A DNA stretch of 64,000 bases from Winogradskyella endarachnes (GTDB taxonomy: Bacteria > Bacteroidota > Bacteroidia > Flavobacteriales > Flavobacteriaceae), in the NCBI RefSeq assembly GCF_009741275.1, contig NZ_WOWS01000002.1, positions 310,001 to 374,000 on the forward strand, read 5' to 3'. This document shows positions 1 to 64,000 of this stretch, piece by piece (position 1 is the stretch's first letter; every line of letters starts with the position of its first letter). Under the pieces are notes generated by a model, which worked only from the letters and a program-made list of their open reading frames with translations, did not search any database and was not told the DNA's origin. Both the position numbers and the translations under genes were made by a program.

Positions 1-2
1 AG

Positions 3-1187
3 GCATCATTAGTAAAGCAATTAGAGGAACTAGGTATTGGTAGACCATCTACTTATGCGCCTACAATTTCTACAATTCAGAATAGAAATTATATTGAAAA
101 AGGAACACATGAGGGTGATGAAAGAGAATATAAACAGTTAGTTTTTGAAGATCAAAAGATTAAAAACAATACACTTTCTGAAAAAACGGGCTCTAATAAA
201 GGAAAATTGGTTCCAACAGATATTGGCATCATTGTTACTGATTTTTTAGTAAATCATTTTGAAACGATCTTAGATTATAATTTTACAGCTAAAGTAGAAG
301 ATAAGTTTGATGATATTGCAGAAGGCAAAGAAGATTGGCGAGAAATGATGAAAGATTTCTACAAAGGATTTCATCCGCATGTAGAAGATGTTCAAGAAAA
401 TGCTGAGCGTGAATCTGGAGAACGTATTTTAGGAACAGATCCTAAAACAGGTCGTCAAGTAAGTGTGCGTTTAGGTAAGTTTGGACCAATGGTACAACTT
501 GGTGTAATGGATGATGAAGAAAAACCAAAGTTTGCAAGTTTATCTCCAGATCAACATCTAAATTCCATTACTTATGAGGAGGCTATGGATTTGTTTAAAC
601 TTCCAAAAGCTTTAGGTCACTATAAAGAAGAGGAGGTAGAAGTAAATAATGGTCGTTTTGGTCCTTATGTGCGTTTTGGTAAAAAGTTTGTTTCACTTCC
701 TAAGGGTGTTGACCCCTTAAGTGTAGATATGGATGAGGCAATGATATATATTAAGGAGAAAGAATTAGCAGATGCTCCTATATATATGTATAAAGATTTA
801 GAAGTTACTAAAGGAAAGGGGCGTTTTGGGCCATTTATTAAATGGAACAATATGTTTATCAACGTAAATAAAAAGTACGATTGGGATAATTTATCTGAAG
901 AAGATATTGTAACACTTATAGAAGAAAAGATTCAGAAAGAAATTGATAAAGTCATCCATAACTGGGAAGATGAAGGTGTAAGAGTTGAAAAAGCACGTTG
1001 GGGAAGACATAATATTATAAAAGGTAAGCAAAAAGTAGAATTAGCTAAAACGGTAGATGTAAGCAAAATGACATTGAAGAAAGCTCTAGATATTCTAGAA
1101 AAGAATGCACCTAAAAAGAAGGCTACAAAAAAGAAAGTCTCAAAGAAAACTACAGCAAAAAAGAAAACAACGACTAAAAAGAAGTAA
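3..1187 (+). CDS. topA: DNA topoisomerase I, C-terminal part (5' end outside window)
   Basis: This is the 3' part of a type IA topoisomerase that relaxes negative supercoils. The reading frame is open from base 3 and no start codon belongs to it, so the N-terminal Toprim and active-site Tyr region lies upstream of the window. The visible start carries the family core motif LGIGRPSTYAPTI and then IQNRNYIEK. After the core come at least three Topo C-terminal repeats with the G-R/K-F-G-P signature (LGKFGPMVQLG, NGRFGPYVRFG, KGRFGPFIKWN) and a degenerate fourth. There are no Cys4 zinc fingers. The protein ends in a Lys/Thr-rich tail of about 25 residues, a common DNA-binding extension in Bacteroidota. 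The next gene starts 6 bases downstream, so the two are probably cotranscribed. Confidence 0.95.
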   Translation, partial: ASLVKQLEELGIGRPSTYAPTISTIQNRNYIEKGTHEGDEREYKQLVFEDQKIKNNTLSEKTGSNKGKLVPTDIGIIVTDFLVNHFETILDYNFTAKVEDKFDDIAEGKEDWREMMKDFYKGFHPHVEDVQENAERESGERILGTDPKTGRQVSVRLGKFGPMVQLGVMDDEEKPKFASLSPDQHLNSITYEEAMDLFKLPKALGHYKEEEVEVNNGRFGPYVRFGKKFVSLPKGVDPLSVDMDEAMIYIKEKELADAPIYMYKDLEVTKGKGRFGPFIKWNNMFINVNKKYDWDNLSEEDIVTLIEEKIQKEIDKVIHNWEDEGVRVEKARWGRHNIIKGKQKVELAKTVDVSKMTLKKALDILEKNAPKKKATKKKVSKKTTAKKKTTTKKK

Positions 1188-1193
1188 TAACCT

Positions 1194-2360
1194 ATGAATT
1201 TTAATTTTCTCACGCCTGTATCAGATGCGGTTTTAGCTCACAATGAACTAACAGCGCAACAATCACTAGGAAAAAAAATTAAAATTCACTCACGCCAAAA
1301 TGGAATTCCAGATTTAGATGGCGTGCAAATGGCTATTATTGGTGTAAAAGAAAACCGTAATGATGTTAATTATATAGGAGCTCAAATTAATTTTGACACT
1401 ATAAGGAAAGCACTTTATACATTATTTCCTGGTAATTGGCATACAACAATTGCAGATCTTGGCGATATAGAACCCGGTGAATCAGTAGAAGATACTTATT
1501 TTGCTATAAGAACTGCTATTGCGGTTTTATATGAAAAAAACATTATTCCAATTGTTTTAGGTGGCAGTCAAGATTTAACTTATGCCAACTATCGTGCTTA
1601 CGATGATTTGTTACCAATGGTAAACATTGCGAGTATAGATACTAATTTCGATTTAGGTGATGCTAGTCTTCCAATTAAAAATAATAGTTACGTTGGTAAA
1701 GTTATTGTAGAAGAACCGTATAACTTATTTAATTATGCAACGATTGGGTATCAGACTTATTTTAACGCTCAAGAAGAAATAGATCTCATAGAAAAGTTGT
1801 ACTTTGAGGCCTACCGTTTGGGTGAAATTTCAGGAGATATTAATAAAGTAGAGCCATTACTACGAGATGCACATATAGTATCTGTAGATTTAAAATCGGT
1901 TAGGGCTTCAGAAGTAAGTGATAATCAAAAGTATTCACCAAATGGTTTTTCAGGAAAAGAGATATGTGCTATAAGTAGGTATGCAGGTATAAGTAATAAA
2001 GTATCATCTTTTGGCATTTATGAGTATCAAGGTTCTAAAAATGATAATGCAACTTCAATGTTGGTTGCTCAAATGATATGGTATTTTATTGAAGGTGTTA
2101 ACTGTAGGGTTAACGACGATCAATTTAATAATGAAAGATATTATCAAAAGTATAATGTACTGGTAGAAGAAGACGAGTTGATTTTTTATAAAAGTTTAAA
2201 AACGGGTCGTTGGTGGATTGAAATTCCTTTTTTACCAAATGTTAATAATAAATTAAAAAAGCATACGTTATTACCATGCATGCATTCCGATTATGTGCTT
2301 GCAACACAGGGTGAAATACCTGAACGCTGGTTTAAGGCCTATAGGAAGAATAGCTTCTAA
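1194..2360 (+). CDS. Arginase/formimidoylglutamase-fold protein with altered metal ligands
   Basis: The 388-residue protein has the arginase/agmatinase/HutG (ureohydrolase) fold, and such proteins are often labelled formimidoylglutamase. The metal motifs are recognisable but changed. The GGDHS motif reads GGSQD, with Gln126 where His normally binds Mn. The DAHxD motif reads DTNFD (Asp149, Asn151, Asp153). The SxDxDxxDP motif reads SVDLKSVRASE, keeping Asp232 but with Lys234 at the second Asp. Loss of the first His and the later Asp should prevent a normal binuclear Mn centre, so I infer a non-catalytic or repurposed protein. It lies 6 bases after topA and 159 bases before gldK, with no hut genes nearby. 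A role linked to gliding or secretion is suggested only by position. Confidence 0.8.
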   Translation: MNFNFLTPVSDAVLAHNELTAQQSLGKKIKIHSRQNGIPDLDGVQMAIIGVKENRNDVNYIGAQINFDTIRKALYTLFPGNWHTTIADLGDIEPGESVEDTYFAIRTAIAVLYEKNIIPIVLGGSQDLTYANYRAYDDLLPMVNIASIDTNFDLGDASLPIKNNSYVGKVIVEEPYNLFNYATIGYQTYFNAQEEIDLIEKLYFEAYRLGEISGDINKVEPLLRDAHIVSVDLKSVRASEVSDNQKYSPNGFSGKEICAISRYAGISNKVSSFGIYEYQGSKNDNATSMLVAQMIWYFIEGVNCRVNDDQFNNERYYQKYNVLVEEDELIFYKSLKTGRWWIEIPFLPNVNNKLKKHTLLPCMHSDYVLATQGEIPERWFKAYRKNSF

Positions 2361-2374
2361 AATGTGCACTTTGT

Positions 2375-2393
2375 CGGATTTTTCCGTTTTTTT
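2375..2393 (+). terminator. Weak intrinsic terminator candidate after arginase-like gene
   Basis: A short CGGA/TCCG stem with a T loop is followed by seven T residues. The stem is only 4 bp, so termination may be partial. It would separate the topA/arginase-like unit from gldK. Confidence 0.35.
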
Positions 2394-2519
2394 AGTCGAC
2401 GAAATGCTTATTTTAAGGATGAAATGCAAAAAAAATTAAAAAAAAGTTGTTTATTCGAAAATATATAAATATGTTTACGACCTCAAAAATAATAATGACT
2501 AATTTAACCTCGAGTTACT

Positions 2520-3872
2520 ATGAATATTAAGAAGTTTATTTTACTAACCACAGTACTAGTTTTGGTAGCCAGTTGTAATTCTGGAGACCGTGGCCAATTG
2601 GTAGGTGTTAAAGGAAAGGCCTGGCACCCAGAAAAACCTTATGGGATGACACTTGTTCCGGGTGGAGCATTTATTATGGGTAAATCAGATGACGATTTAG
2701 CTGGTGTGCAAGACGCACCAACAAGAACAGCTACAGTTCGTGCATTTTATATGGATGAAACAGAAATTACAAATAGCGAGTACCGTCAATTTGTAGAATG
2801 GGTAAGAGATTCTATTATAAGATTAAAATTAGCTGAGATGGCTGACTTAGAAGGTAAAACACCAGGTAGTGGAGATATTGGAGAGTTTGCATATAAAGAT
2901 GCAAATCCAGAAGATCTTAATGCTTACGAAAGCTATATGCAAAATACATATGGTAATGAGCAAAGAAAAATTAATCACGATCCAGAATTAATTTTAAATA
3001 CAGAAGATTATCCAGATGAGTTGTATGCTGAAGTTATGGATGGTATGTATTTACCAATAGAGGAGTCTTACAACGGACAGCGTACTTGGGATGTAAAACA
3101 ATTTAAATTTCAATATACCTATATGGATATTGCTAAAGCTGCAAAGAACAGAGGTCTTAAGAGGTCTGAAGTAGTTGTTCAACAAGAAGTTGAGGTGTAC
3201 CCAGATACTACAGCTTGGATTAGAGATTTCGCTTATTCTTACAACGAACCAATGCATAACGATTATTTTTGGCACGATGCTTATGGAGCATATCCAGTAG
3301 TAGGTGTGTCTTGGAAACAAGCACAAGCTTTTTGTCAGTGGAGAACATTATATCATAATGCTGATAGAAAGAAAAGAGGTATGCACGCTGTAAATTCATA
3401 CAGATTACCATCTGAAGCTGAATGGGAATATGCTGCTCGTGGAGGATTACAAGGAGCTTCATATCCTTGGGGAGGACCTTACACTAAAAACGATAGAGGT
3501 TGTTTTATGGCTAACTTTAAACCATTACGTGGAGATTATGCGGCTGATCAAGCTTTATATACTGTAGAGGCAGATGCTTACGATCCAAATGACTTTAACT
3601 TATATAATATGGCTGGTAACGTATCAGAATGGGTAAATGGTTCTTACGATCCTTCATCTTATGAATATGCGTCATCAATTAACCCAAATGTTAATGATCC
3701 TAATAACTCTCGTAAAGTTGTTAGAGGTGGTTCTTGGAAAGACGTTGCATATTTCTTACAAGTAAGTTCTAGAGATTACGAATATGCAGATTCTGCTAGA
3801 AGTTATATTGGATTTAGAACAGTTCAAGATTACATGGGTACTGAGGTAACTAACAATGCAGCAACAAATTAA
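2520..3872 (+). CDS. gldK: Gliding motility / type IX secretion lipoprotein GldK
   Basis: GldK (PorK family) is an outer-membrane lipoprotein that forms the periplasmic ring of the type IX secretion system with GldN. The 450-residue protein begins with a lipoprotein signal ending in VLVASC, so Cys19 is the lipidation site. Most of the rest is a formylglycine-generating-enzyme/sulfatase-modifying domain without an enzymatic role in this family: LVPGGAFIMGKSDDD, ETEITNSEYRQFVEW, YRLPSEAEWEYAARGG, NMAGNVSEWV and RGGSWKD are all visible in order. Length fits the family. It starts the gldK-gldL-gldM-gldN series. The 159-base upstream gap is AT-rich and holds no clear TAnnTTTG box, so its promoter is uncertain. 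Confidence 0.96.
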   Translation: MNIKKFILLTTVLVLVASCNSGDRGQLVGVKGKAWHPEKPYGMTLVPGGAFIMGKSDDDLAGVQDAPTRTATVRAFYMDETEITNSEYRQFVEWVRDSIIRLKLAEMADLEGKTPGSGDIGEFAYKDANPEDLNAYESYMQNTYGNEQRKINHDPELILNTEDYPDELYAEVMDGMYLPIEESYNGQRTWDVKQFKFQYTYMDIAKAAKNRGLKRSEVVVQQEVEVYPDTTAWIRDFAYSYNEPMHNDYFWHDAYGAYPVVGVSWKQAQAFCQWRTLYHNADRKKRGMHAVNSYRLPSEAEWEYAARGGLQGASYPWGGPYTKNDRGCFMANFKPLRGDYAADQALYTVEADAYDPNDFNLYNMAGNVSEWVNGSYDPSSYEYASSINPNVNDPNNSRKVVRGGSWKDVAYFLQVSSRDYEYADSARSYIGFRTVQDYMGTEVTNNAATN

Positions 3873-3955
3873 ACTTAACTTAACTTAAAATTATATATTA
3901 ATCCTTAATTGAGTCAAAACAACCAAACTCAATTTAAAAACTAAAATTTAAAATC

Positions 3956-4594
3956 ATGGCACAAAAGAAATTATCAACAATGAATATGGTCTACGGACTT
4001 GGAGCTGCAATTGTAATTATTGGAGCGTTATTTAAAATCCAACACTGGCCATATGGTTCTGCTATTCTAACATTAGGTATGATTGTTGAAGCGGTAGTAT
4101 TTACAATATCAGCTTTTGAGAAACAAGGAGACGACTTAGATTGGTCTTTAGTATATCCAGAATTAGCTGGTGGAGAATCTTTAGGTGGTAAAAAGAAAAA
4201 AGCTATCGAAGAACCAAAAGATGCAGAAGGTCTATTATCTAAAAAATTAGACAACTTATTGAAGGATGCTAAAATTGATGGCGAGCTAATGGCAAGTCTT
4301 GGTAACAGTATTAAAAACTTTGAAGGTGCAGCAAAAGGAATTTCACCAACAGTAGATTCTATGGCAGCTCAAAAGAAATATAGTGAAGAGATGTCTTTAG
4401 CAGCAGCTCAAATGGAGTCTTTAAATAGTCTTTATAAAGTACAGGTTGAGAGTGCAAACAGACAAGCGGCTATTAACGAAGAAGCTGTTGAAAATGCTAC
4501 TAAATTAAAAGAGCAAATGCAATCCTTAGCATCTAACTTATCATCTTTAAATGGTGTATATGGTGGTATGTTAACTGCAATGAATAAAAACTAA
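3956..4594 (+). CDS. gldL: Gliding motility / T9SS motor protein GldL
   Basis: GldL is the inner-membrane stator of the GldLM motor, which converts proton-motive force into rotation that powers type IX secretion and gliding. The 212-residue protein has two N-terminal membrane helices (about residues 12-30 and 36-54) joined by a short KIQHWPYG turn, then a long cytoplasmic helical region. Glu45 sits inside the second helix (GMIVEAVVF) and most likely matches the conserved membrane Glu that carries protons in the F. johnsoniae homologue; this assignment is from family knowledge. It lies 83 bases after gldK and 46 before gldM, in one direction with them. Confidence 0.96.
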   Translation: MAQKKLSTMNMVYGLGAAIVIIGALFKIQHWPYGSAILTLGMIVEAVVFTISAFEKQGDDLDWSLVYPELAGGESLGGKKKKAIEEPKDAEGLLSKKLDNLLKDAKIDGELMASLGNSIKNFEGAAKGISPTVDSMAAQKKYSEEMSLAAAQMESLNSLYKVQVESANRQAAINEEAVENATKLKEQMQSLASNLSSLNGVYGGMLTAMNKN

Positions 4595-4640
4595 ATAGTT
4601 TTTTACTAAATATTAATTAATTATTAAAAACTAGTTAGAA

Positions 4641-6212
4641 ATGGCAGGAGGAAAACAGTCCGCAAGGCAAAAAATGATTAACCTGATGTATTTGGTATTC
4701 ATCGCAATGATTGCAATGACAATGTCAAAAGAAGTTTTATCTGCATTTGGGTTAATGAACACTAAATTTGATAATGCTAACGATTTGGCAGCAACTTCAA
4801 ATGAAGGAATACTATCTCAATTAGAGAAAAAAGCTGAAGAAAAGCCTCAGGAATTTGCTGTAGTGGCAAGCAAGGCTCAACAAATCAGTAAAATATCGGA
4901 TAATTTTTATAAGTTTTTGGAAACTGTAAAAGAAGAAGATATTGTAAATAAAGGAGGATACGTTAGAGAAGAAAACGGTGATTTACCTTTTGAAGAAATG
5001 GATAAAGGTGATAAACTTGATGAACTTTGGTTTACAGGTGACCGTTATACAAAAAGAGGTGATGAAATCGTAGCTGCAATTGAAAAATATAAAAATGATA
5101 TTAAGAAAATTGTAGGTGACGATGTAAAATGGTCTAAAGTAATTGAAAATTTTGAAAAACGTTTTAGTTTAGAACCAGTTGTAGATAAAGAAGGTGCTAA
5201 AAAGAAATGGTTAGATTATCATTTTCAAGGCTATCCAGCAATTGCTTCTTATACAAAGTTAACAGCAATGCAAAACGATATTAAAGCTACAGAAACTAAT
5301 ATGTATAATGGTTTCTTAGGAAACTTAGTAACAGAAGCGGTATCGTTAAAGAACTATAAAGCTATCGTATTAGCTGATAAGTCTGCATTCTTTGCAGGTG
5401 AGAAGTTTCAAGGTAGAGTTGTATTAGGTAAATACGCTAATGTAACACCTACTAAATTAAATGTGCAAGGTCAAGAAATTGATTTAACAAATGCGATTGA
5501 CTCAACAGGAGCTGCAAAGTTAGATTTTAACGTAGGAAATGTTGGTGAGCATCAAGTAGAAGGTAAATTTACTTTTATAGAAGACGGAAAGCCATTAGAT
5601 ATTCCTATTATTGGTAACTATGTTGTTGTTCCTAGACCAAACTCTGCTACAATTTCTGCGGATAAAATGAATGTTGTTTATCGTGGTGTTGCAAACCCAA
5701 TGACAATATCATTTGCAGGTGTGCCAGATAACAAAGTAAAAGCAACTGGTGCAGGTCTTAAACCAGTAGGTAAAGGTAAGTATGTTATGAATCCTGGTTC
5801 TGGTAGAGAGGTTACAATTAATGTTTCTGCTACTTTAGATGATGGTTCTCATGCAAACGATAAAAAGACGTTTAGAATTAAAGATATACCAAAACCAACA
5901 GGTACAATTTCAGGAAAAGATGGTATCGTAAAATTACCAAAGCGTAATTTAGAAATTGGTACTGTGGGTGCTAAATTAGACGATTTCGTATTCGATTTAC
6001 CAATTGGTGTAACATCTTTCAAAGTAAAAGTTCCAGGTCAACCTACAGTAATCGTTTCTGGTACTAAAATGAATAGCCAAGCAAAATCGGCAATTAAAAG
6101 AGCACGTAAAGGTGATGTTGTTACGATTTTTGATATCAAAGCATCTATACAAGGAAACTCTTCTTACAGGTTAAAAGGAGTGTCACCAGTAGCTGTTGAA
6201 GTAACTAACTAA
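4641..6212 (+). CDS. gldM: Gliding motility / T9SS motor rotor protein GldM
   Basis: GldM is the rotor of the GldLM motor and reaches from the inner membrane through the periplasm to the GldK/GldN ring. The 523-residue protein has a short cytoplasmic start rich in Lys/Arg, a single membrane helix at about residues 14-32 (LMYLVFIAMIAMTMS) and a long periplasmic part, which in the family forms four domains ending in an Ig-like C-terminal domain. Length and N-terminus match the family. It lies between gldL and gldN with short gaps and no terminator, so the set is probably one operon. Confidence 0.96.
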   Translation: MAGGKQSARQKMINLMYLVFIAMIAMTMSKEVLSAFGLMNTKFDNANDLAATSNEGILSQLEKKAEEKPQEFAVVASKAQQISKISDNFYKFLETVKEEDIVNKGGYVREENGDLPFEEMDKGDKLDELWFTGDRYTKRGDEIVAAIEKYKNDIKKIVGDDVKWSKVIENFEKRFSLEPVVDKEGAKKKWLDYHFQGYPAIASYTKLTAMQNDIKATETNMYNGFLGNLVTEAVSLKNYKAIVLADKSAFFAGEKFQGRVVLGKYANVTPTKLNVQGQEIDLTNAIDSTGAAKLDFNVGNVGEHQVEGKFTFIEDGKPLDIPIIGNYVVVPRPNSATISADKMNVVYRGVANPMTISFAGVPDNKVKATGAGLKPVGKGKYVMNPGSGREVTINVSATLDDGSHANDKKTFRIKDIPKPTGTISGKDGIVKLPKRNLEIGTVGAKLDDFVFDLPIGVTSFKVKVPGQPTVIVSGTKMNSQAKSAIKRARKGDVVTIFDIKASIQGNSSYRLKGVSPVAVEVTN

Positions 6213-6257
6213 TTGATATTAGTATAATAAAATCCCAAATTATAATAAAAAAATAAG

Positions 6258-7169
6258 ATGAATTTAAAAAGCTTTTTATGTATAGGAATAGGTGTGTTAG
6301 CTGCAAACACAATGTTTGCTCAGGCTAATATCCTAAATGCAAAAATACCAGAAGAAATTGGTATGAAAACTGAAGCGCAGTTACTTCTAGATAACGACAA
6401 GCCTTTAGAATATGGATATGTTGGTGATAGAGATATCTTATTTTCTAAAATGACTTGGGAAAAGATTGTCTTAGATGAACGTGCTAACTTTCCACTATAT
6501 TTTCCAATTGAAGACAACTTAGGTGATGATAGAAAATCATTATTTAAAGTATTAATGTCTAATATTGAAGATGGTACAATTCCAAAAGTATATGCAGATG
6601 CATATTTTACAGAAGAACGTACTATGGAAGATTTAGCGCCAGCTTTAAAAACAGAATTTATTACAGATGAAGGTATTGAGTGGATGAATGCTGAAGGTGT
6701 TTCAGATACATCTCAAGTACCAGAAGAGTATGTAATTCGTCGTGAAATTGGAGCAGCAGATATCAATTCTTATTTAGTAAAAGGATTATGGTATTTTGAT
6801 AAGCGTCAAGGAGAATTAAAGTATCGTATTTTGGCTATTGCACCTGCAGCACCAGATGTTAACTTTATCGATTCTGATGATGAAGCTAATAAAGAACCAA
6901 TCGGATTATTTTGGGTGTTTTTCCCAGAGATAAGAGATATTCTTCATGAAGCTAAAGCATTCAACAATAAGAACAGTGCAGTGCCACTTTCATTTGATCA
7001 CTTATTAAACAGTAGACGTTTTAGTGGAGTTATCTACAAAGAAGAAAATGTTTATGGTGATAGAGAAGTTAAAGAATATGTTGCTGAAAATGCATTAATG
7101 CAACTTTTAGAGTCTGAACGTATCAAAGACAAAATTAGAAATTTTGAACAAGATATGTGGAGCTATTAA
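6258..7169 (+). CDS. gldN: Gliding motility / T9SS ring protein GldN
   Basis: GldN (PorN family) is a periplasmic partner of GldK in the outer-membrane-associated ring of the type IX secretion system. The 303-residue protein has a signal peptide ending at TMFAQ (cleavage near residue 22) and a conserved body with motifs such as LFWVFFPEIRDIL and FDHLLNSRRFSGVIYKE. It starts 45 bases after gldM and is followed 22 bases later by a strong terminator, so it ends the gldKLMN operon. Confidence 0.96.
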   Translation: MNLKSFLCIGIGVLAANTMFAQANILNAKIPEEIGMKTEAQLLLDNDKPLEYGYVGDRDILFSKMTWEKIVLDERANFPLYFPIEDNLGDDRKSLFKVLMSNIEDGTIPKVYADAYFTEERTMEDLAPALKTEFITDEGIEWMNAEGVSDTSQVPEEYVIRREIGAADINSYLVKGLWYFDKRQGELKYRILAIAPAAPDVNFIDSDDEANKEPIGLFWVFFPEIRDILHEAKAFNNKNSAVPLSFDHLLNSRRFSGVIYKEENVYGDREVKEYVAENALMQLLESERIKDKIRNFEQDMWSY

Positions 7170-7191
7170 TTAGCTACAGCATAAATAATAT

Positions 7192-7222
7192 AAAAACGCT
7201 CACTTTTAAGTGGGCGTTTTTT
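7192..7222 (+). terminator. Intrinsic terminator after gldN
   Basis: The arms AACGCTCACTT and AAGTGGGCGTT form an 11-bp stem with one G-T wobble around a two-base loop, followed by a run of T. It closes the gldKLMN operon and argues against any reading frame running through 7157-7363. Confidence 0.8.
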
Positions 7223-7291
7223 GTGCTAATTAATAGATGTTCGATAAGGGGAAAAGAAACGTTAAAACAAACTTATAAACCAGGAATTATT

Positions 7292-7299
7292 TACTTTTG
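7292..7299 (+). promoter_or_regulatory. -7 promoter box (TACTTTTG) just before the FAD oxidoreductase
   Basis: An exact match to the Bacteroidota TAnnTTTG box ends only 5 bases before the ATG at 7305. No TTG element is visible at the usual 17-23 bp upstream. If used, the transcript would have almost no leader. Confidence 0.4.
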
Positions 7300-7304
7300 T
7301 AACA

Positions 7305-8354
7305 ATGAAAGAAATCGATTATATCGTTGTGGGCTGTGGCTTGGCAAGCATTGCTTTTTGTGAAGAGTTAAGGGCTAATAACAAGAGTTTTATTGTATTT
7401 GATAATAATTCGCAAAAATCATCTTTAGTTGCAGCTGGTTTGTATAATCCTGTAATTTTAAAACGTTTCTCTGCTGTATGGAAAGCTAAAGAACAATTAG
7501 AAATAGCCTTACCACATTATGCTAAAATAGAAAGAGAACTAGATATTAAGATAGATTATAAGCTTAAAATTCAAAGGCGTTTCGCTTCAATTGAAGAGCA
7601 AAACTTATGGTTTAATGCCATGGATAAGCCCAATGTAGAACCTTATCTTTCGGATCAATTAATTAAAAATTCAAACGACTTTATCAATGCGCCTTTTGGG
7701 TTTGGAGAAGTTTTAGGAGCAGGAAGAATTGATACAGATACTTTAATAACTAGCTATAAAGAATTCTTAAATAGCATAGGTAATTTACGAGAAGAAGATT
7801 TTCTTCATGCAGAACTAAAGAACGCATCAAATATTATTACCTATAAAAATTTACTAGCTAAACATGTCGTATTTGCTGAAGGTTTCGGAGTAAAGAAAAA
7901 TCTATATTTTAAAGAAATTCCTATAAACGGAACTAAAGGTGAAGTGTTAACGGTAAAAGCGCCAAGCTTAAAAATTGATTTTGCTATAAAATCTTCGGTA
8001 TTTATTATTCCTTTAGGAAATGACAATTATATTGTGGGTTCAACTTATAACAGAAAAGACAAGACAAACACTATTACAGAAGAAGGTAAAAATGAAATCC
8101 TTTCTAAATTAAAAACTTTTGTAAGCTCTGATGTAGAAGTTATAGAACATGTGGCAGCAGTAAGACCCACTGTAATAGATAGAAGACCTGTAGTGGGCAC
8201 GCATTCTACTTTTAAGAATATTCATATTTTAAATGGATTAGGGTCAAGAGGTGTTATGGTTGCGCCTTATGTAGCTAAAAAACTATATAACGTTATTGAG
8301 AATAACCTTGCTTTAGACTGTGAGATAGATGTTAAAAGGTTTTCTAAAAACTAA
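7305..8354 (+). CDS. FAD-dependent oxidoreductase (DAO family) downstream of gldN
   Basis: The 349-residue protein belongs to the D-amino-acid-oxidase/glycine-oxidase-like flavoprotein family. The N-terminus has the dinucleotide fold DYIVVGCGLASIAF followed by an acidic strand end (FIVFD), and the C-terminus has the second FAD element GLGSRGVMVAPYVAKKL, preceded by AAVRPTVIDRRPVVG. The substrate cannot be deduced. From memory, a gene of this type commonly follows gldN in Flavobacteriaceae, but its role in gliding is not established. Here it is separated from gldN by a terminator and has its own -7 box, so it is probably transcribed separately. Confidence 0.85.
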   Translation: MKEIDYIVVGCGLASIAFCEELRANNKSFIVFDNNSQKSSLVAAGLYNPVILKRFSAVWKAKEQLEIALPHYAKIERELDIKIDYKLKIQRRFASIEEQNLWFNAMDKPNVEPYLSDQLIKNSNDFINAPFGFGEVLGAGRIDTDTLITSYKEFLNSIGNLREEDFLHAELKNASNIITYKNLLAKHVVFAEGFGVKKNLYFKEIPINGTKGEVLTVKAPSLKIDFAIKSSVFIIPLGNDNYIVGSTYNRKDKTNTITEEGKNEILSKLKTFVSSDVEVIEHVAAVRPTVIDRRPVVGTHSTFKNIHILNGLGSRGVMVAPYVAKKLYNVIENNLALDCEIDVKRFSKN

Positions 8355-8380
8355 AGGTAGAAGTATTAAAAACTGAACTT

Positions 8381-8764
8381 TTATTTTTTTACAAGTTTTT
8401 TATCATAACTCATAAAGAAATTAATCCAAATATTGCGAGAAAGCCTCATTATAATTGGAAAAAAACCGATTAGCGTTGCAATAATAGCAACAAAAGCTAC
8501 AGTTAAAGAAGATCCTAATATATTATAGCTAATAATAAAAGCAGCTACAGCAAAAGCAATACCAACGGCATAACTTACATACATAGAGCCGTAGAAAAAC
8601 GAAGGTTCTATTTGGTATTTTGTGTTACAATGCGAACATTTTTCGTGCATTTTTACAACATCAGAAAGGATATATGGGTTTTTATTAATATACATAGATT
8701 CTTGATGGCATTTTGGGCACACACCAAAAAGTATACTATAAAGTTTCATTCCTTTTCTAATCAT
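8381..8764 (-). CDS. DUF983 family zinc-ribbon membrane protein
   Basis: The 127-residue protein has an N-terminal zinc ribbon (CPKC near residue 17 and CSHC near residue 43) followed by two hydrophobic helices, the DUF983 layout; function is unknown. It converges with the FAD oxidoreductase gene and is divergent from the ABC-F gene. On its strand an exact TATCTTTG -7 box lies at 8810-8803, about 40 bases upstream of the ATG. Confidence 0.85.
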   Translation of the reverse strand: MIRKGMKLYSILFGVCPKCHQESMYINKNPYILSDVVKMHEKCSHCNTKYQIEPSFFYGSMYVSYAVGIAFAVAAFIISYNILGSSLTVAFVAIIATLIGFFPIIMRLSRNIWINFFMSYDKKLVKK

Positions 8765-8877
8765 AACTAAAAACCTTTACTTTTGCGTTTTTTAAGACAG
8801 TGCAAAGATAAAGTATTATAATTAACGCATTGTAACATTTGTAACTTAGAGGGACAATTGTATTATTCAAATTTACT

Positions 8878-10785
8878 ATGTTAAATATCCATAACCTTTC
8901 TATATCCTTTCAAGGCGAATATCTATTTGAAGAAATTACCTTTAAACTCGGTCTGGGTGATCGCATTGGTTTAATTGGTAAAAATGGAGCAGGTAAATCT
9001 ACTATGCTTCGTATTTTATCTAAAGAACAAGAAGCTGATTCTGGGCAGATTGCTGCAGATAAGGATATGAAAATTGGATTTTTAAAACAAGATATCGATT
9101 TTGATTTAGGTAAAACAGTTTTAGAGGAATCTTACCAAGCTTTTAAAGAAATTATAAAATGCGAAGCGCAACTAGAAGATATAAATAGACAACTGGCTGA
9201 GCGCACAGATTATAATAGTGAAGCTTATCATCAATTAATGGTAGACCTAAATGATGTTCAACATCAATATGAAATCTTAGGAGGTTATAATTATCAAGGC
9301 GAAACTGAAAAAATTCTTCAAGGTTTAGGTTTTAAACGCGAAGATTTTGATAAACTAACTGATACTTTTTCTGGTGGTTGGCGCATGCGAATAGAATTGG
9401 CGAAACTTCTACTTCAAAATAACGATTTATTACTTTTAGATGAGCCCACAAACCACTTAGATATAGAATCTATTATATGGTTAGAAAATTTCTTGAAAGG
9501 TTATAGTGGTGCTGTAGTAATTGTCTCTCACGATAAGATGTTTTTAGATAATGTAACTAATAGAACTATTGAAATTTCATTAGGTAGAATTTACGACTAT
9601 AATAAGCCTTATACGCAGTTTTTGGCGTTGCGTAAAGAAATGAAGGTTCAGCAATTGGCCGCTCAAAAGAATCAGGAAAAACAAATTCAGCAAACAGAAA
9701 AGTTAATTGAAAAATTTAGAGCCAAAGCTTCAAAAGCTACAATGGCGCAATCGCTTATAAAAAAGTTAGATAAGATTGATAGAATTGAGGTAGATGAGGA
9801 TGATAATAGTGTAATGTCTCTTAATTTTCCGGTTTCTGTAACACCAGGAAAAGTAGTGGTGGATATTGAGAATGTATCTAAAAAATATGGTGATTTGCAA
9901 GTACTGCATAATGTAAATTTAACTATTCCTAGAGATATAAAAACAGCATTTGTTGGTCAAAATGGTCAAGGAAAATCAACCTTAGCTAAAATAATTGTTG
10001 GAGAATTAGAGCATGAAGGCAAGCTAAATCTAGGCCACAATGTTCAAATCGGGTATTTCGCTCAAAACCAAGCAGAATATTTAGATGGTAACAAAACCGT
10101 TTTAGATACAATGATAGATGCAGCTAATGAAACTAACCGAAGTAAAGTAAGAGATATTTTAGGGTCGTTTTTATTTAGAGGAGAAGAAGTTGAGAAATAT
10201 GTACGTGTGCTATCTGGAGGAGAACGTAATCGATTAGCATTGGCAAAGCTGTTGTTACAACCGCTGAATGTTTTAATAATGGACGAGCCCACCAATCACT
10301 TAGATATTAAATCTAAAAATGTATTAAAAGAAGCCTTAACAAAATTTGAAGGTACTTTAATATTAGTATCTCACGATAGAGATTTTCTTCAGGGTTTAAC
10401 AGATACAGTCTATGAATTTAAGGATCAAAATATCAAAGAATATTTAGGAGATATAGATTTTTATTTAGAAAAACGTAATCTTGAAAACCTTAGAGAAGCA
10501 GAAAAGAGAACCGTCATTGTTGAGAAGCCAAAGGAAACTAAAAAGCAGAGTTACGAAGATCAAAAGAAATTAAAATCTTTAAATAACAAGTTGAGTAATA
10601 TAGAATCTAAAATTAATCAACTAGAAAAAGATATTAAAGCAGATGATGTTAAGCTAGCAACAGACTATGATAAAACAGTGTCAGACCCTAAGTTTTTTGA
10701 TGCTTATCAAGACAAGAAAAAAGCTTTAGATAATTTAATGACGGACTGGGAGAACATTCAAGAAAATTTAGAGGCGCTATCTTAG
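8878..10785 (+). CDS. ABC-F family ATPase
   Basis: ABC-F proteins have two fused ATPase domains and no membrane domain; they act on the ribosome as translation factors or in antibiotic resistance. The 635-residue sequence has Walker A GKNGAGKST near residue 34, signature FSGGW, Walker B LLLLDEPTNHLD, a charged linker of about 90 residues (KFRAKASKATMAQSLIKKL), then a second Walker A GQNGQGKST, signature LSGGE and LIMDEPTNHLD. A C-terminal coiled-coil extension (about residues 555-630) resembles the Uup/YheS type. A single conserved chromosomal copy of this type is usually housekeeping; resistance cannot be inferred. Confidence 0.93.
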   Translation: MLNIHNLSISFQGEYLFEEITFKLGLGDRIGLIGKNGAGKSTMLRILSKEQEADSGQIAADKDMKIGFLKQDIDFDLGKTVLEESYQAFKEIIKCEAQLEDINRQLAERTDYNSEAYHQLMVDLNDVQHQYEILGGYNYQGETEKILQGLGFKREDFDKLTDTFSGGWRMRIELAKLLLQNNDLLLLDEPTNHLDIESIIWLENFLKGYSGAVVIVSHDKMFLDNVTNRTIEISLGRIYDYNKPYTQFLALRKEMKVQQLAAQKNQEKQIQQTEKLIEKFRAKASKATMAQSLIKKLDKIDRIEVDEDDNSVMSLNFPVSVTPGKVVVDIENVSKKYGDLQVLHNVNLTIPRDIKTAFVGQNGQGKSTLAKIIVGELEHEGKLNLGHNVQIGYFAQNQAEYLDGNKTVLDTMIDAANETNRSKVRDILGSFLFRGEEVEKYVRVLSGGERNRLALAKLLLQPLNVLIMDEPTNHLDIKSKNVLKEALTKFEGTLILVSHDRDFLQGLTDTVYEFKDQNIKEYLGDIDFYLEKRNLENLREAEKRTVIVEKPKETKKQSYEDQKKLKSLNNKLSNIESKINQLEKDIKADDVKLATDYDKTVSDPKFFDAYQDKKKALDNLMTDWENIQENLEALS

Positions 10786-10827
10786 TAAAATTAAGAATAT
10801 TTTAACTGCCAGACCTAATGATAACGT

Positions 10828-10835
10828 TAGCTTTG
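10828..10835 (+). promoter_or_regulatory. -7 promoter box (TAGCTTTG) for the RND efflux operon
   Basis: An exact TAnnTTTG match followed by C lies 25 bases upstream of the ATG at 10861. There is no clear TTG at the usual distance upstream. Confidence 0.45.
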
Positions 10836-10860
10836 CATAATACTGACGATCAATATCATT

Positions 10861-12000
10861 ATGTTAAGAAAAATTATTTTATCTGTTTTAGGCATTGCAT
10901 TTCTTGTTGGTGCCTTCATATATGCCAATTATTTAATAGATAGTAAACACAAACCCAAGCCTATTGTACCTAAGGTTGTTAAAACCGTTATTGTAGATAC
11001 GGTAAAAAATGGTATTGTGCCTGTAGTAATATCTGCCAATGGAAATTTAAGTAGTAAACAACGTGTAGAATTGTACTCTGAAGTTCAAGGTATTTTTAAA
11101 ACAGGTTCAAAATTATTTAAACCAGGACAAAAATTCACTAAAGGAGAAACGCTTATACGCCTAGATGCTTCGGAATATTATGCAAGCGTTCAATCGGCAA
11201 AAAGTGATTTGTATAATAGTATCGCGGCAATAATGCCAGATTTGCGTTTAGATTTTACAGAAGTTTATCCTAAATGGCAAGCTTATCTCAATAGTTTCGA
11301 TATAAATAAAACGACGCCAAAACTACCAGAGATTTCTGGAGAAAAAGAGAATTATTTTATCACGGGTCGTGGTATTGTAAGTGCCTATTATAATGTAAAA
11401 AATTTAGAACAACGATTAACTAAATACAGAATCGCAGCGCCTTTTACTGGTATCTTAACCGAAGCATTGGTTACGGAAGGGACTTTAATTAGAAGTGGTC
11501 AAAAATTAGGAGAGTTTATAGATCCTTCTGTTTACGAAATGGAAGTGGCTATAAGTAAATCTTATGCAGATATTTTAAAGGAAGGCGAAAATGTTAACCT
11601 AACGAGTTTAGATAAAACAAAGGTTTATCAAGGAGTTGTATCTCGTGTTAATGGTAGTATTGATGCAACCACACAAACCATAACAGTTTACATTGAGGTA
11701 AAACACCAAGATTTAAAAGAAGGCATGTATCTAGAGGCCAATTTAAATGCTGAGAAAATAGAAAACGCTATAGAAATTGATAGAAATTTATTGTTAGACA
11801 GTGAAGAAATATATGTGGTTAACGATAGTTTATTAGACGTTATACCTGTAAAACCGGCCCATTTTTCTAGTGAAACTGTGGTTTTAAAGAAGGTACCAAA
11901 CGGAACGGTTATACTAAAAAAACCTGTACCAGGAGCTTATGCAGGTATGCATGTAAAAGGTGTTAAAAGCAGTGTTTCAACTAATGATGCTATTCAATAA
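10861..12000 (+). CDS. RND efflux periplasmic adaptor (HlyD/MFP family)
   Basis: The 379-residue membrane-fusion protein would link the RND pump to an outer-membrane channel. It has an N-terminal membrane anchor (about residues 5-24), a barrel-sandwich lipoyl-like region (VELYSEVQGIFKTG and later YRIAAPFTGILTEALVTEG), a helical hairpin between those halves, and a beta-barrel domain. The stop codon overlaps the ATG of the permease gene by one base (TAATG), showing translational coupling. Substrate is unknown. It is the first gene of the adaptor-permease-TolC operon. Confidence 0.93.
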   Translation: MLRKIILSVLGIAFLVGAFIYANYLIDSKHKPKPIVPKVVKTVIVDTVKNGIVPVVISANGNLSSKQRVELYSEVQGIFKTGSKLFKPGQKFTKGETLIRLDASEYYASVQSAKSDLYNSIAAIMPDLRLDFTEVYPKWQAYLNSFDINKTTPKLPEISGEKENYFITGRGIVSAYYNVKNLEQRLTKYRIAAPFTGILTEALVTEGTLIRSGQKLGEFIDPSVYEMEVAISKSYADILKEGENVNLTSLDKTKVYQGVVSRVNGSIDATTQTITVYIEVKHQDLKEGMYLEANLNAEKIENAIEIDRNLLLDSEEIYVVNDSLLDVIPVKPAHFSSETVVLKKVPNGTVILKKPVPGAYAGMHVKGVKSSVSTNDAIQ

Positions 12001-15000
12001 TGAGAAAAATAATTGAATATTTTATAAGATACCATGTTGCTGTAAATGTGTTAATTATTGCATTTGTGGTTTTTGGTGTCATAGGTGCCGTTTCTTTAAA
12101 ATCATCTTTCTTTCCATTAACAGAATCTAAAATAATTACGGTTGCGATAACTTATCCTGGAGCATCACCACAAGAGATAGAAGAGGGTATTGTGCTTCAA
12201 ATCGAAGATAATCTAAAAGGCTTAAAAGGTGTTGATAGAGTAACGTCTACCTCTAGTGAAAATAGTGGAACTATAACAGTAGAAATTGAAAAAGGAGAAA
12301 GTCTAGATTTTATGCTTTTAGAGGTGAAGAATGCAGTAGATCGTGTACCTTCATTTCCAACAGGAATGGAACCTTTGGTAGTTTCTAAACAAGAAGCTGT
12401 AAGAGAAACCATTTCATTTGCTATTAACGGAAAAAATATACCATTAAAAACGTTAAAAGAATTAGCGAGACAAGTTGAAACAGATTTACGTGCTATAGAT
12501 GGAATTTCTCAAATAGAATTATCGGGTTTTCCTGAAGAAGAAATAGAAATTGCAGTTAATGAGCTCAATTTATTAGCCTATGATTTAACCTTTAACGATG
12601 TTGCTAATGCTGTAAGTAATGCTAATATTTTAGTAACTGGTGGTAATGTTAAAACAGTAGCGGAAGATTATTTAATTAGAGCCAATAATAGACAATATTA
12701 CGGCAAGGAATTACTTAATATTATTGTTAGAGCATCTGCCGACGGAAAAGTAATTCGGTTAAAAGATGTTGCTGAAGTAAGAGATCGCTTTTCTGAAACG
12801 CCAAACGCAACCTATTTTAATCAAAACTTAGCAGTCAATATCACTGTTACCAGCACCAATAATGAAGATTTAATTTCCTCTGCAGATAAAATAAAAACAT
12901 ATATTGAGGAGTATAATCAAAAGTATACCAATGTTAAATTAGAAGTTGTTAGTGATAGGTCTATTACCTTAAATCAAAGAACAGATTTACTAACAGAAAA
13001 TGCCATTGTTGGTATGCTTCTGGTATTACTCTTTTTGTCCATTTTCTTAAATACACGTTTGGCACTATGGGTAGCTTTTGGTCTGCCAATTTCATTTTTA
13101 GGAATGTTTATTTTTGCCGCGCAATTTAATGTTACAATAAATGTGTTGTCATTATTTGGAATGATCATTGTGATAGGCATTTTAGTAGATGATGGAATTG
13201 TAATTGCAGAGAACATCTATCAACATTACGAAAAGGGTAAAAAACCAGTTCAAGCTGCAATTGATGGTACTTTAGAGGTGATTCCACCAGTAGTTTCAGC
13301 TATTATAACAACGTTATTGGCGTTTTCATTATTTTTCTTTTTAGAGAGTAGAATTGGTGAGTTTTTTAGTGAAGTTGCGGTTATAGTAATTTTAACCTTA
13401 GTGGTATCATTAATAGAAGCTTTGGTGATATTACCAGCCCATTTAGCACACTCAAAAGCGTTAAAAATTCAAAAAGATGATGAAAACCCTTCTAAAATAA
13501 AACAGTTTTTCTCATTTATGAGAGTAATCAATACTGGAGGAGACCGTTTTATGTCTTTTTTAAGAGATAAAGTTTATTCACCAATTTTAGAGCGTGTTTT
13601 AAAATATAAAATATTTTCTTTAGGTTTTTTTATTGCCCTATTGGTATTGACGTTTGGTTCTCTTGGAGGAGGTGTAATTGGTGTTACTATATTCCCTAGA
13701 ATTGCTAGTGATGCTGCAAACATAGAATTAGTAATGCCAGCTGGTACTAATGTAAAAATTACAGATTCTATTATTTCTTTAATTGAAGAAAAGTCGTTTA
13801 TAGTAAATAAAGAACTTACAGATAAATACTTAAAAGGTACAGGTAAGCAATTGTTTGAAAATACAATTGTAGACATTAGCAGTAGCTCTAGTGCCAGATT
13901 AAGAATTAATTTGTTACCAGGTGAAGAACGACCAGATGAAATTAAAGCAGATTTAGTGACCAACCGATTAGAAGAATTAGTTGGGCCTGTTATAGGGACG
14001 GAACGCTTAATTTATGGCTCTGGAGGTAATTTTGGAGGTAGCCCAGTTTCAGTGTCTCTACTGAGTAATAATATTGAAGAGTTAAAAGCTTCAAAATTAG
14101 AGCTTAAGAAATATTTAGAATCTAATCCTCTACTTAAAGATATAGGGGATAATGATCCGGCAGGTATAAAGGAAATCCGATTAGAACTAAAGGAGAGTGC
14201 TTATCTATTGGGCTTAGATTTAAGTACAGTAATGTCTCAAGTACGAGCTGGTTTTTTTGGTGCACAAGCACAACGTTTTCAAAGAGGACAAGACGAAATA
14301 AAAGTTTGGGTACGTTACGATATTGAAAACAGAAGTTCTATAAATGATTTAGATGCTATGCGTATTGTAACACCTACTGGTGAACGAGTTACTTTAAAGG
14401 ATATAGCAGATTACAGCATTGCAAGGGGTGACGTTGCAATTAATCACTTAGAAGGTAAACGAGAAATACAGGTATATGCTGATTTGAAAGACCCAAGTAC
14501 AAGCAATACAGATATTATTGAAGATATTAAAACGTCTTTTATCCCACAATTACAATCTAAATACCCATCAATAAATGCGTCTTACGAAGGGCAAAATAGA
14601 GAAAAGGATAAATTAACAGGGTCTTTAGGTGTAGCCGGACCAATAATTTTATTATTAATTTATATCACCATAGCTTTTACCTTTAGAAGTTATTCGCAAC
14701 CATTTTTACTTATTTTATTAATACCACTAAGTTTAACTGCAGTAGCTTGGGGACATTGGTTGTTAGGCTTTCAGGTTAACGTACTATCGCTTTTAGGTAT
14801 TATTGCGTTGATAGGTATAATGGTAAATGACGGATTAGTTTTTATAGGTAAATTTAATAGTAACTTAAAAGAAGGATTGGCTTTTGAATTGGCGTTATCC
14901 GAAGCTGGTAAGTCAAGATTTAGAGCTATTTTCTTAACTTCTGTTACTACTATTGCTGGCTTATCACCTTTATTATTAGAGAAGAGTAGACAGGCTCAGT

Positions 15001-15197
15001 TTTTAAAACCAATGGCAATTTCAATTTCTTTTGGTATTGCATATGCAACAATACTTACCTTGTTAGTTTTACCATTATTCTTGTCTTTTAGTAATAGTAT
15101 AAAAAAGAGCGGTAAGTGGTTAATAACAGGTAATAATGTTACAAAAGAAGAAGTTGAACGGGCAATTATAGAACAAAATGAAGGGAATGAACACTAA
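12000..15197 (+). CDS. RND family efflux permease (AcrB/MmpL-like, HAE1-type)
   Basis: The 1065-residue inner-membrane pump has the RND layout: a first membrane helix (about residues 10-32), a large periplasmic loop, a bundle of helices around residues 335-490, a second periplasmic loop and a final helix bundle to about residue 1030. Family motifs include TYPGASPQEIEE in the porter domain and VDDGIVIAENIYQH in helix 4, with the paired acidic residues typical of proton relay; the second half has GIMVNDGLVFIGKF. Export of hydrophobic compounds driven by protons is the family function. It overlaps both neighbours, which supports one transcript. Confidence 0.94.
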   Translation: MRKIIEYFIRYHVAVNVLIIAFVVFGVIGAVSLKSSFFPLTESKIITVAITYPGASPQEIEEGIVLQIEDNLKGLKGVDRVTSTSSENSGTITVEIEKGESLDFMLLEVKNAVDRVPSFPTGMEPLVVSKQEAVRETISFAINGKNIPLKTLKELARQVETDLRAIDGISQIELSGFPEEEIEIAVNELNLLAYDLTFNDVANAVSNANILVTGGNVKTVAEDYLIRANNRQYYGKELLNIIVRASADGKVIRLKDVAEVRDRFSETPNATYFNQNLAVNITVTSTNNEDLISSADKIKTYIEEYNQKYTNVKLEVVSDRSITLNQRTDLLTENAIVGMLLVLLFLSIFLNTRLALWVAFGLPISFLGMFIFAAQFNVTINVLSLFGMIIVIGILVDDGIVIAENIYQHYEKGKKPVQAAIDGTLEVIPPVVSAIITTLLAFSLFFFLESRIGEFFSEVAVIVILTLVVSLIEALVILPAHLAHSKALKIQKDDENPSKIKQFFSFMRVINTGGDRFMSFLRDKVYSPILERVLKYKIFSLGFFIALLVLTFGSLGGGVIGVTIFPRIASDAANIELVMPAGTNVKITDSIISLIEEKSFIVNKELTDKYLKGTGKQLFENTIVDISSSSSARLRINLLPGEERPDEIKADLVTNRLEELVGPVIGTERLIYGSGGNFGGSPVSVSLLSNNIEELKASKLELKKYLESNPLLKDIGDNDPAGIKEIRLELKESAYLLGLDLSTVMSQVRAGFFGAQAQRFQRGQDEIKVWVRYDIENRSSINDLDAMRIVTPTGERVTLKDIADYSIARGDVAINHLEGKREIQVYADLKDPSTSNTDIIEDIKTSFIPQLQSKYPSINASYEGQNREKDKLTGSLGVAGPIILLLIYITIAFTFRSYSQPFLLILLIPLSLTAVAWGHWLLGFQVNVLSLLGIIALIGIMVNDGLVFIGKFNSNLKEGLAFELALSEAGKSRFRAIFLTSVTTIAGLSPLLLEKSRQAQFLKPMAISISFGIAYATILTLLVLPLFLSFSNSIKKSGKWLITGNNVTKEEVERAIIEQNEGNEH

Positions 15198-16506
15198 TAT
15201 TAGAATTATAGTTCTGTTTATATTTTGTCATTTAAATTTAAGTGCGCAAGAAATTTTAACAAAAGAACAAGCCGTTTCTAGTATGCTAGAAAATAATTAT
15301 GGTGTAAAAATTGCAAATAATGCCGTTTCTGTAGCAGAGAATAATAAAAGCATACTTAATTCAGGATATTTACCAACAGTTTCGGCAAGTGCAGGTGGTA
15401 ACTATTATGTAGATAATACAGAAGCCGAATTTTCTAATGATACGCCAGATGCGGTCTTAAATGGGGCAGAGAGTTCTAATTATAATGCAAGCGTAACAAT
15501 AGATTATACCATTTTTGATGGTTTAGGAAGACGCTATAACTACAATAAATTAAAAGAACAATATCAATTATCGGAGTTGCAAGCAAGAGAAACTATTGAA
15601 ACAACTTTACTTCAATTGTTTTCTTTTTATTATAATGTTGCGCAATTATCTGATAATTTAAAAGCTTTAGAAGAAACTTTAAATAATACAAAAGACAGGC
15701 TGCTTAGAGCAGAATACCAGTTTGAATATGGGCAAAACACTAAATTAGAAGTTTTAAATGCTGAAGTTGATATCAATACAGATAGTATCAATATAATTAA
15801 TACAAAACAAGATTTAAAAGTTGCTAAACGCGATTTAAAATTAGTTTTAGGTGAATCATTGTCATCGGATTTTAAGGTAGAAACAGATGTCGTTTTTTTA
15901 CTAGAACTGCAAAAAGATAGTCTATTTGAAAAAGCAAAATCGCGCAATATAGCCTTATTGCAAACTGAAAAAAATATTGCTATTAGTAAATTAGATATTA
16001 ATTCTGGTAAATCAGGTTATTTACCTACAATTGGTTTATATGGATCATATGGTTGGAGTAAAAATAATAACAATGCTGTTTCATTATTGTCGGTATCTAC
16101 TAATACTGGCATTTCAACAGGCTTAACGTTTAGTTGGGATTTGTTTGATGGTGGCTCAACAATAACAACAGTAAGAAATGCTAAATTAGATTTAGAGGCT
16201 CAAAAACTTCAAAAGGAGAGTCTTCTTTTAAGTATCGAACGCGATTTTAATAACGCTTGGGATAATTATCAAAACAAATTAGAGATATATAATATACAAG
16301 AAAAGAATATAATAACAGCTCAAAATAATTTTGACAGAACTGAAGAGAAATTTAAAATAGGTCAGGTTAATTCAATAGAATATAGACAAGCACAAGTAAA
16401 TTTATTAAATGCTGAATTAAGTAGAAATCAAGCAAAATATTCAGCTAAATTATCTGAGTTAGAGGTGCTTCAAATTAGTGGAGAACTGCTTAATGTAGAA
16501 TTTTAA
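15178..16506 (+). CDS. TolC-family outer-membrane efflux protein
   Basis: The 442-residue protein is an outer-membrane factor for the RND pump. It has a signal peptide ending at NLSAQ and two halves of the OEP repeat with long alpha-helical stretches (ETIETTLLQLFSFYYNVAQL; later EEKFKIGQVNSIEYRQAQVN). The first ATG at 15178 lies inside the permease gene, 20 bases overlapping; a second in-frame ATG at 15187 gives a cleaner signal peptide (MNTNIRIIVLFIF) and may be the real start. Coupled translation with the permease is likely. Confidence 0.92.
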   Translation: MKGMNTNIRIIVLFIFCHLNLSAQEILTKEQAVSSMLENNYGVKIANNAVSVAENNKSILNSGYLPTVSASAGGNYYVDNTEAEFSNDTPDAVLNGAESSNYNASVTIDYTIFDGLGRRYNYNKLKEQYQLSELQARETIETTLLQLFSFYYNVAQLSDNLKALEETLNNTKDRLLRAEYQFEYGQNTKLEVLNAEVDINTDSINIINTKQDLKVAKRDLKLVLGESLSSDFKVETDVVFLLELQKDSLFEKAKSRNIALLQTEKNIAISKLDINSGKSGYLPTIGLYGSYGWSKNNNNAVSLLSVSTNTGISTGLTFSWDLFDGGSTITTVRNAKLDLEAQKLQKESLLLSIERDFNNAWDNYQNKLEIYNIQEKNIITAQNNFDRTEEKFKIGQVNSIEYRQAQVNLLNAELSRNQAKYSAKLSELEVLQISGELLNVEF

Positions 16507-16516
16507 TTTAATAGTA

Positions 16517-16699
16517 ATGCATGAATATTTCTTTCAGTGTCCATATTGTTGGGAGCAAATTTCTATGCTTATAGATGTGTCTCAAAAACAGCAAAACTAT
16601 ATCGAAGATTGTGAAATCTGTTGTAACCCTATTGAGGTTTCAGTAGAAATAGAAGCCCGAGAAATTATTAGTTTTCAGGCAGAAAATATTCAACAATAA
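16517..16699 (+). CDS. Small CPxCG-type cysteine-rich protein
   Basis: This is a 60-residue zinc-ribbon-like protein with CPYC at residues 8-11 and CEICC at 32-36, matching the Cys-rich CPXCG family of unknown function. It starts 10 bases after the TolC-like gene, so it may ride on the same transcript, although a functional link to efflux is not known. Confidence 0.8.
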   Translation: MHEYFFQCPYCWEQISMLIDVSQKQQNYIEDCEICCNPIEVSVEIEAREIISFQAENIQQ

Positions 16700-16761
16700 A
16701 TGATATTTTGTTAATACAGAAGGGGTTCTTCTTGTAAATCAATGTAATTCATCGAAAAACT

Positions 16762-16792
16762 TTGCAGTTTATAGTGTTTTAGGTTATATTTG
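16762..16792 (+). promoter_or_regulatory. Bacteroidota promoter for the LRR protein
   Basis: TTG at 16762-16764 and TATATTTG at 16785-16792 are 20 bp apart, matching the -33/-7 consensus. Transcription would begin near 16799, which excludes the in-frame ATG at 16790 as the start of the next gene. Confidence 0.7.
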
Positions 16793-16828
16793 TTATGTTA
16801 TTGTGTCCCTCCACAAAAATCTACTATT

Positions 16829-17668
16829 ATGAAGACACTAAAAATAACATGCCTAACCTGTTTAATTTCAGTATTTTCTTTTGCGCAAGTATCTCAAAAT
16901 CAAAAGGACGCGCTATTGGATTTGTATAATGCTACCAATGGTGATTCTTGGATTAATTCTTGGGATTTAGAACAATCGGTTTCCTCTTGGTACGGTGTAA
17001 CTATAGATGACGACAATGTTGTTGCAATAAAAATGCCTTTTAATGGTTTAGTTGGATCTCTTCCAGAATCAATTTCAGAATTAGACAACTTAGTTGTTTT
17101 AGATTTAGCCTTTAATAAATTAGAAGGCGAATTGCCAAAATCATTGGTTTCAATGACTAGTTTAGAAGAATTACAACTATTCTCTAATCAATTTAATGGT
17201 TCAATTCCTAATGATATTGGAAATTTAGTTAACCTAAAATCTTTAGAGCTTTACAATAATGATTTTTTTGGGGCAATACCATCTTCAATGGGTAACCTTA
17301 AGAATTTAGAAGTATTAAATCTTAGCAGTAACTTGTTAATGGGAACTTTGCCAGCGAGTATTTCAAACTTAAAATCTTTAAAAGTTTTAAGTGTTTTTGA
17401 TAATAATTTATTTGGTACCATTCCTTCTTCAATTGCACAGCTTACAGAATTAGAAGAATTAGTATTGTCTAACAATGCATTTTACGGAGAACTGCCTAGT
17501 GTTTTAGCTGAGTTAACTAATTTAAAAACCTTACTGCTTAGTAATAATCAATTTAAAGGTAATTATGCTATATTAAAACAATCATTACCAAATATTGTTG
17601 ATTTTGATTTGGATCAAGCAAACTTAGAAGGAACATTAGCAACTTTAGATGTCGAAGAAGAAGATTAA
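16829..17668 (+). CDS. Secreted leucine-rich repeat protein
   Basis: The 279-residue protein has a signal peptide ending SVFSFAQ and about seven plant-type leucine-rich repeats of 23-24 residues (for example LEELQLFSNQFNGSIPNDIG), so it forms a short solenoid for protein or carbohydrate binding. A cap-like domain, LLDLYNATNGDSWINSWD, precedes the repeats as in many Bacteroidota LRR proteins. No type IX C-terminal sorting domain is present; the C-terminus ends in an acidic EEED. The ATG at 16829 is chosen because it begins the signal peptide and lies after the predicted transcription start. Partner and function are unknown. Confidence 0.85.
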   Translation: MKTLKITCLTCLISVFSFAQVSQNQKDALLDLYNATNGDSWINSWDLEQSVSSWYGVTIDDDNVVAIKMPFNGLVGSLPESISELDNLVVLDLAFNKLEGELPKSLVSMTSLEELQLFSNQFNGSIPNDIGNLVNLKSLELYNNDFFGAIPSSMGNLKNLEVLNLSSNLLMGTLPASISNLKSLKVLSVFDNNLFGTIPSSIAQLTELEELVLSNNAFYGELPSVLAELTNLKTLLLSNNQFKGNYAILKQSLPNIVDFDLDQANLEGTLATLDVEEED

Positions 17669-17693
17669 AAAAATGATTTAAATATAAATGATG

Positions 17694-17723
17694 ACGTTCT
17701 AAAAAAAAGAACGTTATTTTTTT
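17694..17723 (+). terminator. Intrinsic terminator after LRR gene
   Basis: A 7-bp perfect stem (ACGTTCT/AGAACGT) around a seven-A loop is followed by a T run. It ends the LRR transcript ahead of the tRNA promoter. Confidence 0.65.
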
Positions 17724-17733
17724 GTTTTATCTT

Positions 17734-17761
17734 TTGTATTATAAAAAAAGTATTATCTTTG
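17734..17761 (+). promoter_or_regulatory. Promoter of the initiator tRNA gene
   Basis: TTG at 17734-17736 and TATCTTTG at 17754-17761 are 17 bp apart. The transcript would start near 17768, at the base of the leader hairpin and 67 bases ahead of the tRNA. Confidence 0.75.
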
Positions 17762-17767
17762 CAGTCC

Positions 17768-17824
17768 TAAAATGATTGAGTCGGCCTTATGAACCGAAAG
17801 TTAAAAGCTAAGACAATCATTTTA
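17768..17824 (+). other. Structured leader preceding tRNA-fMet
   Basis: An 11-bp perfect inverted repeat (17768-17778 with 17814-17824) encloses a small TCGG/CCGA helix. It would form the 5' end of the tRNA precursor and may serve processing or stability, or be a separate small RNA. Function is inferred only from structure. Confidence 0.5.
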
Positions 17825-17834
17825 AGATTAAAAT

Positions 17835-17907
<73 letters not shown>

Positions 17908-17919
17908 CTAAATTAAGAG

Positions 17920-17951
17920 AAGCCTTTCAAGAAATTGAAAGGCTTTTTTTT
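17920..17951 (+). terminator. Intrinsic terminator after tRNA-fMet
   Basis: The arms AAGCCTTTCA and TGAAAGGCTT form a 10-bp stem around AGAAAT, followed by a run of eight T. Confidence 0.85.
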
Positions 17952-17995
17952 GTGTTATTTATTCCATTTTTTTAAGACTTATTAATTTATACTTT

Positions 17996-18023
17996 TTGTA
18001 AGTTAGCACCAAATTTATTTTTG
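17996..18023 (+). promoter_or_regulatory. Promoter for the EEP-family gene
   Basis: TTG at 17996-17998 and TATTTTTG at 18016-18023 are 17 bp apart, 30 bases upstream of the start at 18054. Confidence 0.7.
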
Positions 18024-18053
18024 TAAAATTATGATTGTAAAGGCATTAAATAA

Positions 18054-19058
18054 ATGAAGAACTTTATTGAAAAATGGAAAGTTATACTTATTATAAACCT
18101 ATTTGTTGTACTCCTTTTATTAATAGTTTGTCTTAGACAATATATTGGTATCAACAGATTCTTTATATTATCTTTCTTAGGTTTTTTTGTACCTTTTTTT
18201 GTGTATGCCAATATCTTATTTGTACTGTATTGGGCTTTAAAGAGAAAAATTCAGTTTCTCATATCTTTAAGTATACTTGTTTTTGGTTATTTTATGAATG
18301 ATTCGTTTATAAAATTTAATGATTCAAATAGTAATGCTTTTGCAGATTTTAGTGTAATGTCATTTAACGCACATGGATTTGCTGGTTTCTTTAAAATAGA
18401 TAATCCAAACGTGAAAGAGGATATAGTTGAATATGTTTTAAGAGAAAATCCAGATATTGTATGTTTTCAAGAGTATAATATTGAAGTTAGTAGTATGTTT
18501 AAGGAATATCCATATAAATATATCACTCCAGATTCTGTTGATGCTACACCACAAGCAATTCTTTCTAAGTATCCTATAGTATCTCACGGTGCTTTTGATT
18601 TTAAAAATACAATAAACAATGCCATTTATGCAGATGTTAAAATAAAGCAAGATACAGTTAGAGTTTATAACATTCACTTAGAATCTTTTAGAGTGAGGCC
18701 TGGTTCATTAAAGCGTGAAGTACCAACAAACATTTTTAATAGAATGAGTTCAGCTTTTCAGAAACAGTTAGAGCAAGCACGATTGGTAAAAAAACATAGT
18801 TTATCAGTGAAGTATAAAACCTTAATATGTGGTGATTTTAATAGTACACAATATTCAAATGTTTATAGAATTTTAAAAGGGGATTTAAAAGATAGTTTTT
18901 TAGAAAAAGGTGTAGGTTTTGGCAATACGTTTGATTTTAGAATATTACCGTTTAGAATAGATATGATACTGACCGATTTAGAAATTGTGTCACATAAAAA
19001 TTACAACATTGAATATTCTGATCATGAACCAATAAAAGCATCGTTTCGTGTTAAATAG
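18054..19058 (+). CDS. Membrane-anchored endonuclease/exonuclease/phosphatase-family protein
   Basis: The 334-residue protein has three N-terminal membrane helices (about residues 9-28, 33-55 and 60-80) and then an EEP (DNase I-like) domain. Family motifs are visible: SVMSFNAHGF, ENPDIVCFQEYN with the catalytic Glu, VYNIHLES, ICGDFNSTQYS and the C-terminal YSDHEPI containing the Asp-His pair. Such proteins may be nucleases or phosphoesterases; the substrate cannot be assigned. It has its own promoter and is followed by a 311-base gap. Confidence 0.85.
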   Translation: MKNFIEKWKVILIINLFVVLLLLIVCLRQYIGINRFFILSFLGFFVPFFVYANILFVLYWALKRKIQFLISLSILVFGYFMNDSFIKFNDSNSNAFADFSVMSFNAHGFAGFFKIDNPNVKEDIVEYVLRENPDIVCFQEYNIEVSSMFKEYPYKYITPDSVDATPQAILSKYPIVSHGAFDFKNTINNAIYADVKIKQDTVRVYNIHLESFRVRPGSLKREVPTNIFNRMSSAFQKQLEQARLVKKHSLSVKYKTLICGDFNSTQYSNVYRILKGDLKDSFLEKGVGFGNTFDFRILPFRIDMILTDLEIVSHKNYNIEYSDHEPIKASFRVK

Positions 19059-19369
19059 TAATATTTAAATACGTTTAATTTTTTAATTTTAATTAATTTC
19101 GAATTAAGATGTTTATTTCATTCAATTTTACACGTTCGTAGTATTCTCTTAATTTTCGTAAAAACTGAAATTTTAACATTAAAAATTGACTCTTTATATT
19201 GTTTTTTTTAAGATTTAAATAATTGGTATTAAGCGTTTTGTGTTGTTTTTATGTTTCTTGTCGGTATTATTATATTTTGAACTAAAATATTCATAAATAA
19301 TGTTTGAAAAATCGAAATTTATTTAACTTGCATTGCTATTAATTAACAAATAAAAATTATAAATTAAAG
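19059..19369 (+). other. AT-rich gap before the acyl-metabolism locus
   Basis: No coding frame or RNA gene is seen in these 311 bases. A weak promoter candidate lies at 19304-19331 (TTG, 17 bp, TAACTTGC with one mismatch to the -7 consensus), 38 bases before the first acyl carrier protein gene. Composition is more AT-rich than the flanks. Confidence 0.4.
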
Positions 19370-19603
19370 ATGGATATAGGTAATAAAGTTAGGGAGATTA
19401 TTGCAGAGTCTATAGAAGTAGAAATATCAAAAATAGAAGAAGATACAGCTATAGGTGATTTTCCTAAATGGGATTCCATGGGGCAAATAATTATAATTTC
19501 CGCTTTAGAAAAAGAGTTCGATTTTAAATTTGACCCAGAGGTAATTATGGATTTAGAAGATGTAGGAGATATGATTGAGGCTGTAGAAGAGCATGTTGCA
19601 TAA
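19370..19603 (+). CDS. Acyl carrier protein (first of two in the locus)
   Basis: This 77-residue acidic protein has the four-helix ACP pattern and the phosphopantetheine site KWDSMGQ, with Ser36 as attachment residue. It carries DSM instead of the DSL seen in primary fatty-acid ACP, a hallmark of specialised carriers. It is followed 11 bases later by an adenylate-forming ligase, which is the obvious candidate to load it. It opens the accessory locus 19.4-27.7 kb. Confidence 0.9.
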   Translation: MDIGNKVREIIAESIEVEISKIEEDTAIGDFPKWDSMGQIIIISALEKEFDFKFDPEVIMDLEDVGDMIEAVEEHVA

Positions 19604-19614
19604 TAATCACAGTT

Positions 19615-21066
19615 ATGGAGTTTGTATCACTTGAAGAGAAAATATTTGATTTTTCAATTCAAACACCTAATAAAACTGCAATAGTTGAAAAGAAAAATAC
19701 TGTTACATATCAGGAACTTTACCAACATATTTGGTCAACCAAGTGCTTTTTAGAGAAAACTTATAACTTACAGAAAGGTGATACTGTTGTAATTGCCGCA
19801 AGTAAAAATTTAAATTTTATCTATGCTTATTTTGCTTTTCATCTTATAGGAGTGAAAGTTGTTCCTTTAGATGAACAAATTCAACAGGAGAGATTAGTAT
19901 ATATTATCCAAAAAACCAACCCTAAATTAGTTATTGGATTAAATATTGAAGAAGAAATAGTTTGTATTGATTTTGATGTGTTAAAAGAGATAGAACAGGT
20001 TCTTGTTCCTAATCAAATTGAATTTCCTGAAGAATGCCAAGAAGCAGATGTTTTGTTTACTACTGGTACAACGGGAGATCCAAAAGGTGTAGTCTTAACT
20101 CACGGAAATCTTGCAGCTAGTGCACATAATATTAATACATTTATCCAAAATGATAGTAAGGATGTAGAGCTTTTAGCTTTACCAATTAGCCATTCATTTG
20201 GTTTAGGTAGAATTAAATGTGTATTGATCACAGGCGGAACATTGGTATTGTTAGGTAGTGTTGTTAATATGAAGCGTTTGTTTAGAACGTTTAAAGAACA
20301 AAATATCACAGGATTTGGTATGGTGCCAGCTAGTTGGCAGTATATTCAAAAAATGAGTGGTAATAAATTAAAAGATTATGCTGATAACCTTAATTATATA
20401 GAGTTAGGAAGCGCATATATGTCTCCAGAAGACAAGGAAGAACTTATTAAATTATTTCCTAATACTAGGATTTGTATGCATTACGGACTTACCGAAGCTT
20501 CGAGATCTACTTTTATGGAATTTCATACAGATTGTAACTATTTAAATACAATTGGTAAAGCAACTCCAAATGTTGAAATTAGTATAAAAGATAATCAAGG
20601 CCATACTGTTAGTGCAGGAGAAGAGGGTGAAATTTGCGTAAAAGGACAGCATGTAACTGCGGGTTATTTTACGGATTCTAATAGCGGCTTTTTTTACGGC
20701 GATTATTTTAGAACAGGAGATATTGGAAGTGTAGATAATAATGGTTACGTATATTTAAAAGGACGTTATAAAGAGATTATAAATGTTGGAGGTAAGAAAT
20801 TATCGCCTATTGAAGTAGAATCTAAAATTAATGAATTCGATTCTTCATTAGAGTCTGTTTGTATTGGTGTTAAAGATCCCGATGGAATTTTGGGTGAAGT
20901 AGTTAAAGCATTTATTGTAAAAAATAACACTACTCATAATTTTGAATCTATAAATGAGTTTTTAAAATCGAAGTTAGAATCCTATAAAGTACCAGTTTTA
21001 TATGAATGGATTGACGAAATTCCGAGAACGAAATCTGGAAAAATACAACGACAAAAATTAAAATAA
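19615..21066 (+). CDS. AMP-dependent acyl synthetase/ligase
   Basis: The 483-residue enzyme belongs to the class I adenylate-forming superfamily: it activates a carboxylic acid with ATP and passes the acyl group to CoA or a carrier protein. The P-loop motif TTGTTGDPKGVVLTHGN, the A5-like MHYGLTEASRSTF, the A7-like FRTGDIGSVDNNGY, the A8 hinge GRYKEIINVGGKKLSPIEVE and the C-terminal catalytic Lys in PRTKSGKIQRQKL are all present, so it should be active. Being shorter than typical acyl-CoA ligases and right after an ACP gene, it is probably an acyl-ACP ligase (inference). The alcohol dehydrogenase follows after 3 bases. Confidence 0.9.
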   Translation: MEFVSLEEKIFDFSIQTPNKTAIVEKKNTVTYQELYQHIWSTKCFLEKTYNLQKGDTVVIAASKNLNFIYAYFAFHLIGVKVVPLDEQIQQERLVYIIQKTNPKLVIGLNIEEEIVCIDFDVLKEIEQVLVPNQIEFPEECQEADVLFTTGTTGDPKGVVLTHGNLAASAHNINTFIQNDSKDVELLALPISHSFGLGRIKCVLITGGTLVLLGSVVNMKRLFRTFKEQNITGFGMVPASWQYIQKMSGNKLKDYADNLNYIELGSAYMSPEDKEELIKLFPNTRICMHYGLTEASRSTFMEFHTDCNYLNTIGKATPNVEISIKDNQGHTVSAGEEGEICVKGQHVTAGYFTDSNSGFFYGDYFRTGDIGSVDNNGYVYLKGRYKEIINVGGKKLSPIEVESKINEFDSSLESVCIGVKDPDGILGEVVKAFIVKNNTTHNFESINEFLKSKLESYKVPVLYEWIDEIPRTKSGKIQRQKLK

Positions 21067-21069
21067 ATT

Positions 21070-22206
21070 ATGTGGGAGCCTCAAGGGATTTATTCCAAAT
21101 TTTTATTAAAACAACCTACAATTCTTTTTGGAGACAATGCTATTATGGGACTTAAAACCTATGCTAGCTCTAGGGTTGTTGTAATTCATGGGTCTAGTTT
21201 AAGTGACGATTATAAGCAGAGCGTCCTTAAAGCTATGTCTGCCTTTGAAGTATCTTTTATAAAAAAAACCTGGGAAGGAGAACCTACTTTAGCAACTTTA
21301 AATCCAACGATAAAAAAGGTTGAAGATTGTAAACCAGATTTAATAATTGCTATTGGTGGAGGAAGTGTTATTGATGGTGCAAAAATGGTAAGAACGTATT
21401 ACGAGTTTCCTTTTTTTAATGTTAATGAAACAAGTTTTTCAATGCTTAACTGGAAAACCACACTTGTTGCTATACCAACAACAATTGGTAGTGGTGCAGA
21501 AATTTCTTCGGCGTCAGTGATGTATAATGACAAGGAAAAGACTAAAGAATTTGTAGTGAGTCATCAATTTATACCAGAAATTATAGTTTTAGAAGCAAGT
21601 TTAATTAAAAATGCACCTAAAAAAATATTACTATCTTCAATGGTAGATGCCTTGTCTCATGCTGTTGAAGGGTATATGTCTAAAATAGATAATTTATTGG
21701 TAGATAGCTACGCAGAAAAAGCAATTCAAATTATATCACAATATCATGAGGTTATCAGTAAAGACATTGATGAGCATTATTTAAATAAGCTTCAGTTAGC
21801 ATCACTCTTTGCAGGATTGGTTCAAAACCATTGTATTGTAGGTGCAACTCATGCATTAGCGCACCAAATGTCTGCTTTTGGATTGTCGCACTCAAACGCT
21901 ATAGCACTATTTTTACCTTCAGTGATTAAGAGAAATATTAAAGATACAAACGCCAATAAAAGATTTAATCAACTAGCAAAACATTCTGGTTTTAGTGATG
22001 GAAAAGAACTATTAAATTTTATTGAAACATTTATTAAAGGTTTTGATCTTTCAGAAGAATTAAATGTATTAAAGGAACATAAGGAAGAAATTTTGGCCAA
22101 TGATGCATTCTTTCAGCAGGCCTTAAATGATAAAGGCGGACAAGGTAACCCAGTTGCTATGGACAAAGAATTTTTAAAGGATATTTTTAAAGAAGCGTCT
22201 CTATGA
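21070..22206 (+). CDS. Iron-containing alcohol dehydrogenase
   Basis: This 378-residue protein is a group III metal-dependent dehydrogenase that interconverts aldehydes and alcohols with NAD(P)H. The nucleotide-binding motif IAIGGGSVIDGAKM, the TTIGSGAEIS loop, the metal-ligand region DALSHAVEGYMS and the second metal motif GATHALAHQM with following HSNAIALFLP are visible. The next gene, encoding a LuxE-LuxC fusion, overlaps its end by 4 bases (ATGA), so the two are translationally coupled. Position suggests it reduces, or re-oxidises, the aldehyde made by the LuxC domain. Confidence 0.9.
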   Translation: MWEPQGIYSKFLLKQPTILFGDNAIMGLKTYASSRVVVIHGSSLSDDYKQSVLKAMSAFEVSFIKKTWEGEPTLATLNPTIKKVEDCKPDLIIAIGGGSVIDGAKMVRTYYEFPFFNVNETSFSMLNWKTTLVAIPTTIGSGAEISSASVMYNDKEKTKEFVVSHQFIPEIIVLEASLIKNAPKKILLSSMVDALSHAVEGYMSKIDNLLVDSYAEKAIQIISQYHEVISKDIDEHYLNKLQLASLFAGLVQNHCIVGATHALAHQMSAFGLSHSNAIALFLPSVIKRNIKDTNANKRFNQLAKHSGFSDGKELLNFIETFIKGFDLSEELNVLKEHKEEILANDAFFQQALNDKGGQGNPVAMDKEFLKDIFKEASL

Positions 22207-24686
22207 AAACTAAAACTCTTACAGATAACCTCATTAATACTAGTCCTTATGAATTAGATAAAGGACATAAAAAACAACTGTTTTTAGAGGCATTATTAGA
22301 CGAGATTAAATTCCATTATAACAATAACGAACAGTACAAACGTTTTTGTAACAACAAAGATTTTAATCCGCATAATTTTGTAGGAGACTTAGATCAAATT
22401 CCTCCAATCGCAGTAAGTGTGTTTAAAGACTTAGGAAAGGAGTTAAAGTCTATTCCAGATAATGAAGTTAAATTATCCTTGCAATCATCAGCAACTTCAG
22501 GCATACCAAGTACTGTAGTATTAGATAAAATTACGGCAAAACGTCAAGGCAAGGTGATGGTTAAGGTAATAAAAGATTTTATTGGTGCAGAAAGAAAGCC
22601 TTTTATCGTTGTAGATGTAAGCCCAAAACCAGAAAATATTAAATTTTTAGGAGCCAGATATGCTGCAATTGGTGGTTATTTAAATTTTGCTAGTGAGGTG
22701 AATTATGCCTTAGATACAAAATCTGATAACAGTGTAGCTTTTAATGTAGATAAAACTAAAACCTTTATTGAGAAATTAGATAAAGAAACGCCAATTGTTG
22801 TATTTGGTTTTACGTATATGTTATATGCGCAAGTTGTAAAACCATTATTAGATAAGGGAATTACTTTTAATTTGCCACAAGGATCTAAAATTATTCATAT
22901 TGGAGGTTGGAAAAAATTAGAAAGTGAAAAAATTGGTAAAGACCAATTTAATGAAGCCATGTCTCAATTGTTTGCAGTAAAAAAGGAACATGTTATAGAT
23001 ATTTACGGTTTTACGGAGCAGATGGGATTAAATTATCCAGATTGCGAATGTGGTTGGAAACATACACCTGTTTACTCTGAAGTAATTGTAAGAAACCCAG
23101 AAACAAGAGAGGTTATGCCTCAAGGAGAAGAAGGTGTTTTAGAATTTTTATCTCCAATTCCGCATTCTTATCCTGGTAATGTTGTTTTAACTGATGATAT
23201 GGGAGTTGTAAATCCAGAACCTTGCCCAAATGGAAGAAACGGAACCCGATTTAAAATCTTAGGTCGATTAAAAAAGGCAGAAGTTAGAGGTTGCGGAGAT
23301 ATTTTAGGAAGTAAATTAAAGTTTTCTGGTGATACCGAAGGACAAGAAGAGTCAATAAAATCAGATTTAGAACTTCATTACTGGAAAGGACAGCGCATTG
23401 ATGCTACGCAATCAGCAGAAATACAATTAACAAAAATTATAACCAACTTAAATTCTAAGAAAGAATGGTTAAGAAATCAACCAATTGATGCTTTAATTGG
23501 CTTAATAGGTGAGGCTTCTAAAGTATGGATGATGGCCGAAGGTGATTTAAGTACCATGAAAGAAAAAGGGTTGTCGTTTTTAGCTAATTGGGCTAAACCG
23601 ATTCATCTTAATAGAATTGCCACAATTGGTCTTAGAAATAATAGACAACATATTGATGGATTTATTCCATTAAATGAATCACGTAAGCAGTTTTTAAAAG
23701 CCAATCAAAAAGGCTTAGTTTGTCATTGGTTAGCTGGTAATGTTCAAGTTTTAGGAATGTTTGCTTTATTACAATCTATAATGACTAAGAATGTAAATCT
23801 TTTAAAAATATCATCTAAAGATGGAGGCGTTTTTGCAGGGTTGTTAAAAACGTTTGAAGGCTTAAGCTACACCACAAAAGGAGGATACACTATAAAAGGT
23901 GATGATTTATTAGAAACAATAGCCGTTGTTTATTTTTCTCATAAAGATAGACAAATAGGTGAATTAATGTCTAAGTCTGCTAATGTTCGTATAGCTTGGG
24001 GAGGAAGAGAAGCCGTAGAAACAGTAGCTAACTATCCGTCTATGTATGATACAGAAGATATTATATTTGGTCCTAAAATTTCCTTTTCAGTTATTTCACA
24101 AGAAGTTTTAAGTACCGAAAGAAAAGCAAAAAAAATAGCAAGAAAAGTTGCAGTAGATTCTAGTGTGTTTGATCAAACAGGTTGTGCTTCTCCACATAAT
24201 TTATATATAGAAAAAGGAGGAGTGATATCTCCAAGAGTTTTTTGTGAGTTGCTAGCACAAGGCATGGAAAAAACTGCCGTCCAAATTCCTAAAGGAGAAA
24301 CGTCGGTAGAGCAGATATCCGCTATTCACTCTGTAAGGGGATTATATGATTTTAAAGGCGAAGTTTGGGCTAGTGAGGATACTACATGGACGGTTGTATA
24401 TGCAGAAGATAAGAATTTAAAAGCTCCTGTATATTCAAGAGTGATTATGGTTCACCCTGTAGACCACATAGATGAAACTCTAGAACATATTGATGATAAT
24501 ATACAAACTATTGGTTTAGCAGCAATAGGAGAAAAAGCATTGAATTTTGCAGAAAAAGCAGTAGATAAAGGTGTTATGAGATGTCCGGAAATGGGTAGAA
24601 TGTTAAATTTTGAATCACCTTGGGACGGTATCTTTTTAATGGAAAGAATGGTAAGATGGAGTACTTTTGGAGGACCATTAATTTAA
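22203..24686 (+). CDS. LuxE-LuxC fusion: acyl-protein synthetase and acyl-CoA/acyl-thioester reductase
   Basis: One 827-residue polypeptide joins two enzymes that are separate in bioluminescent bacteria. Residues 1 to about 375 match LuxE acyl-protein synthetase: the ATP-binding LQSSATSGIPS, IDIYGFTEQMGLNYPDC, and Cys364 in VRGCGDILGS, which corresponds to the acyl-accepting Cys described for Vibrio LuxE. About residues 400-827 match LuxC fatty-acyl reductase: CHWLAGNVQVLGMFALLQ, VRIAWGGREAVE, and the nucleophile Cys661 in FDQTGCASPHN. In the family LuxE activates an acid and hands the acyl group to LuxC, which makes the aldehyde with NADPH. No luxA, luxB or luxD is nearby. A 128-base gap separates it from the KAS III gene. 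Confidence 0.88.
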   Translation: MKTKTLTDNLINTSPYELDKGHKKQLFLEALLDEIKFHYNNNEQYKRFCNNKDFNPHNFVGDLDQIPPIAVSVFKDLGKELKSIPDNEVKLSLQSSATSGIPSTVVLDKITAKRQGKVMVKVIKDFIGAERKPFIVVDVSPKPENIKFLGARYAAIGGYLNFASEVNYALDTKSDNSVAFNVDKTKTFIEKLDKETPIVVFGFTYMLYAQVVKPLLDKGITFNLPQGSKIIHIGGWKKLESEKIGKDQFNEAMSQLFAVKKEHVIDIYGFTEQMGLNYPDCECGWKHTPVYSEVIVRNPETREVMPQGEEGVLEFLSPIPHSYPGNVVLTDDMGVVNPEPCPNGRNGTRFKILGRLKKAEVRGCGDILGSKLKFSGDTEGQEESIKSDLELHYWKGQRIDATQSAEIQLTKIITNLNSKKEWLRNQPIDALIGLIGEASKVWMMAEGDLSTMKEKGLSFLANWAKPIHLNRIATIGLRNNRQHIDGFIPLNESRKQFLKANQKGLVCHWLAGNVQVLGMFALLQSIMTKNVNLLKISSKDGGVFAGLLKTFEGLSYTTKGGYTIKGDDLLETIAVVYFSHKDRQIGELMSKSANVRIAWGGREAVETVANYPSMYDTEDIIFGPKISFSVISQEVLSTERKAKKIARKVAVDSSVFDQTGCASPHNLYIEKGGVISPRVFCELLAQGMEKTAVQIPKGETSVEQISAIHSVRGLYDFKGEVWASEDTTWTVVYAEDKNLKAPVYSRVIMVHPVDHIDETLEHIDDNIQTIGLAAIGEKALNFAEKAVDKGVMRCPEMGRMLNFESPWDGIFLMERMVRWSTFGGPLI

Positions 24687-24814
24687 TCAAAAATAATTAT
24701 TAAATAACAAGGGTGGAATTTTAAATTTTTATATCTTCATGTAGTCAATATGTTAAATATTTGAGTGGTTGCATTTAAGTTGAAAGGGGAGTAATTTGAA
24801 TAATAAAACACACA

Positions 24815-25885
24815 ATGAATTTAAAATTTAGGAATAAAAAAATAACAGGAATACTAAGTGTGGTTCCTGAGAATGAAATTAAGTTTGATGATGAATTAGA
24901 AAATTATGCCTTTTCTAAAAGTCAATCTATGAAACTAAAACTCATTATGGGTTACAACAAAAGAAGAGTTGTTAGTAAAGAAACTACAGTTTCAGATTTG
25001 TGCATCCATGGTTTGCAATACCTTTTTGATACCAATAAATTAAATAAAGATGATATTGATGGGATTGTTTTAGTATCACAATCACCAGATTATTTTATTC
25101 CATCAACAAGTCATGTAATTCAGGGAAAATTAGGCTTAAAATCTGATATGGTATGTTTAGATATTAGTCAGGCATGTTCTGGTTATGCTATTGGCTTGTC
25201 ACAAGCATTTATGCTATTGGATCAAGAGGATATTAATAAAGTTGTAGTTTTAAATGGAGATACATATAGTCAAAAAGTTTCTGTTCAAGACAGAGGTAGT
25301 GGTCCAATAACTGGTGATGCTGTAGGAATAACTATTGTAGAAAAGAGCAATGAAGATAATATAATTTATGGCTCAATAAATACCGATGGTTCTGGTTCAG
25401 ATGCGCTTATAATTCCGGCAGGTGGATTTAGAACACCATCTACTCCTGAGACGTCAGTGTTAGTGCAAGACAATAAGGGTAATACAAGGTCATTAGATCA
25501 TTTAGTAATGAAAGGTGATGATGTGTTTAATTTTGTTCAAAGAGAAGTGCCACCAATGATAAATAAACTTCTAGAAAGGGCTAAAGTAAATAAAGATGAT
25601 GTAGATTATTTTATGTTTCATCAACCTAATAAATTTATGCTAAAAAAATTAGCCGATAAAATGGATGTGACTTACGATAAGATGCCTAATAATATTGTTG
25701 AGAATTTTGGAAACTCAAACAGTGCAACAATACCATTAAATATTAGTTTTAACCTAGGAGATAAAATATTAAGAAACTCGTATTTTCTATGCTTAGCTGG
25801 TTTTGGAGCCGGTTTAAGTTGGTCGTCTTTATTACTTGAAGTAGGGCATTTAGATTTTTGCGAAATAATAAATTATAATAATTAA
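24815..25885 (+). CDS. 3-oxoacyl-ACP synthase III family (KAS III / FabH-like)
   Basis: This 356-residue condensing enzyme of the KAS III type has an intact catalytic triad: Cys121 in DISQACSGYAIG, His269 in FMFHQPNKF and Asn300 in NFGNSNSATIPL. KAS III enzymes extend an acyl-CoA with malonyl-ACP, and some relatives instead esterify or transfer acyl groups. The sequence is diverged from housekeeping FabH (long N-terminal region, MGYNKRRVV) and sits two bases ahead of a second ACP gene. It probably serves the special pathway rather than bulk fatty acid synthesis. Confidence 0.9.
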   Translation: MNLKFRNKKITGILSVVPENEIKFDDELENYAFSKSQSMKLKLIMGYNKRRVVSKETTVSDLCIHGLQYLFDTNKLNKDDIDGIVLVSQSPDYFIPSTSHVIQGKLGLKSDMVCLDISQACSGYAIGLSQAFMLLDQEDINKVVVLNGDTYSQKVSVQDRGSGPITGDAVGITIVEKSNEDNIIYGSINTDGSGSDALIIPAGGFRTPSTPETSVLVQDNKGNTRSLDHLVMKGDDVFNFVQREVPPMINKLLERAKVNKDDVDYFMFHQPNKFMLKKLADKMDVTYDKMPNNIVENFGNSNSATIPLNISFNLGDKILRNSYFLCLAGFGAGLSWSSLLLEVGHLDFCEIINYNN

Positions 25886-25887
25886 AT

Positions 25888-26103
25888 ATGGAAGATTTTA
25901 TACCTTCTTTAGCAGAACTTTTAGAGGAGGAATCAGTTGAGCTTACTGATGCATTAGATTCATTTGAAGCATGGGATTCATTAACAATTTTGTCAATGAT
26001 TGCTTTTTTTGATTCGGAGTATAATGTTCAATTGTCTGCTGAAGAAATTGAAAATTCAGAAACAGTACAAGGCATTAAAGACCTTGTAGAAAGTAAAATG
26101 TAA
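25888..26103 (+). CDS. Acyl carrier protein (second of two in the locus)
   Basis: This 71-residue ACP-like protein has the phosphopantetheine site AWDSLTI with Ser31. It starts 2 bases after the KAS III stop codon, so the two are coupled. It differs markedly from the first ACP of the locus (DSL versus DSM, and little identity outside the site), suggesting that the two carriers serve different enzymes. Confidence 0.88.
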   Translation: MEDFIPSLAELLEEESVELTDALDSFEAWDSLTILSMIAFFDSEYNVQLSAEEIENSETVQGIKDLVESKM

Positions 26104-26174
26104 TAGGTTTTTATAATCTAGCTATTAATTAAATAATAAGTTTTTAAGGGGAACTTATAAAAAAAACATAAAGT

Positions 26175-26840
26175 ATGAGAAATGTAATAATTTTAGGAAC
26201 AGGAGGATGCGCAGCCGAACTCACATTCTTAATTGAAGATAATAATGCTAAATTACCAGCAGATCATTGGATCAATATTTTGGGATATATTGATTATGCT
26301 GATCATTTAAAAGATAACTATGATAAGTATGATTTTGAAGCTCCTGTCCTTTGTGATATAGATAGTTACCAACCAAAGCCAGACGAAGAAGTCCTAATCG
26401 GAGTTATGGATATTGCTTTTAAAGGTAAAATGATTAAAGCACTAAAAGAGAAGAATGCCAAAATTGGTAGTTTTTTTCATCACTCAGTTGTTATGCCTCC
26501 AAATTTAAATATAGGTGAAGGCAACATTGTTTTTCCGTTCTGTATTATAGAAAAATATGCTACCGTAGGTAATTACAATCTTCTTATTTCATATAGCTTT
26601 ATTGCCCACGACTGTGTGGTAGGAGATAATAACTTTCTCTCTGGTGCAGGTATTGCAGGATCTGTAAAAGTTGGTAATAATAATTATTTCGGACTTAGAT
26701 CAACAGTAGTGCCAGGTGTAACTATAGGAAACGGAAATACTATACAAGCCGGAATGTTAGTAGATAAAAATGTAAAAGACGATACTACGGTGTTTTACAG
26801 GTTTAAAGAGAAAGTTATGGCAATACCAAAGCCAAATTAA
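26175..26840 (+). CDS. NeuD-family sugar O/N-acyltransferase-like protein
   Basis: The 221-residue protein has the two-part NeuD/PglD layout: an N-terminal Rossmann-like segment (NVIILGTGGCAAELTFLIED) and a C-terminal left-handed beta helix of hexapeptide repeats (residues about 105-200, for example VGDNNFLSGAGIAGSVKVG). The catalytic His of the family is likely in SYSFIAHDCVVGD. These enzymes acetylate or acylate amino sugars using CoA or ACP donors. Its position 71 bases after an ACP suggests that it may use an acyl-ACP, but no sugar-nucleotide enzymes or glycosyltransferases are in the window. Confidence 0.82.
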   Translation: MRNVIILGTGGCAAELTFLIEDNNAKLPADHWINILGYIDYADHLKDNYDKYDFEAPVLCDIDSYQPKPDEEVLIGVMDIAFKGKMIKALKEKNAKIGSFFHHSVVMPPNLNIGEGNIVFPFCIIEKYATVGNYNLLISYSFIAHDCVVGDNNFLSGAGIAGSVKVGNNNYFGLRSTVVPGVTIGNGNTIQAGMLVDKNVKDDTTVFYRFKEKVMAIPKPN

Positions 26841-26940
26841 GCTCATCTTCTTTTTTAATAAATTCAATATTTACTCAATGGAGTTATGCATACATATGCA
26901 CATTGGTAATGGGTATTGCAAATTTTTATAATTTTAAAAA

Positions 26941-27714
26941 ATGGTTTTAAATAATAATATTAAACACAGTGTAGTTCGTTGGCCTTATGGAAGAATGGGG
27001 ATGGAAGAATTTTTAAAATCTTTAAACGAAATTGGCGTTACCGCAATTGAGTTAGTAGAACCAGAAGATTATCCGTTATTAAAAAAGTATAACATTCATT
27101 GTGCAATGTGTCAAGGTGCAGAAATCAGTTTTTCAGAAGGATGGAACAATCCTAAATACCATGATGAGTTAATTAAGCGATATTCTGAAATGATACCTCA
27201 TATTGCAGAAGCTGGTTATACAAACCTTATTTGTTTTAGTGGAAGTAGAGCAGAAATAAGTGATGAAGAAGGATTAAAAAATTGTGTGGTAGGATTAAAT
27301 AAAATATTACCTATAGCAAAAGAGCACAATGTGGTTTTACACATGGAATTATTAAACAGCAGAACCGCACCGCATAAAGATTACATGTGCGATAACACAA
27401 AATTTGGTGTAGAATTATGCCAACAATTGGATTCAGATAACTTTAAATTATTATATGATATCTATCACATGCAAGTTATGGAAGGTGATATTATTAAAAC
27501 AATTAGAGTCAACCATCAGTATTTTGGGCATTATCATACAGCTGGGAATCCTGGTCGTGGTCCTTTAGATGACACTCAAGAATTAAATTATCCTGCTATT
27601 ATGAAAGCTATCGTAAAAACCGGATTTACGGGTTACGTAGGACAAGAGTTTATGCCAAAAGGGAAAAATAAAATTGAAGCTTTACAAACAGGTATTAAAA
27701 TTTGTGATGTTTAG
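26941..27714 (+). CDS. Hydroxypyruvate isomerase-like TIM-barrel protein
   Basis: The 257-residue protein belongs to the AP-endonuclease 2 TIM-barrel family (xylose isomerase-like), closest in motifs to hydroxypyruvate isomerase (Hyi). Metal ligands are apparent: Glu in VVLHMELLNS, Asp in LLYDIYHMQ, the HYHTAGNPGRGPLDD stretch, and Glu in GYVGQEFMP. Hyi interconverts hydroxypyruvate and tartronate semialdehyde; related proteins act on other ketose or keto-acid substrates. It follows the NeuD-like gene by 100 bases in the same direction. Whether it belongs to the acyl locus is uncertain. Confidence 0.8.
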   Translation: MVLNNNIKHSVVRWPYGRMGMEEFLKSLNEIGVTAIELVEPEDYPLLKKYNIHCAMCQGAEISFSEGWNNPKYHDELIKRYSEMIPHIAEAGYTNLICFSGSRAEISDEEGLKNCVVGLNKILPIAKEHNVVLHMELLNSRTAPHKDYMCDNTKFGVELCQQLDSDNFKLLYDIYHMQVMEGDIIKTIRVNHQYFGHYHTAGNPGRGPLDDTQELNYPAIMKAIVKTGFTGYVGQEFMPKGKNKIEALQTGIKICDV

Positions 27715-27928
27715 TTTAAGATAAAAAGCGAGAACTCTTCAAGAATAAGTTTGTTAATAAGAAGGGATATTTATCCTAAGATGTAAAGCTATAGTAAAAA
27801 GTAGTTAAAACTCATACTATCTATTTCAAGGATTAGAATCTGTAACTTAGTTTGAAATTAGTACTTTTAGATAATCCTATTATGATTTCAATTAATTTCT
27901 AAAACTTTATTTATTTCATTTAGAACAA

Positions 27929-27936
27929 TAGCTTTG
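27929..27936 (+). promoter_or_regulatory. -7 promoter box (TAGCTTTG) for the TrmH-family gene
   Basis: An exact TAnnTTTG match lies 13 bases before the ATG at 27950. No convincing -33 TTG is seen. The 234-base gap before the gene otherwise holds nothing recognisable. Confidence 0.4.
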
Positions 27937-27949
27937 TTAGTTTTGTGAT

Positions 27950-28408
27950 ATGAATGATAATTTCACAAATGAATTCTTTGGAATCGGAATTCAAAATGGA
28001 AAAACACCAGAAAATCTTGGTGTACTTTGGCGTTCAGCTCAAAACTTAGGAGCGAGTTTTATTTTTACTATCGGTAATCGTTATGCCAAACAAGCTTGTG
28101 ATACGCATAATGCGGTAAAGTCAATGCCGTATTTTCATTATGATACATTTGAAGATTTCTACAATAACATACCAAAAGGCGCAAGGCTGGTTGGAGTAGA
28201 GTTAACTGAAGATGCTGTAGCTTTAGAAACGTTTCATCACCCAAGACGTTGTGTTTATTTACTTGGTGCAGAAGATCATGGTTTATCTAAACAAGCTATT
28301 GAAAAAAGTCATTTTCTAATAAAATTTCAATCGCAATTAAGTCTTAATGTTTCGGTTGCAGGAAGTATAGTAATGTACGATAGAGGAATTGCTAAACCAC
28401 GAGTGTAA
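27950..28408 (+). CDS. TrmH/SpoU-family RNA 2'-O-methyltransferase
   Basis: The 152-residue protein is a catalytic-domain-only SPOUT methyltransferase that transfers methyl from SAM to a ribose 2'-OH in tRNA or rRNA. Motif 1 (ENLGVLWRSAQNLGA, with conserved Asn and Arg), motif 2 (LLGAEDHGLSKQAI) and motif 3 (SLNVSVAGSIVMYDRG) are intact and form the knotted SAM site. Without an N-terminal RNA-binding domain the target cannot be chosen between tRNA and rRNA. It converges on rho with a shared terminator. Confidence 0.9.
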   Translation: MNDNFTNEFFGIGIQNGKTPENLGVLWRSAQNLGASFIFTIGNRYAKQACDTHNAVKSMPYFHYDTFEDFYNNIPKGARLVGVELTEDAVALETFHHPRRCVYLLGAEDHGLSKQAIEKSHFLIKFQSQLSLNVSVAGSIVMYDRGIAKPRV

Positions 28409-28441
28409 TTTAAGAGTCAAATTTTTCAGAACAAAACATAA

Positions 28442-28474
28442 AAAAAACCTTGAACGATAAATTCAAGGTTTTTT
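28442..28474. terminator. Bidirectional terminator between trmH-like gene and rho
   Basis: The 13-base arms AAAAAACCTTGAA and TTCAAGGTTTTTT flank a seven-base loop, giving T runs on both strands for the convergent genes. Confidence 0.85.
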
Positions 28475-28495
28475 AATATAATATTTTGAAAGGTT

Positions 28496-30208
28496 TTATC
28501 CATTCATAGATATCAAAAACTCTTCATTATTTCTTGTTTGTTTAAAACGGTCGTTAATGAATTCCATAGCTTCAACAGGGTTCATATCTGCTAAATACTT
28601 ACGCATTACCCACATTCTTTGAATGGTGTTAGCATCTAGTAAAATATCATCACGTCTTGTACTAGAAGATGTTAAATCAATTGCTGGGAATATTCTACGG
28701 TTAGAAATCTTACGATCTAACTGAAGTTCCATGTTACCAGTTCCTTTAAATTCTTCAAAAATTACCTCATCCATTTTAGAACCAGTTTCTGTTAATGCTG
28801 TAGCAATAATAGTTAAGGAGCCACCATTTTCAATATTACGTGCAGCACCAAAGAAACGTTTTGGTTTATGTAAAGCATTGGCATCAACACCACCAGAAAG
28901 TATTTTACCAGATGCAGGTTGAACCGTGTTATAAGCTCTTGCTAAACGTGTAATAGAATCTAATAAAATTACCACATCATGGCCACATTCTACTAAGCGT
29001 TTTGCTTTTTCTAAAACAATATTAGCAATTCTTACATGCTCGTGCGCTTCTTTATCAAACGTAGAAGCTATCACTTCGCCACGTACATTACGCTGCATAT
29101 CTGTTACTTCCTCTGGACGTTCATCAATTAATAAAATCATTTGATAAACCTCAGGATGGTTAGCTGCAATAGCATTGGCAACATCCTTAAGTAACATGGT
29201 TTTTCCTGTCTTTGGTTGAGAAACAATCATACCACGTTGTCCTTTTCCTATAGGCGCAAATAAATCCATAATACGCGTAGAAATTGTGGCTTGCTTCTCT
29301 GCTATGTTAAATTTCTCTTGTGGAAATAATGGTGTTAAATGCTCAAAAGCAACTCTATCTCTTACAACGTTTGGGTTTTGACCATTAATTTTACTCACTT
29401 TAATTAAAGGGAAATATTTTTCACCTTCTTTAGGAGGTCTTACATGGCCAAGTACAGTGTCTCCAGTTTTTAAGCCAAATAAACGAATTTGAGATTGTGA
29501 AACATAAATATCATCTGGAGAAGATAAATAATTATAATCAGATGATCTTAAAAAACCATAACCATCTTGCATAATGTCTAATACACCTTCACTTTCAATA
29601 ATAGCGTCAAATTCAAAATCTGGCTCACGATAACGGTTTCTACTATCCTTATTGCCATTGTTTTTTTGATTATTATTGTTTCTATTATTATTGTCTTTAG
29701 AGCGGTTTTGTCTCTTATCATTGTTATGATTAGAGTTAGAACGCTTTTTGTCGTTAGACTTGTTATCTTGATTTTTTTGCTGGCCATTATCTTTGTTGGC
29801 CTTATCATTTTGCGATTTGTCATCGCTTTGCGACGTATCGCTAGAGTTATCTGTTTTGGTCTTAGAATTCCTAGGTTTCTGAACTCTAGGTTTAGCCGTT
29901 TTTGATTTAGCATCCTTTTTTTCAACGTTATCAGAAAATTCTAAGGATTTTTGATCAGTAGATTCTTGTGTTTTTTTCTGAACTCTAGTACGTTTTTGAG
30001 GTGCTTTCTTAGCAGCAGGTTTAGGTTCTGCTTTTGCTTCAGTAGCGACTTTTGCCTCTACAGCACCAGGATTAGCTGCTTGGTAATCTAAGATTTGATA
30101 TACCAAGTCTAATTTTTTTTGAGCACGGTATTTTGGTACATTTAGTTGTTTAGCTATCTCCTGTAATTCAGGCAGTTTTTTAGCTTTTAACTGAGAAATT
30201 TCAAACAT
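28496..30208 (-). CDS. rho: Transcription termination factor Rho
   Basis: Rho is the hexameric RNA helicase that ends factor-dependent transcripts. The 570-residue protein has a Rho N-terminal SAP-like helix domain ([20 protein letters not shown]), a disordered Lys/Asn/Ser/Gln-rich insertion at about residues 65-195, the cold-shock RNA-binding domain ([16 protein letters not shown]), and the ATPase core with Walker A region [12 protein letters not shown] and [14 protein letters not shown]. It is about 150 residues longer than E. coli Rho because of the insertion, which is typical of Bacteroidota. A TAAATTTG -7 box on this strand at 30354-30347 would give a leader of roughly 130 bases, room for autoregulation. 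Confidence 0.96.
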
Positions 30209-30422
30209 TCGTATGTTGTATATGTATTATAATTTGATATTATTAATTCAATGTTTTCTAAATGAAATAAAAGAAAAAAAGTGAGATTAATTTGGAAGAT
30301 TAGAAAGACGCTATTATTTATACCGCTTCTTTCTACTGCAATAATACAAATTTATTTTAAAACATTTTCTATCTTTTTAAAAAATAAACACCTAATTTTG
30401 CAGAACTTTTTTAATAAAAGAT

Positions 30423-30833
30423 ATGATTCAACGCATTCAAACCTTATATTTATTTTTAGCCGCGGTTATTTCTGCAGGTTTAATATTTGTGTTTCACCTG
30501 TGGACAAATAATGATGGTGTAGAAATATATGCCATTAATAATTATTTGTTTTTAGGCTTGTTTTTAGGTTCAGCATTATTATCTTTGATTTCGATTTTTA
30601 GATTTAAAGACAGAAAGTCTCAATTTGTTTTGGGCAGACTTAATATAATATTAAACTTTATTTTACTAGGAATCTTAGTTTATGAATCTTCAAAAGTACC
30701 TGGAGAAATTAGTTTTTCTGAGAAAGGTATTGGGATTCTTCTTCCTATTTTTTCTATTGTGTGTTTAGTCTTGGCTAACAAGGCTATTAAAAAGGATGAA
30801 GATCTTGTAAAATCTGTAGATCGTTTACGATAG
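30423..30833 (+). CDS. DUF4293 family membrane protein
   Basis: The 136-residue protein starts MIQRIQTLYLFLAAV, the typical DUF4293 N-terminus, and has four hydrophobic helices; function is unknown. It is divergent from rho, an arrangement that I recall as common in Flavobacteriaceae. A TAATTTTG -7 box lies at 30393-30400, 22 bases before the ATG. A strong terminator follows. Confidence 0.85.
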   Translation: MIQRIQTLYLFLAAVISAGLIFVFHLWTNNDGVEIYAINNYLFLGLFLGSALLSLISIFRFKDRKSQFVLGRLNIILNFILLGILVYESSKVPGEISFSEKGIGILLPIFSIVCLVLANKAIKKDEDLVKSVDRLR

Positions 30834-30860
30834 ACCTAAAATCTTAGTAGTATTAGTGTG

Positions 30861-30890
30861 AAAAACCCAGTCGCTGCCGACTGGGTTTTT
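30861..30890. terminator. Bidirectional terminator between DUF4293 and phosphoesterase genes
   Basis: A 13-bp perfect stem (AAAAACCCAGTCG/CGACTGGGTTTTT) with loop CTGC serves both convergent genes. Confidence 0.92.
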
Positions 30891-30896
30891 TGTTTT

Positions 30897-31391
30897 TTAT
30901 CGAGATTCAAATTCTATAACTTCTAATTCTTTTATGTTTTTACCATCAATTTTAAATCGTAACATGGTTCTTATTTTGTGAAAACCGTGTTTACCAGCAG
31001 CACCAGGATTAATGTGTAAAAGATCTAACTTTTTATCTGGCATTACTTTTAAAATGTGAGAATGACCTGTAATGAAGATATCTGGAGGATTTGCAACCAA
31101 AGCATCTTTAACTTTATTGTTATATTTTGGAGGATAACCACCAATATGCGTAATCCATACGTCTACATCTTCGCACATAAATCTGTTATGAAGCGGAAAT
31201 TCTGTTCGGGCTTTAGCATCATCAATATTGCCATAAACGGCTTTTAGTGGTTTGAGTTGCTTTATTTTATCTGTAACAGCTAAATTACCAATATCCCCTG
31301 CATGCCAAACTTCATCTGCTTGTTTTACATGGTTTAATATGGCATTATCAATATAACTGTGCGTATCTGATAAGAGAAGTATTTTTTTCAT
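30897..31391 (-). CDS. YfcE/MJ0936-family metallophosphoesterase
   Basis: The 164-residue protein has all calcineurin-like phosphoesterase motifs: LSDTHSYID, WHAGDIGN, YGNID, a His near WITHIGG, TGHSH and NPGAAG, so a binuclear metal site is intact. Family members hydrolyse phosphodiesters such as model substrates and cyclic nucleotides; the natural substrate is unknown. It is divergent from truA. Confidence 0.9.
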   Translation of the reverse strand: MKKILLLSDTHSYIDNAILNHVKQADEVWHAGDIGNLAVTDKIKQLKPLKAVYGNIDDAKARTEFPLHNRFMCEDVDVWITHIGGYPPKYNNKVKDALVANPPDIFITGHSHILKVMPDKKLDLLHINPGAAGKHGFHKIRTMLRFKIDGKNIKELEVIEFESR

Positions 31392-31479
31392 TTTATACTG
31401 AACTTGATTTACTATTGCATTCTTTTAAGCCAGAAAACTATAACTTTATATTTTAGGATTTCTTTAGCATCTAAAACAG

Positions 31480-31487
31480 TAACTTTG
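31480..31487 (+). promoter_or_regulatory. -7 promoter box (TAACTTTG) for truA
   Basis: An exact TAnnTTTG match 25 bases upstream of the TTG start of truA. No clear -33 TTG is found. Confidence 0.5.
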
Positions 31488-31512
31488 TACCTTAACAAAT
31501 GTAAGATTTCTA

Positions 31513-32259
31513 TTGCGATATTTCATTGAACTTTCATATAATGGTAAAACATATCATGGCTGGCAAAATCAGCCCAATGCTATTTCTGTACAAGAAGTAT
31601 TAGAAAAAGCGATGTCTACTATTTTAAAAACTGAAATTTCAATAATGGGAGCCGGTAGAACTGATGCTGGAGTGCATGCGTCTCAAATGTTTGCGCATTT
31701 TGATTTTGATGGTGATTTTAAATCTTATGATTTGGTTTATAAACTCAATTCGTTTTTACCAAATGATATTGCTATAACTTCAATTTTTGAAGTAAAACCT
31801 GATGCACATGCTAGGTTTCATGCTTTAAGCAGAATGTATCATTATAAAATTTCGACTTCAAAAAATGTATTTGACTATGATTATGCTTACCAAGTGCATT
31901 TACCTTTAGATGTCGATGCCATGAATGAAGCTTGTAAACTATTATTTCAGTATAAAGATTTTCAATGCTTTTCAAAAACAAATACAGATGTAAAAACCTA
32001 TAATTGTGACATTATGGAAGCATTTTGGACACAAACAGAGCACCAATTAGTTTTTACCATTAAGGCAGACCGATTTTTACGAAATATGGTGAGAGCTATT
32101 GTTGGTACTATGATTAATATAGGTTTAGGTAAATTGAAACCTGAAGATTTACACCAAATAATAAGCTCAAAAAGTAGAAGTGAAGCTGGTTTTTCAGTTC
32201 CTGCACATGGTTTATATTTGGTAGAAATAATCTATCCTAAAACAATTGAGATAAATTAA
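31513..32259 (+). CDS. truA: tRNA pseudouridine synthase A (TTG start)
   Basis: TruA converts uridines 38-40 of the tRNA anticodon arm to pseudouridine. The 248-residue protein has the catalytic Asp in AGRTDAGVHA, the conserved RFHALSRMYHYKI and the C-terminal FLRNMVRAIVGT. The start codon is TTG at 31513: the protein from there (MRYFIELSYNGK) matches the family N-terminus exactly, and the only nearby ATG is out of frame and followed at once by a stop. An ABC exporter gene follows 28 bases later, probably in the same unit. Confidence 0.93.
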   Translation: MRYFIELSYNGKTYHGWQNQPNAISVQEVLEKAMSTILKTEISIMGAGRTDAGVHASQMFAHFDFDGDFKSYDLVYKLNSFLPNDIAITSIFEVKPDAHARFHALSRMYHYKISTSKNVFDYDYAYQVHLPLDVDAMNEACKLLFQYKDFQCFSKTNTDVKTYNCDIMEAFWTQTEHQLVFTIKADRFLRNMVRAIVGTMINIGLGKLKPEDLHQIISSKSRSEAGFSVPAHGLYLVEIIYPKTIEIN

Positions 32260-32287
32260 AAATTTACTGAAACAAGTTCAGTACAAG

Positions 32288-34057
32288 ATGGCAGAAAAAG
32301 AAAAGAAAATATTTGATGTGTCCTTGTTTACACGATTATTACAATACATAAAACCGTATCGTACTGTATTTGTAATCTCACTATTTTGTGTTATTGGATT
32401 GGCTGTATTTGGTGCTTTTAGACCATATGTGTTAAAAGAAGCCATAGATGTAAAAATTGCAAACAAAGAATATAATGGGTTTGTATTATACATGGTAATA
32501 ATGCTTGCGTTATTAATTTTAGAAGTGATTTCGCAGTTATTATTTATCTACTATGCGAGTTGGCTAGGGCAATCTGTAGTAAAAGATATACGTGTAAAAT
32601 TATTTAAGCATATGCTTAAATTTAAAATGACCTATTTTGATAAATCATCTGTTGGTGTGTTAATAACCAGAGCGGTAACAGATATGGAACGTATTGCAGA
32701 TATTTTTGGACAAGGCTTATTTATGATTTTTAGTGACATATTAAAAATGCTTGTTGTTGCTGGTTTTATGGCTGTTATAAACTTAAAATTAAGTCTTATT
32801 GTTTTTGTTACGATGCCAATAGTAATATTTGCAACAAAAATTTTTCAGAAGTATATGAAACGTGCTTTTGAAGATGTAAGAACGGAAGTTTCTAATCTAA
32901 ATTCTTTTGTGCAAGAACGTGTAACAGGAATGAAAATTCTTCAGTTATTTACAAGAGAAGAAACCGAATATAAAAAGTTTAAAGCCATAAATGAGCGTCA
33001 TAAAAATGGTTGGATAAAAACGGTTTGGTATAACTCAATTTTCTTTCCAATTGCAGAATTTTTAGGGTCTTTAACTTTAGGAATGGTAATATTAGTTGGT
33101 GGTTTTGATACAGTTTCGGATCATCCTGGAACAACCTTAGGAGATTTAATATCCTTTACCATGTTTATTCCTATGTTGTTTAGACCACTAAATCAAATTG
33201 CAAATAAGTTTAACACCCTACAAATGGGAATGGTTGCTGCTGACCGTGTTTTTAAAGTATTAGATACAACATCTAATATTGATGATTCTGGTACTATTGA
33301 AGCTAAGCATTTTAAAGGTGAAATATCATTTAAGGATGTTAGATTCTCGTACATTAAAGATGAAGAAGTATTAAAAGGAATTTCGCTTAATGTAAAAGCA
33401 GGAGAAACTGTGGCTATTGTTGGGGCAACAGGAGCAGGAAAGTCTACCATTATTAATTTATTAAATCGTTTTTACGATATTAATTCCGGAAGCATTAAAA
33501 TTGATAATACAGATATTAAAGCAATGACTTTGAGTACTCTTAGAAGTCAAATTGCGGTTGTATTGCAAGATGTGTTTTTATTTGCGGATACAATTCTTAA
33601 TAATATTACATTAAATAATGAGCATATAACAGAAGAGGATGTTGTAACAGCAGCAAAAGCTATTGGAATTCACAATTTTATATCGAGCCTACCTAACGGT
33701 TATCATTATAATGTAAAAGAGAGAGGTGTGATGTTATCTTCTGGTCAGCGTCAACTTATTTCATTTTTAAGAGCTTATGTCACTAATCCGAGTATTTTAA
33801 TTTTAGATGAAGCAACGTCTTCCGTAGATTCTTATTCAGAACAATTAATACAAGATGCCACCGATAAGATTACTGAAGGTAGAACCTCAATTGTAATTGC
33901 ACATAGATTAGCAACCATACAACAAGCTGATAAAATTATTGTAATGGATGCTGGTGAAATTGTTGAGATAGGAACACATAAATCACTCCTCGAAAAAGAA
34001 ACCGGTTATTACAAAAATCTTTACGAAGTTCAGTTTTTAAAACCCGAAGCTGTTTAA
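32288..34057 (+). CDS. MsbA/MDR-type ABC exporter (fused permease and ATPase)
   Basis: The 589-residue half-transporter has six membrane helices in residues about 20-310 and a C-terminal ATPase with Walker A GATGAGKST, Q-loop VVLQDVFLF, signature LSSGQRQL (SSGQ in place of SGGQ), Walker B ILILDEATSSVD and the H-loop IVIAHRL. It acts as a homodimer or heterodimer. Substrate could be lipid or drug and is not determined. It follows truA by 28 bases and converges with the DUF3667 gene, only 9 bases apart. Confidence 0.92.
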   Translation: MAEKEKKIFDVSLFTRLLQYIKPYRTVFVISLFCVIGLAVFGAFRPYVLKEAIDVKIANKEYNGFVLYMVIMLALLILEVISQLLFIYYASWLGQSVVKDIRVKLFKHMLKFKMTYFDKSSVGVLITRAVTDMERIADIFGQGLFMIFSDILKMLVVAGFMAVINLKLSLIVFVTMPIVIFATKIFQKYMKRAFEDVRTEVSNLNSFVQERVTGMKILQLFTREETEYKKFKAINERHKNGWIKTVWYNSIFFPIAEFLGSLTLGMVILVGGFDTVSDHPGTTLGDLISFTMFIPMLFRPLNQIANKFNTLQMGMVAADRVFKVLDTTSNIDDSGTIEAKHFKGEISFKDVRFSYIKDEEVLKGISLNVKAGETVAIVGATGAGKSTIINLLNRFYDINSGSIKIDNTDIKAMTLSTLRSQIAVVLQDVFLFADTILNNITLNNEHITEEDVVTAAKAIGIHNFISSLPNGYHYNVKERGVMLSSGQRQLISFLRAYVTNPSILILDEATSSVDSYSEQLIQDATDKITEGRTSIVIAHRLATIQQADKIIVMDAGEIVEIGTHKSLLEKETGYYKNLYEVQFLKPEAV

Positions 34058-34066
34058 AATTTTTAT

Positions 34067-34846
34067 TTAAGAAAGTATTATAACAAGAAAGGCAAATAAC
34101 ATACCTGCTATAATAAGTAGAGATACAGCCACAAAGCCAACAATAATAAATCTTAATAATGTTGCCCAAAAATTGTCCTTAAATATGCGTTTTAAAATAT
34201 AAAACAAATATATAATTGTAGGTAGAATTAGTAAAGATGAAACAAGCATGTAATCTACACCAAAAATAGATGATATAATTGCTGTTACCGCTGTTAAGAT
34301 TATAACTTGAGCATAGTAATATAAATTAATTACAATATGTTCCGTGAAATTGAACTGTCTTTCTCTTAATAAATAATAGGTAATCCATGTGCCAAATGCA
34401 TAAAATGGAACTGTTGCTATGTAAATTAAACTTTGATATTTGTTAAAAGAATCTGGATTTAAATCTTTAAAAGGGTTGTTTTCTTTAGAATTTGTAGTAG
34501 CGTTAAACCCGTCTGCAAATCCATTTTGAAAATATAGTGTTTCCTTAAAAAATGTACTCATAATAAATAATTGAATACCAGCAAGTGTTAAAGCAATAGC
34601 AAAATATTGTAAAACGTCAATATATCTTTTTCTAGTACCATTTATGTAACCAATTATTACAGTTTCTGGTTGTGTAAATAGATGAATAAAAGTTTTTAAA
34701 AATTTATTGTCTAAACAAATAAACTGTTCATTTACTTGCGCTACCAAAACTTTTGGCTTTAACCTGTTTTGAATAATTTTTGCACCACATTCATCACAAT
34801 ATTTTTGTGTGTCGTTAAGTATGTTATTGCAATTTTTGCAGGTCAC
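34067..34846 (-). CDS. DUF3667 family membrane protein
   Basis: The 259-residue protein has an N-terminal zinc ribbon (Cys3/Cys6 and Cys17/Cys20) followed by an RLKPKV linker and about five membrane helices, the DUF3667 layout; function is unknown. Its start codon shares one base with the stop of cdaA, so the two are coupled, hinting at a link with the c-di-AMP enzyme. Confidence 0.85.
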   Translation of the reverse strand: MTCKNCNNILNDTQKYCDECGAKIIQNRLKPKVLVAQVNEQFICLDNKFLKTFIHLFTQPETVIIGYINGTRKRYIDVLQYFAIALTLAGIQLFIMSTFFKETLYFQNGFADGFNATTNSKENNPFKDLNPDSFNKYQSLIYIATVPFYAFGTWITYYLLRERQFNFTEHIVINLYYYAQVIILTAVTAIISSIFGVDYMLVSSLLILPTIIYLFYILKRIFKDNFWATLLRFIIVGFVAVSLLIIAGMLFAFLVIILS

Positions 34847-35628
34847 TATTGTAAGTCTTCTTTTATTTTTTGGGTAAGTTCTGCAGTATCTTTAAATATT
34901 ACAAAATCACCATTTTTTATATAAGAAATTTGCCCAGTTTCTTCACTAACACAAAGGGCAAGCGCGTCGGTTTTTTCTGTAATACCAATTGCTGCTCTAT
35001 GTCTTAAACCAAAACGTTCCGGAATATTTTTATCATTGTTAACAGGTAGAATTACACGTGTTGCTTTTACAATGTTTTTTTCTATAATTACGGCACCATC
35101 GTGCAAAGGACTGTTTTTAAAAAAAATACTTTCTATAATAGGTTGAGAGACTAAAATATTCATCTCATCACCAGTGTCAGTTAAAAAATCGAGATTGTTA
35201 TTACGTTCTATTACAATTAAAGCACCTGTATTTGTTGCTCCCATTTTATTACATGCAGTAATAATAGCATCAACATCTGTAGAGGTTTGATCTTCGTTTT
35301 TTAAGAATTTAAAGTTTTTAAAAATTCCTTTTTTACCACCAATGTTAGTTGAACCTACAAGTAATAAAAATTTTCTAATTTCTGGTTGAAAGACCACAAT
35401 TAAAGCTATAATACCAACCTTCATAAAACCATCAAAAATGCTATACAGCATCTGCATATTGAGATAGTCGGTTAAACGCCAAGCAAAATAAATAACTAAT
35501 ATTCCGATAAAAATATTGATGGCAACCGTGCCTTTTACAAGCTTGTATATGTAATACAGAAGAATAGCCACAAGGAAGACATCCACGAAGTCTATAAATC
35601 TAAAATCCCAAAGTTGTAAGTTTTCCAA
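34846..35628 (-). CDS. cdaA: Membrane diadenylate cyclase CdaA
   Basis: CdaA makes the second messenger c-di-AMP from two ATP, which controls osmotic and cell-wall homeostasis in many bacteria. The 260-residue protein has three N-terminal membrane helices (about residues 12-82) and a DAC domain with the catalytic DGA motif in SPLHDGAVIIE and RHR motif in FGLRHRAAIGITE. Length fits the family. No regulator gene of the YbbR type is beside it; the DUF3667 gene follows instead. Confidence 0.93.
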   Translation of the reverse strand: MENLQLWDFRFIDFVDVFLVAILLYYIYKLVKGTVAINIFIGILVIYFAWRLTDYLNMQMLYSIFDGFMKVGIIALIVVFQPEIRKFLLLVGSTNIGGKKGIFKNFKFLKNEDQTSTDVDAIITACNKMGATNTGALIVIERNNNLDFLTDTGDEMNILVSQPIIESIFFKNSPLHDGAVIIEKNIVKATRVILPVNNDKNIPERFGLRHRAAIGITEKTDALALCVSEETGQISYIKNGDFVIFKDTAELTQKIKEDLQ

Positions 35629-35705
35629 GCGGTTAGTGTTTTTGCTAATTTAATAATTTATGTTTAGTTGAAAAGAATAATTTACATCTTCATTTTTTAG
35701 ACTTT

Positions 35706-35730
35706 CAGGTTTTTAAAACCTGACAGGTCT
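35706..35730. repeat. Palindromic intergenic repeat, copy 1
   Basis: The core CAGGTTTTTAAAACCTG is an 8-bp stem around one base, followed by ACAGGTCT. It matches the element at 48386 and more loosely the one at 36485, so it is a dispersed repeat rather than a gene-specific site. Confidence 0.75.
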
Positions 35731-35735
35731 TGTGC

Positions 35736-36443
35736 CTAGTAAATGTATTGAAAATGTCCTAATATAATTTCATCATTAAGAAATTTTGACAATTCAGATT
35801 TAATTGAAATATAATCTTGAAAGGTTAGATCCTTGTCAAAATATAAATTGAGTGTAAATCCATTTGCGACTATTTGAGAGTCATAAATTGGAATTTCACT
35901 TATATATTGTGATATAGGTATAAATCCATTTTTATATTTAACAAGTCCATTTTTGTTAAAAATTACAGATAAGCTAATATAGCCATGTTCTAGAACACCT
36001 TTTCTATAATGTTCGTCAGATGGATTTAAAATTTGAAGATTAATTGAGTCGTTTTCAATATCAATTAATTTATAATAATCTTCAGTAAAATCCATAAATC
36101 CCAAATTCTGAATACTAATATCATTACAAGAAAAATAATTTTTGGCATCTTCGTTTTTATGCATTTCTGCATTTCGTTTTTTGTCTTGTAAAAATTTAAT
36201 GTGAGGAATAGCTTGTCTTAAAGTCAGTCGTTTATCAACATTAACCAACCAATTGGTTGTAATTATTAAATTCTTTCGGTTTAATAACGTAGAATCTGGT
36301 TGCGTTTCGTCATAAAAAATATAAGCAGGAGACACGTCTAAAACTTCTGTAACTTCTGCGTTTTCAATTTCTGGTAATAGTAAAACGCGTTCGTTATTAC
36401 AGCTTAAGCAACTTATAATTAAGATAAAGTAAATAAAGCGCAT
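35736..36443 (-). CDS. Predicted lipoprotein of unknown function between cdaA and folP
   Basis: The 235-residue protein begins with a lipoprotein signal (FILIISCLSCNN; Cys15 is the likely lipidation site). The body is mixed alpha/beta with no motif I recognise. It is probably exported and anchored to a membrane. Repeats of the dispersed palindrome flank it on both sides (35706 and 36485), so the gene is bracketed by repeat copies. Confidence 0.7.
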   Translation of the reverse strand: MRFIYFILIISCLSCNNERVLLLPEIENAEVTEVLDVSPAYIFYDETQPDSTLLNRKNLIITTNWLVNVDKRLTLRQAIPHIKFLQDKKRNAEMHKNEDAKNYFSCNDISIQNLGFMDFTEDYYKLIDIENDSINLQILNPSDEHYRKGVLEHGYISLSVIFNKNGLVKYKNGFIPISQYISEIPIYDSQIVANGFTLNLYFDKDLTFQDYISIKSELSKFLNDEIILGHFQYIY

Positions 36444-36484
36444 GAGATTAGATTAAAATGTTTTTAAATATAACATAGACTCAT

Positions 36485-36509
36485 TAGGTTTTAAAAACCT
36501 ACGAGGTTT
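36485..36509. repeat. Palindromic intergenic repeat, copy 2 (overlaps end of folP)
   Basis: The core TAGGTTTTAAAAACCTA plus CGAGGTTTG is a variant of the dispersed palindrome. It overlaps the last codons of folP: the TAG stop at 36501-36499 lies inside the repeat. Confidence 0.65.
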
Positions 36510-37326
36510 GTAATTGATTGTATAGTGTAATGCACTCCATGGCTTCTTTTATATCATGGACACGTAATAGTTTAGCACCTTTTTGTAAAGCAACCATGTG
36601 TAAAGCCGTTGTGCCATTTAATGCTTTTTGCGAGGTTGAATTTAAAGTTTTATAAATCATAGATTTCCTAGAAATTCCGGCAAGGATAGGTTGGTCTAAC
36701 ATCTGCAGTAAGTCTAGTTGATTCAATAATTGAAAATTTTGTTCTGTTGTTTTTGCAAATCCAAAACCTGGATCTATAATAATATCATTTATTTTTTCTT
36801 GGTGTGCAGCTTTAATTCGTTCGGCAAAATAAGAAATTACTTCTTTGGTTAAATCAGTGTATTGGGTTTGCTGCTGCATGGTTTTGGGCGTACCTTTCAT
36901 ATGCATCATAATGTATGGTACACTAAGTTTTCCAACAGTTGCAAGCATATTAGCATCGAGTTGACCAGCAGAAATATCATTCACTAAAGCAGCACCAGCT
37001 TCAATACTTTGTTTAGCAACATTACTCCTAAAAGTATCAATAGAAATTAAGGTTTCAGGAAAATGTTTCAAGATTAACTCAATAACAGGTAACACACGGT
37101 TAAGCTCTTCGGCCTCGCAAACATCATCTGCATTAGGTCTAGAACTGTAACCACCAATATCTATAAAAGTGGCTTGGTGTTTTAGCATGGTTTCCACCTG
37201 ATTTAATATTTCGGTTTCAGCCTTGTATTTGCCACCATCAAAAAATGAATCTGGCGTAACATTAAGGATTCCCATTACTTTAGGAGTTGATAAATCAATT
37301 AATTTTCCTTTACAATTTATAGTCAT
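36499..37326 (-). CDS. folP: Dihydropteroate synthase
   Basis: FolP condenses p-aminobenzoate with 6-hydroxymethyl-dihydropterin diphosphate in folate synthesis and is the sulfonamide target. The 275-residue enzyme shows LNVTPDSFFDGG, DIGGYSSRP, SIDTFRS, ALVNDISAG, IIDPGFGFAKT and AGISRKSM in the correct order. The extreme C-terminus (…NQLQTS) and stop come from a dispersed repeat, so it may differ from relatives there. Confidence 0.95.
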   Translation of the reverse strand: MTINCKGKLIDLSTPKVMGILNVTPDSFFDGGKYKAETEILNQVETMLKHQATFIDIGGYSSRPNADDVCEAEELNRVLPVIELILKHFPETLISIDTFRSNVAKQSIEAGAALVNDISAGQLDANMLATVGKLSVPYIMMHMKGTPKTMQQQTQYTDLTKEVISYFAERIKAAHQEKINDIIIDPGFGFAKTTEQNFQLLNQLDLLQMLDQPILAGISRKSMIYKTLNSTSQKALNGTTALHMVALQKGAKLLRVHDIKEAMECITLYNQLQTS

Positions 37327-37514
37327 GTTTAATCTTAAAAAGGCGTTAAGAAAACTTTAAACCTCAAACTTTGAACTTCTAATTTATTTATGCGAAATTT
37401 ACGGAAAATTTACTCGATAATCGAGAATTACATATTTCTAGTAAAGCCGTTACTCTAATTAGATTTAGACTAACAAATTTTACAATCTGATTACTAGAAT
37501 CTAATTTTTAATAG

Positions 37515-38057
37515 ATGCAAGATACTTCAAAACAATACGATGCAGTTATCGCAAAATGTAGAGCCCTTTTTGTAAATAAAATGAGTGATTATGGTAGTGC
37601 ATGGCGAATTTTAAGATTACCATCTTTAACCGACCAGATTTTTATTAAAGCACAACGCATTAGAGGCTTGCAACAAAACGATGTTAGAAAAGTAGATGAA
37701 GGCGAAGTAAGTGAGTTTATTGGTATTATTAATTATTGTGCCATGGCATTGGTGCAGTTAGATAAAGGTGTGGTAGAACAACCAGATTTAAATACGGAAG
37801 AAGCTACAGAACTTTACGATGAAAAAATTGCAGTAACTAAACAGTTAATGCTAGACAAAAATCACGATTATGGTGAAGCATGGAGAGATATGCGTGTAAG
37901 CTCATTAACCGATTTAATTTTACAAAAATTATTACGTGTTAAACAGATTGAAGATAATGCTGGTAAAACCATAGTAAGTGAAGGAATTGATGCTAATTAT
38001 CAAGACATGATTAATTACGCGGTCTTTGCCATGATTCATTTAGGTGAAAGTGAATAA
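37515..38057 (+). CDS. DUF1599 protein with internal duplication
   Basis: The 180-residue protein consists of two similar halves. Residues about 8-50 (YDAVIAKCRALF, DYGSAWRILRLPSLTD) and about 101-145 (YDEKIAVTKQLM, DYGEAWRDMRVSSLTD) align clearly. DUF1599 has been proposed as a nucleotide-modification-associated domain; function is unproven. It is divergent from folP and precedes the BT_3928-like gene. Confidence 0.85.
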   Translation: MQDTSKQYDAVIAKCRALFVNKMSDYGSAWRILRLPSLTDQIFIKAQRIRGLQQNDVRKVDEGEVSEFIGIINYCAMALVQLDKGVVEQPDLNTEEATELYDEKIAVTKQLMLDKNHDYGEAWRDMRVSSLTDLILQKLLRVKQIEDNAGKTIVSEGIDANYQDMINYAVFAMIHLGESE

Positions 38058-38129
38058 TTTAATAGTCTTGCAATTGGCAAGATTTTTTAGAGAATAATTA
38101 ATTTAAAATAGATTTCTGTTAGTTCAGAA

Positions 38130-39236
38130 ATGAAAAAAGAGATGAAATACATAGTACACCTTAGTAGAATATTCACAGGAATATTATTTATTATTTCAGG
38201 ATTTATAAAACTTAATGATCCTCTTGGGTTTTCGTACAAACTAGAAGAATATTTTAGTGCAGATGTTTTAAATATGGAATTTTTAATTCCGTTTGCCCTT
38301 GGTATTTCTGTAATTGTGGTAGTATTTGAGGTTGTTTTGGGTGTGTTTCTATTAATAGGTTATAAACCAAAATTTACAGTATGGAGCCTATTATTAATGA
38401 TTATATTTTTTACATTTTTAACCTTTTATTCTGCTTATTTCGATAAAGTTAAAGATTGTGGGTGCTTTGGTGATGCTCTAAAACTTACACCATGGGAAAG
38501 CTTCTCTAAAGATTTAATCTTATTGGCTTTAATACTAATCTTGTTTGTAGGTATAAAATATATTAAGCCAATTTTTACAAAACTGCCAACAACTGTTATT
38601 GCACTAATAAGTTTTGTTGTTTCCCTTTGGTTTGGTTACCATGTGTTAATGCATTTACCTTCAATAGATTTTAGAGCTTATGCTATTGGTAAAAACATTA
38701 AAGAACAAATGGTTATACCAGAGGATGCAGCCAAACCAGTTTCAGAATATACTTGGACATTTAATGTAAATGGTGAAGACCAAGAATTTGTAACTAATGG
38801 TAGTTACCCAAAAGTAGATGGGGAATATGTTGGTGTAGAAACTGAAGTTATTGATGAAGGTTACATTCCTCCAATACAAGATTTCACTATTGAAGATAAT
38901 GGAGAAGATAAATTAGATTATTTTTTACAGCAAGATAAACTGCTAATTATAACCTCTTATGTGATACAAAAAGCAGAAAAGGATGGTGTAGGTAAATTAC
39001 AAGCTTTTACAGATAAAGCAATTTCTAAAGGTTATACTGTAATAGGAATAACAGCATCTGGTGAAAATGATATTATTAAATTACAAGAAGCTAATGACCT
39101 TAAATTTAAATTTTATGCTACCGACGAGAAAGTGGTTAAAACTATTGTGCGTTCTAATCCTGGTGTAATTATTTTAAACAAAGGTACAGTTGTAAACAAA
39201 GCACATTGGAATGATTTTGAAGATGTAGAATTGTAG
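38130..39236 (+). CDS. BT_3928-like DoxX/MauE family membrane protein
   Basis: The 368-residue protein has an N-terminal DoxX/MauE-like membrane domain with four helices and the motif KDCGCFGDALKLTPW, followed by a fifth helix and a C-terminal thioredoxin-like part without a CxxC pair (LLIITSYVIQKAEKDG ... GVIILNKGTVV). MauE/DoxX relatives act in quinone or disulfide redox chemistry; the role here is unknown. Order DUF1599, BT_3928-like, ABC permease, tpiA is, from memory, frequently conserved in Flavobacteriaceae. Confidence 0.85.
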   Translation: MKKEMKYIVHLSRIFTGILFIISGFIKLNDPLGFSYKLEEYFSADVLNMEFLIPFALGISVIVVVFEVVLGVFLLIGYKPKFTVWSLLLMIIFFTFLTFYSAYFDKVKDCGCFGDALKLTPWESFSKDLILLALILILFVGIKYIKPIFTKLPTTVIALISFVVSLWFGYHVLMHLPSIDFRAYAIGKNIKEQMVIPEDAAKPVSEYTWTFNVNGEDQEFVTNGSYPKVDGEYVGVETEVIDEGYIPPIQDFTIEDNGEDKLDYFLQQDKLLIITSYVIQKAEKDGVGKLQAFTDKAISKGYTVIGITASGENDIIKLQEANDLKFKFYATDEKVVKTIVRSNPGVIILNKGTVVNKAHWNDFEDVEL

Positions 39237-39240
39237 TTTT

Positions 39241-39366
39241 CAGTATTTAGCAGCAGTAAGAATATTACAGTCTTCAGTAAACAGTAATAAGTTTTTATTT
39301 ATTAAATGTTTGCCTTGAAAGTTTTAAATTTAATATTTTAAAAGCCAAAAGCCAAAAGCTAAAAAA
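39241..39366 (+). repeat. Low-complexity repeats upstream of ABC permease
   Basis: Scattered CAGTA units (39242-39292) and three tandem AAAAGCC/AAAAGCT heptamers near 39343-39363 fill the gap. Such degenerate tracts are common intergenic debris in flavobacteria; no gene is present. Confidence 0.6.
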
Positions 39367-39374
39367 CCAACAAC

Positions 39375-40451
39375 CTGATACGATATTTAATAAATAAAAT
39401 CTTCTATGCATTCATCACTTTATTAGGTGTTGTAACAGTCATTTTCTTTTTATTTAATATTCTACCTGGTGATCCTGCAAAAATGATGTTGGGCCAAAAT
39501 CAAACTGCCGAACAAGTCGCAGCTGTGAAGCAGAAATACGGATTTGATAAACCTATTGGCACACAGTTTTTATATTATCTTAATGATTTATCTCCAATTT
39601 CATTTCATTCAAATTCGCAAACAGATTACACGTTTTTAAGTTTAAATAAATACACAGCAACAAAACTATTTACATTAGGGAATACAACTACAGTTCTAAA
39701 AGCACCATATCTCAGAGAATCTTTTACAAAACAAGGTAAAAAGGTAACACAGGTAATTGGCGAAACTATACCAAACACCTTTGTCTTGGCAGTTTCAGCC
39801 ATTTTTATTGCAATAATTTTAGGGATTACATTTGGTGTTATTTCGGCATTATATAAGGACACTTGGATAGACAAATCTATTCAAATACTAAGTACCTTTG
39901 GTATGAGTGTGCCTTCATTTTTTTCTGCGATACTGTTCGCATGGTTATTCGGTTTTGTATTGCACAACTACACCAATTTAGAAATGACAGGCAGTTTGTA
40001 TGAGCTCGATGATTTTGGAGAAAAAATGACCATAAAATGGAAAAACCTCATACTACCAGCCATCGTTTTAGGTATAAGACCATTGGCAGTAGTAATTCAA
40101 TTAATGAGAAATTCTTTGTTAGAAGTTCTCAATCAAGATTATATTAGAACTGCTAGAGCTAAAGGCTTAAGTGAGTTTCAGGTTATAAAAAACCATGCTA
40201 TAAAAAATGCATTAAATCCTGTAGTAACAGCAATTTCTGGTTGGTTTGCATCCATGTTGGCAGGAGCCGTTTTTGTAGAATACATTTTTGGGTGGAATGG
40301 CCTCGGAAAAGAAATCGTAAATGCTCTTAACACATTAGACTTACCTATAATAATGGGAGCCGTTTTAGTTATTGCCATTATCTTCATAACTATCAATATA
40401 TTTGTAGATATTATCTACGCATGGTTAGACCCAAGAGTAAAATTATCTTAA
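39375..40451 (+). CDS. ABC transporter permease (DppB/OppB type), probable non-ATG start
   Basis: This is a peptide/nickel-type inner-membrane permease. The first ATG is 39483, but the open frame continues upstream to a stop at 39360-39362 and encodes the expected first helix and PGDP motif (FFLFNILPGDPAKMM), so the real start must be earlier. CTG at 39375 (LIRYLINKIFYAF) is the best candidate; ATA at 39378 is another. From CTG the protein has 358 residues with about six helices and the EAA-like loop GLSEFQVIKNHAIKNALNP. No ATPase or second permease gene is adjacent, so partners are elsewhere. Confidence 0.85.
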   Translation: MIRYLINKIFYAFITLLGVVTVIFFLFNILPGDPAKMMLGQNQTAEQVAAVKQKYGFDKPIGTQFLYYLNDLSPISFHSNSQTDYTFLSLNKYTATKLFTLGNTTTVLKAPYLRESFTKQGKKVTQVIGETIPNTFVLAVSAIFIAIILGITFGVISALYKDTWIDKSIQILSTFGMSVPSFFSAILFAWLFGFVLHNYTNLEMTGSLYELDDFGEKMTIKWKNLILPAIVLGIRPLAVVIQLMRNSLLEVLNQDYIRTARAKGLSEFQVIKNHAIKNALNPVVTAISGWFASMLAGAVFVEYIFGWNGLGKEIVNALNTLDLPIIMGAVLVIAIIFITINIFVDIIYAWLDPRVKLS

Positions 40452-40555
40452 TAAATCGCTAGAATTTTTTATAAATTACCGTTTCAACTTTATAATAAAA
40501 ATTAATTCGTATTTCTACAACGTTTGCGCTGATTATTTGGGCTTTTAGACCAGAT

Positions 40556-40582
40556 TTGTGTCGTCTTTTTATCTTATTTTTG
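40556..40582 (+). promoter_or_regulatory. Promoter for tpiA
   Basis: TTG at 40556-40558 and TATTTTTG at 40575-40582 are separated by 16 bp, with the ATG 58 bases downstream. Confidence 0.6.
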
Positions 40583-40640
40583 TATTATAAAATTACAAGT
40601 AAATAAACACTTCTTTTCTAAGAAGTTAATACATAACATT

Positions 40641-41390
40641 ATGAGAAAAAACATAGTAGCCGGAAACTGGAAAATGAATAATGATTTAGCACAAACTGAA
40701 GCGTTATTAACAGAATTACAAAGTCAAACCAAAACCTCAAATGCAGAGGTTATGGTAGCACCTACATTTACAAATCTATGGCACGCGTTTCAATCGTTAA
40801 GAGAGTCAGGTATAGAAGTGATAGCGCAAAATATGCACTTTGCAGAAAACGGAGCTTACACAGGCGAGGTTAGCGCAAGTATGTTAAAAAGTATTGGTAT
40901 TACAACTGTAATTTTAGGCCACAGTGAGCGCAGAGCATATTTCAATGAAACGGACCAATCTTTAGCCAAAAAAGTAGATGCTGCATTAGCTAATGATATG
41001 CGTGTAATTTTCTGTTTTGGAGAAGAATTAACAGACCGTAAAGCAGGTAATGAAGAAGCGGTTGTAGGAGACCAAATCAAAAACGCTTTGTTTCATTTAG
41101 GCGCAGAAGCTTTTAAAAATATTGTGTTGGCTTACGAGCCAGTTTGGGCTATAGGAACAGGTGAAACGGCAAGCCCAGAGCAAGCACAAGATATGCATGC
41201 GTTTATAAGAAAAACGTTAGCTGATAAGTATGGTAATGATGTTGCAGACAACGTTTCTATCCTTTACGGTGGAAGTGTAAAACCAAACAATGCCAAAGAA
41301 ATTTTTTCTAAGCCAGACGTAGATGGAGGACTTATTGGAGGTGCTTCTCTTAAAGCTGAAGATTTCTTTGCTATCGTTAATGCATTTTAA
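40641..41390 (+). CDS. tpiA: Triosephosphate isomerase
   Basis: TpiA interconverts dihydroxyacetone phosphate and glyceraldehyde 3-phosphate in glycolysis. The 249-residue TIM barrel has AGNWKMN with the substrate-binding Lys, GHSERR with the catalytic His, the signature AYEPVWAIGTG with the catalytic Glu and the phosphate-binding YGGSVKPNNA. It has its own promoter. From memory, tpiA is often followed by prmA and clpS in relatives, but here a 5-kb accessory block intervenes. Confidence 0.97.
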   Translation: MRKNIVAGNWKMNNDLAQTEALLTELQSQTKTSNAEVMVAPTFTNLWHAFQSLRESGIEVIAQNMHFAENGAYTGEVSASMLKSIGITTVILGHSERRAYFNETDQSLAKKVDAALANDMRVIFCFGEELTDRKAGNEEAVVGDQIKNALFHLGAEAFKNIVLAYEPVWAIGTGETASPEQAQDMHAFIRKTLADKYGNDVADNVSILYGGSVKPNNAKEIFSKPDVDGGLIGGASLKAEDFFAIVNAF

Positions 41391-41430
41391 AAACTAATTA
41401 TTAGTCCTGAACAAGCAGGAATCTTACTTC

Positions 41431-41473
41431 TAAGGGTATTCCCTGAATTTTTTAAATTCAAGGAATGCCCTTA
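41431..41473 (+). terminator. Hairpin after tpiA (terminator-like, without T run)
   Basis: Two stacked inverted repeats (TAAGGGTATTCC/GGAATGCCCTTA with an inner GAATTT/AAATTC) form a long imperfect hairpin 40 bases after tpiA. The T run is poor, so it may be a repeat or RNA-stability element rather than a terminator. Confidence 0.45.
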
Positions 41474-41541
41474 ACTTATTTATATACAGTGATTTTACAT
41501 TGCGATAGTTAAACAATCAACTATTAAAATGTAATTTAATC

Positions 41542-42621
41542 ATGAAAAAAATTAGTCTTTCAATTGCACTTCTCATATCTGCAATTTTTTCTGCTCAAAC
41601 CGTCTATACCGTAGACAATAATGAAGGTTCAGCTGCTGCTTACTCCAGTGTGCAAGCTGCTGTGGATGATGCTTCAGCTGGTGATATTATTTATATTCAG
41701 CCATCACCTAATAGTTATGGTAATATTCAAATGTCTAAGCCATTAACTATTTATGGTATAGGACATAATCCTGAACTTAACAATGGCTTAGATGCTACTA
41801 TCTCGCAAATTTATTTCAATATGGGAAATGCTTCTGGTTCAAAAATTTCAGGATTAAATATTAACGGCATTTATTTAAATAGCAGTACTCATATCAATCA
41901 TAATGTTGTTATAACCAACAATAAGATAAATCAAATTATAGGAAGTAGCTTAACGACACTAGCTAATAACGCTATAATTTCGGGGAATTATATTAGACAT
42001 AATAGCTTTAATGCTATAGATCCTAATAGCTCTCAGAATTGGATAATCTCTAATAATATAATGGAGCAATATCATACAGCTTCAACATATTCTCTTTTTA
42101 ATAGGTTCAACGTATCAACAACCTTTACTAATAATGTTGTGTTAACACGTCAGAATGGTGACGCAAATCAATCCATTAAAATGTTTGATAATTGTAATGG
42201 TGCACTTATTAGTAATAATATCTTTTTGTTTACGGGAAATAATGTGGCTAATATGGATTTGGGCACTAATTCAGGCTTAGATTTTCAGAACAACCTAACC
42301 TATAGTTACAATACAACATTAGATCCATTGTCTGGAAGTAATAACATTGATGATACCAATCCACAATTTATAGCTTTCGATCAAAATGCTGCGCTTAATA
42401 GTTTATCTAACGATTTTGAAATTCAACCAGGTTCTCCTGCTACAGCTGCTGGTACTGATGGTAATGACTTAGGCATCTTCAATGGTAATTTTCCTTTTAG
42501 CTTAAGAGGTTACCCAACTGAATTGCCATACCTCACAGATTTTGTTATCTATAATAATATTATAAGTGCTGGTGAAACATTGAACGTCAATGTAAAAGCT
42601 AACGCAAACCTTACAGATTAA
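41542..42621 (+). CDS. Secreted right-handed parallel beta-helix protein
   Basis: The 359-residue protein has a signal peptide ending AIFSAQ and a pectate-lyase-like beta-helix rich in Asn and short turns (IITNNKINQI, AIISGNYIRHNSF, WIISNNIMEQY, ALISNNIFLF). No catalytic residues can be assigned and no type IX sorting domain is visible; it ends VNVKANANLTD. It starts the five-gene block 41.5-46.7 kb and is followed 12 bases later by a sorting-domain protein, so the two probably act together at the cell surface. Confidence 0.85.
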   Translation: MKKISLSIALLISAIFSAQTVYTVDNNEGSAAAYSSVQAAVDDASAGDIIYIQPSPNSYGNIQMSKPLTIYGIGHNPELNNGLDATISQIYFNMGNASGSKISGLNINGIYLNSSTHINHNVVITNNKINQIIGSSLTTLANNAIISGNYIRHNSFNAIDPNSSQNWIISNNIMEQYHTASTYSLFNRFNVSTTFTNNVVLTRQNGDANQSIKMFDNCNGALISNNIFLFTGNNVANMDLGTNSGLDFQNNLTYSYNTTLDPLSGSNNIDDTNPQFIAFDQNAALNSLSNDFEIQPGSPATAAGTDGNDLGIFNGNFPFSLRGYPTELPYLTDFVIYNNIISAGETLNVNVKANANLTD

Positions 42622-42633
42622 AACACGAATCGT

Positions 42634-43587
42634 ATGAAAAGCTTACTTCATATATTGCTATACTTTTTGTGTGCTGCTGGGTATTCACAAATTGTTGAGG
42701 CAGAATATTTTATAGATACAGACCCAGGAGTTGGTAACGCAACGTCACTAACACTTACAGGAGAAAGTATAGACGAGAGCTATACAATACCAACAACAGG
42801 ACTTTCAGAAGGTACGCATAAACTTTATATAAGAGTTCTAAATTCTGATGGAAACTGGAGCCTTTACGACCAAAACCTATTCTATATAAATCCGTCTCAA
42901 GTTAATACATCAACCATAGTAGCGGCAGAATATTTTATAGATACAGATCCTGGATTTGGTAACGGAACGGCTTTGAGCATTTCGGGAACTGAGATTAATC
43001 AAGACTTAACTTTAACTGATAATTTATCAAATGGTTTTCATAACATGTATGTGAGGACTCAAAATGCAGATGGGATGTGGAGTCTTTATAAGAAAAAACT
43101 CTTATATGTTTATCAAAATAATATAGCACTGATAACAGCAGCAGAGTATTTTTTTGATATAGATCCAGGTTTAGGTAATGGGACTTCAGTTGATTTTGGA
43201 GATGTTGAAAATCTTGATCAAGATTTTGCGGTACAAGTACCATCAAATTTACCAGAGGGAGATCATTATTTGTATTTAAGAGTATTGAATACTAATGGAG
43301 TGTGGAGTTTGTACTCAATTTCAGAGATGTTAACGTCTTTGTCAGTTGAAGATGAGTTTGCAAATCAATTCAAATGCTATCCAAATCCAGTTAAAGATAT
43401 ACTGTATTTAGAAACGAACAATCAAGACATCGAAGATTTTAAAATTATAGATACTCACGGAAGGGTTGTACTAGATAAATTACCGCTAAACTCTAAAGTA
43501 GATTTAAGTGCGCTTAATTCGGGCACATATCTTTTGTACTTAACCACCCAAACGGGAAGCATCTCAAAAAAACTAATCAAACTTTAA
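42634..43587 (+). CDS. Type IX-secreted protein with three AEYFIDTDPG repeats
   Basis: The 317-residue protein has a signal peptide (LCAAGYSQ), three tandem repeats of about 70-75 residues each starting AEYFIDTDPGxGN and ending near W-S-L-Y (start residues about 22, 97 and 168), and a C-terminal type A sorting domain of about 70 residues with CYPNPVKDILYLET, GRVVLDKL and SGTYLLYL. It is therefore exported by the Gld/Spr system and fixed to, or released from, the surface. The repeat has no known function. Confidence 0.9.
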   Translation: MKSLLHILLYFLCAAGYSQIVEAEYFIDTDPGVGNATSLTLTGESIDESYTIPTTGLSEGTHKLYIRVLNSDGNWSLYDQNLFYINPSQVNTSTIVAAEYFIDTDPGFGNGTALSISGTEINQDLTLTDNLSNGFHNMYVRTQNADGMWSLYKKKLLYVYQNNIALITAAEYFFDIDPGLGNGTSVDFGDVENLDQDFAVQVPSNLPEGDHYLYLRVLNTNGVWSLYSISEMLTSLSVEDEFANQFKCYPNPVKDILYLETNNQDIEDFKIIDTHGRVVLDKLPLNSKVDLSALNSGTYLLYLTTQTGSISKKLIKL

Positions 43588-43610
43588 AAAAAACTAAATC
43601 AAAATCAATT

Positions 43611-44075
43611 ATGAAAATATCAAAATTCTTTTTAGGCCTAACTATAGCTTTATGTTGTTCATTAATATGTTTTAATTGTAAGAAAGATGAATTAGTAGAA
43701 GGTGAAGATGCAGATTCTTCTGGACCAGTAATTACTATCAATACACCTTCAGCAAATGCTGTATTTTATACAGATGGAGGTATAGATTCACCAGATTATA
43801 TCGTTATAACAGCAGATGCTACGGACGACTCTCAAATAGACATGGGCTCTGTTACAGTATATAATGATTCTGGAGAACAAGTTAAATACTACGAAGAAAC
43901 CTCTTCAACACAAAACGGAATTTCTATTACAGATATTTATACATCTTTCAGTACAATTCATCCAGGTAATTATACTTTAGAATTTAAGTTTGAAGATAGT
44001 TTAGGTAATAGTTCTACGGTTACTAGAAATGTGACTTGCGAATATTCAGAACTTTCTGGAGGTACAGATAATTAA
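43611..44075 (+). CDS. Predicted lipoprotein with Ig-like domain
   Basis: The 154-residue protein has a hydrophobic signal ending LICFNCKKDE, with a Cys near residue 24 as probable lipidation site, and an Ig/fibronectin-like beta-domain (PVITINTPSANAVF, DSPDYIVITADATDDS, LEFKFEDSLGNSSTVTR). The pattern resembles DUF4625-type lipoproteins of Bacteroidota, but this assignment is weak. It lies between the secreted repeat protein and a sensor kinase. Confidence 0.75.
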   Translation: MKISKFFLGLTIALCCSLICFNCKKDELVEGEDADSSGPVITINTPSANAVFYTDGGIDSPDYIVITADATDDSQIDMGSVTVYNDSGEQVKYYEETSSTQNGISITDIYTSFSTIHPGNYTLEFKFEDSLGNSSTVTRNVTCEYSELSGGTDN

Positions 44076-44135
44076 AAGAACTTAATTTTTGTATGAAAAA
44101 TAAAATACCTAATTTCAAAACGTAATTCAGTTAAT

Positions 44136-46076
44136 TTGAAATCGTTATTCACTTCTCTATTTCTGGTTTTTACCATAACTATTTGTAGTCAGCAACGCCA
44201 AATACTCATGGATAGTCTGCTTAATGTTACTCAAGCGTCTAAAGATAGTTCTAAAGTAGCACTTGCACATTCTAGATTGGCTTGGATGTATCTTAATTCT
44301 GATGTGTCCACGGCTAAGGCACATCTAGATACCTCAATGGTTGTTTATTCTAAGCTTAAAGATTTAGATGGTATAGCGATTTCAAATTATAAATATGCAG
44401 TCTACAATCGTGTTACAGGAAATTTTACAGAAGCTCATCGCTATATTGATTCTTATATAGATTACGCCAAAAAAAAGCGAGACACATTTAAGATAGCCAA
44501 TAGTGCTTATCAAAAAGGTGTAATTTATAGTTTGCAAACCGATTACGAATCTAGTTTAAAAGAGTATCATAAAACTTTAAGGCTTTACGAAGCTATTAAA
44601 GATTCTGCCAGCATAGGTTTTACTCTCAATAGTATTGGTATTGTTTATAAAAATTTAAAGAACTACGATAAGGCTATTAAAAATTATGAACAAGCGGTTG
44701 CTTTGCATCAAAAAATGAACGATAAAGGTAACTTGGCCAATGTTTATAATAGCATTGGCGCAGCTTATGCCGAACAAGGGAAATCAGATAAAGCTTTAGA
44801 GTATTACAAGAAAACGTTAGCATTAGATAAGGAAATAGGAAACAATTGGGGCACTGCTAAAGTAGGTAATAACATAGGGCATATTTATATTGAAAAAGAG
44901 AAGTATAATCAAGCTCTACAATATTTAAATAATGCCTTAAAAATTCAAAGAAAGCATAATTACGAAGCCGATATCGCTGAAACATTAACACAGTTAAGTG
45001 TGGTGTACCTCAATTTGGGGAATTATCAAAAAAGTGAAGCACTAATCCAAGAGGTTTTTGAAAATGATATACCTTCGGTTAAAGAGTATCAGGCTGCACA
45101 TCAACAAGCCTACAGAATTTATAGTGCTACTAATCAACCTAAAAAAGCACTAGAACATTACAAGGCTTACACTATATATAAGGATAGTATTTTCAATGAA
45201 AACAACCTAAAGAATATTAATGCGCTTCAAATTCAATTTGAAACCGAGAAAAAAGACAAATCTATTCTGCAGCAACAAATAACCTTGCAAGAGCAAGACA
45301 TTGAAATTCAAAAAAAGGATAGACGCTTTTTCTATGTTTCAGGTTTGGTTGTATTATTATTGTTAATTGCCATAGCGTCATGGATTGTCTTTAGACAAAA
45401 ACAAAAACGAAAAAATCAAGAGTTAATAACCCTTAAAAGAGAATATCAAATTAAATCTTTAGAATCCTTAATCGAAGGAGAAGAGAAAGAGCGTTTACGT
45501 ATTGCTAAGGAATTGCATGATGGTGTCAATGGAGATTTATCTGCCATTAAGCACAAACTTTCAACGCTATTAGAGATGAATAATAACGTTATTAATGAAG
45601 CCATAGCCATGATTGACAGCTCTTGTGAGCAAGTGAGAGCTATTTCGCATAATTTAGTACCACCATCTTTAGAGAATTTTAATCTTATTGAAGCAACAGA
45701 AAATTATTGTGCTAACTTAGATGCCGTAAGTAAAGAGCAAATAACCTTTCAACATCTTGGCGACGATGTTGGTTTAACCAAAAAAGCAGAGGTTAATGCC
45801 TTCAGAATTATTCAAGAACTAATTACTAATGCTCTAAAACATGCAGAGGCAAGCGAGATTAATGTGCAAATAAGCCATAGAAACAATCTTGTTCAAATTA
45901 CAGTAGAAGATGACGGTAAAGGTTTTGATAAAGATAAGGTAGATTCGCAAGGTATTGGGCTGAGTAATATACAGTCTAGAGTAGATTACCTCAATGCTAA
46001 TTTAGATGTAATTTCTAATGCTCAGGGCACTTCATATACTATTGATATAGATTTAAATAATTTGAATGACAACTAA
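44136..46076 (+). CDS. TPR-containing sensor histidine kinase (NarL-type partner; TTG start)
   Basis: The 646-residue protein begins with a signal peptide (FTITICSQ) at a TTG codon; no ATG in frame lies upstream. A periplasmic region of about 300 residues carries at least six tetratricopeptide repeats (for example YDKAIKNYEQAVALHQKMND), then one membrane helix at about residues 400-420 (VLLLLIAIASWIVF), a HisKA_3 dimerisation domain with His461 in AKELHDGVNGDL, and a HATPase domain (ELITNALKHAEA, VEDDGKGFD, GIGLSNIQSRV). The N-terminal TPRs probably sense a periplasmic protein or peptide. Its last 11 bases overlap the response regulator gene. Confidence 0.9.
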   Translation: MKSLFTSLFLVFTITICSQQRQILMDSLLNVTQASKDSSKVALAHSRLAWMYLNSDVSTAKAHLDTSMVVYSKLKDLDGIAISNYKYAVYNRVTGNFTEAHRYIDSYIDYAKKKRDTFKIANSAYQKGVIYSLQTDYESSLKEYHKTLRLYEAIKDSASIGFTLNSIGIVYKNLKNYDKAIKNYEQAVALHQKMNDKGNLANVYNSIGAAYAEQGKSDKALEYYKKTLALDKEIGNNWGTAKVGNNIGHIYIEKEKYNQALQYLNNALKIQRKHNYEADIAETLTQLSVVYLNLGNYQKSEALIQEVFENDIPSVKEYQAAHQQAYRIYSATNQPKKALEHYKAYTIYKDSIFNENNLKNINALQIQFETEKKDKSILQQQITLQEQDIEIQKKDRRFFYVSGLVVLLLLIAIASWIVFRQKQKRKNQELITLKREYQIKSLESLIEGEEKERLRIAKELHDGVNGDLSAIKHKLSTLLEMNNNVINEAIAMIDSSCEQVRAISHNLVPPSLENFNLIEATENYCANLDAVSKEQITFQHLGDDVGLTKKAEVNAFRIIQELITNALKHAEASEINVQISHRNNLVQITVEDDGKGFDKDKVDSQGIGLSNIQSRVDYLNANLDVISNAQGTSYTIDIDLNNLNDN

Positions 46077-46701
46077 TATTGCTATAACAGATGATCATGA
46101 AATGGTACTTCGTGGTATAGAAACCATGTTAAATACAACTGCAGAAATTAAAGTTACTGCAACCTATACCAATGCCAAAGAAACTATTGAAGGGTTAAAG
46201 AACAATCAACCAGATGTCTTGCTGTTAGATATTAATTTACCAGATATCAACGGGATAGATTTAAGTAAACAATTACTAAAAAGCCATAAGGATTTAAAAA
46301 TAATAGCATTAACTAATTTTGATGATATAACTTATGTAAAACGCATGTTTAAAAATGGTATTCATGGCTATTTATTGAAAAATGCTGATAAGTTAGAGTT
46401 GGTAACTGCACTAAAAACGGTATTATCTGGTGAATTATATATTCAAAAAAGTATAAATGCTCGATTGCTGAATCATACCAAAACCATGCCGTTTGATAAT
46501 GGTCTTAATATAAAACTTACCAGAAGAGAGCACGATGTTCTTATTGCAATTTCTGAAGAACTAACCACACAACAAATTTCAGAAAAGCTATTTATTAGTC
46601 CTAAAACTGTTGAAACCCATCGCATGAACATTATGAGCAAACTTGGTGCAAAAAATAGTGTCGGTATAGTGAAAATTGCCATTGAGAAAGAACTGATTTA
46701 A
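46066..46701 (+). CDS. NarL/LuxR-type response regulator
   Basis: The 211-residue regulator has a receiver domain with phosphoacceptor Asp55 (VLLLDINLPD), the switch Thr in ALTNFDD and Lys in GYLLKN, and a LuxR helix-turn-helix (LTRREHDVLIAISEELTTQQISEKL...SPKTVETHRMNI region). It overlaps the sensor gene by 11 bases and is its cognate partner. Targets are unknown; the upstream secreted-protein genes in the same unit are the obvious candidates, and an inverted repeat lies before them at 41505-41524. Confidence 0.93.
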   Translation: MTTNIAITDDHEMVLRGIETMLNTTAEIKVTATYTNAKETIEGLKNNQPDVLLLDINLPDINGIDLSKQLLKSHKDLKIIALTNFDDITYVKRMFKNGIHGYLLKNADKLELVTALKTVLSGELYIQKSINARLLNHTKTMPFDNGLNIKLTRREHDVLIAISEELTTQQISEKLFISPKTVETHRMNIMSKLGAKNSVGIVKIAIEKELI

Positions 46702-46796
46702 AATCGCTGTTGAGCGTTGGTCCATTTGATGTATAAATATTAAATCAATATGAAAATTATCCAATTGCAAAATGGATAAGGATAGTATTATTGATG

Positions 46797-46804
46797 TAAC
46801 TTTG
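46797..46804 (+). promoter_or_regulatory. -7 promoter box (TAACTTTG) for prmA
   Basis: An exact TAnnTTTG match 14 bases before the ATG. Upstream lies an inverted repeat, TTATCCA/TGGATAA (46757-46779), which could be an operator. Confidence 0.5.
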
Positions 46805-46818
46805 CACTTTAAATTAAC

Positions 46819-47658
46819 ATGATGTCTAATACAATTTACATAGGTTACAATTTTAAAGTAAAACCATTACAGCCAGCTACTGAAATCCTCATTGCAGAAC
46901 TTGGTTACGCAGGTTTTGAAAGTTTTGTAGAAACTGAAGAAGGCGTTACGGCATACATTCAAAAAGATGAATGGAATGAAAACATCTTAGATGATATCTA
47001 TATTTTAAGTTCAGATGAATTTGAAATTACATCAGAATTCAACGAAATTGAGCAAACCAACTGGAATGAAGAATGGGAGAAAAACTTTAACCCAATCATT
47101 GTTGATGATGTAGTATCTGTACGTGCACCTTTTCATGAAAAACCAGACACTAAATACGATTTAATTATAGAACCAAAAATGAGTTTTGGTACAGGTCATC
47201 ATGAAACCACATATATGATGATTCAACATATATTAAAAAACGATTTTGTAGGTAAATCGGTTTTAGATATGGGTTGTGGTACTGGTGTTTTAGCCATTTT
47301 AGCAGAGAAAGTTGGAGCAACTAAATTAGACGCTATTGATATAGATAATTGGTGTTATCTCAATAGTTTAGAAAACGTAGAACGTAATGATTGTAATAAC
47401 ATTTCTGTTTACGAAGGCGATGTAAAGTTATTAAAAGGTAAATCTTACGATAGCATCATTGCTAATATTAATAGAAACATTCTTTTGGCTGATATCTCAA
47501 GTTATGCAAAATGTTTAAATACAAACGGAACGCTATATTTAAGTGGATTTTATGAGGAGGATATTCCAATTATAACTGCAGAATGTGAAAAACACATGTT
47601 AAAATTGAATGAAACTATACAAAAAGGACGTTGGGTATCGTTAAAATTTATAAATTAG
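46819..47658 (+). CDS. prmA: Ribosomal protein L11 methyltransferase
   Basis: PrmA trimethylates lysines of ribosomal protein L11. The 279-residue enzyme has a family-specific N-terminal domain (WNEEWEKNFNPI), FGTGHHETT, the SAM-binding VLDMGCGTGVLAI and the IIANINRNIL motif. The start may be 46819 or the next codon 46822 (both ATG). It is followed by clpS 64 bases later; this pairing is common in relatives. Confidence 0.95.
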   Translation: MMSNTIYIGYNFKVKPLQPATEILIAELGYAGFESFVETEEGVTAYIQKDEWNENILDDIYILSSDEFEITSEFNEIEQTNWNEEWEKNFNPIIVDDVVSVRAPFHEKPDTKYDLIIEPKMSFGTGHHETTYMMIQHILKNDFVGKSVLDMGCGTGVLAILAEKVGATKLDAIDIDNWCYLNSLENVERNDCNNISVYEGDVKLLKGKSYDSIIANINRNILLADISSYAKCLNTNGTLYLSGFYEEDIPIITAECEKHMLKLNETIQKGRWVSLKFIN

Positions 47659-47722
47659 TAGAGATTTATAAATCGAGTCTGTCACACTTAGTACAGAAAT
47701 AGTGCTTAAAAAGAGATTTAAG

Positions 47723-47995
47723 ATGACAAAAGAAAAATACTCAGAAGAGCTGCTTTTACAAGAAGAAGTAGTTAAAGAAAATGAAATTGTGTTATTTAAT
47801 GATGAGGTTAATACCTTTGATCACGTTATTGATACTTTAATATATGCATGTGACCATATGCCAGAACAAGCCGAACAATGTGCGTTATTAGTACATTACA
47901 AAGGTAAATGCACAGTAAAAACGGGTCCTTACGAAGATTTAGAGCCAAGATGCTCTAAGCTTTTACAAGCTGGCCTTAGTGCAGAAATAGTTTAA
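47723..47995 (+). CDS. clpS: ATP-dependent Clp protease adaptor ClpS
   Basis: ClpS delivers N-degron substrates to the ClpAP/ClpCP protease. The 90-residue protein has the conserved VLFNDEVNTFDHVIDTL, the helix with H-M region ACDHMPEQAEQCALLVHYKG, and ends LLQAGLSAEIV. An upstream in-frame GTG at 47702 would add seven atypical residues, so ATG 47723 is chosen. A strong terminator follows. Confidence 0.95.
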   Translation: MTKEKYSEELLLQEEVVKENEIVLFNDEVNTFDHVIDTLIYACDHMPEQAEQCALLVHYKGKCTVKTGPYEDLEPRCSKLLQAGLSAEIV

Positions 47996-47996
47996 T

Positions 47997-48024
47997 AAAA
48001 ATCCCACGCTTAGTGGGATTTTTT
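47997..48024 (+). terminator. Intrinsic terminator after clpS
   Basis: An 11-bp perfect stem (AAAAATCCCAC/GTGGGATTTTT) with loop GCTTA continues into a T run. Confidence 0.88.
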
Positions 48025-48057
48025 ATTTAAGTACGCTTAGTTTTATTTAGTGTGAGC

Positions 48058-48327
48058 TTATTTAGTCATTCTACCAACAGCACAACTCACAAAAGACTTT
48101 GCTTTTTTGGGTAATGAGTTAGCATCGCCAACAATAGGATACCCTAAATCTGATAACTTCTGTTTTACAGATTCAATTTCAGTTTCAGAAACAGTATTAA
48201 AACTTACTTCATCAGTTTCGTTATTAACGATTACTTCAGAAATACCATCTAGTTTAGACAACTGTGTTACGATTGTGTTGGCACAACCACCACATTTTAA
48301 GTTTTGTATGTTAAATGAATTTTTCAT
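48058..48327 (-). CDS. Heavy-metal-associated (HMA) domain protein
   Basis: The 89-residue protein has the ferredoxin-like HMA fold with the metal motif LKCGGCA (Cys12 and Cys15), as in copper chaperones and mercury-binding proteins, plus a short C-terminal tail with a further Cys (SFVSCAVGRM). It may bind Cu or another soft metal. It is the last gene of the minus-strand sulfur locus, separated from the hydrolase gene by a palindromic repeat. Confidence 0.88.
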   Translation of the reverse strand: MKNSFNIQNLKCGGCANTIVTQLSKLDGISEVIVNNETDEVSFNTVSETEIESVKQKLSDLGYPIVGDANSLPKKAKSFVSCAVGRMTK

Positions 48328-48370
48328 GTTTATTAATTTTTATAGACTTCTTGAGTCTGTTTTTCCTTAT

Positions 48371-48431
48371 TAATGATTGAATACAAGACCTGCTAGGTTT
48401 TTAAAACCTGCTAGGTCAGGTCTAATCATTA
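48371..48431. repeat. Palindromic intergenic repeat, copy 3 (longest)
   Basis: The core AGACCTGCTAGGTTTTTAAAACCTGCTAGGTCAGGTCT spans 48386-48422, with outer arms AATGATT/AATCATT. It lies between the hydrolase and HMA genes and may also act as a transcription terminator. It shares the AGGTTTTTAAAACCTG core with copy 1. Confidence 0.75.
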
Positions 48432-48437
48432 TTTCAT

Positions 48438-49844
48438 TTACAATGTTGTAGGGCAAACAAAATCAGTTACAGGTAAATCTGTATTTTTAATTGCACCAAA
48501 TCCGCCTTCAACATCTATTAAATTATTGTAACCTCTTGCTTTTAATATAGATTCTGCAATAACGGAACGATATCCACCAGCACAATGCACGTAGTATGTT
48601 TTGTCTTTATCCACTTCGTTCATTTTTTCATTAATAAAATCTAAAGACAAGTGTTGCGCATCTTCTATATGAGATGATAAATACTCCCCATCTTTTCTAA
48701 CATCTAGAATATTAAGTTTACTTTCTTTAGCTTTTTTAGCAAATTCTTCGGCTGTAATCGATGGTAACGTTTCAATATCTTTTCCTGCATTTTGCCAAGC
48801 TTCTAAACCACCTTCAAGATAACCTAAGGTATTATCGTAACCCACACGCGATAACCTTGTAACAGCTTCTTCAGATTTACCTTCAGGCACCACTAATACA
48901 ATAGGTTGTTTAATGTCTTTAATTAAAGCACCAACCCAAGGCGCAAAACCACCGTTTAATCCAATAAATATAGAATTAGGAATATGCGCTTTTAAGAAGT
49001 CGGCTTGAGTTCTAACATCTAAAACTAATGCAGATTCATGGTTAGCCATAGCTTCAAACTCTTCTGGATTAAGTGCTACATTTCCTGTTTTTAAAACAGT
49101 TTCAAATGTATCGTAACCCATTTTATTCATCATTGCATTTTTAGCAAAATACTGCGGAGGAGGCGCAATGCCATCTAAAACTTCGTCAACAAATTCTGCT
49201 TTTGTCATATCTGCACGTAAAGCATAATTTGTTTTTTTCTGTTCACCTAAAACACCAACCGTTTCTTTGCTTAAATTTTTACCACACGCAGAACCAGCAC
49301 CATGAGCTGGATAAACAATAACATCATCCTCTAGAGTCATAATTTTATTGCGAAGCGAATCGTATAACATACCAGCTAAGTCTTCTTTTGTTAAATCAGA
49401 TTTAATGGCTAAATCTGGACGGCCAACATCACCTAAAAATAGGGTGTCACCAGAAAAAATAGCGTGATTTTTGCCGTTTTCATCTATTAATAAATATGTT
49501 GCAGACTCTAAAGTATGTCCTGGAGTGTGTAAAACTTTAAGGGTAACTTTGCCTAGTTTAAGCTCTTCGCCATCTGAAGCAGTATGAATATCATATTCTG
49601 TGCTAGCACCTGGTCCATATACAATTGTTGCACCAGTTGCTTTTGCTAAATCTACGTGACCAGAAACAAAATCGGCATGGAAATGTGTTTCTAGAATATA
49701 TTTAATCTTTGAATTATTAGCTTCAGCTTTATCAATATACTGCTTAACTTCTCGTAATGGGTCTATTATAGCAACTTCACCATCAGATTCAATGTAATAA
49801 GCACCTTGTGCTAAACAGCCAGTATATAATTGTTCAATTTTCAT
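48438..49844 (-). CDS. Metallo-beta-lactamase-fold hydrolase with two rhodanese domains
   Basis: The 468-residue protein resembles persulfide dioxygenase-rhodanese fusions that oxidise glutathione or low-molecular-weight persulfide to sulfite. The N-terminal domain has the metal motif THFHADFVSGH, LHTPGHT, FSGDTLFLGDVGRPD and YPAHGAGSACG. The first rhodanese domain (about residues 255-360) has no Cys in its active loop (VVPEGKSEEA), so it is probably inactive. The second (about residues 375-455) has the catalytic Cys in YVHCAGGYRS. It has a -7 box TAAATTTG at 49872-49865 and a TTTGTCACAAA motif at 49900. Confidence 0.9.
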   Translation of the reverse strand: MKIEQLYTGCLAQGAYYIESDGEVAIIDPLREVKQYIDKAEANNSKIKYILETHFHADFVSGHVDLAKATGATIVYGPGASTEYDIHTASDGEELKLGKVTLKVLHTPGHTLESATYLLIDENGKNHAIFSGDTLFLGDVGRPDLAIKSDLTKEDLAGMLYDSLRNKIMTLEDDVIVYPAHGAGSACGKNLSKETVGVLGEQKKTNYALRADMTKAEFVDEVLDGIAPPPQYFAKNAMMNKMGYDTFETVLKTGNVALNPEEFEAMANHESALVLDVRTQADFLKAHIPNSIFIGLNGGFAPWVGALIKDIKQPIVLVVPEGKSEEAVTRLSRVGYDNTLGYLEGGLEAWQNAGKDIETLPSITAEEFAKKAKESKLNILDVRKDGEYLSSHIEDAQHLSLDFINEKMNEVDKDKTYYVHCAGGYRSVIAESILKARGYNNLIDVEGGFGAIKNTDLPVTDFVCPTTL

Positions 49845-49899
49845 AAATAGTATTCGTTATAATGCAAATTTACAAAAGTTCATTTTCAGAATTGTAATA

Positions 49900-49910
49900 T
49901 TTGTCACAAA
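49900..49910. promoter_or_regulatory. Candidate operator TTTGTCACAAA before the hydrolase gene
   Basis: A near-palindromic TTTGTCACAAA lies 56 bases upstream of the hydrolase gene and about 28 bases upstream of its -7 box. The inverted form TGTGACAAA occurs at 51744-51752 in the gap after the Crp-like gene. It is a candidate site for that regulator. Confidence 0.4.
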
Positions 49911-49915
49911 GTCTA

Positions 49916-50719
49916 TTAAAATAGCTCTTTCAAAGTAATGTAAATTGCCATGATTAAAGTAAAATAGCCAAAGCCTTTTTTTAGGCCTTTAGCACTTATC
50001 TTTTTAGTTAATGCTAATCCAATTAATATACCAATTATTGAAATAATAGTAAATTTAATTAAGAAATTCCAATCAATATCAATGGTATTTAAATCCCCTA
50101 AAAAACCTATTAAGGATTGAATTGCAATTATAAATAACGATGTGCTAATGGCCTTTTTAATAGGTAGTTTTACTAAAAGGACCAAGGCAGGTACAATTAA
50201 AAATCCACCACCTGCACCAACTAAACCTGCCAATGCACCAATACCAATGGCTTGAGTTCCGATAGCTAAATAATGACTGTTGTTGTATTCTTTTATTTCG
50301 TTATCTGCGGTAATATCTTTAGATTTTATCATAGACCAACCAGCTAGCAACATGATAAGCGCAAAGACTAACATTATAAAAAGAGAGTTGGTTAAATTAA
50401 AATCTCCTATGGAAAATAAAATATCTGGTAGATTAGGTATTACCAAACTTCTCATCATAAAAACAGTAAGAATGGATGGAATTGCAAAAATGATAGCCGT
50501 TTTAAAATCGATAGTTTTTTTTCTAATATTTCTAAAGGTTCCAATAAGCGCAGTACTACCAACCACAAAAAGCGAATAACTAGTGGCAACTATAGGGCTA
50601 AAGTTTAAAAAATAAACCAAAATAGGGACTGTTAAAATGGAACCTCCTCCTCCAATTAAGCCAAGGACAAGACCTACTATTAACGCTCCAATATAGCCTA
50701 TAATTTCAACGAGTTCCAT
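49916..50719 (-). CDS. TauE/SafE-family sulfite or sulfonate exporter
   Basis: The 267-residue inner-membrane protein has about eight helices and the family's two repeated glycine-rich motifs, GLGLIGGGGSILTVPILVYFL at residues about 18-38 and GLVGAGGGFLIVPALVLL at about 165-182. TauE/SafE proteins export sulfite, sulfoacetate or taurine-derived acids. Its gene overlaps the next upstream gene by one base and sits beside thiosulfate-type YeeE genes, so export of sulfite from persulfide oxidation is likely (inference). Confidence 0.88.
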   Translation of the reverse strand: MELVEIIGYIGALIVGLVLGLIGGGGSILTVPILVYFLNFSPIVATSYSLFVVGSTALIGTFRNIRKKTIDFKTAIIFAIPSILTVFMMRSLVIPNLPDILFSIGDFNLTNSLFIMLVFALIMLLAGWSMIKSKDITADNEIKEYNNSHYLAIGTQAIGIGALAGLVGAGGGFLIVPALVLLVKLPIKKAISTSLFIIAIQSLIGFLGDLNTIDIDWNFLIKFTIISIIGILIGLALTKKISAKGLKKGFGYFTLIMAIYITLKELF

Positions 50720-50720
50720 A

Positions 50721-51137
50721 TTAATGTGGTAGTTTGTTTTTTGTTAAGCCATATATGTAAGTACCAAGTAGTGCAGCAGCAATTACAATTAAAATAGAGA
50801 ATGCACCAGTACCAATTAAAATATACATTGGTCCTGGACATGCACCACACAACGCCCAACCTAAGCCAAAAATGAGGCCTCCTAAAATGTAGCGTATAAA
50901 TCCTCGCTCTTTTAAAGGAACTCTGAGAAAGGTGCCTTCAGTATTTTTTATTTTCATTTTATTAGAAACTAATAGTAAAATTATACCTGTGACAACTGCA
51001 GAACCTATAATACCATACATATGGAAGGACTGAAACTTAAACATCTCAAAAATTCGATACCAAGACACGGCTTCAGATTTTACCAAAACAATACCAAACA
51101 CAATTCCAACCGTTAAAAATTTTAAATACTTTCCCAT
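50721..51137 (-). CDS. YeeE/YedE half-transporter (DUF6691 type)
   Basis: The 138-residue membrane protein has four helices and the conserved motif LGWALCGACPGPMYI, whose Cys residues are typical of YeeE/YedE sulfur-compound transporters. It is paired with the following 186-residue YeeE protein; the two short proteins probably together make the unit that is fused in larger relatives. It follows that gene by 2 bases. Confidence 0.86.
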   Translation of the reverse strand: MGKYLKFLTVGIVFGIVLVKSEAVSWYRIFEMFKFQSFHMYGIIGSAVVTGIILLLVSNKMKIKNTEGTFLRVPLKERGFIRYILGGLIFGLGWALCGACPGPMYILIGTGAFSILIVIAAALLGTYIYGLTKNKLPH

Positions 51138-51139
51138 AA

Positions 51140-51700
51140 TTAAAATAGTATTGGATAAATAAGATGAATCATAATTAAACCTCCAGCAAAAAAGCCGATT
51201 ACGGCAATTAATGATGGTAGTTGTAAGCTACTTAAGCCAGTTATTGCATGGCCAGATGTACAACCTCCTGCATAGCGTGTTCCAAACCCTACTAAAAACC
51301 CACCAACTATAAGAATTAAGATGCCTTTTAAACTAAACACGGCATCCCAACTAAATAATTCTGGTGGTACTAAACTTTGCCCAACATTATTAAATCCGTA
51401 TGCATTTAAATCTTTTATGGTGGTTTCACTAAGATTAATATGTGTTGTAGGATTAGACAATAGATAGTGAGCAATAAATCCACCTAAAATTGCACCTAAT
51501 ACAACAACGAGATTCCAGCGTTGGCTTTTCCAATCAAATTTAAAAAACTCTACACGCTTACCTGCGCCACTAATTGCGCATAAGGTTCTTAAGTTAGATG
51601 ACATGCCAAAAGTTCTTCCAAAATAAAGTAGAGTAAACATAATTATTGCTAGCAATGGACCTGTTACATACCAAGGCCATGGTTCTAAAATATATTCCAT
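51140..51700 (-). CDS. YeeE/YedE-family thiosulfate-type transporter subunit
   Basis: The 186-residue membrane protein has about five helices and the motif GTRYAGGCTSGHAITGL, in which the Cys is implicated in thiosulfate uptake in YeeE. It is followed immediately by the 138-residue partner. Transport of thiosulfate or a related sulfane compound is inferred. Confidence 0.87.
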   Translation of the reverse strand: MEYILEPWPWYVTGPLLAIIMFTLLYFGRTFGMSSNLRTLCAISGAGKRVEFFKFDWKSQRWNLVVVLGAILGGFIAHYLLSNPTTHINLSETTIKDLNAYGFNNVGQSLVPPELFSWDAVFSLKGILILIVGGFLVGFGTRYAGGCTSGHAITGLSSLQLPSLIAVIGFFAGGLIMIHLIYPILF

Positions 51701-51743
51701 TTAATAATAGGTTGTAAAATTAAGTTAGTTTATAAAAACGTTA

Positions 51744-51752
51744 TGTGACAAA
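51744..51752. promoter_or_regulatory. Candidate operator TGTGACAAA between the Crp-like gene and yeeE
   Basis: Inverted copy of the TTTGTCACA motif, followed by a second GTGAC (51754-51758). It lies 44 bases upstream of the first transporter gene, consistent with control by the Crp-like regulator. Confidence 0.4.
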
Positions 51753-51757
51753 AGTGA

Positions 51758-52393
51758 CTAAAAGTCTAAAACAGAGATTTTATTTCTGCCGAGTTCTATT
51801 TTGTTTTCGCGCTCTAATTGTTTTAAAAGTCTCGAAATAACTACGCGAGAAGTGTGCAGGTCTTCTGCAATTTCTTGATGTGTAATTTCTAAATTAGTTG
51901 AAGCAGAAAGTTTAACATGGTCAGTAAGGTACTTAAATAAACGCTCGTCCATTTTCATAAATGCAAGGGTATCTATGGTTTCAAGCATTTCATCAAATCT
52001 AACCTGATAACTTTGAAGTATAAAGTTTCTCCATGTTTCATTGGTGTTAAACCATAGTTTCATGTTTTCTATTGGTATCATAATTACGGTGACCTCTTCG
52101 TCTGCTATAGCACGTATTTTACTTACGGATTTTACCATGCAGCAAGTTAATGACATGGCACAAGTATCACCAGATTCTAAAACATAGAGTAGAAGTTCGT
52201 CTCCATTATCATCTTCTCTTAAAACTTTAATATTACCAGAAATTAAAAGAGGAATGTAATTTAAGTCTTGCCCTATATCTATTATGATATCAGACTTTTT
52301 AAATGTTTTTAAAAAGGCAACGTTAGCAATTTTATCGATTAATTCTGAATCGAATAGGTAGTTGAATGGTTGTAATAAATCTTTAGAAATCAT
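51758..52393 (-). CDS. Crp/Fnr-family regulator with C-x5-CC sensor cluster
   Basis: The 211-residue regulator has an N-terminal cyclic-nucleotide-binding-type jelly roll, a dimerisation helix, and a Crp-type helix-turn-helix (QEIAEDLHTSRVVISRLLKQ). In the effector pocket region GDTCAMSLTCCMVKS, Cys78, Cys84 and Cys85 replace the usual cAMP-binding Arg/Ser, so it is unlikely to bind cAMP. With sulfur genes downstream, the cysteines may sense persulfide or redox state (inference). A TATTTTTG -7 box (52405-52398) ends only 4-5 bases before the ATG. Confidence 0.9.
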   Translation of the reverse strand: MISKDLLQPFNYLFDSELIDKIANVAFLKTFKKSDIIIDIGQDLNYIPLLISGNIKVLREDDNGDELLLYVLESGDTCAMSLTCCMVKSVSKIRAIADEEVTVIMIPIENMKLWFNTNETWRNFILQSYQVRFDEMLETIDTLAFMKMDERLFKYLTDHVKLSASTNLEITHQEIAEDLHTSRVVISRLLKQLERENKIELGRNKISVLDF

Positions 52394-52431
52394 ACCTCAA
52401 AAATACTAATTTAAAAATTTGAAATAAATAG

Positions 52432-52464
52432 TTTGGTGGTATTTTAATAAATGTATTATATTTG
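52432..52464 (+). promoter_or_regulatory. Promoter of tRNA-Arg
   Basis: TTTG at 52432-52435 and TATATTTG at 52457-52464 are 21 bp apart, 14 bases upstream of the tRNA. Confidence 0.65.
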
Positions 52465-52478
52465 CACCCACTAAAAAT

Positions 52479-52552
52479 GGCCTCGTGGCGCAACTGAATA
52501 GCGCACTTGATTACGGCTCAAGAGGTTACAGGTTTGAATCCTGTCGAGGTCA
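52479..52552 (+). tRNA. tRNA-Arg (ACG)
   Basis: A 74-base cloverleaf: acceptor GGCCTCG with CGAGGTC, D arm region GGCGC/GCGC, anticodon stem CTTGA/TCAAG with loop TTACGGC (anticodon ACG, 52513-52515), T stem ACAGG/CCTGT around TTTGAAT. A34 is normally edited to inosine to read CGU, CGC and CGA. CCA is not encoded. Confidence 0.93.
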
Positions 52553-52561
52553 CAAAAATTT

Positions 52562-52598
52562 AAAGTTCATTTCTTAATTGAAATGGACTTTTTTTTTT
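52562..52598 (+). terminator. Intrinsic terminator after tRNA-Arg
   Basis: The arms AAAGTTCATTTC and GAAATGGACTTT form a 12-bp stem with one G-T wobble, followed by a long T run. Confidence 0.85.
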
Positions 52599-52718
52599 GA
52601 TAAATAGTTAAGTTTTGAAACTTTGTTATAAGAAAGAGCCATTGTGTATTAAAAACAAATGGTAAGAATCTTCTGTTTAGAATTTACTTTTTGCTTTTAA
52701 ATAACAAGAGTATTTACT

Positions 52719-52871
52719 TTAATCTAAAGCATTTTTTGTAACATATACGCGCCAGCCGATTATGGCTAGTTGTAGTTTGCTGGCCTTGCTGAGGTCTAAT
52801 TGTTTTTTAGAATAACTAGGAAGAATAGCTTTGTTGGCTTTTGCTATGAGCTTAAAAAGAAAGGTCTTCAT
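52719..52871 (-). CDS. Conserved 50-residue flavobacterial small protein
   Basis: On the minus strand an ATG at 52871 opens a 50-codon frame ending TAA at 52721-52719. It encodes a basic, mainly helical protein (KANKAILPSY, KKQLDLSKASKLQLAIIGW, RVYVTKNALD). I recall very similar 50-residue proteins in many Flavobacteriaceae, sometimes labelled SsrA-binding protein although they lack the SmpB fold; that label should not be trusted. Conserved residues at both ends and a sensible start support a real gene. A TATTTTTG -7 box lies at 52935-52928 on this strand. Confidence 0.7.
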   Translation of the reverse strand: MKTFLFKLIAKANKAILPSYSKKQLDLSKASKLQLAIIGWRVYVTKNALD

Positions 52872-53429
52872 GTTTTTTTGTTGTAGCTAAAGTGTGATTA
52901 AGACTTTTGCAGTGGGTCAATTAATGACAAAAATAGTAAAACTTATTCTAGAACTAAGTTCTACGTTCTTTTTGATTGGTAATTGGTTGGTTTAATTTAG
53001 AATATTGAAATTATTATTTCAATAATCAGTTTTACTAAAGTCATCATAGTTAGTTGGTTTTAATGGTTAATAAAATACTTCGTTTTCTTGATTGAGTTTT
53101 CAATATATAAACTCAAAGTATTGTCTTCCAAATGTTTTACTTAAAATACACGAATTTGAATTCTAATTTGTAACTAAAAAAACGATTACTGTTTTAATAA
53201 AATGTGACTTGTCTTTATAGAGGTAATATAATTTAATTAAAAATTAAATTATAGTTTTAAATTATTACTTTTATAGGGCTTTTTTTGTAGTGTTTTTAAA
53301 AACGTAGAGGGAATTTGTGATTAACATACTAATTTTTATAGTTTTCATCTTTAAGAGAATTTATTTTTATGATAAAATTCATGTTTTATTTGAGTTCTAT
53401 TTAGTATTTAATTTATTGGTAACAATCAG
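52872..53429 (+). other. Non-coding gap with several inverted repeats
   Basis: No reading frame is convincing. Three hairpins are visible: TAGAACTAAGTTCTA at 52949, a 9-bp perfect stem TATTGAAAT/ATTTCAATA at 53003-53024, and a two-part stem at 53074-53122 (AATACTT with AAGTATT enclosing TTGAGTTT/AAACTCAA). These could belong to a small RNA or a long leader; nothing here is identified. Confidence 0.4.
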
Positions 53430-53443
53430 ATGTATTATTCGCT

Positions 53444-53451
53444 TACCTTTG
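53444..53451 (+). promoter_or_regulatory. -7 promoter box (TACCTTTG) for the endonuclease I gene
   Basis: An exact TAnnTTTG match 14 bases before the ATG at 53466, with a TTG 25 bp further upstream. It places transcription after the in-frame ATG at 53430, supporting the later start. Confidence 0.55.
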
Positions 53452-53465
53452 TAAAAAAAATAGAA

Positions 53466-55424
53466 ATGAAAAAAATTACATTTATCGTTTTATTATTGGT
53501 GTCAGCTTTTGGTTGGACTCAAGTTTTATTAATTAATGAAATAGACCCAGATTCTCCAAGCACAGATACGGCAGAGTTTTTAGAACTAAAATCTCAAACA
53601 CCTAATTTTTCAACAGACGGTTATATTTTAGTTTTTTTTAATGGTTCTAGTAGTGGAGATGATAGAAGTTATATGGTAATAGATCTTAATGGGTATACAA
53701 CTGATATAAATGGGTTATTAGTTGTTGGTAGTGATGGTGTTGCGCCTTTTCCTCAATTATTAATTTCACAGAATGTAATACAAAATGGGGCTGATGCTGT
53801 TGGTATTTATCAAGCTAGTGTTAATGATTTTCCTGAAGGAACTTTAGCAACACAAACAAATTTAATAGATGCATTGGTTTATGATACTAATGACGCTGAC
53901 GATACAGTCTTAATGGCCTTGTTAGGGCAAACAGAACAGTACAATGATAATGGTACTAATGCTAATCCAAAATCTATTCAACGTTATGTTGATGATATGA
54001 ATAATGTAACGTTTGCAGCGGCTACACCAACACCAAGAAGAGAGAATGATGGTTCTGGTGTTTCGGTTAATCCAATTTCTATTTTTGTGGCACAAACTCA
54101 ATATGGAGAGGACGAAATGTTTGATATTACGTTTACAATAGAATCACCTCCAACTACAGATTTAAACTTTAATATAAGTTTAGATAATTATGGTTTTAAC
54201 ACGTCTGATTTTACAGGGAATACTGATTTAACAATTCCAGTTGGTCAAAATTCAGTAACTACGACAATTTCTTTGGTAGATGATACATATGACGAAGGTG
54301 ATGAAGTTGCACTAATTAAATTTATTGATTTAGTTGAGCCTATTATAGCTTACAATAATTATGTAGAAGTGAGAATTGTAGATAATGATTTTACAGTGGC
54401 ACCTTTTGGAACACCAGTAAACCCTACAACAGGAATTGTGCAAAGTACCCAACCAGATGGTTATTATGATAGTACAGAAGGTCTAGCAGACGTAGCTCTT
54501 AGACAAGCTTTGCAAGATATTATTGCAGACCCATCAATAGTGAGAGCTCAAACTTACGCTGATATATTAACTATATTAAATGAGGCGGATCAAAATCCGG
54601 CAAATAGCAATCAGGTTTGGTTGCTGTATACAGAGCAAGGAAGGGCAAAGTTAGATGTGCAAACTGGTTCAGATAATACTAATAAATGGAATAGAGAGCA
54701 TACCTTTCCTAGATCTTTAGGAGGCTTTTATGATATAGAAGAAGATGAAGTTGCCGATGGAATAGATGTGTATTGGACAACAGAGGCAGATTCTCTGCGT
54801 CATGGAAATTCAGATGCTCACGCTCTTAGGGCTGCAGACGCAGCTGAGAATAGTACAAGAAACAATCAGCATTATGGTCAGTATAATGGGCCTACAGGAA
54901 CATTAGGTAGTTTTAAAGGTGATGTTGCTCGTAGTGTTTTATATATGGAAATTAGGTATAATGGTTTATCTGTTGTTAATGGGTATCCATCGGTTACTGG
55001 TCAAATGGGAGATTTAGCAACATTGTTAGATTGGCATAGAAATGATCCACCAGATGATTTTGAAATGAATAGAAATAACATTGTGTACAATTGGCAGAAA
55101 AACAGAAACCCATTTATAGACCAACCACTGATGGTAGAATATATTTGGGGAACTAATGTAGGTGATGTTTGGTCGCAATCATTAAGTACTATTGAAAATG
55201 AAGTTGGAGAATTAGAGATTTATCCCAACCCTACAAACGGAAGGCTATTTCTTTCTCAATTAAATGCGGAAACTCAAGTTGATGTTTATTCAATTGAAGG
55301 AAAGCTTTTAAAACAATTTTATGCTGTTGGAGACTATATAGATTTAGATATTGCATCAGGAATTTATCTTTTAAAGATTACCTCAGGAGATGTCACGACA
55401 ATAAAAAAAATTATAGTGAATTAA
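53466..55424 (+). CDS. Type IX-secreted endonuclease I family protein with lamin-tail-like domain
   Basis: The 652-residue protein has a signal peptide (LLVSAFGWTQ), an N-terminal lamin-tail-like domain (LLINEIDPDSPSTDTAEFLEL), a Calx-beta-like domain (about residues 205-315), a catalytic endonuclease I domain (about residues 335-560) with the motif WNREHTFPRSLGG, SDAHALRAAD and NRNNQHYG-type His/Asn residues, and a C-terminal type A sorting domain (IYPNPTNGRLFLSQ). It is a secreted non-specific nuclease likely used to obtain nutrients or remove extracellular DNA. The start at ATG 53466 begins the signal peptide. Confidence 0.88.
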   Translation: MKKITFIVLLLVSAFGWTQVLLINEIDPDSPSTDTAEFLELKSQTPNFSTDGYILVFFNGSSSGDDRSYMVIDLNGYTTDINGLLVVGSDGVAPFPQLLISQNVIQNGADAVGIYQASVNDFPEGTLATQTNLIDALVYDTNDADDTVLMALLGQTEQYNDNGTNANPKSIQRYVDDMNNVTFAAATPTPRRENDGSGVSVNPISIFVAQTQYGEDEMFDITFTIESPPTTDLNFNISLDNYGFNTSDFTGNTDLTIPVGQNSVTTTISLVDDTYDEGDEVALIKFIDLVEPIIAYNNYVEVRIVDNDFTVAPFGTPVNPTTGIVQSTQPDGYYDSTEGLADVALRQALQDIIADPSIVRAQTYADILTILNEADQNPANSNQVWLLYTEQGRAKLDVQTGSDNTNKWNREHTFPRSLGGFYDIEEDEVADGIDVYWTTEADSLRHGNSDAHALRAADAAENSTRNNQHYGQYNGPTGTLGSFKGDVARSVLYMEIRYNGLSVVNGYPSVTGQMGDLATLLDWHRNDPPDDFEMNRNNIVYNWQKNRNPFIDQPLMVEYIWGTNVGDVWSQSLSTIENEVGELEIYPNPTNGRLFLSQLNAETQVDVYSIEGKLLKQFYAVGDYIDLDIASGIYLLKITSGDVTTIKKIIVN

Positions 55425-55448
55425 TTAAGTGTATATTAAAATATAAAA

Positions 55449-55480
55449 GGCCAAACTATAACAAAATAGTTTGGTTTTTT
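55449..55480 (+). terminator. Intrinsic terminator after the endonuclease I gene
   Basis: A 9-bp perfect stem (CCAAACTAT/ATAGTTTGG) around a six-base loop is followed by a T run. Confidence 0.82.
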
Positions 55481-55603
55481 GTTTTATGAAATATAATGGC
55501 GTAATAGTTTTTTAGTAAATTAAAATAGTTTTAGATATCTATAAAAAGTAAATGTTATCTTCGCAGCTTTAATAAATTAAGGTATTAATACGGAGAAAAG
55601 ATA

Positions 55604-56554
55604 ATGAGTGTATTTCTAGTTATTGCTGGTTTAGCATTGTTGGTTGTAGGAGGAGATTTCTTAGTAAGAGCGTCAGTAGGTTTAAGTTTTAAACTTAAAC
55701 TATCAAAATTGGTAATAGGTATGACGGTTGTGTCTTTTGCAACCTCTGCACCAGAGTTGTTAGTGAGCTTGCAAGCGGCTTTAGATGGTGTTTCAGATAT
55801 CGCCTTAGGTAATGTTATAGGGTCAAATATTGCTAATATTGGTTTGGTTTTAGGGATAACTGCAATTATTTCGCCTATGGCTGTAGACAAAGAATTCTAT
55901 AAGTTGAATTGGCCAATGATGATGTTTTTGTCTTTTGTACTCTATTATTTTTTAAAGAATGATTTAGTGCTTACAGCGTTAGAAGGTGCTATTTTGTTTG
56001 TAGCTCTAGTTGTGTTTTTAATTGTATTAATTAAAAGTTCTCGTAAATCTACCAAGGCTAATATGGATGAGGTGGATGATTCTCTCGCTATAGTTTCTAA
56101 TTTTAAGATTATAGCTTGGTTGTTAATTGGAGCTTCAGGTTTGTATTTTGGTTCAGATTGGTTGGTAGAAGGTGCAAAACAATTAGCAAAGTCTATAGGT
56201 ATTAGTGATTATGCAATCTCAGTTTCGGTTATTGCAATTGGTACTAGTGTGCCAGAATTAGCAGCTTCCGTTATAGCAGCATTGAAAAAAGAAAAGGCTT
56301 TGTCTTTAGGTAATTTAATAGGGTCTAATATTTTTAATATAGCCTCTGTATTGGGTTTAACAGCTATTATAAAACCAATTGTTGTAAATGTTGAAACACC
56401 AGAAATACTATCAACTAACATTTGGTGGATGATTGTGTTTGCTGCCATATTAATTCCATTTATAATAATTCCAAAACGTTTTGAAATAGGACGAATTAAA
56501 GGTTTAATACTTTTTGGAGCTTATTTATTCTTTATTTATTCAGCGCTCAAGTAA
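55604..56554 (+). CDS. Calcium/sodium antiporter (CaCA family, YrbG-like)
   Basis: The 316-residue membrane protein has about ten helices and two inverted alpha repeats, each with the family signatures: SFATSAPELLVSLQAA with GNVIGSNIANIG, and GTSVPELAASVIAA with GNLIGSNIFNIA. These form the ion-binding site of Ca2+/Na+ or cation/proton exchangers. The genuine transported ion is not known. It converges on the GSII gene. Confidence 0.92.
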   Translation: MSVFLVIAGLALLVVGGDFLVRASVGLSFKLKLSKLVIGMTVVSFATSAPELLVSLQAALDGVSDIALGNVIGSNIANIGLVLGITAIISPMAVDKEFYKLNWPMMMFLSFVLYYFLKNDLVLTALEGAILFVALVVFLIVLIKSSRKSTKANMDEVDDSLAIVSNFKIIAWLLIGASGLYFGSDWLVEGAKQLAKSIGISDYAISVSVIAIGTSVPELAASVIAALKKEKALSLGNLIGSNIFNIASVLGLTAIIKPIVVNVETPEILSTNIWWMIVFAAILIPFIIIPKRFEIGRIKGLILFGAYLFFIYSALK

Positions 56555-56575
56555 GAACGTCCTAATATATAAAAC

Positions 56576-56608
56576 AAAAAGGCTTGTAGTTTTCTACAAG
56601 CCTTTTTT
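56576..56608. terminator. Bidirectional terminator between antiporter and GSII genes
   Basis: A 14-bp perfect stem (AAAAAGGCTTGTAG/CTACAAGCCTTTTT) with loop TTTT gives T runs on both strands. Confidence 0.92.
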
Positions 56609-56631
56609 AAATAATATTAAAGGAAATTTAA

Positions 56632-57657
56632 TTAAGAAATATCTGCACTTTTTACAGTTTTAATAATTCTAGCAGCAATTTTGTATGGATCACCATTAGA
56701 TGCAGGTCTTCTATCTTCTAACCATCCTTTATAACCCTTTTCAACAGTAATTAAAGGAATACGTATAGATGCACCTCTGTCAGAAACACCATAAGAGAAA
56801 TCAGTAATAGCAGCAGTTTCGTGCTCTCCAGTTAAACGTTGGTCGTTAAACTCACCGTAAACAGCAATATGCTCATCTACAACAGGTCTAAATGCTTCAC
56901 AAATTTTTTCGTAAACTTCTTTACTTCCACAAGTTCTTAGTGTATTGTTAGAGAAGTTAGCATGCATTCCAGATCCATTCCAATCCATATCTTTTCCTAA
57001 CGGTTTTGGGTGGTATTCAATATAGTAACCATATTTTTCCGTTAATCTTTGAAGAATGTATCTAGCAATCCATATCTCATCACCAGCTTTTTTAGCACCT
57101 TTTGCAAACAACTGGAATTCCCATTGTCCACAAGCAACTTCTTGGTTGATACCTTCAAAATTCAATCCTGCTGCAATACATAAATCAGCGTGTTCTTCTA
57201 CTAACCCTCTACCATGTGTATTTTTACCACCAACAGAACAATAATACATACCTTGTGGAGCAGGGTAACCACCAATTGGGAAACCTAATGGTAATTGTGT
57301 TTTAGTGTCCATAATGAAATATTCTTGCTCAAAACCAAACCAGAAATCATCATCTTCATCATCAATAGTAGCTCTACCGTTAGACACATGAGGTGTACCA
57401 TCAGCATTCATAACTTCTGTCATTACTAAATAACCGTTTTTTCTCTCTGGATCAGGGTAAATTGCTACAGGTACTAATAGACAATCTGAAGATCCACCTT
57501 CAGCTTGTTTTGTTGAAGATCCATCAAAAGACCAATTTTCTAATTCTTCTAATGTTCCTTTAAAATTTTCGTGCTCTTCTACTTTAGTTTTACTTCTCAA
57601 ATTTTGAGTAGGAAAATATCCATCTAACCAAATGTACTCTAACTTAATTTTTGCCAT
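56632..57657 (-). CDS. Glutamine synthetase, type II (GSII)
   Basis: The 341-residue enzyme is the eukaryote-type GS: WSFDGSSTKQAEG in the N-terminal beta-grasp domain, FGFEQEYF, GINQEVACGQWEFQ, and MDWNGSGMHANFSN, with the C-terminal GASIRIPL. GSII is short and not controlled by adenylylation (no adenylylation Tyr loop). It makes glutamine from glutamate, ammonia and ATP. It is divergent from the GSIII gene, so the cell has two unrelated GS types controlled from one intergenic region (57658-57836). Confidence 0.95.
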   Translation of the reverse strand: MAKIKLEYIWLDGYFPTQNLRSKTKVEEHENFKGTLEELENWSFDGSSTKQAEGGSSDCLLVPVAIYPDPERKNGYLVMTEVMNADGTPHVSNGRATIDDEDDDFWFGFEQEYFIMDTKTQLPLGFPIGGYPAPQGMYYCSVGGKNTHGRGLVEEHADLCIAAGLNFEGINQEVACGQWEFQLFAKGAKKAGDEIWIARYILQRLTEKYGYYIEYHPKPLGKDMDWNGSGMHANFSNNTLRTCGSKEVYEKICEAFRPVVDEHIAVYGEFNDQRLTGEHETAAITDFSYGVSDRGASIRIPLITVEKGYKGWLEDRRPASNGDPYKIAARIIKTVKSADIS

Positions 57658-57761
57658 AATAAAATGTTTGTTTATCTAAAATAATTATTACAAATATTCC
57701 TATTTAATTCTTTTGGTCAAAAAAAATAGGGTAATTAATTCGAAAAGTAATTAATTATTAT

Positions 57762-57788
57762 TAAGAACCCTAATTTTAAAAGGGTCTT
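57762..57788. other. Inverted repeat between divergent glutamine synthetase genes
   Basis: AAGAACCCT and AGGGTCTT form a hairpin with one bulge ahead of the GSIII promoter. It could be a nitrogen-related operator; no T run follows. The wider gap also holds an AT-rich dyad, ATTAATT/AATTAAT. Confidence 0.3.
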
Positions 57789-57810
57789 CATGTAAATTTT
57801 AAATATTTCG

Positions 57811-57818
57811 TATTTTTG
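57811..57818 (+). promoter_or_regulatory. -7 promoter box (TATTTTTG) for GSIII
   Basis: An exact TAnnTTTG match 18 bases before the ATG at 57837; it also contains the in-frame TTG that would otherwise be taken as start. Confidence 0.6.
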
Positions 57819-57836
57819 ACCTTAAAAATTAGCAAT

Positions 57837-60023
57837 ATGTCAACACTTAGATTTCATGCTGTAAAATCATCTTTAAAACGTCAACCTCAAAAAATTCAGG
57901 AATCTAATAAACGTTCTGAAATTTTTGGTTCAAACGTTTTTAATGCAGTGGCCATGCGCCAATATTTAACTGAAACGGGTTTGCAGAGTGTAACAGAAGC
58001 TATTGAGAAAGGCACTAAAATAGATCGTAATGTAGCAGGTCATATTTCTACAGGAATGAAGGAATGGGCAATATCAAAAGGCGCTACACATTATACGCAT
58101 TGGTTTCAGCCTCTAACTGGTGCAACTGCGGAAAAACACGATGCTTTTTTTGAAACTATTGGAGATGGAATAGCTATTGAAAAATTTGGTGGTGATCAAC
58201 TAGTGCAGCAAGAACCTGATGCTTCTAGTTTTCCAAATGGAGGTATTAGAAATACATTTGAAGCCAGAGGATATACGGCTTGGGATCCTACCTCTCCAGC
58301 ATTTATTTTTGATGGTACACTATGCATACCAACGGTTTTTGTATCCTACACTGGTGAGGCTTTAGATTTTAAGACACCACTTCTAAGAGCGTTGCAGGTT
58401 GTAGATAATGCTTCAGTTGCTATTTGTAAGTATTTTGATAAAAATGTAAAGAAAGTAACCGCCTCTTTAGGTTGGGAACAAGAGTACTTTTTAATAGATC
58501 AAGCTTTGGCAGCCTCTAGGCCAGATATTTTATTGACTGGTAGAACGCTTTTTGGACATTCGCCAGCTAAAGGTCAACAGTTAGATGATCATTATTTCGG
58601 TACAATTCCAGCACGCGCTATGGCTTATATGAGAGATTTAGAACACGAATGTATGTTACTAGGTATTCCTGTAAAAACAAGACATAATGAGGTTGCTCCT
58701 AATCAATTCGAATTGGCACCAATTTATGAGGAGGCTAATTTAGCCGTGGATCATAATTCATTGCTAATGGATATAATGCAAAAAATTGCAAAACGCCATA
58801 ACTTTACAGTTTTATTACACGAAAAACCTTTTGCAGGTGTTAATGGCTCTGGTAAACATAATAATTGGAGTTTAAGTACCAATACAGGTGTAAATTTACT
58901 GTCTCCTGGTAAAACACCTATGAGTAATCTTCAATTTTTAACCTTTTTTATTAATACTATAAAAGCGGTACAAACCCATGAAGAATTATTAAGAGCAGCA
59001 ATCGCTTCCGCTAGTAATGACCATCGTTTGGGAGCAAATGAAGCGCCTCCAGCAATTATATCAGTGTTTATAGGAGAGCAATTAACAAAAGTTTTAAGCG
59101 AGTTAGAATCTGTGACTCAGGGGAAATTATCACCTAAAGAAAAAACAGATTTAAAATTGAATGTGGTTGGTAAAATACCAGAAATATTAAGAGATAATAC
59201 GGATAGAAATAGAACTTCTGCATTTGCTTTTACTGGTAATAAGTTTGAATTTAGAGCAGTAGGTTCTACTGCTAATTGTGCAAATCCTATGACTATTTTA
59301 AATGCCATTGTAGCTAAACAATTGATAGAATTTAAAGAAGAGGTAGACGTGCTAATTGATGAAAAAGGCATGAAAAAAGATGATGCTATTTTTAATATAT
59401 TAAGGGAGTACATTAAAACTTCAAAAGATATTTTATTTGAAGGTAACGGCTATAGTGATGAGTGGGAAAAAGAAGCAAAAAAGCGTGGTTTAAGTAATAA
59501 TAAAACAACACCTGAAGCTTTAAAAGTTAAAAAGTCAGATGCTACTATTGCTTTATTTGAAAGTTTAGGTGTATTAAATAAGGTAGAGTCTGAGGCGCGT
59601 TACGAGATTGAAATGGAAGATTACATACTTCATATACAGATTGAAAGTAGAGTGAGTGGAGATATTGCTAGAAATCATGTTGTGCCTACAGCGGTTAAGT
59701 ATCAAAATATACTTATAAAGAATGTAACAGGTCTTAAAACTATATATGGTGATCGTTTTAGAGAGTTTGCTAAAGAGCAGTTATCTTTAATTGAACAAAT
59801 CTCTCAGCATATTGAAGCAATCAACTCGTTAGTTACAGAAATGATTGAAACTCGTAAAAAAATTAATAAGCAATCTAACTTAGAGAAGAAGGCTCAAGGG
59901 TATTGTAAAAAAGTAAAACCTTTGTATGAACATATAAGGTCTCATTGCGATAAATTAGAAATAATGATTGATGATGAGTTGTGGCCTTTAACAAAATATA
60001 GAGAGCTTTTATTTACAAAATAG
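57837..60023 (+). CDS. Glutamine synthetase, type III (GSIII)
   Basis: The 728-residue enzyme is the large GSIII form found in Bacteroidota and cyanobacteria. It shows the GSIII signatures FAGVNGSGKHNNWSLST, GATAEKHDAFF, TRHNEVAPNQFELAP and FEFRAVGS, with the long C-terminal helical extension (about residues 520-728). It synthesises glutamine. The start is ATG 57837 because the -7 promoter box overlaps the earlier in-frame TTG at 57816. It is divergent from GSII. Confidence 0.95.
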   Translation: MSTLRFHAVKSSLKRQPQKIQESNKRSEIFGSNVFNAVAMRQYLTETGLQSVTEAIEKGTKIDRNVAGHISTGMKEWAISKGATHYTHWFQPLTGATAEKHDAFFETIGDGIAIEKFGGDQLVQQEPDASSFPNGGIRNTFEARGYTAWDPTSPAFIFDGTLCIPTVFVSYTGEALDFKTPLLRALQVVDNASVAICKYFDKNVKKVTASLGWEQEYFLIDQALAASRPDILLTGRTLFGHSPAKGQQLDDHYFGTIPARAMAYMRDLEHECMLLGIPVKTRHNEVAPNQFELAPIYEEANLAVDHNSLLMDIMQKIAKRHNFTVLLHEKPFAGVNGSGKHNNWSLSTNTGVNLLSPGKTPMSNLQFLTFFINTIKAVQTHEELLRAAIASASNDHRLGANEAPPAIISVFIGEQLTKVLSELESVTQGKLSPKEKTDLKLNVVGKIPEILRDNTDRNRTSAFAFTGNKFEFRAVGSTANCANPMTILNAIVAKQLIEFKEEVDVLIDEKGMKKDDAIFNILREYIKTSKDILFEGNGYSDEWEKEAKKRGLSNNKTTPEALKVKKSDATIALFESLGVLNKVESEARYEIEMEDYILHIQIESRVSGDIARNHVVPTAVKYQNILIKNVTGLKTIYGDRFREFAKEQLSLIEQISQHIEAINSLVTEMIETRKKINKQSNLEKKAQGYCKKVKPLYEHIRSHCDKLEIMIDDELWPLTKYRELLFTK

Positions 60024-60239
60024 AGGTTAAATCTCCAATTTAAGGGCTTATTTTTCGCAGTTTTATTTTCTATGAATAAGTAATTATACGTATACCAATG
60101 GTAGATTTGTGTCGTTCATCGGAGACTTCAAACTAGTTGTCGAAAAGGTGGTGTGTCTGCTGTAAATAATTGAAAATAGTCATTTTATCATTGCGGTTAT
60201 TGTGTATTTTTGTAGTGCTATTAATCAATATTTGTAAAC
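60024..60239 (+). other. Gap between GSIII and a small secreted peptide gene
   Basis: No gene is seen. A TATTTTTG -7 box lies at 60205-60212, 28 bases upstream of the peptide's ATG, with no good -33 element. Confidence 0.4.
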
Positions 60240-60377
60240 ATGAAAAAATTACTACTTAGTGTAGCAATTCTTGTTGGCGCAACATTAGTTCTTTCGCAAG
60301 ATAAATCAGATGACTTAAATACAGTTACTGAAGAAAATGTAGCGAGCATACAATCTGCACTTCAAGCAGAATCTTAA
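60240..60377 (+). CDS. Small secreted peptide (45 residues)
   Basis: ATG at 60240 opens a 45-codon frame with a clear signal peptide (LLLSVAILVGATLVLSQ) and a mature region of 25 residues rich in Asp, Glu, Ser and Gln (DKSDDLNTVTEENVAS...). A -7 box upstream and a hairpin terminator at 60423 frame it as a stand-alone transcript. Function is unknown; a periplasmic or surface peptide is the only inference. It is below the usual length cut-off for gene calling. Confidence 0.55.
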   Translation: MKKLLLSVAILVGATLVLSQDKSDDLNTVTEENVASIQSALQAES

Positions 60378-60422
60378 ATTAGTTAAGATTAGTGCTTTTG
60401 GTAAGTGTTACCAAAATTATAG

Positions 60423-60459
60423 AGGATGAATTCGGATTAACGAGTTGATCCTTTTTTTT
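60423..60459 (+). terminator. Terminator after the small secreted peptide
   Basis: AGGATGAATTCG and CGAGTTGATCCT form a 12-position stem with one wobble and one mismatch, followed by eight T. Confidence 0.6.
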
Positions 60460-60581
60460 ATTCTAATACCTCACAAATCACTACAATAACAAAAACGTTT
60501 TTCCCTAACAAGTTTGGGTTATGAAAATAAGAATGTTTTAGTGTACTAATACTCGTTAGTAGTTTTAACTTAGTTTTACCT

Positions 60582-60743
60582 CAATATTTTATACATAAAA
60601 GAACACAAACTATTGTTGGCAAATTTACGTTTTGTGATGATAAAGATGGTTTTATTGATGCTGGTTGAGATGATGTATTCATTAGACATGGTTTAGGCTT
60701 CAATTTTTATTTTGGCGGAGAAGAAAAAATAAAAGTACAGTAG
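60582..60743 (+). pseudogene. Relic of an outer-membrane protein C-terminus
   Basis: In one frame the DNA encodes KFTFCDDKDGFIDAG, a TGA stop at 60666-60668, then DDVFIRHGLGFNFYFGG and a stop at 60741. The DKDG motif and the GLGFNFYFGG ending resemble the thrombospondin-type and C-terminal parts of Bacteroidota OmpA-like or porin-family proteins. No start or full-length frame exists upstream, so this is probably the remnant of a decayed gene. Homology is judged by eye only. Confidence 0.4.
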
Positions 60744-60802
60744 AAAAATGAAAACTATATTTAATTCCAACCAAATCATTCCTTATAATTAAACGCAATT
60801 CT

Positions 60803-60810
60803 TACTTTTG
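60803..60810 (+). promoter_or_regulatory. -7 promoter box (TACTTTTG) for purM
   Basis: An exact TAnnTTTG match 25 bases before the ATG at 60836. Confidence 0.55.
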
Positions 60811-60835
60811 TAGCACCAAACAAAAACATAGTTTT

Positions 60836-62014
60836 ATGAGTAATTCGGTTAGTAAAAGATATGCGCAAAGAGGTGTTTCTGCTTCAAAAGAAGATGTGCA
60901 CAATGCAATTAAAAATATTGATAAAGGATTATTCCCTAAAGCGTTTTGTAAGATAGTACCAGATTATCTTACAAATGATGATGATTATTGTTTAATAATG
61001 CACGCAGATGGTGCAGGTACAAAATCATCTTTAGCGTATATGTATTGGAAAGAAACAGGAGATATTTCTGTTTGGAAAGGTATTGCACAAGATGCCTTAA
61101 TTATGAACATTGATGACTTACTTTGCGTTGGTGCAACCGATAACATTATGCTGTCCTCAACTATAGGAAGAAATAAAAATCTAATTCCTGGAGAGGTTAT
61201 TTCTGCAATTATAAATGGTACAGAGGAGTTAATAGAAGATTTAAAATCTTTTGGTGTTACCATTTATTCTACAGGAGGAGAAACTGCAGATGTTGGAGAT
61301 TTAGTAAGGACAATAATTGTAGATTCTACGGTTACAGCACGTATTAAACGAAGCAATGTAATAGATAATGCCAATATTACGGAAGGAGATGTTATTATTG
61401 GTTTAGAATCATTTGGGCAAGCATCTTATGAAACCCAGTACAATGGTGGTATGGGAAGTAATGGCTTAACATCTGCAAGACACGATGTGTTTTCAAAGTA
61501 TTTAGCTGATAAATATCCAGAAAGTTTTGATGCTGCTGTGCCAGAAGATTTAGTGTACTCTGGTCAAACAAAACTAACAGATACTGTAGAGAATTCGCCT
61601 ATAGATGCTGGTAAATTAGTTTTGTCACCAACTAGAACTTATGCGCCAATTATTAAAGCTATTTTAAATAAATTTAATAGTGATTCTGTGCATGGAATGG
61701 TGCACTGTAGTGGAGGCGCACAAACCAAAATTCTCCATTTTATAGATAACCTTCATATTGTAAAAGATAATATGTTTTCGGTTCCGCCGTTATTTAAACT
61801 CATTCAAGAACAATCTAAAACAGATTGGAAAGAAATGTATCAAGTATTTAACTGTGGTCACCGAATGGAGTTATATGTTAAACCAGAAGTTGCCGATGAG
61901 ATAATTGAAATCTCTAAATCTTTCAATGTTGACGCTAAAATGATAGGTAGAGTAGAAGCTTCAGTAGATAAAAAATTAACTATAAATAGTGAATACGGAA
62001 CGTTTGTATATTAA
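60836..62014 (+). CDS. purM: Phosphoribosylformylglycinamidine cyclo-ligase (AIR synthetase)
   Basis: PurM makes 5-aminoimidazole ribonucleotide in purine synthesis. The 392-residue enzyme starts SKRYAQRGVSASKEDVHNAI, typical of the Bacteroidota form, and shows HADGAGTKSSLAYMYW, ALIMNIDDLLCVGATD, YSTGGETADVGD, GGMGSNGLTSARHDVF and the C-terminal CSGGAQTKI with FNCGHRMELYV. Length is slightly above E. coli PurM, as usual for this phylum. It is followed 11 bases later by a DUF3078 gene. Confidence 0.93.
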   Translation: MSNSVSKRYAQRGVSASKEDVHNAIKNIDKGLFPKAFCKIVPDYLTNDDDYCLIMHADGAGTKSSLAYMYWKETGDISVWKGIAQDALIMNIDDLLCVGATDNIMLSSTIGRNKNLIPGEVISAIINGTEELIEDLKSFGVTIYSTGGETADVGDLVRTIIVDSTVTARIKRSNVIDNANITEGDVIIGLESFGQASYETQYNGGMGSNGLTSARHDVFSKYLADKYPESFDAAVPEDLVYSGQTKLTDTVENSPIDAGKLVLSPTRTYAPIIKAILNKFNSDSVHGMVHCSGGAQTKILHFIDNLHIVKDNMFSVPPLFKLIQEQSKTDWKEMYQVFNCGHRMELYVKPEVADEIIEISKSFNVDAKMIGRVEASVDKKLTINSEYGTFVY

Positions 62015-62025
62015 AATGGTATAGC

Positions 62026-63039
62026 ATGAAAAACTACACGTGGTTAATTTTTAGTGTATTTATTTTAAACTCAGGTGTGCTATTTGCTCAGCCAGATTCT
62101 TTGTTTTTTAAAAAGAAAGAAGTTAAAGAAAATAAAGATGTTCAATTAGGATGGCGAACAAAAAAAGAAATTGGTTTAAATTTTAACCAGGTGTCTTTTA
62201 CCAATTGGAATTCTGGAGGAACAAATTCTATTTCTGGTATTATTACAGGTAAGGCTGAAGCAAAATATAAACAAGAAAAATGGTATTGGAATTCTAATTT
62301 TAATGTTCGTTACGGTTTAAATAAGCAAGACAATCAAAACATTAGAAAAACGGACGATGTTATTGAAGTAATATCAAATGTAGGTTTAGAAAAAGACCCA
62401 AAAAGCAATTGGTTTTATTCGGCAAAATTTAGTTTCAATACCCAACTAGCAAATGGATTTAATTATCCAGATAGAGATGAACCTATATCAAGATTTTTAG
62501 CTCCTGGCTACATGTTTTTTGGGTTAGGTATGGAATATGGCAGATTTATTGAACGCTTATCTTTCTATGCGTCTCCATTTACATTAAAAACCACCTTTGT
62601 TTTAGATGAAGATTTGGCAAATAAAGGGTCGTTTGGTGTAGATCCAGCAATCTATGATTTAGATGGTAATATACTTAGAGAAGGTAAAAAAGTAAAACAA
62701 GAATTAGGCATTTTATTAACTAACCAATACGAGCAAGAAGTTTTAGAAAATATAAAATTAAACAGTCTTTTAAGATTGTATACAGATTATATAAATAGCT
62801 TTGGTAATATAGATTTAGAGTGGGAAGTTAATATGGATATGAAAGTGAATAAGTACGTAAAAGCAACGCTTGGCTCGCATTTACGCTACGATAATGATAT
62901 TAAAGTTGAGGTAGAAACTAATGAAACCACCAATGAAGAAGTTGTGGTGGTGGGTCCAAAATTACAATGGAAACAAATTTTAGGTGTTGGTGTGGTAGTA
63001 GATTTAGATAATTTTATTAAGCCTTCTGCAAAACCTTAA
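62026..63039 (+). CDS. DUF3078 outer-membrane beta-barrel-like protein
   Basis: The 337-residue protein has a signal peptide ending VLFAQ, a DUF3078 core (GLNFNQVSFTNWNSGGTNSIS) and alternating amphipathic strands, so it is likely an outer-membrane barrel; function is unknown. It probably shares the purM transcript. Its stop codon (63037-63039) overlaps the stop of the convergent ABC ATPase gene (63036-63038), so the two genes share three end bases with no room for a terminator. Confidence 0.85.
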   Translation: MKNYTWLIFSVFILNSGVLFAQPDSLFFKKKEVKENKDVQLGWRTKKEIGLNFNQVSFTNWNSGGTNSISGIITGKAEAKYKQEKWYWNSNFNVRYGLNKQDNQNIRKTDDVIEVISNVGLEKDPKSNWFYSAKFSFNTQLANGFNYPDRDEPISRFLAPGYMFFGLGMEYGRFIERLSFYASPFTLKTTFVLDEDLANKGSFGVDPAIYDLDGNILREGKKVKQELGILLTNQYEQEVLENIKLNSLLRLYTDYINSFGNIDLEWEVNMDMKVNKYVKATLGSHLRYDNDIKVEVETNETTNEEVVVVGPKLQWKQILGVGVVVDLDNFIKPSAKP

Positions 63040-63704
63040 GATGTAATTAAACAGCCTTCACTTAAGTACTTGTAATCTTCAAGTTCTGTAAGTTTTTCAA
63101 TTTTTTTAGTCGTTCCATTTTTTAGCAGGTAAATATCATCCGAAGACTCGATGATATGCTCATACATGTGATCAGAAATAATAATAGCCTTTTGTTTTTT
63201 CTCGATATCAATGATTTCTTTTACAACTTCAATATGTAAAGGAGATAGGTGAGAAAACGGTTCGTCTAAAAAAACAATATCACTTTTTGCCTTTAGAGTA
63301 ATGTAGGTTTCAAGAATTCGTCGTTCACCACCAGATAGTGCTTTAATTTTAGAATTTTTATAGATTGAGAAGTTATTGAAATTTTCAATAAAATTATTCC
63401 AGCTTAATTTGTAGAGTTTAAAGATGAAAGACAATTTCATACCATTCGGAATAAAATTATATTGAGGTAGATACTTAGCCGAACCAGTTAAATACAGTGG
63501 TTTTAAAAGCGGTTTATTATTTAATCTTACCAGTTTGAATTTTGGTTTTAAGTACCCAAATGCAATGTTCATTAAACTACTTTTTCCGCAACCATTTCTA
63601 CCCAAAATGCTTGTAACTTTACCTGTTTCAGCTTTTAGGTAAATGCCATTTAGAACACGCTTGTTTTTAAAGTATAGTTCTACATTATCTAGTTCAAATA
63701 TCAT
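63036..63704 (-). CDS. ABC transporter ATP-binding protein
   Basis: The 222-residue ATPase has Walker A GRNGCGKSS, Q-loop KYLPQYNF, signature LSGGERR, Walker B IVFLDEPFSHLS and the H-loop IIISDHMYEH. The membrane partner is probably the protein encoded just upstream on this strand (63741 to beyond the window), 36 bases away. Substrate is unknown. Confidence 0.9.
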   Translation of the reverse strand: MIFELDNVELYFKNKRVLNGIYLKAETGKVTSILGRNGCGKSSLMNIAFGYLKPKFKLVRLNNKPLLKPLYLTGSAKYLPQYNFIPNGMKLSFIFKLYKLSWNNFIENFNNFSIYKNSKIKALSGGERRILETYITLKAKSDIVFLDEPFSHLSPLHIEVVKEIIDIEKKQKAIIISDHMYEHIIESSDDIYLLKNGTTKKIEKLTELEDYKYLSEGCLITS

Positions 63705-63740
63705 TTGTATTTATGTGCTATATGCATTAGGTTTATGTTA

Positions 63741-63998
63741 TTAGGTGAATTCACTAAATAAGGTTAAAAAAATAACCGTTAAAAAACAATCTACAATAAA
63801 TACAACAGAAAATAGCTTAAAGGTAGAAATACCCAAATTCTGGTAAAAAGTTAGTTTACGTTTATTGTTTGTTTCGTTCATGTAATACCATGCAAAAACC
63901 GTAAGAAATAGTTTGGTGACTATTGCAGGTATTAAATGCGTGCTAAAAAATGCACATATCGTGGTTGCAATAAAAGACCAAACTACAAACGGTTTGTA
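63741..63998 (-). CDS. Membrane protein, probable partner of the ABC ATPase (truncated by window end)
   Basis: The minus-strand frame is open from the window edge to the stop at 63743-63741, giving 85 codons without a start. The sequence is hydrophobic: a helix FIATTICAFFSTHLIPAIVTK, a charged loop NETNNKRKL, and a helix near the C-terminus (FSVVFIVDCFLTVIFLTLF). It lies 36 bases upstream of the ABC ATPase gene in the same direction, so it may be the permease, but too little is visible to name it. Confidence 0.7.
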   Translation of the reverse strand, partial: YKPFVVWSFIATTICAFFSTHLIPAIVTKLFLTVFAWYYMNETNNKRKLTFYQNLGISTFKLFSVVFIVDCFLTVIFLTLFSEFT

Positions 63999-64000
63999 AA

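What the first reader, a model, noticed from the sequence alone, without database searches (positions are those of the whole stretch)
19370..27714. Uncharacterised acyl activation, condensation and reduction locus (two ACPs, ligase, Fe-ADH, LuxE-LuxC, KAS III, NeuD-like)
The sequence shows eight same-strand genes. The first four are tightly coupled (gaps of 11 and 3 bases, then a 4-base overlap), and the KAS III and second ACP genes are 2 bases apart. Family knowledge gives a workable flow: a ligase loads an acid on ACP1, KAS III extends it on ACP2, LuxE-LuxC makes an aldehyde, the Fe-dehydrogenase makes an alcohol, and a NeuD-like enzyme could transfer an acyl group to a sugar amine. No luciferase, glycosyltransferase or polyketide genes are present, so the product (special acyl sugar, fatty aldehyde/alcohol or lipid) is unknown. 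The combination is not one I recognise as a described pathway.
Basis: partly seen in the sequence, partly recalled or inferred. Interest (0 to 1): 0.82.

Follow-up and report, generated by a model that had tools for sequence, protein, structure and literature searches.

The report
Mix-and-match sugar acyl-group assembly operon
A marine flavobacterium carries a small operon that probably builds an unusual short acid, lengthens it and hangs it on a surface sugar; its front half matches the cholera-type "tetronate" genes, and relatives swap that half for other acid-loading genes, which suggests a modular way of diversifying bacterial surfaces.

The parts
19370..19603 (+). ACP1, acyl carrier protein (77 aa), first gene of the RfbKLMN-like front
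   Evidence: PF00550 E 8e-8; tblastn hit just upstream of the ligase in 22 of 24 module loci
19615..21066 (+). AMP-forming acid ligase (483 aa), RfbL/WbeL-like by position; predicted to load the acid on ACP1
   Evidence: PF00501 + PF13193; order kept in relatives
21070..22206 (+). Fe-containing alcohol dehydrogenase (378 aa), position of VC0250; predicted aldehyde to alcohol
   Evidence: PF00465/PF25137; order kept in relatives; fused to LuxE in a Lokiarchaeota locus
22203..24686 (+). Fused LuxE-LuxC (827 aa), RfbN-like: acid activation as acyl-enzyme and reduction to aldehyde
   Evidence: PF04443 E 7e-118 and PF05893 E 5e-81; Cys364 invariant in the 6 rows of alignment A2 (role as acyl site recalled); PDB 7xc6 LuxE/LuxC are the solved relatives
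24815..25885 (+). KAS III (356 aa), first gene of the KAS III-ACP2-NeuD cassette
   Evidence: PF08541/PF08545; Cys121, His269, Asn300 kept in 14 of 14 aligned copies
25888..26103 (+). ACP2 (71 aa), two bases behind KAS III
   Evidence: sub-cut-off ACP hits, W-D-S-L site; follows KAS III in 14 of 14 cassettes
26175..26840 (+). NeuD/PglD/VioB-like N-acyltransferase (221 aa)
26941..27714 (+). TIM-barrel isomerase/epimerase-like protein (hydroxypyruvate-isomerase-like), without a signal-like N-terminus; role unknown
   Evidence: PF01261; same 3 of 60 genus genomes as the operon; 12 of 14 relatives looked at elsewhere start with a signal-like N-terminus
18054..19058 (+). Endonuclease/exonuclease/phosphatase-family protein that travels with the island; probably not part of the pathway
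   Evidence: PF03372; 65-68% copies only in the two other island genomes, elsewhere in the genus only matches of about 35-43%
17835..17908 (+). tRNA-Met at the edge of the variable site that holds the island in this genome
   Evidence: same tRNA and flanks with other genes between them in two relatives

Best explanation
The locus is a two-module assembly line for an unusual N-acyl group of a surface sugar. Module 1 (ACP1-ligase-Fe-ADH-LuxE/LuxC) works like RfbKLMN of V. cholerae O1: LuxE-LuxC activates and reduces one carboxyl of a small dicarboxylic acid to an aldehyde, Fe-ADH reduces that to the alcohol, and the ligase loads the other carboxyl on ACP1 (by analogy a 2,4-dihydroxybutanoyl = 3-deoxytetronyl or a 4-hydroxybutanoyl group). 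Module 2 (KAS III-ACP2-NeuD-like) takes that starter: KAS III condenses it with malonyl-ACP2, a housekeeping FabG may reduce the keto group, and the VioB/PglD-like enzyme transfers the acyl group to the amine of a nucleotide-linked amino sugar. The sugar itself is made elsewhere in the genome. Shown: gene content, conserved order, kept catalytic residues, swapping of the front before a constant module 2, predicted fold of the NeuD-like protein. Inferred: substrates, chain extension by two carbons, acceptor sugar.
For: Module 1: same order in 23 of 48 fused LuxE-LuxC loci, plus a Lokiarchaeota form with Fe-ADH fused to LuxE; V. cholerae VC0249 RfbL, VC0250 Fe-ADH, VC0251 RfbN, VC0252 acetyltransferase belong to the tetronate group; some relatives beside NeuB/NeuC/CMP-synthetase genes. 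Module 2: 14 of 14 cassettes lie directly behind an ACP-loading front, of four kinds; 14 of 14 aligned KAS III keep Cys-His-Asn; 13 of 13 NeuD-like proteins keep the His; fold match to VioB, PerB, PglD. A MaoC dehydratase and an SDR reductase sit in one cassette (L171), as expected if KAS III extends. P. syringae vioS, acp and vioB lie in the island that makes N-(3-hydroxybutanoyl)viosamine. The own genome has a NeuB/NeuC glycan cluster.
Against: No sugar-making gene or glycosyltransferase lies in this operon, nor among the few neighbours that I profiled at L138 (3) and L140 (2). No reductase for the KAS III product is in the window operon. Of the 24 loci with ligase and Fe-ADH, 17 have no KAS III within 8 kb on that strand, so module 1 usually works without it. 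Maribacter (L037) has module 1 plus KAS III but no ACP2 or NeuD in the 22-kb locus, and the best NeuD match in its genome is 26.8 bits. V. cholerae protein sequences were not reached, so the link to RfbKLMN rests on published annotation and order. The NeuD-like protein is 16-22% identical to the solved enzymes, and four of the five AF2 models were of low confidence (mean pLDDT 68-71). The KAS III/NeuD tree conflict is weak and post hoc.
Confidence: 0.55

Rival explanations
1. Two independent acyl donors: module 1 makes a tetronate-like acyl-ACP1 for a transferase encoded elsewhere, while KAS III-ACP2-NeuD is a VioS-ACP-VioB-like unit that makes 3-hydroxybutanoyl from acetyl-CoA on its own.
For: The seven-gene P. 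syringae viosamine island has VioS, ACP and VioB without an acid ligase; hexapeptide transferases occur in the own NeuB/NeuC cluster; a 128-base gap separates the two halves; module 1 mostly occurs without KAS III (17 of 24 loci).
Against: 14 of 14 cassettes have an ACP-loading front directly upstream, and in 6 of the 9 loci measured the front ACP overlaps KAS III; a self-sufficient unit would be expected to occur alone at least sometimes. My sampling kept only close KAS III relatives (E up to 1e-60 in the genus, 1e-100 in the family), so free-standing distant ones would be missed.
Confidence: 0.2
2. KAS III does not extend but moves the acyl group from ACP1 to ACP2 (an acyltransferase role known for some KAS III-like proteins, recalled), and NeuD transfers the unextended tetronyl-type group.
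For: Constant KAS III-ACP2 pairing behind different fronts fits a hand-over step too.
Against: The Cys-His-Asn triad (catalytic roles recalled) is kept in 14 of 14 aligned copies; one cassette carries SDR and MaoC genes for beta-carbon processing.
Confidence: 0.15
3. A lipid or fatty aldehyde/alcohol pathway (wax, odd fatty alcohol, light-related), the lux-like reading.
For: LuxE and LuxC act on long-chain acids in bioluminescence (recalled); the solved relatives are LuxC-LuxE; papers on flagellin islands read similar genes as fatty-acid genes.
Against: Scores are far below the NCBIfam cut-offs for true LuxE and LuxC (116 of 550, 109.5 of 750 bits); several relatives lie in sugar clusters; no luciferase among the eight genes; the NeuD-like gene fits a sugar acceptor.
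Confidence: 0.06
4. A chance juxtaposition at a variable site, with no joint function of the two modules.
For: The site holds unrelated genes in two other genomes; the island is in only 3 of 60 genomes; EEP and TIM genes travel with it.
Against: The same junction (LuxE-LuxC followed by the same kind of KAS III) occurs in Maribacter, and other fronts take the same place elsewhere.
Confidence: 0.04

Closest known systems
Vibrio cholerae O1 tetronate genes rfbKLMNO/wbeKLMNO (VC0248-VC0252)
   Same: [quoted passage not shown] that rfbK/VC0248 is an ACP is recalled, not seen in a call. A tetronate role is predicted in print, and a wbeL deletion lacks O1 antigen.
   Different: Here KAS III and a second ACP follow; no perosamine or transport genes in the operon; the acyltransferase is NeuD-like.
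Pseudomonas syringae viosamine island (vioA, vioM, vioT, vioS, vioB, vioR, acp)
   Same: KAS III, ACP and a VioB acyltransferase serve an N-(3-hydroxybutanoyl) amino sugar; the NeuD-like model matches a VioB structure (from Acinetobacter) at the top of the list.
   Different: The window cassette has no vioA, vioT or vioR, and the 14 cassettes seen follow an acid-loading front.
Flagellin glycosylation islands with ACP, FabG, ligase, LuxE, LuxC (Aeromonas group II, Enterobacteriaceae)
   Same: ACP, ligase, LuxE and LuxC next to sugar genes.
   Different: A 3-oxoacyl-ACP reductase in place of Fe-ADH; LuxE and LuxC are listed as separate genes; in print they are read as fatty-acid genes for a possible liposugar.
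FkbH/ACP glyceryl-loading modules (recalled from tetronate polyketide pathways)
   Same: FkbH plus ACP stands in the place of the window's front in L169 and L171.
   Different: Not present in the window; in L169 and L171 it precedes a KAS III-ACP2-NeuD cassette.

Membership tests
RfbKLMN (V. cholerae O1 tetronate) module | Gene order ACP, AMP-ligase, Fe-ADH, LuxE-LuxC | tested here: met
   V. cholerae order for VC0249-0252, ACP VC0248 recalled
RfbKLMN (V. cholerae O1 tetronate) module | LuxE and LuxC domains in one protein | tested here: met
   827-aa ORF with both domains; [quoted passage not shown]
RfbKLMN (V. cholerae O1 tetronate) module | Sequence homology to the V. cholerae proteins themselves | not tested
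   their sequences were not reached; nearest named Vibrio relatives are Vibrio fortis 47% and Vibrio sp. 99-8-1 46%
RfbKLMN (V. cholerae O1 tetronate) module | Product is 3-deoxy-L-glycero-tetronate | not testable with these tools
   needs enzyme assay or mass spectrometry
NeuD/PglD/VioB sugar N-acyltransferases | Two-domain fold with left-handed beta helix | tested here: met
   [not shown]
NeuD/PglD/VioB sugar N-acyltransferases | Catalytic His | tested here: met
   His145 in 13 of 13 copies; its role is recalled from PglD/PerB
NeuD/PglD/VioB sugar N-acyltransferases | Score above the TIGR03570 cut-off | tested here: not met
   114.4 bits against 160.8; I therefore call it NeuD-like, not NeuD
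KAS III condensing enzymes | Cys-His-Asn triad | tested here: met
   14 of 14 aligned copies
Bioluminescence LuxE/LuxC | Score above the curated LuxE and LuxC cut-offs | tested here: not met
   116 of 550 and 109.5 of 750 bits
VioS-ACP-VioR-VioB (viosamine) set | Dedicated 3-oxoacyl reductase (VioR) | tested here: not met
   no SDR among the eight genes
VioS-ACP-VioR-VioB (viosamine) set | KAS III, ACP and VioB-like transferase together | tested here: met
   sequence homology to the P. syringae proteins themselves not tested

The most novel reading that the evidence does not exclude
Flavobacteria use an unrecognised class of modular mini assembly lines for glycan decoration: a constant KAS III-ACP2-NeuD core accepts different ACP-bound polar starters (tetronyl-type, aminoacyl, N-formyl-aminoacyl, glyceryl), extends them by two carbons like a polyketide synthase and amidates an amino sugar, so that swapping the front gene block changes the surface.
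Probability: 0.38. Interest if true: 0.78.

Novelty: new variant of a known kind. Interest (0 to 1): 0.62.

Why it matters
If true, bacterial surface sugars can carry polyketide-like acyl groups made by swappable starter modules, which links glycan diversity (phage receptors, recognition) to natural-product logic. It would also give a testable biochemical system for the tetronate-type module, whose pathway in V. cholerae was proposed from sequence in 1995 (title in a reference list), using genes of marine bacteria that are not known to me as pathogens.

Tried and rejected
Fatty aldehyde/lipid reading: disfavoured by sub-cut-off Lux scores and sugar contexts of several relatives. True Lux system: not met. 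Integration at tRNA-Met by repeat: a 20-base piece of the tRNA 3' end is not repeated in the window with up to 3 mismatches, so no integrative element is shown. A single orthologous KAS III across all LuxE-LuxC loci: not borne out, the tree shows several separate KAS III groups. TIM barrel as a core pathway gene: left open; no hit in the stretches around the 11 cassettes that have other fronts, and its family is common in Bacteroidota (93 of 395 genomes). Mirror-tree test (window plus 23 loci, L030 dropped as the same genome as L036): r 0.94, 0.83, 0.72 with 0 of 1000 permutations as high; it includes L079, where one ORF stood for both Fe-ADH and LuxE-LuxC, which inflates r, and shared descent alone can give such values, so I do not lean on it. 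Promoter and terminator scan: promoter-like sites no more than chance (42 against 48.4), 7 terminator-like sites against 3.5 expected; not used to define the operon. Plasmid search: 26 records, none covering 80% of LuxE-LuxC. Paper searches that showed no description of the swappable-front cassette: (open-licence PMC only; I saw listings, and passages only where cited).
Full report
What was checked. The eight ORFs are present at 19370-27714 on one strand, with the reported spacing. Pfam and NCBIfam support ACP, AMP-ligase, Fe-ADH, fused LuxE-LuxC, KAS III, NeuD-like and a TIM barrel; ACP2 is supported only by sub-cut-off ACP hits and its W-D-S-L site.

Where it lies. One named record places the genus: the G032 contig has the same length as an 'uncultured Winogradskyella' contig. 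Of 60 genomes of the genus sampled, 22 match LuxE-LuxC at E up to 0.001, but only 3, our own included, over the full length; the others match weakly in the LuxE half. Of 395 genomes of the phylum sampled, 5 match at E up to 1e-30, and only our own over the full length in one match. All eight genes keep their order in G032 and G057. In our genome the island lies between a tRNA-Met block and an rRNA-methylase gene. G032 shares the upstream flank and the tRNA, G057 shares the downstream flank, and neither shares both. Of six island-free stretches fetched from relatives, two (G055, G018) show both flanks, with other genes between them; in G055 four of these were profiled as regulators, a sensor kinase and a Ysc84 protein. 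The neighbouring EEP-family gene (18054-19058) has its close copies (65-68%) only in G032 and G057, although 59 of 60 genomes have some match. The TIM barrel occurs in the same 3 of 60.

Genes 1-4 are an RfbKLMN-type module. 49 of them hold an ORF over 700 aa that matches LuxE-LuxC; one of the 49 (L079, Lokiarchaeota) is in truth Fe-ADH fused to LuxE, with LuxC as the next gene, which leaves 48. In 24 of 49 a ligase and an Fe-ADH lie close on the same strand: 23 in the order ligase, Fe-ADH, LuxE-LuxC, and L079. L030 and L036 among them are the same genome. An ACP lies just upstream in 22 of 24 by tblastn (not in L075, cut by the contig end, nor in L079). In 23 of 49 a ligase is present without Fe-ADH, and 2 of 49 are incomplete. 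Of the 25 loci without Fe-ADH, 13 carry a two-part transketolase-like enzyme (named from one member). Hosts of the four-gene order include Maribacter, Carboxylicivirga, Treponema parvum, Lachnospiraceae, Vibrio fortis, Agarivorans and Marinomonas. Within 8 kb on the same strand, a NeuB-cluster gene occurs in 6 of 24 and a NeuC-cluster gene in 4 of 24 (clusters named from L038). KAS III occurs within 8 kb in 7 of 24 (L030, L031, L036, L037, L039, L048, L076) and in 13 of 25 loci without Fe-ADH, so most RfbKLMN-type loci do without it.

Published link. In V. cholerae O1, VC0248-0252 are grouped as tetronate biosynthesis, and a wbeL (VC0249) deletion lacks O1 antigen (PMC3441752, passages). [quoted passage not shown] That VC0248 (RfbK) is an ACP is recalled. 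A paper on a Riemerella luxE homologue states that V. cholerae RfbN carries a LuxE domain (PMC4772473, passages), and a V. vulnificus gene table lists RfbN beside an ACP, a NeuC homologue and a polysaccharide deacetylase (PMC11264103, passage). That L-malate reduced at C4 would give 2,4-dihydroxybutanoate of matching stereochemistry is my own inference from recall.

Genes 5-7 are a separate cassette. In the same genus, KAS III at E up to 1e-60 occurs in 5 of 60 genomes: the three with the island, G004, and twice in G029. In G004 and G029 it is followed by ACP2 and a NeuD-like gene, without LuxE-LuxC. In 397 Flavobacteriaceae genomes, KAS III at E up to 1e-100 occurs in 9 including our own; all 8 others have KAS III, ACP2 and NeuD in this order, with extra genes between ACP2 and NeuD in L167 and L172. 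The NeuD of L172 is only 39% identical. Counting window, L030, L031, L138-L140 and L165-L172, there are 14 cassettes (L139's KAS III is interrupted), and 14 of 14 have an ACP-loading front directly upstream: RfbKLMN (3), amino-acid-adenylation ligase + ACP (5: L139, L165-L168), the same with a formyltransferase (4: L138, L140, L170, L172), FkbH + ACP (2: L169, L171). The adenylation label passes the TIGR01733 cut-off in 3 of 3 ligases profiled out of 9, FkbH passes its cut-off in 2 of 2; the formyltransferase was profiled in L140 only and found by tblastn in L138, L170 and, at 32%, L172. L171 also has MaoC and SDR genes between front and KAS III. Gaps were computed for 9 of the 14 from mechanical ORF starts: the front ACP overlaps KAS III in 6 (L138, L140, L165, L166, L168, L170); in L171 the SDR lies 3 bases before KAS III; L169 has 104 and the window 128 bases. 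Maribacter L037 is an exception of another kind: RfbKLMN front plus KAS III, without ACP2 or NeuD in the locus.

Shuffling. KAS III of the Rfb-front loci groups with L165/L166, while NeuD groups with the FkbH loci L169/L171 (80 and 78% identical to the window). AU tests reject the swapped groupings only weakly (p 0.027 and 0.044; groups chosen after seeing the trees; L172 dropped as a long branch, L037 dropped from the KAS III test); the NeuD tree is poorly resolved. A wider KAS III tree shows several separate KAS III groups near LuxE-LuxC modules.

Acceptor. The operon has no sugar genes. The own genome has a NeuB/NeuC/glycosyltransferase cluster on another contig and 12 DegT-family matches, four of them strong. 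Some cassettes elsewhere lie near sugar genes: a UDP-sugar dehydrogenase in L165, L168 and L171, a 2-epimerase in L168, DegT and a glycosyltransferase in L172; L166 and L169 have GNAT/FemAB-like genes (only chosen neighbours were profiled, and none at L170).

Conclusion. The finding is real. It is not an unknown single pathway: a front of a known tetronate type is joined to a KAS III-ACP-N-acyltransferase core that elsewhere follows other fronts. I commit to starter loading, two-carbon extension and N-acylation of an amino sugar, at 0.55.

Noticed in passing
L079:8906-12379: Lokiarchaeota contig with Fe-ADH fused to LuxE (734 aa) followed by LuxC and preceded by a ligase: an archaeal form of the module.
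   Followed up: partly
L045:5364-7138 and 12 other loci without Fe-ADH: A two-part transketolase-like enzyme stands near ACP-ligase-LuxE-LuxC modules that lack Fe-ADH (named from L045); it might use the aldehyde made by LuxC.
   Followed up: no
L138, L140, L170, L172: Cassettes with an amino-acid adenylation ligase, formyltransferase and ACP in front of KAS III suggest N-formyl-aminoacyl starters.
   Followed up: partly
L169, L171: FkbH + ACP (glyceryl-loading type, recalled) in front of KAS III-ACP2-NeuD.
   Followed up: partly
window 18054-19058: EEP-family gene whose close copies occur only in the three island genomes; function unknown.
   Followed up: no
window 26941-27714: The TIM-barrel gene lacks the signal-like N-terminus seen in 12 of 14 relatives looked at; some of those sit beside GMC-like and transporter-like ORFs (judged from N-termini only).
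   Followed up: partly
L139:6839-7906: KAS III copy interrupted by a stop in one G029 cassette, while the second copy in that genome is uninterrupted.
   Followed up: no
L038, L042, L044, L071, L073, L083 downstream of LuxE-LuxC: A ~345-aa protein recurs between LuxE-LuxC and a deacetylase-like gene (cluster 18); no NCBIfam hit at 1e-15 and no Pfam hit in L038, no Pfam hit in L071.
   Followed up: no
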